This document shows, one piece after another, positions 1 to 28,249 of a stretch of DNA of 28,249 nucleotides. Within the stretch, counting starts at the first letter, position 1. Each line of letters opens with the position of its first letter. The position numbers and the translations under genes are program-made. The DNA comes from a virus: positions 1 through 28,249 of IMG/VR virus record IMGVR_UViG_3300036859_000056, one strand, 5' to 3'. The notes beneath the pieces are model-generated. The model did no database searches. It saw nothing but the letters and a program-made list of their open reading frames with translations, and was not told where the DNA came from.

Positions 1-127
1 CGCGTCATCCTCCACCGCGGTCCCTCAACGCGAAGGCACCAACATGTGTGGATAGATCTCCCGGCCGGTATCGCTGCGGTGATGCCACGAGGGTGCGTCG
101 TCTGTCATCTCTCTCTGTCTGACTATC
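1..127. repeat. terminal direct repeat, left copy
   Basis: These 127 bases are identical to 28123-28249. An exact repeat at both contig ends whose length equals a common maximal assembly k-mer (127) is best read as the overlap left when a circular de Bruijn path is linearised. The sequence holds no convincing gene. In the circle it forms part of a roughly 250-nt non-coding interval between the leftward promoter (28079-28107) and the first rightward gene (219). A pyrimidine-rich run lies at about 101-123. Confidence 0.95.
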
Positions 128-206
128 AGGTTTACCAGTCGCAAAAGTCAGCAGTCCTTCCGCGATGAACGCCCGCGCTCTCTCCCTCTGGCAAGCCTCG
201 CTAGCG

Positions 207-218
207 TAGAATCGCCCC
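207..218 (+). promoter_or_regulatory. -10 box of a putative leaderless promoter
   Basis: TAGAAT at 207-212 is followed by exactly six bases and then the GTG start at 219. Transcription starting about 7 nt after the -10 would begin on the start codon, giving a leaderless mRNA. No good -35 is visible at the expected distance, which is common for actinobacterial promoters. It is the only promoter-like signal seen before the long rightward structural operon. The same geometry occurs at 16887, 20142 and 28079. Confidence 0.45.
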
Positions 219-317
219 GTGGACGATGACCCGCTGGCTCCGGCTCGTGGCGTCATCACCGGACTGATTCTGTCCGCTCCGTTCTGGCTGGTGGTGGTGT
301 GGTTGTGGACGCGTTGA
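219..317 (+). CDS. short single-pass membrane peptide (32 aa)
   Basis: This 32-residue reading frame starts with GTG at 219 and ends TGA at 315-317. The N-terminus is acidic (VDDDPLAPARG) and is followed by about 17 hydrophobic residues rich in Leu, Val and Trp, so one membrane-spanning helix is likely. There is no Shine-Dalgarno sequence, but a -10 box ends six bases upstream, which fits leaderless translation. The stop overlaps the start region of the following glycosyltransferase, so the two may be translationally coupled. No family is recognised. It could instead be a short leader peptide that delivers ribosomes to the next gene. Confidence 0.45.
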   Translation: MDDDPLAPARGVITGLILSAPFWLVVVWLWTR

Positions 318-1522
318 TCGTTTCGGCGGCCCTTGATACCAATGGCCAAAACCAACGGTATGTCCGCGCCTCTGAGAAGTGGGGCACCGATGAAGGCGTC
401 CTCAAAGCCCTGAGCGTCGGTGAGTACGATCCGGCGAGCGTCGTCGGGCGCTTTCAGGCGGCTGCCGACAAGTACGGCGAGCTGAAGATTCGCTCAGTTC
501 ACCGGGCCACTCATATTTATCAGCAGATGCCCGCTGACATCGAGTGGACCCGGACCAACGACTCGATGATCCGCGACCTCGCCGACGAAGCCGACATCAT
601 CCACCTCAACAACTCCTGGCGGCCCTGGCAGAAGCTCCGCTTCAGCCGACGCAAGCCGATGCTCCTGCACCATCACGGCTCGCTGTTCCGGCAGCAGACG
701 AAGGATCTGCTGAACTGGGCTTATCGCAACCACGCCGTGCAGGCGGTGTCCACGGTGGACTTACTCAGGGTCGCCCCGCAAAACCTCCACTGGCTGCCAA
801 CCGCGTATGACGTGGGCTGGCTACAGGAGTTCGGCAAGGCGCACCGCGAACCCAACGGCCGCATCCTCGTCGTGAGTGCGCCGACCAACCGCCAATACAA
901 GTCCACCGCGCTGCTGGAGGCCGCCGTCGCGCAACTCCAGGGCGACGGGCTTCCAGTGGACCTGCTTATCATCGAAGGCAAGCCGTGGGCCGAGTGCATG
1001 GCCCTCAAAGCCTCTGCGGACATCTACTTCGATCAGGTGATCTTGGGCTACGGCTGCAACGCCGTGGAGGCGTGGGGGATGGGTATTCCGGTCATCGCCG
1101 GAGCCGATGAGTGGACGCTGGCGAAGATGCGGGAGGTGTACGGAAGTGAGGAGCTACCCTTCTACGAGGCCACGGAGGACACCATCGGCGCGGCCATCGC
1201 GGATCTGGCGCAGCATCCTCGCAAACGTGCCGCCTACGCTAAGCGGGGTCTGGCCCATGTCCGCAAGTTCCACGATGAGCGTCCTGCGCTAACCCGGTTG
1301 GCGCAGCTCTACCACATGGCGATTGAGTGGTCTGAGAAGGAAGCTCCGGCCATCCAGCCGGTCCTGATTACGTTCCGAGCCGCCGTTCCGCAGGTGCGCG
1401 CCGCAGGACGCTTCGTGACCTTCACGGATGGCATCTACTCAACCGATAATCCGTACCTGGCGACGGCCCTACGGCTGCTCGCCCAACGCTATCCGCGCTA
1501 TGGCATCGAGGAGGTGGCATGA
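305..1522 (+). CDS. GT-B fold glycosyltransferase with extra C-terminal domain
   Basis: A protein of about 405 aa. The N-terminus (DALIVSAALDTNGQN) is a Rossmann strand-loop as in GT-B (GT4-like) glycosyltransferases. An LLHHHGSLFR segment near residue 120 and a C-terminal nucleotide-sugar half with GYGCNAVEAWGMGIPVIAG (about residues 245-265) match the E-A-x-G-x-P-V region that holds the donor in GT4 enzymes. The last 50 or so residues (ITFRAAVPQVRAAGRFVTF onward) resemble a small stand-alone protein I associate with phage structural operons, so this may be a fusion. Starts at 299 (GTG), 305 (GTG) and 314 (TTG, overlapping the previous stop) are all possible. Its likely job is glycosylating a virion protein or host surface component; donor and acceptor are unknown. 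Confidence 0.8.
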   Translation: MDALIVSAALDTNGQNQRYVRASEKWGTDEGVLKALSVGEYDPASVVGRFQAAADKYGELKIRSVHRATHIYQQMPADIEWTRTNDSMIRDLADEADIIHLNNSWRPWQKLRFSRRKPMLLHHHGSLFRQQTKDLLNWAYRNHAVQAVSTVDLLRVAPQNLHWLPTAYDVGWLQEFGKAHREPNGRILVVSAPTNRQYKSTALLEAAVAQLQGDGLPVDLLIIEGKPWAECMALKASADIYFDQVILGYGCNAVEAWGMGIPVIAGADEWTLAKMREVYGSEELPFYEATEDTIGAAIADLAQHPRKRAAYAKRGLAHVRKFHDERPALTRLAQLYHMAIEWSEKEAPAIQPVLITFRAAVPQVRAAGRFVTFTDGIYSTDNPYLATALRLLAQRYPRYGIEEVA

Positions 1523-1731
1523 CTGAATACTTCATGCGGGCCGAACGAGACGCACGATTCTGGCATCGGACTTTGGTCCGATTCGTGGTAAGTCGTCGGG
1601 CTGCTGAATGTTTGGCGGAAGATGTGGGCCTTCCTCCACCCTCGATCTATGACCATGAGTTCATCGTGCTAGGTCGTCCCGCCACTATCGATGATGAAGC
1701 ACTTGACGGATTCGGCATCGTGCTGCAATGA
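1519..1731 (+). CDS. hypothetical protein (70 aa)
   Basis: The start ATG overlaps the glycosyltransferase stop (ATGA), indicating coupled translation. The 70-aa product has an Arg-rich N-terminal helix (RAERDARFWHRTLVRFVVSRR) [split here as two adjoining helical turns] and an acidic C-terminal part ending in IVLQ. No signal peptide, membrane segment or known motif is visible. Its place between a glycosyltransferase and structural genes suggests a virion-related or accessory role, but nothing in the sequence specifies it. Confidence 0.7.
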   Translation: MTEYFMRAERDARFWHRTLVRFVVSRRAAECLAEDVGLPPPSIYDHEFIVLGRPATIDDEALDGFGIVLQ

Positions 1732-1925
1732 GAGCCGAGGACGAGTACGAGGACATCGTGGTCCATCCTCCGGTCGGCTCGGCGTCCGCTGCCAGCGGCA
1801 CCGATGAAGATCGTGCCGCGGGTCGTCTGTGGGTGCCGGACCTCGAAGCCAAGCGGGGCTGGTCTGCGCACTGGGTGTACCGCGAGAAGCCAGCGTCGGA
1901 GCGGCATGTAGGATTCCGGCGATGA
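1728..1925 (+). CDS. hypothetical protein (65 aa)
   Basis: The ATG overlaps the preceding stop by the ATGA arrangement, and its own stop overlaps the next ATG at 1922. The 65-aa product is acidic at the N-terminus (MRAEDEYEDIVVHPP), has a low-complexity Ser/Ala stretch, and ends in an aromatic and basic segment (WSAHWVYREKPASERHVGF). No family is recognised. The tight coupling on both sides supports that it is translated. Confidence 0.65.
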   Translation: MRAEDEYEDIVVHPPVGSASAASGTDEDRAAGRLWVPDLEAKRGWSAHWVYREKPASERHVGFRR

Positions 1926-2254
1926 GAGAGAACATCGTCATGACCCGCGGCGACAGCCGCGACCTTGAGCGGACGCTGTACCAGGCCGGGATTCCGATGG
2001 ACCTGATCGGAACCGAGATAACTTTCACCGTCAAAGACTTGTTCGCCAAGACTCTGGATAACGGCATCGAGCTGGTCCCGCCCGATTCCGGGACCGAACC
2101 GGGCATGATCGCCATTACGATCGACCCCGCCGATACTGAGGACGTGCCGGATTACCGGAAGGTGTACCGCTACGATATCGAGGTGGACGATGGCGGGACG
2201 ATCACGACTCCACTCTATGGCGACTTCATCGTGATTCCTGATGTAACGGAGTAA
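1922..2254 (+). CDS. BppU-like N-terminal domain structural protein (110 aa)
   Basis: The start was chosen at ATG 1922, which overlaps the previous stop, rather than further upstream in the open frame. The protein reads MTRGDSRDLERTLYQAGIPM, then DLIGTEITFTVKD, a TIDPADTEDV strand, and a DIEVDDGGTITTPLYGDF strand. This order (GD-x-R/D, P-x-DL-x-G-x-x-I-x-FTVK, I-D-P-A-D-T, TTPL-x-G-x-F) matches the beta-sandwich at the N-terminus of lactococcal-phage-type upper baseplate proteins and many tail-fibre attachment domains. The next gene is fibre-like, so this is probably an adaptor or anchoring protein on the tail tip or capsid. The assignment is by pattern only. Confidence 0.65.
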   Translation: MRENIVMTRGDSRDLERTLYQAGIPMDLIGTEITFTVKDLFAKTLDNGIELVPPDSGTEPGMIAITIDPADTEDVPDYRKVYRYDIEVDDGGTITTPLYGDFIVIPDVTE

Positions 2255-2257
2255 CCC

Positions 2258-3166
2258 ATGACCACCCTTGCCGCCAATCTGTCCGATTCCGCCACCGAAC
2301 TGCGTGTGAACGCCGCGGTTAGCGACCCGGCAGAGCTGTACCAGATCGACTCCGAGATCATCCGGGTGGCCGCAGTGACAACCACGGTGAACGGCTCCTT
2401 TTCGCCGGTCCGCTCGGTGGATACGACGCTATGGCAGATCGCCGAGCGGGGCGTAGGGACTACCTCGGCGGCCAGCCATCTCAGCGGGGCGACTGTGGAG
2501 CCGCTATCACCTGGTAGCACGGGTGGTGGGGGAGGCGGCGTCACGGTGGACAATACGGTGGACGCACCGTTCTCCGTAACGACATTAGTCGCGCTGGGGT
2601 CTACCGAAAGCGCCCCGGACGAGGCGACGTTGCAACCGGGCGCAACGATCACGGTGTCTCCGACCGAGCCGGTCGGCATCGGACCGAACAACCTGTGGCT
2701 AAAGACAGATCCGAACGAAACTCTCCAGCGGCTTCAGTTGTGGGTGCGGACGCCTGAAGATGATGGGTGGTTTGCCGTTGGAATGGCTGACTCGTACACG
2801 GTTCAGGATGTTGGCCTCGGCGACATAAACACGATTCTGGTTGATACGACTACTAACCGCGTCGTAGCCGAGGTTGATCTGAATGCCGAAGGCAATGTAT
2901 CGATCACCGGCCGCTCGCCGGCCGGGGCGGGTTCCCCATTCACGAAAGTCACCCTATCGGAACTCGGTATTCGAGTTCAGATGGAGCTTCCGGGTGGCAC
3001 CACGACCAGCACGGACATTCTGACTGGGCCGGACGATCCAAGCGCCGGAGCGGGTGTAGCGGCTTCACTCGCATCCACCTATCACCGCAATACTGGTACC
3101 GCCGGTGAGTTGTGGGTCAAGGTCGGAGGGGCTGACACCAACTGGCAGAAGGTCACAACCGTATGA
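2258..3166 (+). CDS. fibre-like structural protein (302 aa)
   Basis: The N-terminal 80 residues (LSDSATELRVN, then IDSEIIRVAAV, then ERGVGTTSAASHLSGATVEP) follow the pattern 'residue pair defines a quantity whose value is a turning point, R-G-x-x-G-T-T-A-A-x-H-x-x-G-A-T-V' that is common at the start of phage virion attachment proteins. A glycine run (six Gly, about residue 88-93) forms a flexible hinge. The C-terminal half is rich in Thr, Ser, Val and Gly in beta-strand-like repeats (NNLWLKTDP and GELWVKVGG), and ends in NWQKVTTV. No catalytic motif is seen. It is most likely a fibre or decoration protein. The ATG follows the previous stop by 3 nt. Confidence 0.65.
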   Translation: MTTLAANLSDSATELRVNAAVSDPAELYQIDSEIIRVAAVTTTVNGSFSPVRSVDTTLWQIAERGVGTTSAASHLSGATVEPLSPGSTGGGGGGVTVDNTVDAPFSVTTLVALGSTESAPDEATLQPGATITVSPTEPVGIGPNNLWLKTDPNETLQRLQLWVRTPEDDGWFAVGMADSYTVQDVGLGDINTILVDTTTNRVVAEVDLNAEGNVSITGRSPAGAGSPFTKVTLSELGIRVQMELPGGTTTSTDILTGPDDPSAGAGVAASLASTYHRNTGTAGELWVKVGGADTNWQKVTTV

Positions 3167-3468
3167 CTCGCCTCATTCTGCAGCCCGCCGCCAGTTCGTG
3201 CTTCGTTACGCCTAACCCGACGGCTATCAGTCACGATCCCAACACCTCGTCCTACGCCTACTTCACCGTCACTTGGACGACACCGAAGGATCAGGTGACG
3301 GTCGAGATTACCGAACCTCCTCCGGGTCCAACGAGTCTGTGGGCGCAGCCGGGTACCGGCTCAATGGACTGGCTCACCGCCTACTCGGGGTCAGGCGAGG
3401 TCGAGATTCTCGATCCGACCCGCCAGTACCGTGTTCTGGCCTCTTGCTCGTTCGAGGTTCTTTCATGA
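3163..3468 (+). CDS. hypothetical beta-rich structural protein (101 aa)
   Basis: The ATG overlaps the previous stop (ATGA). The 101-aa product is rich in Thr, Ser and Pro, with an alternating strand pattern (YAYFTVTWTTPKDQVTVEIT), a proline turn (PPPGP) and a final strand (QYRVLASCSFEVLS). It resembles an Ig-like or small beta-sandwich domain, which fits a virion accessory protein. No family can be named. Its stop overlaps the start of the HNH gene. Confidence 0.6.
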   Translation: MTRLILQPAASSCFVTPNPTAISHDPNTSSYAYFTVTWTTPKDQVTVEITEPPPGPTSLWAQPGTGSMDWLTAYSGSGEVEILDPTRQYRVLASCSFEVLS

Positions 3469-3797
3469 GGAAGCGCCACTGGTCCTACCAGGGTGAGCGC
3501 AACCGAGCCATCGTGCTGCGGCGGGGCTACTGCGAGCTGCAGCTAGATGAGGAATGCACTCGCAGAGCGGAAACGGTGGACCACATCATCCCGAAGTCAC
3601 TCGGCGGCCCGGACATCATCGAGAACCTGCGGGCAGCGTGCTGGCACTGCAACATGAGCAAAGGTAAGCGGATGGACACGCCGACGCAGGCTTCGCTTTT
3701 TAGCGACGGCGGTTACTGTGTAGCGCCGCTCCACAATATATCCCCGAACCGTCGCTGGACGCCGCTAACGACTGCTGACTACCGCGGGAAGCCGTAG
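3465..3797 (+). CDS. HNH endonuclease next to terminase (110 aa)
   Basis: The start was chosen at ATG 3465, overlapping the previous stop. The protein has a C-E-L--C pair near residues 24-33 (YCELQLDEEC), the HNH core VDHIIPKSLGGPD (about residues 43-55), then NLRAACWHCNMSKGK (about 62-76). The DH, N and second CxxC/N-xx-KG elements are those of the classic ββα-metal HNH fold with a structural zinc site. HNH proteins immediately upstream of the large terminase (HK97 gp74 type) are known to be needed for, or to stimulate, cos cleavage. Position and size (110 aa) fit that role here, which would make this a cos-type packager. That last step is inference. Confidence 0.9.
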   Translation: MRKRHWSYQGERNRAIVLRRGYCELQLDEECTRRAETVDHIIPKSLGGPDIIENLRAACWHCNMSKGKRMDTPTQASLFSDGGYCVAPLHNISPNRRWTPLTTADYRGKP

Positions 3798-3798
3798 C

Positions 3799-5181
3799 GT
3801 GGCGGTATCCGCCGAGCGTCTGACAGATTCGCTGGTCGGCTCAACGACTCCGAGGATCGGGCCGCCGCAGCCCGCGAAGTCGCGGCTGGGGGCTTGGCAG
3901 GCCGAAGCTGCCGACCTAGGTATCAAGCCCATGCCGTGGCAGGACTACGCGGCACGGTTCATGATGGCAACCGGGAGCCAAGGCTGGCTGTACCCGGAGG
4001 TCTGCTTCGTCGTCGCCCGTCAGAACGGGAAAACGGAGATCCTGCCGCCTCGAATCCGTGATGACCTCAAGCGCGGGCGCCGCGTTCTCCATACCGCGCA
4101 GAACCGGACTTTACCGCGCAAGGTGTTTGTCCGAGTCGCCCGCTCTCTACCTCCAGAGGATATTGTCTCGATCCGTTATGCGAACGGGCAGGAGACGATC
4201 GAGATGCGGAATGGTGGCGAGTACACCATCGTCGCGCCTCAGCGTGGCGCCCGTGGACTTTCAGCAGACACGGTGATCTTCGATGAAGTCCGCGAGTTCG
4301 AGGATTTTGACATCGTGGGCGCCGCAGGCCCGACGCTCATGGCGTCCACCGACCCGCAGATCATCTACCTTAGCAACGCCGGCAGCATTGACTCGGTGGT
4401 CCTCAATGACCTGCGCCGTCGTGGGGAACTCGGGCAACCTGAACTCGGCTATCTGGAGTGGTCAGCCGCGCCGGAACTGGCGATGGATGACCGGACCGGA
4501 TGGGCGCAGGCCAATCCGGCCATCGGTCACATGCCAGCGCACCTGCGAAATCTCGCCACGTTTTACGAGACGCGCAAGCCCTCGGAGTTCGAGACTGAAC
4601 ACCTCTGCCGGTGGGTTAAGACCATGCAGCCCCGCGTCGTCAACGGGGCACAGTGGGACGCCTGCCGAGTGGATGACCTCACCGTGGGCCTGCGCCCGTT
4701 CATGGCGATCAGCGTTTCGCCGGACGCCAAGCGTGCCAGCGTCGTTCTCGCATGGCAACAGGATGATGGGCTCATAGCCTTGGACATCGTGGAGGACATC
4801 GCCGATGAACTGGACCTCGACTCGCTGGGCATCGCGCTCCGCGAGCGGGCGCGGAAGGCCGGCGTGGTATCCATTGGGTTCGCCTCATGGACCGACACGC
4901 AGTTGGCGCGCCACTTCCCCAACGCCAAGGCGGTGGACGGCAAGGAGATGGCCAACGCCTCGGTCAACTTTGCCCGTTTGATAGACTCAGGATTCATTCG
5001 CTGGCGGGGCGCAGACACCATCAGTAACGACCTGACCTGGCTGGCCCGAAAAGCGCACGAGTCCGGCGCGTGGACGGCGACCCCGATTGACGATGAGCAC
5101 TCGGTGACGGCTGCCCTCGCCGCGATCCGAGCGACGTGGCTCGCGGCCGCGCCGAAGCCACCCGCACCGAGGATCGGCTGA
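3799..5181 (+). CDS. terL: terminase large subunit
   Basis: A 460-aa phage packaging ATPase/nuclease. Walker A-like VVARQNGKTE lies at about residues 71-80 and Walker B TVIFDEVREF at about 158-167. A coupling segment follows (YLSNAGS near 190-196). The C-terminal RNase H-like nuclease domain starts near MAISVSPDAKR (about residue 300-310), whose Asp is a candidate metal ligand. The protein would translocate DNA into the prohead through the portal and cut concatemers. The start is GTG at 3799, one base after the HNH stop. No separate small terminase gene is recognisable nearby; the small proteins upstream or the HNH protein may substitute. The stop overlaps the portal ATG (TGATG). Confidence 0.95.
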   Translation: MAVSAERLTDSLVGSTTPRIGPPQPAKSRLGAWQAEAADLGIKPMPWQDYAARFMMATGSQGWLYPEVCFVVARQNGKTEILPPRIRDDLKRGRRVLHTAQNRTLPRKVFVRVARSLPPEDIVSIRYANGQETIEMRNGGEYTIVAPQRGARGLSADTVIFDEVREFEDFDIVGAAGPTLMASTDPQIIYLSNAGSIDSVVLNDLRRRGELGQPELGYLEWSAAPELAMDDRTGWAQANPAIGHMPAHLRNLATFYETRKPSEFETEHLCRWVKTMQPRVVNGAQWDACRVDDLTVGLRPFMAISVSPDAKRASVVLAWQQDDGLIALDIVEDIADELDLDSLGIALRERARKAGVVSIGFASWTDTQLARHFPNAKAVDGKEMANASVNFARLIDSGFIRWRGADTISNDLTWLARKAHESGAWTATPIDDEHSVTAALAAIRATWLAAAPKPPAPRIG

Positions 5182-6482
5182 TGTCTTTGCTATCCGCTCT
5201 GGCTGCGTTGGTTGCCCCGCCCATCGAGCTGACCCGGATGCGTGGCGACTATCCGAGTTTCGAGGAGCAATTGGCCGCCATCCAGCGGCGATCGTCCGTT
5301 CAAACCTTCCGTACCCCAAGCGTCGATGAAGCGCTGGGCGTACCGGCGATCTTTGGTGCGGTAAGTCTGATCTGCGGCACGATGGGAACCCTGAGCATGG
5401 AGGCGTATCGGAACGGTGCGCTGATGGCGTCTGAGGATCGTCCACGGATGGTCGTTCGTCCCAACCCCTTCAGTGCTCCGTATACGTTCAACTTCCTGAC
5501 CTCGTTCTATAAGGCGACCCGCGGCGAAACCTGGTGGTGGGTAGCAGCCCGCGACATTGACGGTTCGCCGATGAGTCTGTACCCGGTCCCACCGTGGGAG
5601 ATCACCGTCGCGCAGAACGACCGCAACCGGCTGCGCCCGACGATCACTTGGGGCAATCGGGTCATGCGGAACGAGGACATGATTCAGGACATCTGGTTCC
5701 CCGACAGTCTGGGGTTGCGGGGCCGTGGTCCGTTGCAGATGGCAGGCGCAGCGGTAAGCGTCACGGTCGAATCTCAGATGTGGGCTGCGAACTTCTACTC
5801 CGGCGCGCTTCCTTCGGTGATCGGGACCACCGATCAGGACATGAGCGAGGACGAACTGAAGCTCATGGACAAGCAGTGGCTAGAAAAGCCGCCGAACATG
5901 CCGCGGTGGCTTACCAACGGGTTGACCCTGACGGAATCTCCGATGGACCCGGAGAAAGCGCAGCTCACCGAATCACGCCAGCACCAAGTTGGTGAAGTGG
6001 CCCGCATGTTCAACATGCCTGGCCCATTGCTCGAACATCAGATGTCAGGCTCATCGCTCACCTACCGGAACGAGAGTGGTATCTGGACCGATTTCAAGCA
6101 GCGATGCCTCGCCCCAACCTTCACTGAACCGATGGAACAGAACATGTCAGACCTGTTGCCGCGAACGATCAGTGCCCGGTTCAACTTCGACCAGTTGCTT
6201 CGAGCTGACATTCAGACTCGTTTCGAGGCATACAAGATTGGGATTGATGCGGGATTCCTGACGCCAGAGGAGGCTCGTCAGAAGGAAGGTTATGCACCTG
6301 GTGCGGTGGATTACGCCCCGGTCCCGCTGGCACCCCCCCAGGCGGTTCCGACGCTGTTGCCCATCAATCGGAGCCGTTTAGAGGAACTGCGTTGCTCCCG
6401 CTGCGGACGGCTGGCAGGCAAGGTCAATGGTCAGGCGGAGATCAAGTGCCAGCGCTGCGGCTCGCTGGTTGTCGCGGCGTAG
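5181..6482 (+). CDS. portal protein with C-terminal Com-like zinc ribbon
   Basis: A 433-aa HK97/SPP1-type portal. The start was chosen at ATG 5181 because it overlaps the terminase stop. Portal features include VPAIFGAVSLICGTMGTL (about residues 53-70), RPNPF, the ETWWWV strand, and the helix region VARMFNMPGPLLEHQMSGS (about residues 272-290) that typifies the P-P-x-x-L/ G-S-x-x-Y-x-N pocket before the clip and stem. The last 35 residues are a separate module with two Cys knuckles, LRCSRCGRLAGKV and IKCQRCGSLVV. They closely follow the Mu Com zinc-binding protein pattern (I-R-C-x-x-C-x-K-L, E-I-K-C-x-R-C). Com binds RNA in Mu; here the module is fused to a virion component. Confidence 0.92.
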   Translation: MSLLSALAALVAPPIELTRMRGDYPSFEEQLAAIQRRSSVQTFRTPSVDEALGVPAIFGAVSLICGTMGTLSMEAYRNGALMASEDRPRMVVRPNPFSAPYTFNFLTSFYKATRGETWWWVAARDIDGSPMSLYPVPPWEITVAQNDRNRLRPTITWGNRVMRNEDMIQDIWFPDSLGLRGRGPLQMAGAAVSVTVESQMWAANFYSGALPSVIGTTDQDMSEDELKLMDKQWLEKPPNMPRWLTNGLTLTESPMDPEKAQLTESRQHQVGEVARMFNMPGPLLEHQMSGSSLTYRNESGIWTDFKQRCLAPTFTEPMEQNMSDLLPRTISARFNFDQLLRADIQTRFEAYKIGIDAGFLTPEEARQKEGYAPGAVDYAPVPLAPPQAVPTLLPINRSRLEELRCSRCGRLAGKVNGQAEIKCQRCGSLVVAA

Positions 6483-6497
6483 TACGATGTGTCGTAC
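6482..6497. promoter_or_regulatory. 16-bp inverted repeat, candidate operator
   Basis: GTACGA-tgtg-TCGTAC is a perfect 6-bp inverted repeat around a 4-bp spacer. It begins on the last base of the portal stop and ends immediately before ATG 6498. It contains TACGAT (6483-6488), which could serve as a -10 box. The gene that follows ends in a ribbon-helix-helix domain, and proteins of that class bind short palindromes, so autoregulation is plausible. Confidence 0.4.
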
Positions 6498-6935
6498 ATG
6501 GGTGCGACATTGGAACAACGCTTCTGGGGGAAGGTAAAGACCAGCGGCGGATGCTGGCTATGGACTGGTGCTGGTGGACGGTACGGGTATATTCGTCCGC
6601 CCGGTGGCAACCCCGAAGGTGCCCATAGAGTTTCTTGGGAGTTGGCTCATGGTCCGATTCCGTCAGGTCGCTGGGTGCTTCACCGATGCGATGTTCCTAG
6701 GTGTGTTCGCCCAGAGCATCTGTATCTCGGAAGTGCCTCGGATAACGCGGAGGCAGGCGTGGTAAGCAACCGCATTCGCCGTGCTCCTGATGGGATAGGT
6801 CTGGGAACAATCTCTGTTCGCTTGCCACATGCCCTAATGATGTCCTTGCGACAGATGGCAGAACGTGAACAGACGACCGTTTCGAATATCGTTCGCAGAG
6901 CCTTGACGGCAGAGGGTAAACTGTCACACAACTGA
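6498..6935 (+). CDS. HNH endonuclease fused to ribbon-helix-helix domain
   Basis: About 145 aa from ATG 6498 (a GTG at 6489 would add three residues). The N-terminal part is an HNH_3-type homing nuclease: RFWGKVKTSGGCWLWTG, then AHRVSWELAHGPIP, then the metal site WVLHRCDVPRCVRPEHLYLG. The C-terminal 40 residues (ISVRLPHALMMSLRQMAER, then TTVSNIVRRALTAEG) are a textbook ribbon-helix-helix DNA-binding domain: a beta strand with alternating Ser/Arg, then two helices with S-x-I-V-R-R-A-L. HNH_3 nucleases normally carry NUMOD or HTH modules, so RHH is an uncommon partner. The gene sits between portal and protease-capsid, has more A/T-rich wording than its neighbours, and looks like a mobile insertion. 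Confidence 0.88.
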   Translation: MGATLEQRFWGKVKTSGGCWLWTGAGGRYGYIRPPGGNPEGAHRVSWELAHGPIPSGRWVLHRCDVPRCVRPEHLYLGSASDNAEAGVVSNRIRRAPDGIGLGTISVRLPHALMMSLRQMAEREQTTVSNIVRRALTAEGKLSHN

Positions 6936-6973
6936 ATCAGACTGACGGCATGAGGGTCACCGAGCCCGCCGTA

Positions 6974-7020
6974 ACCTGAGAGGGCCTCCGAGCTCCCGAG
7001 CTTGGAGGTCTTTGTTTTTT
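6974..7020 (+). terminator. intrinsic terminator overlapping the capsid ribosome binding site
   Basis: The arms 6983-6994 and 6999-7010 pair over 12 bp (two G-U wobbles) with a CCCG loop, followed by TTTGTTTTTT at 7011-7020. This is a strong rho-independent terminator. The only purine-rich ribosome binding site for the next gene, GGAGG at 7004-7008, lies in the 3' arm, and the TTG start (7019) lies in the T-tract. The upstream ACCTGAGAGGG (6974-6984) recurs almost exactly at 19924-19934 before another terminator, so this may be part of a larger conserved RNA element. Read-through or RNA refolding would be needed for head protein synthesis unless a later start is used. Confidence 0.8.
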
Positions 7021-8905
7021 GGCCGAATGGGATACCGCCTACATCAACGACTTACCCGATAGCGCGTTCGCGTGCATCGATTCGGGCGGGGAGAAGGAGG
7101 ACGGCAAGACTGTCCCGCGGACACTCCGGCATTACCCGCACCACAACGCCGCCGGCGAGGTTGACCTTCCCCACCTTCGCAATGCGCTGAGCCGGATCGC
7201 GCAGGGCGGGACCGCCGACTGCGGCCAGGAACACCTCGAAGCCCACGCTGAGTCGCAAGAGGTCGGCAACCGGACCGAGGAGATCGACACCACGGTCCAG
7301 ATTCGGTCCATGACGAAGCGCGAGGTGGATGTCCGCATCGTTCCGTGGGACACCCCGATCCAGACCATCCAGGGCTTGGAGATGTTTGCCCGCGGTGCCT
7401 TCGAGGGAACCGACCCGAACAAGGTGCTGCTGATGGGCATGGAGCACGAAGCCCATCTGGGTCTGGGTCAAGGCGGTGCCCCGCGTCTGACCCGCCGACC
7501 CATCGGCAAGGGCCGATCCTTGGATGACCGCAAGGATGGCGGTCACATGACGTTCCGGGTGGCCCCGACGCCAGCCGGTGACGAGTTCCTGACCCTGGCT
7601 CAGGAGGGCATCGTGGACGGCGTGTCGATGGAGTTCGATGACGTCCCCGGTGGCACCGAGGTTCAGACCATCAACGGACGGCGCGTGAACTATCAGCGTC
7701 GCGTGAAGCTCAACGCCGTTTCCCCCACTTATCAGCCGGCCTATGCCGAGGCACGAGTCCTCGCGGTCCGGTCGCACGAAGGAGATGCCGCAATGGCAGA
7801 GGATGAGGCCACCGCTGTTGTGGCCGAGGAGGCGCCGGTACCCGCTCCGGTGTATGACTTCTCAGAGTTTGGGCGGGCCGTCGGGTCGATGAACACCGGC
7901 CTGGAGAGGATCACTGATCGGCTGACCGCGATGGAGGAGCGATTCCGCTCCAACTTCACGGTTCCGTCGCCGCAGGCGGATATTCCGCAGGCGAACATCG
8001 GTACTTGGGCCGGCGTGGTCCTGCGGCTGCTGTCGGGTGAGTCGGTTCCGCAGGGTGAGCTCCACGCTCGCGCCGTGCAAGACCTCATCACCACCGATAA
8101 CGCCGGTGTCGTGCCGGAGGCGTACATCAGCGAGCTGCGCGGGGTCATCGATCCGGCGCGCCCGTTCATGGAGTCCACGCGGCGCCTGCCTGTGCCGTCG
8201 TCGGGAACCACGATGCGGGTGCCGAAGATCACCCAGCGACCGACGGTCGCCTTGCAGGACCCGGAGAAGGAAGAACTGTCGAGCCAAAAGACGATCATCG
8301 GCTCCGACACCTTTGACATGGTGTCCAAGGGTGGCGTCGGGGACATCAGCCTTCAACTGCTGAAGCGGTCCGACCCGTCGTTCTTGGATCTGTACGTCCG
8401 GCTTCTGGCCGAGGCGTATGCCATCGAGGCCGAGGACGAGGCGCTGCGCGCCCTGTTCGATGCCACGGGTGGTGTCGGCACCGCCGATCCGCTGGACCCG
8501 GAGGATCTGTCATTGGGGGCCGCCTTCCAGGCGTCGTTCGATGAAATCCGCCGACCGCCGGACACCATCTGGCTGTCCACCCAGGCCGTCGCCGAGTTCA
8601 TCGACGCGAAGGCCACCACGACCAACCAGCCGCTGTACGGCACGCTCCAGACCTCGGCCACTGCCGCGGGCGGGATCACCGGAACCATCTCCGGGCTGCG
8701 GGCGGTTCACGTTCCCGGCCTCGACAGTCACGGCGCCTACGCCATCGTGGGGCCATCGAGTGGGTTCGCGTGGGCCGAGGATGGCACCTACACCCTTCAG
8801 GTGGACGTGCCAGCTAAGGCGGGCCGCGACGTGGCGATCTTCGGGATGCTGTGGTTCATCCCGTGGTACCCCGACGCGTTCACGCTCTACAACGTGGCCT
8901 CGTAG
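7019..8905 (+). CDS. fused prohead protease and major capsid protein (628 aa)
   Basis: One uninterrupted frame holds three modules. Residues 1-70 (YINDLPDSAFACIDSGG, RHYPHH, DLPHLRNALSRI) form a small domain known from many phage protease/scaffold proteins. Residues about 98-250 are an HK97-family (U35) prohead protease with catalytic His in MEHEAH (about residue 143) and Ser in GVSMEF (about residue 203). A coiled segment (about 290-310) serves as delta/scaffold. From about 320 to 628 comes an HK97-fold capsid protein (VPEAYISELRGVIDPARPF, then the P-domain and a hydrophobic C-terminal strand). HK97 and most relatives encode these separately; self-cleavage would release mature capsid subunits. 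TTG 7019 has a GGAGG 10 nt upstream but sits in a terminator. ATG 7310 would begin at the protease itself. Confidence 0.9.
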   Translation: MAEWDTAYINDLPDSAFACIDSGGEKEDGKTVPRTLRHYPHHNAAGEVDLPHLRNALSRIAQGGTADCGQEHLEAHAESQEVGNRTEEIDTTVQIRSMTKREVDVRIVPWDTPIQTIQGLEMFARGAFEGTDPNKVLLMGMEHEAHLGLGQGGAPRLTRRPIGKGRSLDDRKDGGHMTFRVAPTPAGDEFLTLAQEGIVDGVSMEFDDVPGGTEVQTINGRRVNYQRRVKLNAVSPTYQPAYAEARVLAVRSHEGDAAMAEDEATAVVAEEAPVPAPVYDFSEFGRAVGSMNTGLERITDRLTAMEERFRSNFTVPSPQADIPQANIGTWAGVVLRLLSGESVPQGELHARAVQDLITTDNAGVVPEAYISELRGVIDPARPFMESTRRLPVPSSGTTMRVPKITQRPTVALQDPEKEELSSQKTIIGSDTFDMVSKGGVGDISLQLLKRSDPSFLDLYVRLLAEAYAIEAEDEALRALFDATGGVGTADPLDPEDLSLGAAFQASFDEIRRPPDTIWLSTQAVAEFIDAKATTTNQPLYGTLQTSATAAGGITGTISGLRAVHVPGLDSHGAYAIVGPSSGFAWAEDGTYTLQVDVPAKAGRDVAIFGMLWFIPWYPDAFTLYNVAS

Positions 8906-8915
8906 GAGTAAATAG

Positions 8916-9221
8916 ATGGCCTGGCCCACCGCTGCTGAGCTGAAACGTCGGTTGAACATTGATTCAACCGACTGGGACGATCACATGGATCGTCTGATCG
9001 CGGCTGGCATCGCGTGGGTCAAGGTCCAGGTGGGCGACTGGGACGAGGACACGGACCTCCCTTCCGATGCCCTCGCCCAGTCCGCCCTCGAACGGGCGGT
9101 GGAGATGGCGACCACAGGTGAACCCGCCCCGATCTTTGCGGGTCGGGAGGGAACGGTAACCCCCACCGGGAAAGCGAAGTCCATGCTCTACGGTCATCGA
9201 CGGAGGTTTGGCATCGGATGA
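8916..9221 (+). CDS. head-tail connector (gp6-like, 101 aa)
   Basis: MAWPTAAELKRRLNI, then DDHMDRLIAAGIAWVKVQVG, is the usual start of HK97 gp6-type adaptor proteins: a short helical protein with repeated L-x-x-x-L and I-A-x-A helices that binds under the portal. Length (101 aa) and position directly after the capsid gene agree. An AGGAG lies 7-10 nt before the ATG. The stop overlaps the next gene's start. It would form the ring joining portal to tail. Confidence 0.75.
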   Translation: MAWPTAAELKRRLNIDSTDWDDHMDRLIAAGIAWVKVQVGDWDEDTDLPSDALAQSALERAVEMATTGEPAPIFAGREGTVTPTGKAKSMLYGHRRRFGIG

Positions 9222-9409
9222 GTGAGGAACTGAAGAAGGCCATCGAGGAGCGAGAGCGCCGCACTCGCGGCGAGCCCGAGGAAGGCAACTACCGTGACTT
9301 GCAGCAGCGTGCCAAGGATCTTGGCATCCCTGCTAACCAGAGCAGTGACGATCTGCTGAAGGCCATCACTAAGGCGGAGGAAAAGGGTGAGCCTGAAGGG
9401 AGCGCCTGA
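9218..9409 (+). CDS. small SAP/Rho-N-like helical protein (63 aa)
   Basis: The ATG overlaps the previous stop. The first 24 residues are strongly charged (EELKKAIEERERRTRGE). The segment YRDLQQRAKDLGIPANQSS followed by DDLLKAITKAEE matches the helix-turn-helix pattern of Rho N-terminal or SAP-like domains (L-x-x-x-A-K-x-L-G-I-x-x-x-x-S-x-x-D-L-L-x-A-I), often found in head-completion cassettes. Its role is unknown; nucleic-acid contact is possible. Confidence 0.6.
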   Translation: MSEELKKAIEERERRTRGEPEEGNYRDLQQRAKDLGIPANQSSDDLLKAITKAEEKGEPEGSA

Positions 9410-9803
9410 GCTTCGCCGCAGGCTCCGGGCGATCCGAACCGTCTTCAAGCCCGCCGGGCGTGAATGGGCGGATGAGACGACGCGCATCGCCAAGCGTCTG
9501 GTTCGTGTCAAGACTGGCAAGACTCGAAGCTCGATTCGTCGCCGGAATGCTTCGCAACGCTTGGCGTCAGTGGTGGGCAACTATCCCGTCAACTTCATCG
9601 ACGCAGGTGTTAAAGCGCACACCATCGAGGCTCGGAAGATGAAGGCGCTGAAGTTCGCGTCGGGTGGCGCGACCTACTTCCGCCGCAAGGTCCACAAGCC
9701 TCGCCAGGGCGCACACCCATTCAAGCGGCAGGCGGCACAGGAAGGCTTGGAGAAAGTGGGCATCCTGAATGATCTCATCGAGCTCTGGAACCGTGCCGCG
9801 TAA
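9387..9803 (+). CDS. HK97 gp10-like head-tail protein (138 aa)
   Basis: The sequence has the HK97 gp10 family layout: an N-terminal helix (LKGAPELRRRLRAI), then VRVKTGKTRSSIRRRNA (P/V-x-x-T-G-x-L/T-R-x-S-I), a strand region and a C-terminal helix ending NDLIELWNRAA. The family is a small virion protein involved in neck or tail completion. The start is GTG 9387 with GGAGG about 8 nt upstream, so it overlaps the previous gene by 23 nt. The protein is strongly basic, which is typical. Confidence 0.75.
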   Translation: MSLKGAPELRRRLRAIRTVFKPAGREWADETTRIAKRLVRVKTGKTRSSIRRRNASQRLASVVGNYPVNFIDAGVKAHTIEARKMKALKFASGGATYFRRKVHKPRQGAHPFKRQAAQEGLEKVGILNDLIELWNRAA

Positions 9804-10240
9804 TGGGCGTTCAGGCTGACTACCGGGCTGCGACCGTGACGATGCTCAACGAGTGTGCGACCAACGCCAGTGTGGCGCTCCAGGTGTACCGCGGGCGGCC
9901 TGCTTCTCTGCATCCGCCGACCGCCTTCATCGACAGTATGGCCGACGACCTGACGGCTTATCCCGGCTCGTCCACGCTGTACCAGCATGCTCCGCTGGTT
10001 GAGGTCGTCATGGTCTGGGGCCTGTTCGATTCCGGCGAGGCGGTGGACCAGCGCGATGCGTGGGTGGATGCCTTCCACGAGTGGGTTCGGGCTCGTCCGC
10101 ATGAGGCCGGCGCCCGCTCGTTGCTCGGTCCGCGGAGCCTGTCGGACATTCCCAACTACATCCCTGACTGGCTGCCAGAAGCGCAGCAACTTTCGTACTT
10201 CGCCACCCGGATCGTATTGGAGGGCTTCGTTACTGACTGA
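9803..10240 (+). CDS. tail terminator/completion-like protein (145 aa)
   Basis: The ATG overlaps the previous stop (TAATG). The product has the length and alpha/beta pattern of gpU/gp11-type tail terminator proteins: an N-terminal helix with A-A-T-V-T-M-L, strand VALQVYRGRP, strand EVVMVWGLFDSGEAVDQRDAWVD [contiguous helix follows], and a final strand TRIVLEGFVTD. Its position between the gp10-like protein and the major tail protein is the standard place for this protein. The motif evidence alone is weak. Confidence 0.6.
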   Translation: MGVQADYRAATVTMLNECATNASVALQVYRGRPASLHPPTAFIDSMADDLTAYPGSSTLYQHAPLVEVVMVWGLFDSGEAVDQRDAWVDAFHEWVRARPHEAGARSLLGPRSLSDIPNYIPDWLPEAQQLSYFATRIVLEGFVTD

Positions 10241-10254
10241 CTGACCCTCTCCAA

Positions 10255-10268
10255 GTCCAGCGCTGGAC
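10255..10268. other. 14-bp perfect palindrome before the major tail gene
   Basis: GTCCAGCGCTGGAC is a perfect dyad in the 60-nt gap between the tail completion gene and the major tail protein gene. As RNA it could form a 5-bp stem with a GCGC loop; as DNA it could bind a dimeric protein. No T-tract follows, so it is not a terminator. It could be a processing or stability element that sets the high expression of the major tail protein. Confidence 0.35.
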
Positions 10269-10300
10269 GGTAGGCGCAATCACCGCATAGGAGAGTTCTG

Positions 10301-11371
10301 ATGCCCATCCAAGGTCTGACTAAACTCCGCCGCCACATCTTCGGGCGGCAAACAGCGTTCGGTAACGTCGAACCCGCCACCCGTGCCTACCCCTTCGGTG
10401 GGACGCCAGACGTAAACCTCAACTGGACCGATCCCGCCGGGGACTTCGGCTCCCTTGACCCCATCGCACCGCCCTATCGCGGCGCACCTGATATCGGGGC
10501 CAACCTGACCTCTGAGATATGGAACTACAACGATCTAACGCTTCCTCTGTGTGCCATCTTCGGCGGCGGTGAGACGCCGACCGGCGCAGGCACCGCCAAG
10601 ACGTGGACGCACACCCCAGCCAGCCTGACGGCGGATGACTTCGACTACTTCAGTTATGAGTTCGGTGACGACGTGCTCACCGACTGGTATCAGTTCCGCG
10701 ACGGGATCATGACTGACTGGGAGGTTACTGGGGAGAACCAGAACGCCCTGAGCGGGTCTATGACTTGGCTGTTTACGCACGCCGCGTCAACGGGGTCCAC
10801 CGACTCCCCAGTGGAGGGTTCAGTCCCAGCCGCCGCCACGGTGGACAGCGCCGCGGTGCCGGTGTTCCTCAAGGACGGAAGCATCTTCATCGACTCCACG
10901 CCTGGGGCTCTTGGCTCAACGCAGATTCTCGACGCCCTCCACTCGTTCCGGCTCCACGTTACTCAGGAAGTGGATCAGAAGCGGTTTGCCAACGGGAGCC
11001 AGCAGTTCGAGATCAACGGTTTCGGGCGCGGTGCCCGATCCATCGAACTGGAAGCCACCTTCGCCAAGACGGCAGACACGGTGGGTACCGGCTCTGAGTC
11101 AGATTCATGGATGAGCGATACCGCCGTAGATCGGTTCTTCCGGCTCAACTTCGAGTCCACGGCGATGGCGCAGACCGCTGGTTCGCCAGACATTCCTTAC
11201 TCATGGACGGTGGACCTGCCGATGCGGTATTACACCCGAACCGAGGGTGAGCAGGGTGGGAATACGACTATCGTTCTCACGGCGCACGCCTTCTTGGAGA
11301 CGGCCACGCTGGACTTCGTGTTCGACTCCACGTTGGTCAACACCCTGGTCCTGACGGACTTCCAGTCATGA
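10301..11371 (+). CDS. major tail (tube) protein
   Basis: A 356-aa protein with a strong GGAG ribosome binding site, placed between the connectors and the tail chaperone, as expected for the tail tube subunit. It is beta-rich, with features seen in actinophage tail tubes: an N-terminal RRHIFGRQTAFGN arm, the DLTLPLCAIFGGG insertion, TWTHTPASLTADDFDYFSYE, an RDGIMTDWEVTGENQNALSG strand pair, and a late FRLNFEST strand. The sequence around FRLHVTQEVDQKRFANGS suggests a duplicated fold, consistent with the length being larger than single-domain tubes (about 200 aa). No catalytic motif is present. Confidence 0.8.
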   Translation: MPIQGLTKLRRHIFGRQTAFGNVEPATRAYPFGGTPDVNLNWTDPAGDFGSLDPIAPPYRGAPDIGANLTSEIWNYNDLTLPLCAIFGGGETPTGAGTAKTWTHTPASLTADDFDYFSYEFGDDVLTDWYQFRDGIMTDWEVTGENQNALSGSMTWLFTHAASTGSTDSPVEGSVPAAATVDSAAVPVFLKDGSIFIDSTPGALGSTQILDALHSFRLHVTQEVDQKRFANGSQQFEINGFGRGARSIELEATFAKTADTVGTGSESDSWMSDTAVDRFFRLNFESTAMAQTAGSPDIPYSWTVDLPMRYYTRTEGEQGGNTTIVLTAHAFLETATLDFVFDSTLVNTLVLTDFQS

Positions 11372-11892
11372 GCGAGCCGATTCCTGTCCCCATCGCATGC
11401 CCGTGCCCTGGGCAGCCGCATGACGGCGATACTGTGTATCTCAGGCCCAAACTCGACCTGCGGTCCGGTATCGCCGTGCAGCGGCTCATCGTGGAGGCTA
11501 ACCAGAACCGGGCCGACGCTGCAGAATTGACCGGCCTGCTGGCCGAGGGCTATCTGTACCACGGTATCGAGTCGTGGACGCTGCTGGACGAGGCTGGCGC
11601 TCCGGTCCCAGTGACCAACGATGAGATCCGGGCGCGACTGCTCTCGGATTTCTCGGTGAGCGCGCCAGTGGCCGATGCGGCGGACGGGCTGTACATGGGT
11701 CCGGTACTCCTCCCTTTAGTGGAACGGGCGAAGATGTTCTCGCAAAGTACGCTGACCAACGGATCGACATCAGCGCCCCCGCCTGGTACACGCAAGCCCC
11801 CGAAGCGGTCGAAGCGATCCTCGACTTCCACTTCCCCGACGGGCGACATCGAGAAGACTTCACCACCGCTCGCTGGCGTCTCCAACTCATAG
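11368..11892 (+). CDS. tail assembly chaperone, short form (gpG-like)
   Basis: The ATG overlaps the major tail stop. The zero-frame product is 174 aa. Residues 1-115 look like a real gpG-type domain (SGIAVQRLIVEANQNR, then LYHGIESWTLLDEAGAPVP, then DGLYMGPVLLPL). After the slippery site the zero-frame tail becomes Ser/Thr/Pro/Lys low complexity (PPPGTRKPPKRSKRSSTS), as is usual for unshifted chaperones. It binds the tape measure protein during tail assembly and is not in the mature virion. It sits directly before the tape measure gene, which is the invariant location. Confidence 0.85.
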   Translation: MSEPIPVPIACPCPGQPHDGDTVYLRPKLDLRSGIAVQRLIVEANQNRADAAELTGLLAEGYLYHGIESWTLLDEAGAPVPVTNDEIRARLLSDFSVSAPVADAADGLYMGPVLLPLVERAKMFSQSTLTNGSTSAPPPGTRKPPKRSKRSSTSTSPTGDIEKTSPPLAGVSNS

Positions 11893-11984
11893 CTGAACGG
11901 GAGGTGGGTACCCCGTCCCGTCAGGTGAGACGACGGGAGGATCGGTCCATGTCTCGGCTCAAGAGGGTGACGAATGGCCGGTAG
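11368..11984 (+). CDS. tail assembly chaperone, -1 frameshift form (gpGT-like)
   Basis: This is the predicted join of 11368-11718 and 11718-11984 through a -1 shift. The shifted frame has no ATG start of its own near the site and runs 88 codons from SGTGEDVLAKYADQRID, through WYTQAPEAVEAILDFHF, to RWRLQLIAEREVG and a basic end (RRREDRSMSRLKRVTNGR). This is well-behaved globular sequence with helices, unlike the zero-frame tail. Total length is about 205 aa. It ends 11 nt inside the tape measure gene. In lambda and most long-tailed phages the G/GT ratio set by such a slip is needed for correct tail length and assembly. Confidence 0.85.
11712..11718 (+). promoter_or_regulatory. -1 ribosomal frameshift heptamer CCCTTTA
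   Basis: In the zero frame the ribosome reads C-CCT-TTA, the exact X-XXY-YYZ form (CCC, TTT, A). After slipping, CCC-TTT-AGT continues into the open -1 frame. It lies at codons 116-117 of the chaperone gene, immediately before the point where the zero-frame protein becomes low complexity and the -1 frame becomes protein-like. Confidence 0.85.
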
Positions 11985-14208
11985 CATTTCTGATACCGCC
12001 AAACTGGTCGCATCCCTAGAACTTCAGGACAAGTTCAGCGGGACCGCGGCGAAGTTCGGCGCGACTCTCGGCAACCTGGAGCGGCAGACCGCGACCTTGG
12101 GTCGGGGTGTCGGCCAGTTCGCCAGCGGCATCGGACGGCTCGCCACGATCGGGATCGGCGGCTTCACCGCGGCGGTCGGGGCCAGCGTCAAGTTCGCGGC
12201 GGACTTCGAAGCCAGCCTGAACACGATCAACACCATCGCCCAGGTCACGCCGGGGCAGTTGACCGCCATTGGGCAGGGCATCCGCGAGCTGGCCCGCGAG
12301 ACAGGCACGAGCCTCGATGACCTGACGAAGGGCTACTACGACCTGCTATCGGCAGGCATCAGCGTGGCGGACGCCCAACTGATCCTGCGTCAGGCGAACC
12401 TGCTCTCGGTCGGTACGCTGGGGACCACGGCCCAGGCCGTCGATGTTCTGACCACGGCCATCAACGCTTTTGGCCTCACCGGCTCCGATGCGGCCCGCGT
12501 CAGCGAGGAACTAGCTGTGGCGGTCGAGCGCGGCAAGGTGACGTTGGATCAGATCGCCCCGTCCTACGCCAACGTCGCGCAGACGGCGGCTGTGGCGGGC
12601 ATCGAGACCGGCGAAATCGCTGCGGCGTTCGCTAACCTGACCGCGCAGGGCGTCGATGCGGCCGAAGTCACGACTCAGATGAACCGGGCCATCCTGTCGC
12701 TAATTGCGCCAAGTACCCAACTGAACAAACTCCAAGAGGAGCTAGGCGTCAACTTCGCCAACATCGCCCGTGAACAGGGCCTGGTCGTGGCATTGGAGGA
12801 ATTGCGGAAGGCCGCTGATGCTGCTGGGATTCCGCTGCTTGATCTGCTCGGTCGGCAAGAGGCGTTCAAGTTCGCCATCGCCACCACTGGGGCGAATCTC
12901 CGCAGTTACAACGACGACCTGACGGCGGTTGGGAACGCTACCGGGACGCTGGCCGATCAGGTGTCGGCCCGTCGTCAAGGCCTGTCGTTCCAACTTGACG
13001 TGCTCCGGGCCAACCTCAAAGACGTGGGGATCACCGTCGGGCAGAACCTGCTGCCGGCGCTGACCCCGATGGTCGAGACAATCACCGACTTCATTAACGA
13101 CCGCAAGACGCAAGCCGGGATTCGGACTTTTGCCCGTGAACTGGCTGAGGGCGTGCAGGACTTCATCGCTGCCGCGAAGTCCGGCGACCTACAGCCGTTC
13201 ATCGACGCGCTGAAGCTGCTGGGCACCATCGCGGGCAAGGCGGTCGATGTCTTCCGTTCCCTTCCGCCAGACATTCAGGCTCTGCTGGTCACCGGCGCGG
13301 CGCTGAACCGGCTGGCCGGCGGTCAGTTATTCGGCGGGGCGCTGACCATCGGTAAGGGCCTGTTGGAGATCGTCTTCCAGCGCGGTGCCTCGCCGGCCAA
13401 CCCACTTTGGGTGCAGAGCGTCACGGGCGGGATTGGTGGTGCTCCTGGTGTCGGAGGGCGTGTACCCGCAGCCGGTGTCGGTGGTGTCATTACGACTTTC
13501 CTCGGATTGGCTTCTGCGGCTAGCCTCGGTGCCGTTCTCGGAACCTTCATTGGACGAGAACTGATCGCTCCTGTCCTTCAACCCGCTATTGACCTTGAGC
13601 AGACTCGGTTCGATCGCCTCCTGCGAACCGGGAATGTGGCGGCGCAGCAGCGTGCCTTGGACGCGATCAATGAGGGAATCCGTGACATTCAGAACCTCGG
13701 CCTAGCCCAGCTCGCGTTCCTTCCTGAACTGCAACTGCTCGAATCGCAGCGGGACATCCTGCAACAGTCGTTGGATAACGATCTCCGACGGGAAGCCAAC
13801 GCCGCCAACGCCTTCGGACGCCTACAGGAAGGAACAGAACGCACGCGGGAGCAGGACGCTGAGCAGGCTGCCGCTGAGAAACTGCGGGCTATTCAGCTTG
13901 CTATCCGGCAGTCAGCGGAGGTTGGCCGCCTTACAGAGACGACTGAGCGCGGGAATATCCGGACCATTCAGACAGTTCAAGAAACCGGCAACCAGACTGA
14001 CCGCCGCCTGCGTGAGCAGTATGCCCAGATGCGTGAGCAATATGCGCAGGACTCGCGGATCTTGCGTGGCGTGGATACCGTGGCGGCCAAGAGGTTTGAT
14101 CCAACGGTCGCCGTATCGGTTGTCAGCAGCGTGTCGATCAGCGACGTGCAGCGCCGGATCATCAGCCAGCAGATCGCCATTGGCCGCGGCTTCCAAGAGT
14201 TCGAATGA
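11974..14208 (+). CDS. tail tape measure protein (744 aa)
   Basis: The largest tail gene after the chaperone, as in all long-tailed phages. The N-terminal region shows TP901-type core features: VASLELQDKFSGTAAKFGA, then repeated helices LARETGTSLDDLTKGYYDL, AVDVLTTAINAFGLTGSDA and LAVAVERGKVTLDQIAPSYA. Hydrophobic helices lie near residues 490-530 (GGVITTFLGLASAASLGAV). A long charged coiled-coil follows (about 590-700), with two tandem copies of REQYAQ. At about 1.5 angstrom per residue the protein would set a tail of roughly 110 nm. No peptidase or muramidase domain is visible. The start ATG overlaps the frameshifted chaperone by 11 nt. Confidence 0.92.
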   Translation: MAGSISDTAKLVASLELQDKFSGTAAKFGATLGNLERQTATLGRGVGQFASGIGRLATIGIGGFTAAVGASVKFAADFEASLNTINTIAQVTPGQLTAIGQGIRELARETGTSLDDLTKGYYDLLSAGISVADAQLILRQANLLSVGTLGTTAQAVDVLTTAINAFGLTGSDAARVSEELAVAVERGKVTLDQIAPSYANVAQTAAVAGIETGEIAAAFANLTAQGVDAAEVTTQMNRAILSLIAPSTQLNKLQEELGVNFANIAREQGLVVALEELRKAADAAGIPLLDLLGRQEAFKFAIATTGANLRSYNDDLTAVGNATGTLADQVSARRQGLSFQLDVLRANLKDVGITVGQNLLPALTPMVETITDFINDRKTQAGIRTFARELAEGVQDFIAAAKSGDLQPFIDALKLLGTIAGKAVDVFRSLPPDIQALLVTGAALNRLAGGQLFGGALTIGKGLLEIVFQRGASPANPLWVQSVTGGIGGAPGVGGRVPAAGVGGVITTFLGLASAASLGAVLGTFIGRELIAPVLQPAIDLEQTRFDRLLRTGNVAAQQRALDAINEGIRDIQNLGLAQLAFLPELQLLESQRDILQQSLDNDLRREANAANAFGRLQEGTERTREQDAEQAAAEKLRAIQLAIRQSAEVGRLTETTERGNIRTIQTVQETGNQTDRRLREQYAQMREQYAQDSRILRGVDTVAAKRFDPTVAVSVVSSVSISDVQRRIISQQIAIGRGFQEFE

Positions 14209-16280
14209 CGACTCGGCTCTATATCCGTCGCCCAGTCCTGTTCGGTGGGGATCACATTGCCCTGACCGATGACTACGGCCCACGGCGGGGCGCCCCGTTC
14301 ATGGACGGTGACCGCTCTTTGGTTGAGCTCGGGATGCGCTGCGCCGACGGCGCCGCTTCGCAGGGCACCTTCCTGTTCACCGACCCCTACGCCGACCCCG
14401 ACGCGGACCCGTTCGCCACCTCATTCCCGCTGGCCCACAACCTCGTCACTTGGACTGAGGACGCGCCGGGCTCGGAGATTTGGCTGTTCCGCGGGCGGGT
14501 GGCGAACGATGAGGGTGGTCGCGGTGAGGCGGTGGTGGACCATGAGACGGAATGGGAGATCACCGTTGACGACTGCAACGTGGAACTCCGGGGTCAGGCG
14601 TTCACCGAGCATTGGGTCCGCCCCGAGGAAACGGATGTAGCCCGCCTGGTTGCGCTCGGACTGTACACCCTGAACGGCGCCAGCTCGACGGCTCCCAACT
14701 CCCGCGAGTCGTGCGTCGTCACGGTCAGCACGTCGCACCTGACCCCGAACACCAATACGGTGACGATGCCCGCCAAGAAGTACGTCGCCGGTTCTCAGCC
14801 CCAGGATGTGGTCAAGGACTGCGCCGAGGTGGCGGGCAAGAACTACGGCGTGGTCATCCACCACACCGGCGGATCGCATCTGTGCCTGTTCTACACCGTG
14901 CCCGGTGACCACACCACTTACGTCAGCCCGATTACGATCAGCGATCACGTCGAGGATTGGGACCCCGACCATCCGACCAACCCAGTGCTGGAGCCGCACT
15001 GGGAACGGGGCGCAGCCTCGATCTTCTCAATGCAGCAGATGCTCTCGGGGATGGTCGGGGTATGGGGCAGCTCTGAGGAGTCGGTGTTTGTCGAGGACAC
15101 CGCAGTACGGGACAACTACGAGTACTGGGTCGAGTCCTACCACGCCGGGGGCCAGACTGCCGCTGAGGCCGAGGACAAGACGGCAGGTGTGTTCTTTCAG
15201 CGCAAACAGCTTCAGGTCACTCACCGTGCCAGCGTGATCCTGAAGGCCGATCAAGTGGATATGGTCGGGGCCGGCATGACGCTCCTCATGCGGACTGCGG
15301 CGACGCACGACCCCGACGTGGAGAGCTTCATTACCCGTCGCATAGTGGAGTGTCGGTTCGAGCCGCGCAATGACGGGCGCTACTGGTGCCACATGGACAT
15401 CGAGCGACCCTTGCTCCTGAACCCTCGGGGACCGGGTTACACCGGGCCGATCCCTCCGGTGCAATCGGAGCCGCCGGTCGATGCGATCACCGATGTCCTG
15501 TGGAACTTTGATACCAACAACAAGGACACCACGAACACCTATCCAGTCGGCGGGGAGTATCACTCGTCCGGCTATATGTATGCCAACGTCGGCGTCGGAC
15601 CGGGGACATTCAGTTCATCTCCTCAGCACCCGATCGGGGCGGGCACGTTCACCTTCTTCGGCGACTTCTTGAATCGTAATCTGGAATGGAACCCGAACGG
15701 GATCAAGGTCAGGGTGTGGTATGACGCGGGGGCTGGATTCGTCGTGGTTCACACTAGTCCATTTCTCAGTGTCGGAGGTGGCTGGGAGTCGTATTCGGCC
15801 GAGATTGTGTTCCCGGTCGGTACCACGAAGTGGGTGTGGCGGGTCGAGGCGCCGGTATCGGCGGCAGATAACGTTGGATTAGAGCATGGCAGCACCGCCC
15901 CAGCCTTCGCGGGTACGGCAGCGCCCCTTCCGGCGACGAGTTCAACCGGGACCATCGGAACCTCCCCGATCTATGCCCCTGCCGATCATCAGCACGGCGC
16001 GCAGGTGGCGCAGGTCACCGACATCTCTGACGTGGGTGAATACTTCGTTGCGGATGATGTCGAGGATGCGCTGGCGGAACTGGCTGCCCGTGACCACGGT
16101 GACCTGGGCGGCCTGACCGACGACGACCACCCGCAGTACCTCCAAGCCAGTAAGCTAGGAGCAACAGGGGCGGTCGGTCCCATCCTGATCGCCGATGACC
16201 ACTCAACCCCGATCGTGTTCGCCGACATCCTCCTGACCGAGGAAGGCGACGACATTCTTTACTCTGACGTAGGAGGCTAA
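14205..16280 (+). CDS. minor tail/tail tip protein with fibre C-terminus (691 aa)
   Basis: Coupled to the tape measure gene by ATGA. The N-terminal 400 residues (RRPVLFGGDHIALTDDYG, GMRCADGAASQGTF, IWLFRGRVANDEGG, EITVDDCNVELRG) have the strand pattern of distal tail/tail-hub proteins whose domains encircle the tube. The middle part (about 440-560) is a carbohydrate-binding-like beta-sandwich (WNFDTNNKDTTNTYPVG, TFTFFGDFLNR, WVWRVEAPV). The C-terminus has HGDLGGLTDDDHPQYLQ, a recurrent turn motif of phage receptor-binding fibres, and ends in short strand repeats (ADILLTEEGDDIL). It probably links tube end to receptor binding. Confidence 0.8.
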   Translation: MTTRLYIRRPVLFGGDHIALTDDYGPRRGAPFMDGDRSLVELGMRCADGAASQGTFLFTDPYADPDADPFATSFPLAHNLVTWTEDAPGSEIWLFRGRVANDEGGRGEAVVDHETEWEITVDDCNVELRGQAFTEHWVRPEETDVARLVALGLYTLNGASSTAPNSRESCVVTVSTSHLTPNTNTVTMPAKKYVAGSQPQDVVKDCAEVAGKNYGVVIHHTGGSHLCLFYTVPGDHTTYVSPITISDHVEDWDPDHPTNPVLEPHWERGAASIFSMQQMLSGMVGVWGSSEESVFVEDTAVRDNYEYWVESYHAGGQTAAEAEDKTAGVFFQRKQLQVTHRASVILKADQVDMVGAGMTLLMRTAATHDPDVESFITRRIVECRFEPRNDGRYWCHMDIERPLLLNPRGPGYTGPIPPVQSEPPVDAITDVLWNFDTNNKDTTNTYPVGGEYHSSGYMYANVGVGPGTFSSSPQHPIGAGTFTFFGDFLNRNLEWNPNGIKVRVWYDAGAGFVVVHTSPFLSVGGGWESYSAEIVFPVGTTKWVWRVEAPVSAADNVGLEHGSTAPAFAGTAAPLPATSSTGTIGTSPIYAPADHQHGAQVAQVTDISDVGEYFVADDVEDALAELAARDHGDLGGLTDDDHPQYLQASKLGATGAVGPILIADDHSTPIVFADILLTEEGDDILYSDVGG

Positions 16281-16283
16281 CTC

Positions 16284-16853
16284 ATGGCTGGTGGCGTATT
16301 CAGCACCGCGAAGCTGCACGGGATGACGATCCGGGAGTCGGCCACCGACGGCTCGGACTTCACGAACCCCGATGCCGATTACCGGCGTCTGTTCCTCGGC
16401 GAGGATGGGGAGCTTCACGTCAAGGATTCGGCTGGGGCGGTCACGACCATTGGCGCATCCGGCGTCGGGAATATCACTGGCAGCGCCGCCGCCAAATGCA
16501 GCAGCGCCGTCACGCTCACGACCTCCCTCCAGGACATCACCGGTGCCACGCTGACGATCGTCCCAGCGGTGGCTGAAATCTGGATCGTGACCTCGATCTG
16601 GGACTTCTTCTGGAGCACCGCCAACGCCGGCAACGTCGCGGTTGGCTCCACGGTTTACGATGGTGTTCAGGAAACCCCGCAGGGCACCTTCCAGGGCAAT
16701 GTGGTCGGTCGAGCGACGGTCGCCCAAGTCCACCGGATTGCGGCGACAGCGGCGTCACACACGATCAAACTGCAGGCCCAAAAGACCGGGGCCAGCGGCG
16801 TGGCCTCCGCGGAGGTCCACTCGCAGATCATGGTCCTGCGCTATGTGGCTTAG
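16284..16853 (+). CDS. tail fibre/receptor-binding-like protein (189 aa)
   Basis: The gene starts 3 nt after the preceding stop, with GGAGG upstream. The N-terminus (IRESATDGSDFTNPDADYR, RLFLGEDGELHVKDSAGAV) has the fibre-attachment pattern 'D-x-R-x-L-F-L-G-E-D-G-x-L-x-x-K-D-x-x-G'. It is followed by a Gly/Ala/Ser/Thr-rich beta head of about 130 residues (TLTTSLQDITGATLTIV and IWIVTSIWDFFWST). This looks like a short trimeric fibre with a jelly-roll head. A role in host recognition is inferred from position and composition. Confidence 0.7.
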   Translation: MAGGVFSTAKLHGMTIRESATDGSDFTNPDADYRRLFLGEDGELHVKDSAGAVTTIGASGVGNITGSAAAKCSSAVTLTTSLQDITGATLTIVPAVAEIWIVTSIWDFFWSTANAGNVAVGSTVYDGVQETPQGTFQGNVVGRATVAQVHRIAATAASHTIKLQAQKTGASGVASAEVHSQIMVLRYVA

Positions 16854-16886
16854 CACAGTGACCTTCGAGCAGATCGTCCGGGCCGC

Positions 16887-16898
16887 TAGGATCACGCC
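16887..16898 (+). promoter_or_regulatory. -10 box of a putative leaderless promoter for the lysis genes
   Basis: TAGGAT (16887-16892) is followed by exactly six bases and then ATG 16899. A weak -35 candidate, TTCGAG (16864-16869), lies at the ideal 17-nt spacing. The ATG has no clear Shine-Dalgarno. It would give the lysis cassette its own transcript with a leaderless first gene. Confidence 0.4.
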
Positions 16899-17213
16899 AT
16901 GACCATTGACTGGCCTGCCACCATTACCGCTCTCGGTGCTCTCGTCACCGCGGTCGGCGTCATCGTGATCGCGTTCCTCAACTATCGCCGTGGGATCGTG
17001 GCGGACCTCGCTGAGACCGTGGAGAAGGAACTGCTGGAGGCGCAGAACGCTGAGTTGGTCCAGACCAAGGGCGGCATCTATCAGCTCGGCAAGAAGCTCG
17101 ACGGACGGCTCCAAGAGCTGTTGCAGCTGACCGAGATTTCGGCGCGGGCGCAGGGCGTCCTCGAAGGGCGGGCCGCGCAGAAGGCGAATGACATTGAAGA
17201 GAAGGGAGATTGA
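16899..17213 (+). CDS. membrane protein with coiled-coil, lysis region (104 aa)
   Basis: One transmembrane helix spans about residues 9-28 (ALGALVTAVGVIVIAFLNYR), with a short N-terminal stretch and a basic exit. It is followed by about 70 residues of charged helix (VADLAETVEKELLEAQNAE, LGKKLDGRLQELLQLTE, LEGRAAQKANDIEEKGD). One membrane helix plus a soluble coiled coil upstream of the endolysin suggests a type III holin, an antiholin, or a spanin-like protein; these cannot be told apart here. It is the first gene behind the putative promoter at 16887. Confidence 0.7.
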   Translation: MTIDWPATITALGALVTAVGVIVIAFLNYRRGIVADLAETVEKELLEAQNAELVQTKGGIYQLGKKLDGRLQELLQLTEISARAQGVLEGRAAQKANDIEEKGD

Positions 17214-17214
17214 G

Positions 17215-17388
17215 ATGGACCTGCGATGGGTGCAGATCAGGGCGTGGCACGCCGTCAAGGGCGAGCGGGTCATGAACGTATACCGGACCTACTGCGGGCG
17301 CTACGTTGCCGGTGAAACGGTGGACGACCTGCCCAGCGAACGCTCGTGTGAATCCTGCCTGAGAATCGTGGCGCGCCTGAATGACTGA
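17215..17388 (+). CDS. small zinc-knuckle-like protein (57 aa)
   Basis: The start was chosen at ATG 17215, just after the previous stop and preceded by AAGGGAG. The 57-aa product has VQIRAWHAVKGERVMNVYRT followed by YCGRYV and SERSCESCLRIVARL. The Cys-x(n)-Cys-x-x-Cys arrangement together with His suggests a single zinc site. Similar short 'R-A-W-H-x-x-…-C-G-R…-S-C-x-x-C-L-R' proteins are recurrent in actinophage genomes, but their role is not known. Its stop overlaps the endolysin start. Confidence 0.65.
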   Translation: MDLRWVQIRAWHAVKGERVMNVYRTYCGRYVAGETVDDLPSERSCESCLRIVARLND

Positions 17389-18418
17389 AGTCTGGTCCGA
17401 GGTTGATCCGGCGCTCACGTCGTACACCGACTGCACTTACTGCTCGGTGCTCATGGTCATCGTGGCGTCGGGGTTCACGGCCTTCCCGCTGGGCGCGTAC
17501 ACCCACGCGGAACGCAACGCCTTTCGGGGCGGGGATACCCGCCTGAACTTCGGAGGCCCGGTGGACCGCGCCTTGGCGCGCTACAGCGTCAACGTCGTGT
17601 CCCCCACCCCGTACAGTCAGAGCGGCTTACAGGCGGCCCTAGCGGCTCGTGGCAACGCTTTCGCGGTGGCTGGCCGAACGGCCAACTTCCCGGCGGGGCA
17701 TCCCATCCGCCGATGGGACCCGACGTTCTCCGGCTTCCACGCGGTGTGCGTGATTCCGTTCGGCAATGGACAGGTGTTGTGGCTTGACCCGCTGGCACCG
17801 ATGGGCTTTGTCGGCGACGTGATCCCGGCCTCGGACGTAACCAACGTGTTCGCGCTGGGCAACTATCCGAACGACGCCCGCTACCTACCCGTTAGCATGG
17901 TGAACGACGTGAACCTCAAGGGCACCCCCATCGAGCCGGTGAACAACCGCAAGACGACGCTGACTAGCGCCGCCGGGTTCACCGAAGATCCCACGGCGGC
18001 ACCCTATAACAACCTCCGCGTCCTACCGGCGGGCACCGTGTTCACGGTGGACTGGATCGTGCAGGGGAACACCTTGGCGGGGACGGACCGCTGGTATGGC
18101 GGTTGGGCAACCGGCCCGGCGCAGTTCGGCTATGTCATCAGCGCTAACTGCGGACCGCTGGTGCCGATCGAGACGGTGGAGGTTCCCGGACCTACGGTAA
18201 CCGTTCCGGGGCCGTTCACTCAGGCTGACGTGGACAAGGCGGTGTCCGATGCGATCGCTGCGATCCCCGAGATTCCGCCGCTGCCCACGCCGAGCGTTGA
18301 CGTGGCTGGCGCTTTGACGTTGCTCAACGCCATGACCACCCAGACGAACCGGATCGCCACCGCCCGGTCGGAGGTTGTCCGGCTCAAGAACGCCGCGAAG
18401 GTGAAGCTGGGCGGCTAA
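17381..18418 (+). CDS. endolysin: C39-like cysteine peptidase with SH3-like domain (345 aa)
   Basis: The N-terminal 150 residues fit a papain/C39-like fold. A candidate nucleophile Cys18 lies in SYTDCTYCSVLMVI, His120 in FSGFHAVCVI and Asp136 in VLWLDPLAP, with the usual spacing and order (C, H, D). A second domain at about 190-255 (TLTSAAGFTEDP, LRVLPAGTVFTVDWIV, DRWYGGWATG) has an SH3b-like strand order and probably binds the cell wall. A Pro/Val linker (VEVPGPTVTVPGPFTQADV) and a C-terminal helical tail follow. It would cut peptide bonds in host peptidoglycan. The ATG overlaps the upstream stop by 8 nt. No signal peptide is seen, so a holin would be needed. Confidence 0.8.
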   Translation: MTEVWSEVDPALTSYTDCTYCSVLMVIVASGFTAFPLGAYTHAERNAFRGGDTRLNFGGPVDRALARYSVNVVSPTPYSQSGLQAALAARGNAFAVAGRTANFPAGHPIRRWDPTFSGFHAVCVIPFGNGQVLWLDPLAPMGFVGDVIPASDVTNVFALGNYPNDARYLPVSMVNDVNLKGTPIEPVNNRKTTLTSAAGFTEDPTAAPYNNLRVLPAGTVFTVDWIVQGNTLAGTDRWYGGWATGPAQFGYVISANCGPLVPIETVEVPGPTVTVPGPFTQADVDKAVSDAIAAIPEIPPLPTPSVDVAGALTLLNAMTTQTNRIATARSEVVRLKNAAKVKLGG

Positions 18419-18849
18419 TGCCCTGGTCGCATTTGACTCCAGATCAGCGCTTCTTTACGAAGGTAGACCTGAGCCGTGGTATGTCAGCCTGTTGGGAGTG
18501 GATCGGATATCGGGGGCCTGCAGGATACGGAGAGTTCTGGTGGGACCCGGCGCATGAGGAGGTGCATGCCCACCGCTTCGCCTATGAGCACTTCGTCGGC
18601 TCAATTCCGGCTGGTCTGCAAATAGATCATCTCTGCCGAAACCGCGGATGCGTAAACCCGATGCATATGGAGGCAGTCACCATCCGGACAAATCTTCTTC
18701 GAGGAAATGGAGCGCCGGCGAGGAACGCGCGCAAGACGGAGTGTCTCCGGGGGCATCCTCTCAGTGGAGCTAATCTTTACCTCAGCCCTTCCGGAAGTCG
18801 AACATGCCGAGCGTGCCAAAGGATGTTTGGCAGACAGAAGAGGAGTTGA
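18418..18849 (+). CDS. HNH homing endonuclease with zinc-ribbon tail (143 aa)
   Basis: The ATG overlaps the endolysin stop (TAATG). The family hallmarks are in order: RFFTKVDLSRGMSACWEWIG, AHRFAYEHFVGSIPAGLQ, the catalytic IDHLCRNRGCVNPMHMEAVT (about residues 68-87), and a Cys pair tail TECLRGHPLSG ... SRTCRACQR. This is HNH_3 with the common C-GH...C-x-x-C ribbon. It separates the endolysin from the next membrane protein, is richer in A/T than its neighbours and is likely a free-standing mobile endonuclease. Its stop lies 2 nt before the next start. Confidence 0.9.
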   Translation: MPWSHLTPDQRFFTKVDLSRGMSACWEWIGYRGPAGYGEFWWDPAHEEVHAHRFAYEHFVGSIPAGLQIDHLCRNRGCVNPMHMEAVTIRTNLLRGNGAPARNARKTECLRGHPLSGANLYLSPSGSRTCRACQRMFGRQKRS

Positions 18850-18851
18850 TC

Positions 18852-19190
18852 GTGCTGACCGAAGCTAACCGTAGCCTCGCCGCCTACTTCGCCGCGTACC
18901 TGATTCTCGGCGGATCGTTCTACGGCTTGGTGATCTATCCCTACGTCCTGGATGATCTGGTCAAGGGATTCCTGATCAGTATCGCAATGTTGGCGGGCAA
19001 CTGGATTTTCCAGAAGTCCACCACGGATGACACTGCCCGCCAACAGCAGGCGGCAACCGCCGCAGGCGCAGCAGCGGGTGCCATGGTCCCGAGTACAACG
19101 ACTACGGTTACGGAAGGGCCACCTATGAAGGTGACCACCGGCCCTACGCCTAACGGCCTAGTAGCAGAAGAAGAGGAGGATTTGCCATGA
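18852..19190 (+). CDS. holin candidate, two membrane helices (112 aa)
   Basis: The start was chosen at GTG 18852 because AGGAG (18841-18845) sits 6 nt upstream; a longer frame from 18804 would overlap the HNH gene. The first helix is about residues 8-28 (LAAYFAAYLILGGSFYGLV) and the second follows after YPYVLDDLVKG (FLISIAMLAGNWIF). The rest is a soluble tail, Ala/Gln/Thr-rich and then acidic (EEEEDLP). Two helices with a charged C-terminal tail, close to an endolysin, is a class II holin arrangement. The stop overlaps the next ATG. Confidence 0.7.
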   Translation: MLTEANRSLAAYFAAYLILGGSFYGLVIYPYVLDDLVKGFLISIAMLAGNWIFQKSTTDDTARQQQAATAAGAAAGAMVPSTTTTVTEGPPMKVTTGPTPNGLVAEEEEDLP

Positions 19191-19285
19191 CTATCGAAGA
19201 CCCGAAGGATGAGCCCGTCGAGGCGCCGGCCCCGACTGAGCCGGAGCCCGCCGAGGAACCCGCCGAGGACGAGGAGAAGGAATGA
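19187..19285 (+). CDS. acidic Pro/Glu-rich peptide (32 aa)
   Basis: The ATG overlaps the previous stop, and its own stop overlaps the next ATG. The 32 residues consist almost wholly of Glu, Pro, Asp and Ala (VEAPAPTEPEPAEEPAEDE). It is too short for any fold and may be disordered. The double ATGA coupling and the strict third-position G/C bias support translation. No function can be assigned; a disordered partner of the preceding membrane protein is one possibility. Confidence 0.5.
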   Translation: MTIEDPKDEPVEAPAPTEPEPAEEPAEDEEKE

Positions 19286-19374
19286 GACTCCGCTATGAGG
19301 TCATCCGCCGGGTGGCCCGCGTATTCGGCGTCCATGTCTCGGGCGCCTACTGCTGGTGCCGCCGTGACGCTTGA
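19282..19374 (+). CDS. basic Cys-containing peptide (30 aa)
   Basis: Coupled by ATGA to the acidic peptide. The sequence begins MRLRYEVIRRVARVFGV and ends SGAYCWCRRDA. It is amphipathic and basic with a C-W-C pair near the end. No family is recognised. The evidence for expression is the overlap chain alone. Confidence 0.4.
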   Translation: MRLRYEVIRRVARVFGVHVSGAYCWCRRDA

Positions 19375-19438
19375 GCGGGCGCTGACCATCCTAGGTGGTC
19401 ATCGTGATTGTTCTGCTGAAGTTCCTCGGCGTGGTCTA

Positions 19439-19618
19439 GTGTTCTGGTTGGGCTTCGCCATTGGCATCGTGGGTGGGTACCGCATAGGACAGCGGTTGCG
19501 TTCAACCGTCGCGGTGCCCGCCCACCCCTTCGATTACCGCGATCCGGCGACGTGGATGCCTGTGACCAACAGTTGGTCCGGGCCTATGACGACTTTCACC
19601 ATCAGCCCGAAACACTAG
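19439..19618 (+). CDS. small membrane protein (59 aa)
   Basis: From GTG 19439 the product starts VFWLGFAIGIVGGYRIGQRL, a membrane helix with a glycine zipper pattern and basic flank. A soluble tail follows with DYRDPATWMPVTNSWSGPM and ends SPKH. The frame stays open upstream to 19295, so starts at 19364 (GTG) or 19334 (ATG) are possible and would add a soluble N-terminus. A tiny hydrophobic frame (19395-19439) ends exactly on this GTG, which may supply coupling. It could be a holin, antiholin or spanin component. Confidence 0.5.
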   Translation: MFWLGFAIGIVGGYRIGQRLRSTVAVPAHPFDYRDPATWMPVTNSWSGPMTTFTISPKH

Positions 19619-19626
19619 GAGAACCC

Positions 19627-19812
19627 ATGAACCAAACCATCATCCGCTTCATCGAGGCGTTCGTCGCCGTCTTCGTCGTGGCGTTCGCCGCCGACCCGCT
19701 GTTCGGTCAGCCGGTGGACCTATTCGGCGAAGGCGGCTTGCAGGCGCTCGTTACTGCGGCGGTGGCGGCGGCGCTGCTCGCCGTCCGGCGCGTCCTGGCG
19801 ACCTCGGGGTAG
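19627..19812 (+). CDS. holin-like membrane protein (61 aa)
   Basis: The start was chosen at ATG 19627 with AGGAG seven bases upstream. Two hydrophobic stretches are visible: FIEAFVAVFVVAFAADPLF (about residues 8-26) and ALVTAAVAAALLAVRRVL (about 40-57), separated by a Gly/Asp turn. Small Ala-rich two-helix proteins like this at the end of an actinophage lysis cassette are usually annotated as holins. It is the last gene before the non-coding region. Confidence 0.65.
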   Translation: MNQTIIRFIEAFVAVFVVAFAADPLFGQPVDLFGEGGLQALVTAAVAAALLAVRRVLATSG

Positions 19813-19900
19813 ACTTCGGTAGGTGTCGGCCGAGCGGCGTTGAGTCGTGGACGGGCGAGCTGCAGCGGACCCCGATGGATCAGCGGCCGGCCCTTTGACC

Positions 19901-19909
19901 TGCTATATT
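19901..19909 (+). promoter_or_regulatory. extended -10 promoter, first unit
   Basis: TGC-TATATT (TG at 19901-19902, hexamer 19904-19909) is a good extended -10 element. The expected start is near 19916. No coding start follows at a sensible distance, and a terminator lies at 19952-19986, so the transcript would be short and non-coding. Confidence 0.4.
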
Positions 19910-19915
19910 CGCAGC

Positions 19916-19986
19916 CTGCGCTGACCCGAGAGGGAAGGCGTGGGCACGGAAGGCCCCGAAGGCGAAAGTTGGAGGGGTCTTTTGTT
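19916..19986 (+). ncRNA. putative short non-coding RNA 1
   Basis: A promoter-like element (19901-19909) and a terminator-like hairpin (19952-19986) bound about 70 nt without a reading frame. It contains ACCCGAGAGGG (19924-19934), which matches ACCTGAGAGGG at 6974-6984, and both copies are followed by a hairpin ending TTGGAGG and a T-rich tract. GACCC near the 5' end could pair with the GGGGTC arm of the terminator, so a switch between two structures is possible. It may be a regulatory leader or an independent small RNA. Confidence 0.35.
19952..19986 (+). terminator. terminator-like hairpin with T-tract
   Basis: GGCCCC (19952-19957) pairs with GGGGTC (19974-19979, one G-U), with a 16-nt loop and TTTTGTT directly after. 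The stem is short, so strength is uncertain. Confidence 0.45.
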
Positions 19987-19995
19987 GCGATCCGC

Positions 19996-20004
19996 TGGTA
20001 GAAT
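19996..20004 (+). promoter_or_regulatory. extended -10 promoter, second unit
   Basis: TGG-TAGAAT (19996-20004) is a perfect TGN extended -10 element with the same hexamer as at 207. The start would be near 20011. It lies 10 nt after the preceding terminator. Confidence 0.45.
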
Positions 20005-20010
20005 TGAGGG

Positions 20011-20116
20011 GCTAGGCGAAGTCATCTCCGTTTGGCGCCCGGCTTCCTTTGGCTGGGAGGAGTACCCGCCCCGCGCCGCTCTCTGTCACATGAGAAACGC
20101 CGGGGCGGGTTTCTTT
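20011..20116 (+). ncRNA. putative short non-coding RNA 2
   Basis: About 105 nt between a strong extended -10 and a strong terminator, with no convincing reading frame. A GGGAGGAG stretch at about 20055-20062 could act as an anti-Shine-Dalgarno target or ribosome binding site, but no start codon follows at proper distance before the terminator stem. It could be a leader, an sRNA, or a decoy. Expression is inferred only from the flanking signals. Confidence 0.35.
20065..20116 (+). terminator. strong intrinsic terminator
   Basis: CCCGCCCCG (20065-20073) pairs perfectly with CGGGGCGGG (20101-20109). The loop can fold further through TCTC/GAGA, and TTTCTTT follows at 20110-20116. It insulates the early region from upstream transcription. 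Confidence 0.8.
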
Positions 20117-20127
20117 GTGTGCGGGTA

Positions 20128-20153
20128 TTGACAGCATGGTGTATTCTGTATGG
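20128..20153 (+). promoter_or_regulatory. promoter for the early operon
   Basis: A perfect TTGACA (20128-20133) is present. TATTCT (20142-20147) lies exactly six bases before GTG 20154, the leaderless geometry seen at 207, 16887 and 28079, but its spacing from TTGACA is only 8. TATGGG (20149-20154) has a 15-nt spacer. Which -10 is used is not clear. Confidence 0.5.
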
Positions 20154-20363
20154 GTGACAGAGAGCCAAGTCCCTCTTCTCACCGCCAAAGAGGCGGCGAA
20201 GCGCCTCCACGTTCACGTCAATACCGTGAAGCGCATGATCCGCTCTGGTGCCCTGCCTCACTACCGCTTCGGCGAGCGCGGCGACATCCGCCTTTCCGTC
20301 GAAGATGTGGACGCGTGGCTTCGGGCGCGGCGGAAGGAAGGAACCGATGGGACTACTCGCTGA
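20154..20363 (+). CDS. excisionase-like HTH_17 DNA-binding protein (69 aa)
   Basis: PLLTAKEAAKRLHVHVNTV (first helix, turn and start of recognition helix), then KRMIRSGALPHYRFG (wing), then DIRLSVEDVDAWLRARRKE. This is the full MerR/excisionase-like winged HTH_17 fold seen in phage Xis proteins and early regulators. The start was chosen at GTG 20154; ATG 20136 is also in frame but lies between the promoter elements. As the first gene after a double terminator and a promoter, it is the likely regulator of the early operon. With no integrase in sight a role as excisionase is doubtful; a repressor, activator or replication accessory role is more likely. Confidence 0.8.
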   Translation: MTESQVPLLTAKEAAKRLHVHVNTVKRMIRSGALPHYRFGERGDIRLSVEDVDAWLRARRKEGTDGTTR

Positions 20364-20607
20364 CTCGGAGAACAGCCAGGACCGCGAAGCCCTCTCGTCG
20401 TATCACGAGAACCGCGCCGCGACCTTCGCGCCGCAGTCGGTCCGGCTCACCGTCCGGCTCCAGTACGACGCGCCGCTCGGCATGTGGTTCGCCATTCTGA
20501 CTGATGACCGCGACGGCCATGTCGTCGCCTCGTTCCGCGACTGGTCCTCGCTGGATGTGCTGCGGGAAGCGGCGCTGGTGGCGGATCGGGCGACGGTGCA
20601 GCGATGA
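20347..20607 (+). CDS. hypothetical early protein (86 aa)
   Basis: The start was chosen at ATG 20347, with GGAAGGAA upstream and a 17-nt overlap with the HTH gene. The N-terminus is polar (ADSENSQDREALSSYHENR). The body has strand VRLTVRLQYDAPLGMWFAIL and DDRDGHVVASFRDWSSLDVL with a final helix. The 'L-x-F-x-W-x-x-x-L-x-x-D-x-x-G...F.x-W' flow resembles small phage domains that pair a beta hairpin with a C-terminal helix, but no family is named. It lies in the early cassette. Confidence 0.6.
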   Translation: MGLLADSENSQDREALSSYHENRAATFAPQSVRLTVRLQYDAPLGMWFAILTDDRDGHVVASFRDWSSLDVLREAALVADRATVQR

Positions 20608-20702
20608 TCGGCGCTGTCGGTTTCGTCCTCGGTTGGCTGCTGGTCGCCGCTGCGTTGGCCTTCGGATTACTGGCTCTCATGAGCGGAGCTATCTACCCGT
20701 GA
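20604..20702 (+). CDS. small membrane peptide (32 aa)
   Basis: The ATG overlaps the previous stop and the stop overlaps the next GTG (GTGA). The 32 residues are almost wholly hydrophobic, with one transmembrane helix (AVGFVLGWLLVAAALAFGLL). No family is recognised. It may act on the host membrane or exclude superinfecting phages, but that is speculation. Confidence 0.5.
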   Translation: MIGAVGFVLGWLLVAAALAFGLLALMSGAIYP

Positions 20703-20827
20703 TCCGCCGACTCAAGGGCGATCCTCTGACCCGATATCAGGTGGACCGCGATACAGGATTTCCTCGATCAAGCCCTCGCCGCCGAGCGGCGGGCCACGGT
20801 GGAACGGATGCTCGCCATGAGGCATGA
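20699..20827 (+). CDS. short basic peptide (42 aa), possibly not functional
   Basis: Starts GTG 20699 by overlap with the previous stop. The first 20 residues (VIRRLKGDPLTRYQVDRDTG) look protein-like. The remainder is Arg/Ser/Pro-rich, and the DNA from about 20757 reads better in another frame (DFLDQALAAERRATVERM). A frame shift inside an ancestral gene would explain both. Confidence 0.35.
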   Translation: MIRRLKGDPLTRYQVDRDTGFPRSSPRRRAAGHGGTDARHEA

Positions 20828-20948
20828 CTATCAGAATCTCCCTCACGCTCAGTTCGCGATCAAGTGGCCTGACTGGCGGGAATGGGAGGAAGTGCTGCCG
20901 ACTTATTGCGGCTGTCAGGACTGTCGGTCGTGGAGGTCTGGAAGTTGA
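20799..20948 (+). CDS. small Cys-rich protein (49 aa), 5'-degenerate
   Basis: From GTG 20799 the product includes MRHDYQNLPHAQFAIKWPDW and a Cys cluster YCGCQDCRSW. The coding-like sequence continues upstream without a start codon as far as a TGA at 20727: DFLDQALAAERRATVER matches IEAEERRATVERI in the 25937 gene, down to near-identical DNA. It is therefore probably the truncated or frame-shifted relative of that gene, now starting internally. ATG 20808 or 20817 may be used. It overlaps the preceding frame by 29 nt and its stop overlaps TTG 20945. Confidence 0.45.
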   Translation: MERMLAMRHDYQNLPHAQFAIKWPDWREWEEVLPTYCGCQDCRSWRSGS

Positions 20949-21049
20949 CCGACCCTAACGACGGCGCGGCGCTGTTCTGGGTATCGGTGATCGTCGTGCT
21001 CTTCGGCGTCATCATCGGGGCGGTCATCGCGTCGTGGATGCTGCTGTGA
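20945..21049 (+). CDS. small membrane protein (34 aa)
   Basis: TTG 20945 overlaps the previous stop (TTGA), and its stop overlaps the nuclease GTG (GTGA). The short acidic head LTDPNDGAALFW is followed by one membrane helix (VSVIVVLFGVIIGAVIASW). It is the second one-helix peptide in this cassette, and its function is unknown. The perfect overlap chain is the main support for translation. Confidence 0.45.
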   Translation: MTDPNDGAALFWVSVIVVLFGVIIGAVIASWMLL

Positions 21050-21807
21050 ACCTGACGCGCACGCCGGACCACCGGTACCGGCTCGGCGACGGCCCGTTCG
21101 TTCCGGGTGCCACCGGCACGACCCGGATCATGGAGAAGGGCTGGCGCTTCGATAACTGGATGAAGACCGAGGTCGCCAAGAGCGCGGTGCGCCGGCTCGA
21201 CTTCCTGAACACGCTGATTGCCGAAGGCGGCCCGGAGGCGGCGATCGCGTGGCTCGTCAAGCTCCCCGACTGGGAGCGCGACAAGGCGGCGAACGTCGGC
21301 AGCCAAGTCCACGACCTCGCGGATCAGATCGCAAAGGATGGCAAGCCCTCGGTGCCCAACGAGTTAGTCCCGTTCGTCCAGGCCGAGCTTCGCTTCCTGA
21401 GGGACTACAAGCCGACGAAGCGCCGCTCCGAGGTCATGGTCTACAGCCACAAGGGCTACGGCGCGACCGTGGATGAAGTCAGCCGACTGGACGGGGCCAC
21501 GGCCATCATCGAACGGAAGACAGGCAAGAACGTCTACCCCGATCTGGTCCGGATGCAGCTCGCCGCGCAGAAGTACGCCGACCTGATCGGTCCGGGCAAC
21601 CCGACGGCAGACGGCGGACTCGAAGCAGCGAAGACCTATGCCATGCCGAAGATCGGCCCGACCTTCGTACTCCACCTGCGACCGGAGCAGTACGCCACCG
21701 GCTACCGCCTCATCGAGTTCGACGTGACCGACGCGGACTTTGAGGCTTTCTTGGCGTGCTTGGCGTTGACCCGATGGCGCGCCGGCCTCAACGGAAAGGG
21801 GAACTGA
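21046..21807 (+). CDS. RecB/Cas4-like PD-(D/E)XK nuclease (253 aa)
   Basis: The catalytic order of the RecB/Cas4-like exonuclease family is present: His in NVGSQVHDLADQI (about residue 89), Asp in GYGATVDEVSRLD (about 143), E-x-K in AIIERKTGK (about 156-158), and Gln in RMQLAAQKYADL (about 171). No four-Cys iron-sulfur cluster is seen, so it differs from true Cas4. The likely role is 5'-3' or ssDNA exonuclease action in phage recombination or in degrading host DNA. Start GTG 21046 overlaps the previous stop. No RecT/Red-beta-type annealing protein is recognised beside it, though the following small genes could include one. Confidence 0.8.
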   Translation: MNLTRTPDHRYRLGDGPFVPGATGTTRIMEKGWRFDNWMKTEVAKSAVRRLDFLNTLIAEGGPEAAIAWLVKLPDWERDKAANVGSQVHDLADQIAKDGKPSVPNELVPFVQAELRFLRDYKPTKRRSEVMVYSHKGYGATVDEVSRLDGATAIIERKTGKNVYPDLVRMQLAAQKYADLIGPGNPTADGGLEAAKTYAMPKIGPTFVLHLRPEQYATGYRLIEFDVTDADFEAFLACLALTRWRAGLNGKGN

Positions 21808-21935
21808 TGACCTGTTGTCTGAATACCGAAGTCCGCTACCACCGATACCGAGTCAAGGGCAAGCGGTGGTGCCGGATCTACTGCAAGAACTGCGGGATGC
21901 TGTTCAAGGTGCGGCGCACCGGGGAGGCGACGTGA
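21807..21935 (+). CDS. small zinc-finger-like protein (42 aa)
   Basis: The ATG shares its A with the nuclease stop (TGATG), and its stop overlaps the next GTG. MTCCLNTEVRYHRYRVKGK is followed by WCRIYCKNCGMLFKVRR. Two Cys near the start and C-x-x-C later suggest a zinc site. It is strongly basic, so nucleic-acid binding is likely. Confidence 0.5.
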   Translation: MTCCLNTEVRYHRYRVKGKRWCRIYCKNCGMLFKVRRTGEAT

Positions 21936-22297
21936 CCACCCTCGCCGATGCCTACGACGCCCTCGCCGAAGCCGCCGCCACTGTCGCGCTGGCGCTGCGC
22001 TTAGAAGCCGCTACGAGGCCACAGAACGGGCCTAGTGGCACGACAGCGCCATCCTTCGAGGAACTGCCCTTCGAGGATGTCTCGGACGAATACCTAGAGT
22101 CTCAGGCTGAGGCGGTAAGAGCGCAGCCCGCCGGTTCGGCTGCTGTCTGTCCGTCCCACAACATCCCCTACCGCAAGGGGCGCTACGGGCAATATTGCCC
22201 GAGCCTCAGCGACGACCCGGAGTGGTCCAACGACAAGGGCTACTGCCGGATCACCCCGAAGTCCGCCGCGGTCTGGCTGCGGCAGCACGCAGCATGA
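21932..22297 (+). CDS. hypothetical protein with zinc-binding C-terminus (121 aa)
   Basis: GTG 21932 overlaps the previous stop. The N-terminal helix (LADAYDALAEAAATVALALR) is followed by an acidic linker (FEELPFEDVSDEYLESQAEA). The C-terminus has CPSHNIPYRKGRYGQYCPS and KGYCRIT, a three-Cys/one-His pattern that often ends phage ssDNA-binding or recombination proteins (C-P-x-H-x-x-P-w...C...C). Next to a PD-(D/E)XK nuclease this would fit a recombination accessory protein. No OB fold is visible, so the function remains open. Confidence 0.6.
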   Translation: MTTLADAYDALAEAAATVALALRLEAATRPQNGPSGTTAPSFEELPFEDVSDEYLESQAEAVRAQPAGSAAVCPSHNIPYRKGRYGQYCPSLSDDPEWSNDKGYCRITPKSAAVWLRQHAA

Positions 22298-22575
22298 ACG
22301 CCGACGATATCCGCCGACGCCTCGGCATGGAGCCCAACGCGGAACCGGCATACCTCCCGTGGCTGCCCGCCAACACCTTGTGGTGCCTGTCGTTGCAACT
22401 GGCGGTCGAGGCTGGGCTGCCCTGGCAGGACACGCAGTGGGCGACGCGGATTGAGGTGGACGACGACGGCGTGGCACGGGTGTACCCGCTGTTCGTCAAC
22501 GACGTTCCGGCCTGGGTCGAGGCCGTTTGGGAGGCTCCGCTACCGTCGGCGTTCTTTTTCAGCGTGACGCCGTGA
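22294..22575 (+). CDS. hypothetical early protein (93 aa)
   Basis: ATG 22294 overlaps the previous stop; the stop overlaps GTG 22572. The sequence is rich in Trp and Pro (YLPWLPANTLWCLSLQLAVE, WVEAVWEAPLPSAFFF) with an acidic hinge (IEVDDDGVARVYPLF). It is clearly protein-like with G/C third positions, but belongs to no family I recognise. Confidence 0.6.
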   Translation: MNADDIRRRLGMEPNAEPAYLPWLPANTLWCLSLQLAVEAGLPWQDTQWATRIEVDDDGVARVYPLFVNDVPAWVEAVWEAPLPSAFFFSVTP

Positions 22576-23057
22576 ACAGGATGGAACCCAGCCGCGTCGG
22601 TCAAGTGACCGACCTCGACGCCGCCACCGCTGTCCTGACCCTCCTCGGCCGCTCCGGCCAGCCGATCACCCTGAGCCAGCTCGCCGATGACCTCCGCTGT
22701 TCCCGCCGGCTGGTCGAGGCCGCCGTCCAACAGCTCCGGCTGCAAGGCGTCCCGGTGTGCACCGATGGACGCGGCGCCTGGGTGGCGCGGACCTCGCAGG
22801 AAGCCTACGAGATGTACCGCCGGCTGCGCAGTCGCTACATCAGCCAGGCGGTGACGGCGCGGGCCGTCCGGCGCACGGCGGCGGCGATGGAGCGGCGCGA
22901 GCGGCAACAGCTCAGCCTGTGGGAACCCCTGAACATCCGGCCCGGAGCGAGCGATGACCGTCGGGAGATGGGATTAGTTGCCATGACCTCCGGGCCGGAA
23001 TCACTCCCGTCCTCCGGGCGAGCGGGCGGTCCGGTTGGCGCTGGTCACCCGCGATGA
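22572..23057 (+). CDS. winged-helix DNA-binding protein (161 aa)
   Basis: GTG 22572 overlaps the previous stop. Residues about 18-70 form a winged helix: TAVLTLLGRSGQPITLSQLA, DDLRCSRRLVEAAVQQL, then wing QGVPVCTDGRGAWVA. A second helical part is highly basic (YRRLRSRYISQAVTARAVRR, MERRERQQLSLWEPL). Layout and size are those of phage HTH proteins that either regulate early genes or help load a helicase. The last 45 residues are low complexity. In the early operon, a transcription or replication role is likely. Confidence 0.65.
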   Translation: MNRMEPSRVGQVTDLDAATAVLTLLGRSGQPITLSQLADDLRCSRRLVEAAVQQLRLQGVPVCTDGRGAWVARTSQEAYEMYRRLRSRYISQAVTARAVRRTAAAMERRERQQLSLWEPLNIRPGASDDRREMGLVAMTSGPESLPSSGRAGGPVGAGHPR

Positions 23058-23072
23058 CCCCGGCGGACGGGC

Positions 23073-23267
23073 TTGCCGAGACTGACGCCGGGCTGGGTAC
23101 GTCCGGATCGCCCGAGGGCGTGGGTGGTCCTGGGGCCTACCTCCGAAACGCTCTCGCCGCCCGACACCGAGCCGCATTGGGCCTGCCCCGATTGCGGCCA
23201 GCCGTGTCGTTGCCGGGGAGCCCTCCGCGCTCTACCCCACGAGCCCTGCGGGCGTACCGAGCCGTGA
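23073..23267 (+). CDS. Cys-rich zinc-knuckle protein (64 aa)
   Basis: This frame holds PHWACPDCGQPCRCRG and PHEPCGRTEP, a dense Cys pattern that would be unlikely by chance. A competing frame from ATG 23054 to 23341 codes a Pro/Ala/Arg-rich sequence and is probably a shadow for its first two thirds. The TTG start at 23073 is uncertain; a start further in cannot be excluded. The stop overlaps GTG 23264 (GTGA), in keeping with the coupling seen throughout this region. Confidence 0.5.
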   Translation: MPRLTPGWVRPDRPRAWVVLGPTSETLSPPDTEPHWACPDCGQPCRCRGALRALPHEPCGRTEP

Positions 23268-23341
23268 TCGGCTACGCGCACGAACTGCGGTGCTCCAACG
23301 ATCCCTGCGTCTGCACGGTGGTTCACCCGGTGTACCGATGA
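23264..23341 (+). CDS. 25-aa Cys-containing peptide
   Basis: GTG 23264 overlaps the previous stop, and its own stop overlaps the next ATG. The product begins VIGYAHELRC and continues SNDPCVCTVVHPVYR, with C and C-x-C plus His. It is in frame with a longer open frame beginning at ATG 23054, so a 95-aa reading is the alternative. Confidence 0.4.
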   Translation: MIGYAHELRCSNDPCVCTVVHPVYR

Positions 23342-23562
23342 GTTTTGAGGATGCGATTCGGAAGGACGCTGCGGCAGGTGGGCCGTGGGCTACGCGGAAG
23401 CCAACTCACACCAACGATGAAGCCGTGAAGGCACTCGCTCTGGCAATGGGGTTGTCAGCAATCCAAATCAAGGCGGGTGCGGCGGGAAGCGCGGAGGATC
23501 GGGCACGGATCGTGGCAGGGGAACTCGAACTGCTTGGTTTCTCTATTCAGGCCGACCGATGA
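23338..23562 (+). CDS. hypothetical early protein (74 aa)
   Basis: ATG 23338 overlaps the previous stop and the stop overlaps the next ATG. MSFEDAIRKDAAAGGPWATR is followed by helices DEAVKALALAMGLSAIQIKA and EDRARIVAGELELLGFS. It is mainly helical. Its codons are noticeably more A/T-rich than those of its neighbours, suggesting a recent arrival. No family is recognised. Confidence 0.6.
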   Translation: MSFEDAIRKDAAAGGPWATRKPTHTNDEAVKALALAMGLSAIQIKAGAAGSAEDRARIVAGELELLGFSIQADR

Positions 23563-23762
23563 CCACGCTGTTCACTGTGATCTTTCCCGTGGAAGCCGAG
23601 GACGCCGACGCTGCCTGGCGTCATGTCCGCCGCCTGTTCCGCGTGCTCCGCGCCGAGGAGTTGGACCGGCGGGCGCATATCGAGGAGATCGTCGGCGAGC
23701 TTGGCGGGGATGAGGAACTCGATGCCGAGGAACTCCACCCCAACGCGGAGTGGAACCGGTGA
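23559..23762 (+). CDS. hypothetical early protein (67 aa)
   Basis: ATG 23559 overlaps the previous stop. TLFTVIFPVEAEDADAAWRH suggests a beta strand, then a helix (VRRLFRVLRAEELDRRAHIE) and an acidic end (GGDEELDAEELHPNAEW). No family is recognised. It precedes the resolvase-like gene with GTGA coupling, so the two may act together. Confidence 0.6.
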   Translation: MTTLFTVIFPVEAEDADAAWRHVRRLFRVLRAEELDRRAHIEEIVGELGGDEELDAEELHPNAEWNR

Positions 23763-24271
23763 CCAACGAGCAGGTCGCGCTGTTGCACGCCGCCCGCTCG
23801 CCGAAGCGGCACGCGCATCGGTTCGACGCTACATGGAGTGAAGCGTTGCAGGAATGGGTGCGAAGCGCCTGCGACTTCTGCGGGCTATCACTAGCCGACT
23901 ACGAGGCCCGCCGCAAGCGTGGCCGCACGGCCCTGCGCGCCGGGAAGGACGCCGAGCGCGCCATCGCCAAGACTTACGGTGGCAGGCGGACGGGCCACTT
24001 CGGCGGGCCGGACGACGTGGTGGTCGGCGAGGTTCTTTGTATTCAGTCTAAGGCTGGTGTAGGATGGTTCTCGGAACGAATGTGGAAGGAGCTCCAGAAG
24101 CTCCCCCGGACGGGCGGTCGCATCCCCACCCTGGTTATCAGCGACCGACCAGGGCCGGGCCACAAACGCCGAAGCCTGTCCATTCGACTCACTGAGGATG
24201 ATGTAGCCCTCCTTGGCACCGAAGCGAATCCCGCCAGAGGATCGGTTCTGGACGAAGGTACGGAAGACTGA
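23759..24271 (+). CDS. Holliday-junction-resolvase-like PD-(D/E)XK nuclease
   Basis: Core motifs are [20 protein letters not shown] (Glu at about residue 66, then G-G-R-R), [19 protein letters not shown] (Asp 85/86, Q-x-K at about 96-98), and the strand [10 protein letters not shown]. These are the order and spacing of the PD-(D/E)XK fold as in Hjc-like resolvases and VRR-type nucleases, with Gln-Ser-Lys instead of Glu-x-Lys, a known variant. A CDFC pair near residue 39 may bind zinc. The last 20 residues read over the start of the HNH gene in another frame and look non-native, so the original C-terminus has probably been replaced. It would resolve recombination or replication branches before packaging. 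Confidence 0.7.
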
Positions 24272-24755
24272 TGGCTGCTGGGAATGGCAGGCAGCTAAAG
24301 CCTTTGGCTACGGCCGTTTCGGATGGGCGGCAGGTGATATTCGTCAAGCCCATCGAGTGGCGTGGGCACTCACGTATGGACCTGTTGACCCTGACATCGA
24401 GGTCTGTCACCACTGCGATAACCGAGGGTGTGTTCGTCCGAGCCACCTATTCCTCGGAACACGAGCAGACAACGTGGGAGACGCCAAGAACAAGGGTCGA
24501 CATCCATCTGGCGATACACACGGCAGGCGGAAGCTCGACTCCGAGACGGTCAGACGGATGCGTGTCCTATACGCGACAGGCTCTTACACGATTGAGGGCT
24601 TGGCTGAGATGTTCGGGGTGGCTGGTTCCACCGTCAGCCTCAATGTCCGAGGTCAGAAGTGGCCGAATGCAGGAGGCCCCATCTCGGGAGCCTTCGCCTA
24701 TTGGCCATCTCACAACCGCCGCCGTAGGGACCGGACGACCGGGAGATTCATCTAG
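24213..24755 (+). CDS. HNH homing endonuclease with HTH tail (180 aa)
   Basis: [40 protein letters not shown], then the metal site [20 protein letters not shown] (about residues 61-80), match HNH_3. After a basic linker ([12 protein letters not shown]) the C-terminal half is a helix-turn-helix ([40 protein letters not shown]), as in homing nucleases with NUMOD/HTH modules. The TTG start at 24213 lies inside the resolvase gene (59-nt overlap) and has no good ribosome binding site; the codons are A/T-richer than around it. It is a free-standing mobile endonuclease inserted between two coupled genes. Confidence 0.85.
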
Positions 24756-24767
24756 GCGGCCGAAGCC

Positions 24768-25235
24768 GTGACCCGCGCCTACATCCGGGTTGACCCAGCC
24801 CTGTTCGACAACAAGGTCTTTGAGGACCACTACCCGTTGGGTGCGCTGGCCGCCCTGGTGGGCTGCTTCTGCTATGCCGAGACGCAGCCCTTCCGCGGCA
24901 CCTTCCGAGATGCCGTACTGCTGCGCGCTCTCCTGGGACCAGCCGGTCGATGGGTCAAGTATCTGGTAGAGCACGGGGATCTCATTGAGCAAGCGAACGG
25001 CCAGCTATACATCGACGGCTGGAAGGAATGGCAGGAAGGTGACGTTACGGTCAAGGACCGGATGGAGCGTATCCGCAACCGTAACAAGAACCGTAACGAC
25101 GACCGTAACTCTGACCGTATCCCACCCGTAATAGCGGAGAGCGGGGCGCTGCGGGGCGGTAAGCCGAGAGCGGCGCGCCGTAACACTGGCGCGCCTGTCG
25201 CGCTCTCCGACCTTCTCGGGGAGATGGCACCGTGA
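24768..25235 (+). CDS. replication initiator/replisome organiser-like protein (155 aa)
   Basis: YIRVDPALFDNKVFEDHYPL, GALAALVGCFCYAETQ, RWVKYLVEHGDLIEQANGQL, YIDGWKEWQEGDVTVKDRME, then RIRNRNKNRND. This is the layout of small actinophage DnaD/replisome-organiser-like proteins: a winged-helix core, the W-x-E-W-Q-E-G-D hinge, then a basic Arg/Asn tail. It would bind the origin and recruit the host helicase. The coding DNA for the basic tail contains four ACCGTAAC-type repeats at 12-bp steps, a candidate origin inside the initiator gene, as in lambda O. GTG start 24768 follows the HNH stop by 12 nt; the stop overlaps the next GTG. Confidence 0.6.
   Translation: MTRAYIRVDPALFDNKVFEDHYPLGALAALVGCFCYAETQPFRGTFRDAVLLRALLGPAGRWVKYLVEHGDLIEQANGQLYIDGWKEWQEGDVTVKDRMERIRNRNKNRNDDRNSDRIPPVIAESGALRGGKPRAARRNTGAPVALSDLLGEMAP
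25044..25120. repeat. iteron-like repeats, candidate replication origin
   Basis: ACCGTAAC occurs at 25078-25085, 25090-25097 and 25102-25109 and as ACCGTATC at 25114-25121, exactly 12 bp apart. An exact inverse copy, GTTACGGT, lies at 25044-25051, and partial copies (CCGTAAT at 25126, CCGTAAC at 25178-25184) follow. The spacing is close to, though not exactly, one DNA turn. The codons used (CGT for Arg, AAC for Asn) are constant in the repeats although this genome otherwise favours CGC/CGG, so the DNA sequence itself may be conserved. Confidence 0.6.
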
Positions 25236-25453
25236 GCGAAAAGAAGCTGGAAACCGTGACCATCCGAGGGCTGCGGTATCTCGTCGTCACCCTCCGGGAG
25301 GACGACATTGAGCGCATCGCGCAGAAGGTGGCCCGTCTCATCCGTGATGAGGACCAGGCGCAAGCCGACCGTGAGCTGGAAATGGAGCACCGTCGGCAGG
25401 TTCCCCTAGAGGTCATCGTAGCCACGTCGAAGCTCCGCGAGCAAACCAAATGA
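25232..25453 (+). CDS. hypothetical charged helical protein (73 aa)
   Basis: GTG 25232 overlaps the initiator stop. ETVTIRGLRYLVVTLREDDI is a strand pair leading to a long charged helix (ERIAQKVARLIRDEDQAQA, DRELEMEHRRQVPLEVIVA). The helix probably forms a coiled coil. It could be a partner of the initiator. No family is recognised. The stop overlaps ATG 25450. Confidence 0.6.
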   Translation: MSEKKLETVTIRGLRYLVVTLREDDIERIAQKVARLIRDEDQAQADRELEMEHRRQVPLEVIVATSKLREQTK

Positions 25454-25734
25454 CCGCCCTCCTCACCACCCGCCAGCTCGCCGCCTACCTCGGCGTCCAC
25501 GTCAACGCGGCGACCGCCTGGAGGCGCTGTTCATCACGGCCCGCCGGCTGCTGGCCGCCTGCCGCACCGCCGTCGCCGGCGGCGCAGCTCGACGTGGAGC
25601 GGCTGGCGCGAGCGATTACGGGGCACTTAGACGAGGAGCACCACCGCATCGGTAATCTGCTCCTGCCGTCCTGTGTGGGCGAGATCGCCGGACGGTATGC
25701 CCGCCTGACGAGCCCGACAGCGGAGGAGGCGTGA
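25450..25734 (+). CDS. chimeric protein with truncated HTH_17 N-terminus (94 aa)
   Basis: Residues 1-25 (TALLTTRQLAAYLGVHVNAA) start an excisionase-like HTH, but after TAW the recognition helix and wing are missing. The following 25 residues are Pro/Ser/Ala/Cys-rich and read better in the next frame (DRLEALFITARRLLAACRTA). From AAQLDVERLARAI the frame again looks native, and its DNA is identical over 31 bp with 26592-26622. It is therefore a mosaic of an HTH gene, an unrelated gene piece in the wrong frame, and a repeated helix module. DNA binding is doubtful. It may be translated because both ends are coupled to neighbours. Confidence 0.5.
   Translation: MTALLTTRQLAAYLGVHVNAATAWRRCSSRPAGCWPPAAPPSPAAQLDVERLARAITGHLDEEHHRIGNLLLPSCVGEIAGRYARLTSPTAEEA
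25578..25608 (+). repeat. 31-bp direct repeat, copy 1
   Basis: This stretch is identical to 26592-26622. In both places it codes the helix A-A-Q-L-D-V-E-R-L-A. Identity at all synonymous positions shows a recent duplication or recombination, not only protein-level similarity. Confidence 0.9.
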
Positions 25735-25940
25735 TGACTCCGCGTAGCCGCCTTCTCCGACTCTTGCTCCTGATCCAGTCCCACGCGGCCACGACCGGCA
25801 AGACTGCCGCCGACTACCTGGCGTTCGAGACCCCTGAGCGGGTACCCCTAGATCCGTTCTTGGGCCGCCGCATCTTGGCGTGGATCGAGGAGCGAGAGCA
25901 GCGCCGCCAAGCGCGCCTTGCACGCAAGGCCGACCGATGA
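25734..25940 (+). CDS. hypothetical basic protein (68 aa)
   Basis: ATG 25734 shares bases with the previous stop (TGATG) and follows a GGAGGAGG; GTG 25731 is an alternative. TPRSRLLRLLLLIQSHAATT is a short hydrophobic helix, then FETPERVPLDPFLGRRILAW and a charged tail (IEEREQRRQARLARKADR). The N-terminal stretch is too short and too basic to be a clear membrane anchor. No family is recognised. Confidence 0.55.
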   Translation: MTPRSRLLRLLLLIQSHAATTGKTAADYLAFETPERVPLDPFLGRRILAWIEEREQRRQARLARKADR

Positions 25941-26224
25941 CCAAGGCGTCAGAGGTTAACGCCACGCCGAGGACGGGGGCGGGGCGGGCGCTCATGGAAG
26001 GTGCTCTGGATGGCCCTGGGGCGTGGACGCTGGACGATATTCGCCAGACCATCCTCGCCATCGAAGCCGAAGAGCGCCGGGCCACGGTGGAGCGGATACA
26101 AGCGTTTGCTGATAGATGGTGGAACAAGTCACAGGAGGGCCATACGGTCATCCGTGACGCCGGGATCATGCAGGAGATGGTCACAGAACTCCGCGCCATC
26201 CTCGACGCCGAGACTGAGCGATGA
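25937..26224 (+). CDS. paralogous early protein A (95 aa)
   Basis: ATG 25937 overlaps the previous stop. TPRTGAGRALMEGALDG is followed by helices TLDDIRQTILAIEAEERRAT, VERIQAFADRWWNKSQ and IMQEMVTELRAILDAETER. The order T-P-R-T-x-x-G-x-A-L-M ... I-L-A-I-E-A is shared with the 26458 gene, and ERRATVER with the remnant at 20799, so these three belong to one small helical family within the genome. The function is unknown; helical packing and high charge suggest a protein-protein adaptor. Confidence 0.55.
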   Translation: MTKASEVNATPRTGAGRALMEGALDGPGAWTLDDIRQTILAIEAEERRATVERIQAFADRWWNKSQEGHTVIRDAGIMQEMVTELRAILDAETER

Positions 26225-26409
26225 GTGGGGCCACCGCCACCAGTCTCAGTTCGTCTATCCGCGAACGGTTGAAGATGTACATGATTGTCTGCCCATGTTG
26301 TGGACAAGCCAGGAAGTCTTACCGCGCCGCTGCGGCCGAGCTGGGCGTCGGCCACGCCATGCTATTTCGCTTCATGGCAGGAGGCTCCCGTATTGAGCGA
26401 CCAACTTGA
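26221..26409 (+). CDS. small protein with zinc knuckle and HTH (62 aa)
   Basis: ATG 26221 overlaps the previous stop. After a Ser/Thr-rich start, MIVCPCCGQARKS holds a C-x-x-C-C-like zinc pair, and YRAAAAELGVGHAMLFRFMA plus GGSRIERPT is a short helix-turn-helix of the kind found in phage Cro-like or XRE proteins (A-A-x-x-L-G-V-x-x-x-x-L-x-R-F). It is a candidate early regulator. Confidence 0.6.
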   Translation: MSGATATSLSSSIRERLKMYMIVCPCCGQARKSYRAAAAELGVGHAMLFRFMAGGSRIERPT

Positions 26410-26461
26410 CCGATTAGAGATGACCGGCCCCTCCTTCCTCGAAGCGATGGTGTCGGGATGA
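26393..26461 (+). CDS. 22-aa peptide
   Basis: TTG 26393 with GGAGG (26380-26384) 8 nt upstream begins LSDQLDRLEMTGPSFLEAM and stops at 26459-26461, overlapping the next ATG. It is too short to classify. It overlaps the end of the previous gene by 17 nt. The good ribosome binding site and stop-start overlap argue that it is translated, perhaps only to couple the flanking genes. Confidence 0.35.
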   Translation: MSDQLDRLEMTGPSFLEAMVSG

Positions 26462-26736
26462 CCACGCCGCGGACGGCAGAGGGACAAGCGCTGATGGATG
26501 CGCCTGCCGTGCTCCTGATGATGGATGGCGAGGGGATTATTGGGATCAACGAAGGCGAGTTGGAACTTTGGATCCTCGCCATCGAAGCCGGGGCGGCGCA
26601 GCTCGACGTGGAGCGGCTGGCGGCGGCGCTACGGACGGTGGATGACGGGATCGGCATAGCCGACCATGCCGCATCAGATTACTACCAGCTCTTTGCCGAG
26701 AAGGTCACCGCCGCCTACGCCAAGGTGAAGCCGTGA
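26458..26736 (+). CDS. paralogous early protein B (92 aa)
   Basis: ATG 26458 overlaps the 22-aa peptide stop. TPRTAEGQALMDAPAVLLMM, DGEGIIGINEGELELWILAI, then AAQLDVERLAAALRTVDDG and a C-terminal helix LFAEKVTAAYAKVKP. It shares T-P-R-T-x-G-x-A-L-M and I-L-A-I-E-A with the 25937 gene and the 31-bp repeat with 25450. A GT2 glycosyltransferase follows with GTGA overlap. The function is unknown. Confidence 0.55.
   Translation: MTTPRTAEGQALMDAPAVLLMMDGEGIIGINEGELELWILAIEAGAAQLDVERLAAALRTVDDGIGIADHAASDYYQLFAEKVTAAYAKVKP
26592..26622 (+). repeat. 31-bp direct repeat, copy 2
   Basis: Identical to 25578-25608; see that entry. The downstream sequence diverges at the next base in the two copies. Confidence 0.9.
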
Positions 26737-27572
26737 TCGTCACTGCCTGTCTTATCTGGTGGAACGAGCGCCCGGAGGACTTGGCGCGGTGCGTGCGTGG
26801 CATGGCGACCATCGCGGACCGCTTGGTGGCAGTGGACGGCGCCTACGCGCGGTATCCGGGTGCGACGAAGGGTTCACCGATTGATCAAGTGGAGGCCATC
26901 GCTGAAGCGGCTAACGAAGTCGGGATCGAGGTTGTGGGCGTGTTCCCGGACCGCCTGTGGGCCGGACAGGTTGAGAAGCGTTCTTACGCACTACAGAAAG
27001 CGGCAGAAGATTCAGATTGGATCGCCGTGGTGGATGCTGACTGGATCATCTCAGGGAACCGTAAGAAGGCTCGTGCTGAGCTCGCCGGCTACGGCGCGGA
27101 CATCGATGTCGTTAGCGTGCCATTCTACACGCCGCCGGGCAACGGTCAGGTGGCGTCGGGCTGGCATAACCGGGTCCAAGATTCTCAGGTGTGGCTTCCC
27201 CATATCTTCCGGGCGTTGCCGGAAATCACCGTCGAGCGGTACCACTGGTACATCGGTGCCCGCAAGGGAAAGCATCTAATCTGGTTGTGGGGGCCGCCCG
27301 GCGAGGGCCGCGCCGTCCTACCGCCGCACCAGCTCGAAGCGCCCTATCTCATCGAGCACATGACCCTGCATCGCACCGAGGAACAGGTGCTCGCCAGCCG
27401 GGCCTTCCTCAATGATCGGGTCATGGTGGTGGGCATGACCGATCAAGAGGATGATCTGCCGGAACTCCCCCGTCCGGTGTTCGACTACGAGACGATCCCG
27501 CTGACCGACTTGGCGGCGGAACGCAAGGCGCGGCGGCGGGCACGGCAGATGCGACGGAGACGCGGACGATGA
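26733..27572 (+). CDS. GT2-type glycosyltransferase (279 aa)
   Basis: GT-A fold features: the N-terminal strand IVTACLIWWNERPEDLARCV, LVAVDGAYARYPG, a donor-side VVDADWIISGNRKKA (the D-x-D-like motif at about residue 99-101), then HIFRALPEITVERYHWYIG with an acceptor-side aromatic patch. The C-terminus is strongly basic (AAERKARRRARQMRRRRGR), unusual for this family, and might bind nucleic acid. It is the last rightward gene. Together with the GT-B enzyme at 305, the phage encodes two unrelated transferases. Substrates could be virion proteins or modified DNA; no nucleobase hydroxymethylase or similar enzyme is present, which argues against DNA. Confidence 0.85.
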   Translation: MIVTACLIWWNERPEDLARCVRGMATIADRLVAVDGAYARYPGATKGSPIDQVEAIAEAANEVGIEVVGVFPDRLWAGQVEKRSYALQKAAEDSDWIAVVDADWIISGNRKKARAELAGYGADIDVVSVPFYTPPGNGQVASGWHNRVQDSQVWLPHIFRALPEITVERYHWYIGARKGKHLIWLWGPPGEGRAVLPPHQLEAPYLIEHMTLHRTEEQVLASRAFLNDRVMVVGMTDQEDDLPELPRPVFDYETIPLTDLAAERKARRRARQMRRRRGR

Positions 27573-27650
27573 AGGACCTTGGTGGTCCGAAGCCATCTGC
27601 TTTCGTGCTTAGAATGGAGTGGAACGTGTCACGCAACGAGTCACGCGTTA

Positions 27651-27818
27651 TCAGGACGGGCGCTTCTGCTCCCGTTCGTAGCGCGCCACCTCTCGCTCTG
27701 AGACGACCCACAACGGGCCGATCTTTCTCCCGCGGAGCTTCCCGTTGCGGATCTGCCAGCGAAGGGTCGAAGCCGCCAACCCGAGACGGGCGGCGGCTTC
27801 TGTCAGGGTTAGGGTCAC
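27651..27818 (-). CDS. HTH_17 DNA-binding protein (55 aa)
   Basis: The start was chosen at GTG 27818, overlapping the stop of the preceding leftward gene (GTGA). VTLTLTEAAARLGLAASTLR, WQIRNGKLRGRKIG and LWVVSEREVARYERE form a complete, minimal MerR/excisionase-like HTH_17 with wing. It is the second gene of the only leftward operon and converges on the GT2 gene, with 78 nt between. A master regulator expressed against the early and late operons is the natural reading. Without an integrase, excisionase activity cannot be assumed. Confidence 0.8.
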   Translation of the reverse strand: MTLTLTEAAARLGLAASTLRWQIRNGKLRGRKIGPLWVVSEREVARYEREQKRPS

Positions 27819-28072
27819 AACTGCACGCCCCACTCCTCCAGCGCGTGCTCGGCGCAGTAGGCCGAGCCGGACTGGTACGCATGGGACTCCCCGAGGTATT
27901 CCAGGTATCGGTCACCCGGACGGATGGGAGTCTCGCAGTAGGATCTGGGCGTCCGGCCCGTCCGATCAACCGGGGCGTCAGTGATAAGCGTGAAGTGTTC
28001 GCAACGATGCGGCTTGCGCGCCGTCCGGAGAACGAGCCCGGTTTGCCTCTGTTCCTCAGTGAGGACTGTCAT
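27815..28072 (-). CDS. Cys/His-rich early protein, leaderless (85 aa)
   Basis: ATG 28072 is the preferred start: a perfect promoter ends six bases before it, so transcription should begin at the A of this ATG. A GTG at 28087 would place the -10 box inside the gene. The product has RKPHRCEHFTLITDAPVDR, then SYCETPIRPGDRYLEYLGES, then YCAEHALEEWGVQL. The spaced C..H, C, C..H pattern (I-R-P-G-D-x-Y) is a small zinc fold common in actinophage early regions. It is first in the leftward operon. The function is unknown. Confidence 0.75.
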   Translation of the reverse strand: MTVLTEEQRQTGLVLRTARKPHRCEHFTLITDAPVDRTGRTPRSYCETPIRPGDRYLEYLGESHAYQSGSAYCAEHALEEWGVQL

Positions 28073-28078
28073 GCTGAC

Positions 28079-28107
28079 ATTATACACGACGCCGTGTAGG
28101 TTGTCAA
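28079..28107 (-). promoter_or_regulatory. perfect consensus promoter for the leftward operon
   Basis: On the minus strand TTGACA (28107-28102), a 17-nt spacer and TATAAT (28084-28079) match the sigma-70/sigma-A consensus at every base. The spacer holds TACACGGCGTCGTGTA, a nearly perfect palindrome (outer 8 of 8 pairs TACACG/CGTGTA with GCGT centre), a candidate operator between the two boxes. The start of the first gene lies six bases after the -10. Confidence 0.85.
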
Positions 28108-28122
28108 GCCCATGAACAACCG

Positions 28123-28249
28123 CGCGTCATCCTCCACCGCGGTCCCTCAACGCGAAGGCACCAACATGTGTGGATAGATCTCCCGGCCGGTATCGCTGCG
28201 GTGATGCCACGAGGGTGCGTCGTCTGTCATCTCTCTCTGTCTGACTATC
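28123..28249. repeat. terminal direct repeat, right copy
   Basis: Identical to 1-127. It should be removed once to obtain the circular genome of about 28,122 bp. Confidence 0.95.

What the first reader, a model, noticed from the sequence alone, without database searches (positions are those of the whole stretch)
25044..25184. Iteron array inside the putative initiator gene
ACCGTAAC is repeated at strict 12-bp steps (25078, 25090, 25102, with ACCGTATC at 25114), with an exact inverse copy at 25044 and partial copies downstream. The gene around it looks like a replisome organiser with an Arg/Asn tail coded by these very repeats. Initiator genes that contain their own origin are known (lambda O). 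Here a single stretch would serve as both DNA-binding tail and origin. With no polymerase, helicase or primase in the genome, this would be the whole replication module.
Basis: partly seen in the sequence, partly recalled or inferred. Interest (0 to 1): 0.7.

Follow-up and report, generated by a model that had tools for sequence, protein, structure and literature searches.

The report
Replication-start repeats hidden in initiator gene
A small phage carries a row of short DNA repeats, most likely its replication start site, inside the gene for its replication initiator; the same repeat core at the same 12-base step recurs in initiator genes of many other phages, whatever amino acids it happens to spell.

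Summary
The array is real and at the stated places. ACCGTAAC lies at 25078, 25090 and 25102, ACCGTATC at 25114, an inverted copy at 25044 and GCCGTAAC at 25177. None of 100 shuffles of the window gave even one 12-bp pair of CGTAAC. It sits in a 155-aa gene (24768-25235) that matches PHROG 3926, 'replication initiation protein'. The decisive evidence is comparative. In four relatives the DNA motif persists while the peptide does not: it is read as RN, or, inverted, as VT, or in another frame. Fixing each protein and resampling codons gives 3.4 CGTAAC copies over the five genes; there are 20. In four further initiator families collected without regard to the motif, GTAAC-core hexamers are 8- to 40-fold enriched over flanking DNA, with a preferred 12-bp step. 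In one phage the repeats run on past the stop codon. So this is a set of DNA sites, most likely initiator-binding iterons of an intragenic origin. The 'Arg/Asn DNA-binding tail' is a by-product. The GC-skew prediction fails, no AT-rich tract flanks the repeats, and protein binding and origin activity are untested. Origins inside initiator genes are known (lambda O). I found no report of a GTAAC/12-bp pattern shared across initiator families.

The parts
24768..25235 (+). Replication initiator gene (155 aa) that contains the array
   Evidence: PHROG 3926 E=3.7e-7, PHROG 2447 E=0.0025; relatives L001 73%, L002 49%, L124 46%, L125 45% identity; profile-profile E=1e-4 to actinophage initiators
24795..25037 (+). 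N-terminal domain (residues ~10-90), helix/strand pattern of winged-helix type; likely DNA-binding part
   Evidence: AlphaFold2 pLDDT 83-93 over residues 11-80; Foldseek gives only weak, non-significant matches, mostly to winged-helix proteins and domains
25044..25051 (-). Inverted iteron (GTTACGGT on +, read Val-Thr)
   Evidence: GTTACG at the same place in L001
25078..25085 (+). Iteron 1 ACCGTAAC (read Arg-Asn)
25090..25097 (+). Iteron 2 ACCGTAAC
   Evidence: also in L001
25102..25109 (+). Iteron 3 ACCGTAAC
   Evidence: CGTAAC also in L001; in L002 the same region holds three GTTACG at 12-bp steps in the opposite orientation
25114..25121 (+). Degenerate iteron 4 ACCGTATC
   Evidence: retained in L001
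25133..25170 (+). Purine-rich GCGG/GTAAG tract downstream of the iterons (AGCGGAGAGCGGGGCGC...GGCGGTAAGCCGAG); possible opening or loading site
   Evidence: corresponding AGCGGTAGCGGTAAG-type repeats in all four relatives; short-period tracts follow the iterons in the other families too
25172..25195 (.). Inverted repeat GGCGCGCC-GTAACACT-GGCGCGCC with an outlying GTAAC (25180) in its loop
   Evidence: folding z only -1.7; weak excess of stems here over all families, p=0.04
25232..25453 (+). Small gene next to the initiator (73 aa, unknown), conserved in L001
   Evidence: 75% identity over 55 aa

Best explanation
The array is the iteron set of an intragenic replication origin. Inferred mechanism: the initiator made by this gene, through its N-terminal winged-helix-like domain, binds GTAAC-core sites that repeat every 12 bp (about one helical turn) in the 3' half of its own gene; the adjacent short-period purine-rich tract is then opened and a helicase, here presumably the host's, is loaded. 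The Arg/Asn tail is what the iterons happen to spell in this frame and serves only as a disordered linker. Shown: the array, its DNA-level conservation, its link to initiator genes. Inferred: protein binding, strand opening, origin firing.
For: (1) In the relatives the DNA motif stays while peptide, frame and orientation change: L002 has GTT ACG (VT) three times at 12-bp steps where the window has CGT AAC (RN); L124 and L125 use further frames. Codon resampling with the protein fixed: 20 observed, 3.4 expected, maximum 9 in 4000. (2) Initiator families collected by N-terminal homology, blind to the motif: F4 CGTTAC/GTAACG 17x and CGTAAC/GTTACG 14x over flanks, the top two hexamers of those counted at least 15 times; F6 9.7x and 8x; F5 15x for CGTTAC/GTAACG; actinobacterial-type family F33 40x and 20x. 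(3) The same 12-bp step: same-strand GTAAC pairs at 12 bp number 56, 20 and 8 in F4, F6 and F5 genes against 1, 0 and 0 in 246, 259 and 107 kb of flanks. (4) CGTAAC arrays across IMG/VR fall, after tail fibres and microsatellites are set aside, mainly in replication-initiation, primosomal and DnaD-like PHROGs; arrays of a scrambled motif do not. (5) In L455 the repeats run through the stop codon into non-coding DNA; L450, L451 and L455 have DnaA boxes just after. (6) Four cultured actinophages with short initiators have other repeats plus a short-period tract in a ~190-bp non-coding gap right after the gene. (7) Lambda and 80alpha have the same layout.
Against: No AT-rich tract near the array (lowest 40-mer in 24.5-25.7 kb is 47.5% GC). 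No GC-skew signal. No DnaA box at the array; the single exact TTGTCCACA is 1.1 kb away at 26299. Many initiator genes lack the motif (14 DUF1376 homologues, epsilon15, most F5 and F6 genes), so it is one of several iteron types. Only four relatives of the window itself. No binding or replication data. The family-wide statistics ignore phylogeny beyond removal of near-identical genes.
Confidence: 0.8

Rival explanations
1. The repeats are operator sites through which the protein represses its own operon, not an origin.
For: Autoregulation through direct repeats is common for initiators (own knowledge); no replication data are at hand.
Against: The sites lie 276-420 bp inside the gene, downstream of any start, and in L455 continue beyond its end. 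Short-period tracts follow them in several families, DnaA boxes follow in three actinobacterial-type loci, and 80alpha has an annotated putative origin at the corresponding place.
Confidence: 0.1
2. Selection acts on the peptide: a basic RN-rich tail that binds DNA, with the repeats a coding by-product.
For: In the window and L001 the array is read as RN in one frame.
Against: RN is replaced by VT in L002 and L124; all frames that avoid a stop are used in F4; codon resampling excludes coding alone; repeats pass a stop codon in L455.
Confidence: 0.03
3. A partition (parS-like) or packaging site that happens to sit in the initiator gene.
For: parS direct repeats lie next to repA in some mycobacteriophages (PMC7157519).
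Against: No partition genes among the Pfam matches of the window; the same core in initiators of many phages and, in three loci, with DnaA boxes beside it.
Confidence: 0.04
4. Sites for a shared host protein rather than for the phage initiator, which would explain one core in unrelated initiators.
For: F4 shows no detectable profile similarity to the window family (E=0.3) yet has the same core and step.
Against: Window family, F5 and F33 are linked by profile (E=1e-4, 1e-4, 2.5e-8), so a common recognition domain can explain much of it; hosts span Actinobacteria and Proteobacteria; other initiators have other repeats in the same position.
Confidence: 0.1

Closest known systems
Phage lambda ori inside gene O (O-some origin)
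   Same: Repeated initiator sites in the middle of the initiator gene, followed by an asymmetric tract (PMC7466680). Synonymous iteron changes abolish replication in the lambdoid Stx phage P27.
   Different: Iteron sequence, spacing and length differ; no AT-rich tract and no gene P (helicase loader) found here; no match to the O-like PHROG.
Staphylococcus phage 80alpha gp20 with annotated putative rep_origin
   Same: Initiator gene with intragenic repeats (ACCGTTAACGGT) and then short-period repeats; related half-site ACCGT.
   Different: Repeat spacing 30 bp, AT-rich tract, a DnaC-like loader next door.
Actinophage 'replication initiation' / RepA-like proteins (PHROG 2447/3926; Gordonia EMoore, Microbacterium Blett, Propionibacterium Anatole)
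   Same: Distant sequence relatives (profile E=1e-4); EMoore has GTAAC at a strict 12-bp step.
   Different: Several use other repeats or keep them in a non-coding gap after a shorter gene; Blett has helicase-loader and helicase genes beside it.
DnaT-like 'primosomal protein I' initiators (Xanthomonas Olaya, E. coli ZX5, Pseudomonas VW-6S)
   Same: GTAACG pair at a 12-bp step plus an inverted copy in the gene, then an AGAGAAG or GAGGAA tract.
   Different: No detectable profile similarity to the window protein; motif read as GN or VT.

Membership tests
PHROG 3926/2447 replication initiation proteins | Profile match | tested here: met
   E=3.7e-7 and 0.0025; L002 E=0.0046 to 3926; L001, L124 and L125 give no match to 3926/2447 on their own
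PHROG 3926/2447 replication initiation proteins | Initiates replication | not testable with these tools
   needs experiment
Phage_rep_org_N (PF09681) | Score above the gathering cut-off | tested here: not met
   13.8 bits against 23.3
Lambda O-type intragenic origin | Regular direct repeats inside the initiator gene | tested here: met
Lambda O-type intragenic origin | Repeats conserved as DNA independent of codons | tested here: met
Lambda O-type intragenic origin | AT-rich unwinding tract beside the iterons | tested here: not met
   region 57-68% GC in the window family; a purine-rich tract instead
Lambda O-type intragenic origin | Helicase loader (P-like) gene next to the initiator | tested here: not met
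   no such Pfam family in 45 ORFs
Lambda O-type intragenic origin | Initiator homologous to O | tested here: not met
   window protein matches only PHROG 3926 and 2447 at E<=1, not the O-like PHROG 678
Lambda O-type intragenic origin | Initiator binds the repeats and replication starts there | not testable with these tools
   needs EMSA/footprint and marker frequency
Iteron-type origins in general | DnaA box near the iterons | tested here: inconclusive
   one exact TTGTCCACA 1.1 kb away (26299); boxes just after the repeats in L450, L451, L455

The most novel reading that the evidence does not exclude
Many distantly related or unrelated phage initiators share one origin code, a GTAAC core (often GTRAC) on a 12-bp lattice written through their own coding sequence in any frame and either strand. 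It would be the cause of the RN/VT/GN-rich linkers, and the short-period tract after it of the REEKRREEK, DTDTDTD or DRTGQDRTGQ segments, of these proteins, so that such peptides mark origins that can be mapped from sequence alone.
Probability: 0.6. Interest if true: 0.8.

Novelty: new variant of a known kind. Interest (0 to 1): 0.68.

Why it matters
For most phages the replication origin is unknown. A recognisable core, step and downstream tract inside initiator genes would let origins be called from sequence in many actinobacterial and proteobacterial phages, including cultured ones (EMoore, Olaya, ZX5, VW-6S) in which the claim can be tested directly. It also explains otherwise puzzling low-complexity peptides as passengers of DNA sites.

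Tried and rejected
tblastn of the window protein and of L125 against cultured phages: no match. Genome-contig scan with the window family: no relative. DUF1376 homologues in bacterial genomes: no array, so the motif is not general to that family. Foldseek and sequence search against PDB: nothing significant. GC skew: no signal. The hairpin at 25172-25195 as a strong element: only weak support. GTTACG in a paper on PLE origins: only a primer. Arrays of CGTAAC in tail fibres (GNVTGNVT) and TG-type microsatellites: separate causes, removed. TP901-1 rep and r1t orf11: no GTAACG/CGTAAC sites. SPP1 was not in the collection under the accession tried. Literature searches found no report of the GTAAC/12-bp pattern; only open-access PMC text was searched, and Weigel and Seitz 2006 (cited in PMC7466680) could not be read.

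Full report
What is there. The gene at 24768-25235 encodes 155 aa. Its 3' half holds ACCGTAAC at 25078, 25090 and 25102, ACCGTATC at 25114, an inverted copy at 25044 and GCCGTAAC at 25177. Shuffles of the window never give a 12-bp pair of CGTAAC. The protein matches PHROG 3926 'replication initiation protein' (E=3.7e-7). AlphaFold2 gives a confident N-terminal domain (pLDDT 83-93 over residues 11-80) and a disordered tail; Foldseek finds no significant PDB match, the weak ones being mostly winged-helix proteins or domains. The genome is complete, with a 127-bp terminal repeat. It encodes head, tail and HNH genes and a PHROG exonuclease, and no polymerase, helicase or primase recognised by Pfam.

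DNA or peptide? In frame, CGTAAC reads Arg-Asn and its reverse complement GTTACG reads Val-Thr. L001 (73% identical) keeps RN; L002 (49%) has three GTT ACG at 12-bp steps instead; L124 has GTTACG three times plus CGTAAC in other frames, including a perfect TACCGTTACGGT-GGGG-ACCGTAACGGTA pair; L125 has copies in two frames and both orientations. With proteins fixed and codons drawn from each contig's usage, 3.4 CGTAAC copies are expected over the five genes; 20 are found, and 4000 simulations never exceed 9. The conserved object is the DNA.

Is it general? I collected initiator genes by N-terminal homology only. F4 (DnaT-like, 50 non-redundant genes): GTAACG 244 copies, 17x the flanks, and CGTAAC 212, 14x, ranks 1 and 2 among hexamers counted at least 15 times, with every stop-free frame in use. 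F6 (52 genes): 9.7x for CGTAAC and 8x for GTAACG. F5 (20 genes): 15x for GTAACG. A fifth family from actinobacterial-type viruses (25 genes; PHROG 2447 and 3926 match all 14 members scanned, so it is in the window's own superfamily, profile E=1e-4) gives 40x and 20x. Same-strand GTAAC cores prefer a 12-bp step in these families: 56, 20 and 8 such pairs in F4, F6 and F5 genes against 1, 0 and 0 in 246, 259 and 107 kb of flanks, and several times more than protein-preserving simulations give. In F6 24 bp, twice the step, is as common, and in F4 steps of 7, 5 and 11 bp are frequent too. The extended core is CGTAACG.

Control. After tail-fibre repeats and microsatellites are removed, the leading PHROGs are primosomal, replication initiation, DnaD-like and replisome organiser. 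Arrays of the scrambled GCTAAC are found in 92 stretches, and their leading PHROGs are tail-fibre assembly; replication initiation appears in 3 weak matches.

Repeats outside the gene. In L455 GTAAC copies continue past the stop codon with a 12-bp step (3415, 3427); L451 and L450 also have copies after the stop; all three have a DnaA box 109-150 bp after the stop. In Sonali, Anatole, TripleJ and Barkley26 the initiator is only 121-134 aa and is followed by a 189-198-bp non-coding gap with other short repeats and a short-period tract. The module can therefore lie in or after the gene, which speaks for an origin.

Second element. Downstream of the iterons lies a short-period tract: AGAGAAG in F4, CAGATACAGA or CAGAAC in F5, GGACA in F6, AGCGGTAAG-like in the window family. 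Short-period self-similarity is above background in all four (0.51-0.59 against 0.41-0.44), and T-poverty is clear in F5 and F6, slight in F4 and absent in the window family. It resembles the asymmetric AT-rich tract of lambda, but in the window it is GC-rich. A following inverted repeat is only weakly supported.

Comparison with known systems. Lambda's origin lies in the middle of gene O, with iterons and an AT-rich tract; synonymous iteron changes in the lambdoid phage P27 abolish replication (PMC7466680). 80alpha carries an annotated putative origin in its initiator gene with ACCGTTAACGGT repeats. The window works like these but is not a lambda-O member: no O homology, no AT-rich tract, no P-like gene. 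Cultured phages with the same GTAAC pattern are Gordonia EMoore, Xanthomonas Olaya, E. coli ZX5 and Pseudomonas VW-6S; epsilon15 and others lack it.

Limits. Binding and origin use are inferred. The motif is not universal among initiators. Relatedness of sequences was handled only by removing near-identical genes. F4 is not detectably homologous to the window family, so whether the shared core reflects common descent, convergence or a host factor is open.

Noticed in passing
1-127 and 28123-28249: Exact 127-bp direct terminal repeat; the record is a complete genome of 28,122 unique bases.
   Followed up: yes
24213-24755: HNH endonuclease with a resolvase-type HTH ends 12 bp before the initiator gene; other HNH genes at 6489, 18418 and probably 3273.
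   Followed up: partly
26299-26307 (-): The only exact TTGTCCACA (DnaA box) of the genome, 1.1 kb downstream of the array, beside its most AT-rich stretch (~26200).
   Followed up: partly
299-1522 and 26733-27572: Glycosyltransferase-like genes near both ends of the record (adjacent on the circle); the second judged from its sequence only.
   Followed up: no
L096:2591-4630: A primase-polymerase-like protein whose gene carries the same CGTAAC array (VTKPVT...VTGGVTGNVT), so the pattern may not be confined to winged-helix initiators.
   Followed up: no
L420, L421, L426: Relatives of the F4 initiator (epsilon15, PSA-2T, BUCT711) lack GTAACG but share a SASxADxxRTREEKRRE-like segment, perhaps another repeat type in the same place.
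   Followed up: no
L457, L459, L460, L463: Non-coding ~190-bp gaps after short actinophage initiators hold different repeats (GCATTGCTC, GGTAAGCAA, TTAGCA, ATGCG) and then short-period tracts.
   Followed up: partly
L003, L011, L035 and others: Tail-fibre-like proteins with GNVTGNVT repeats also yield CGTAAC arrays at 12-bp steps; a source of false positives.
   Followed up: yes
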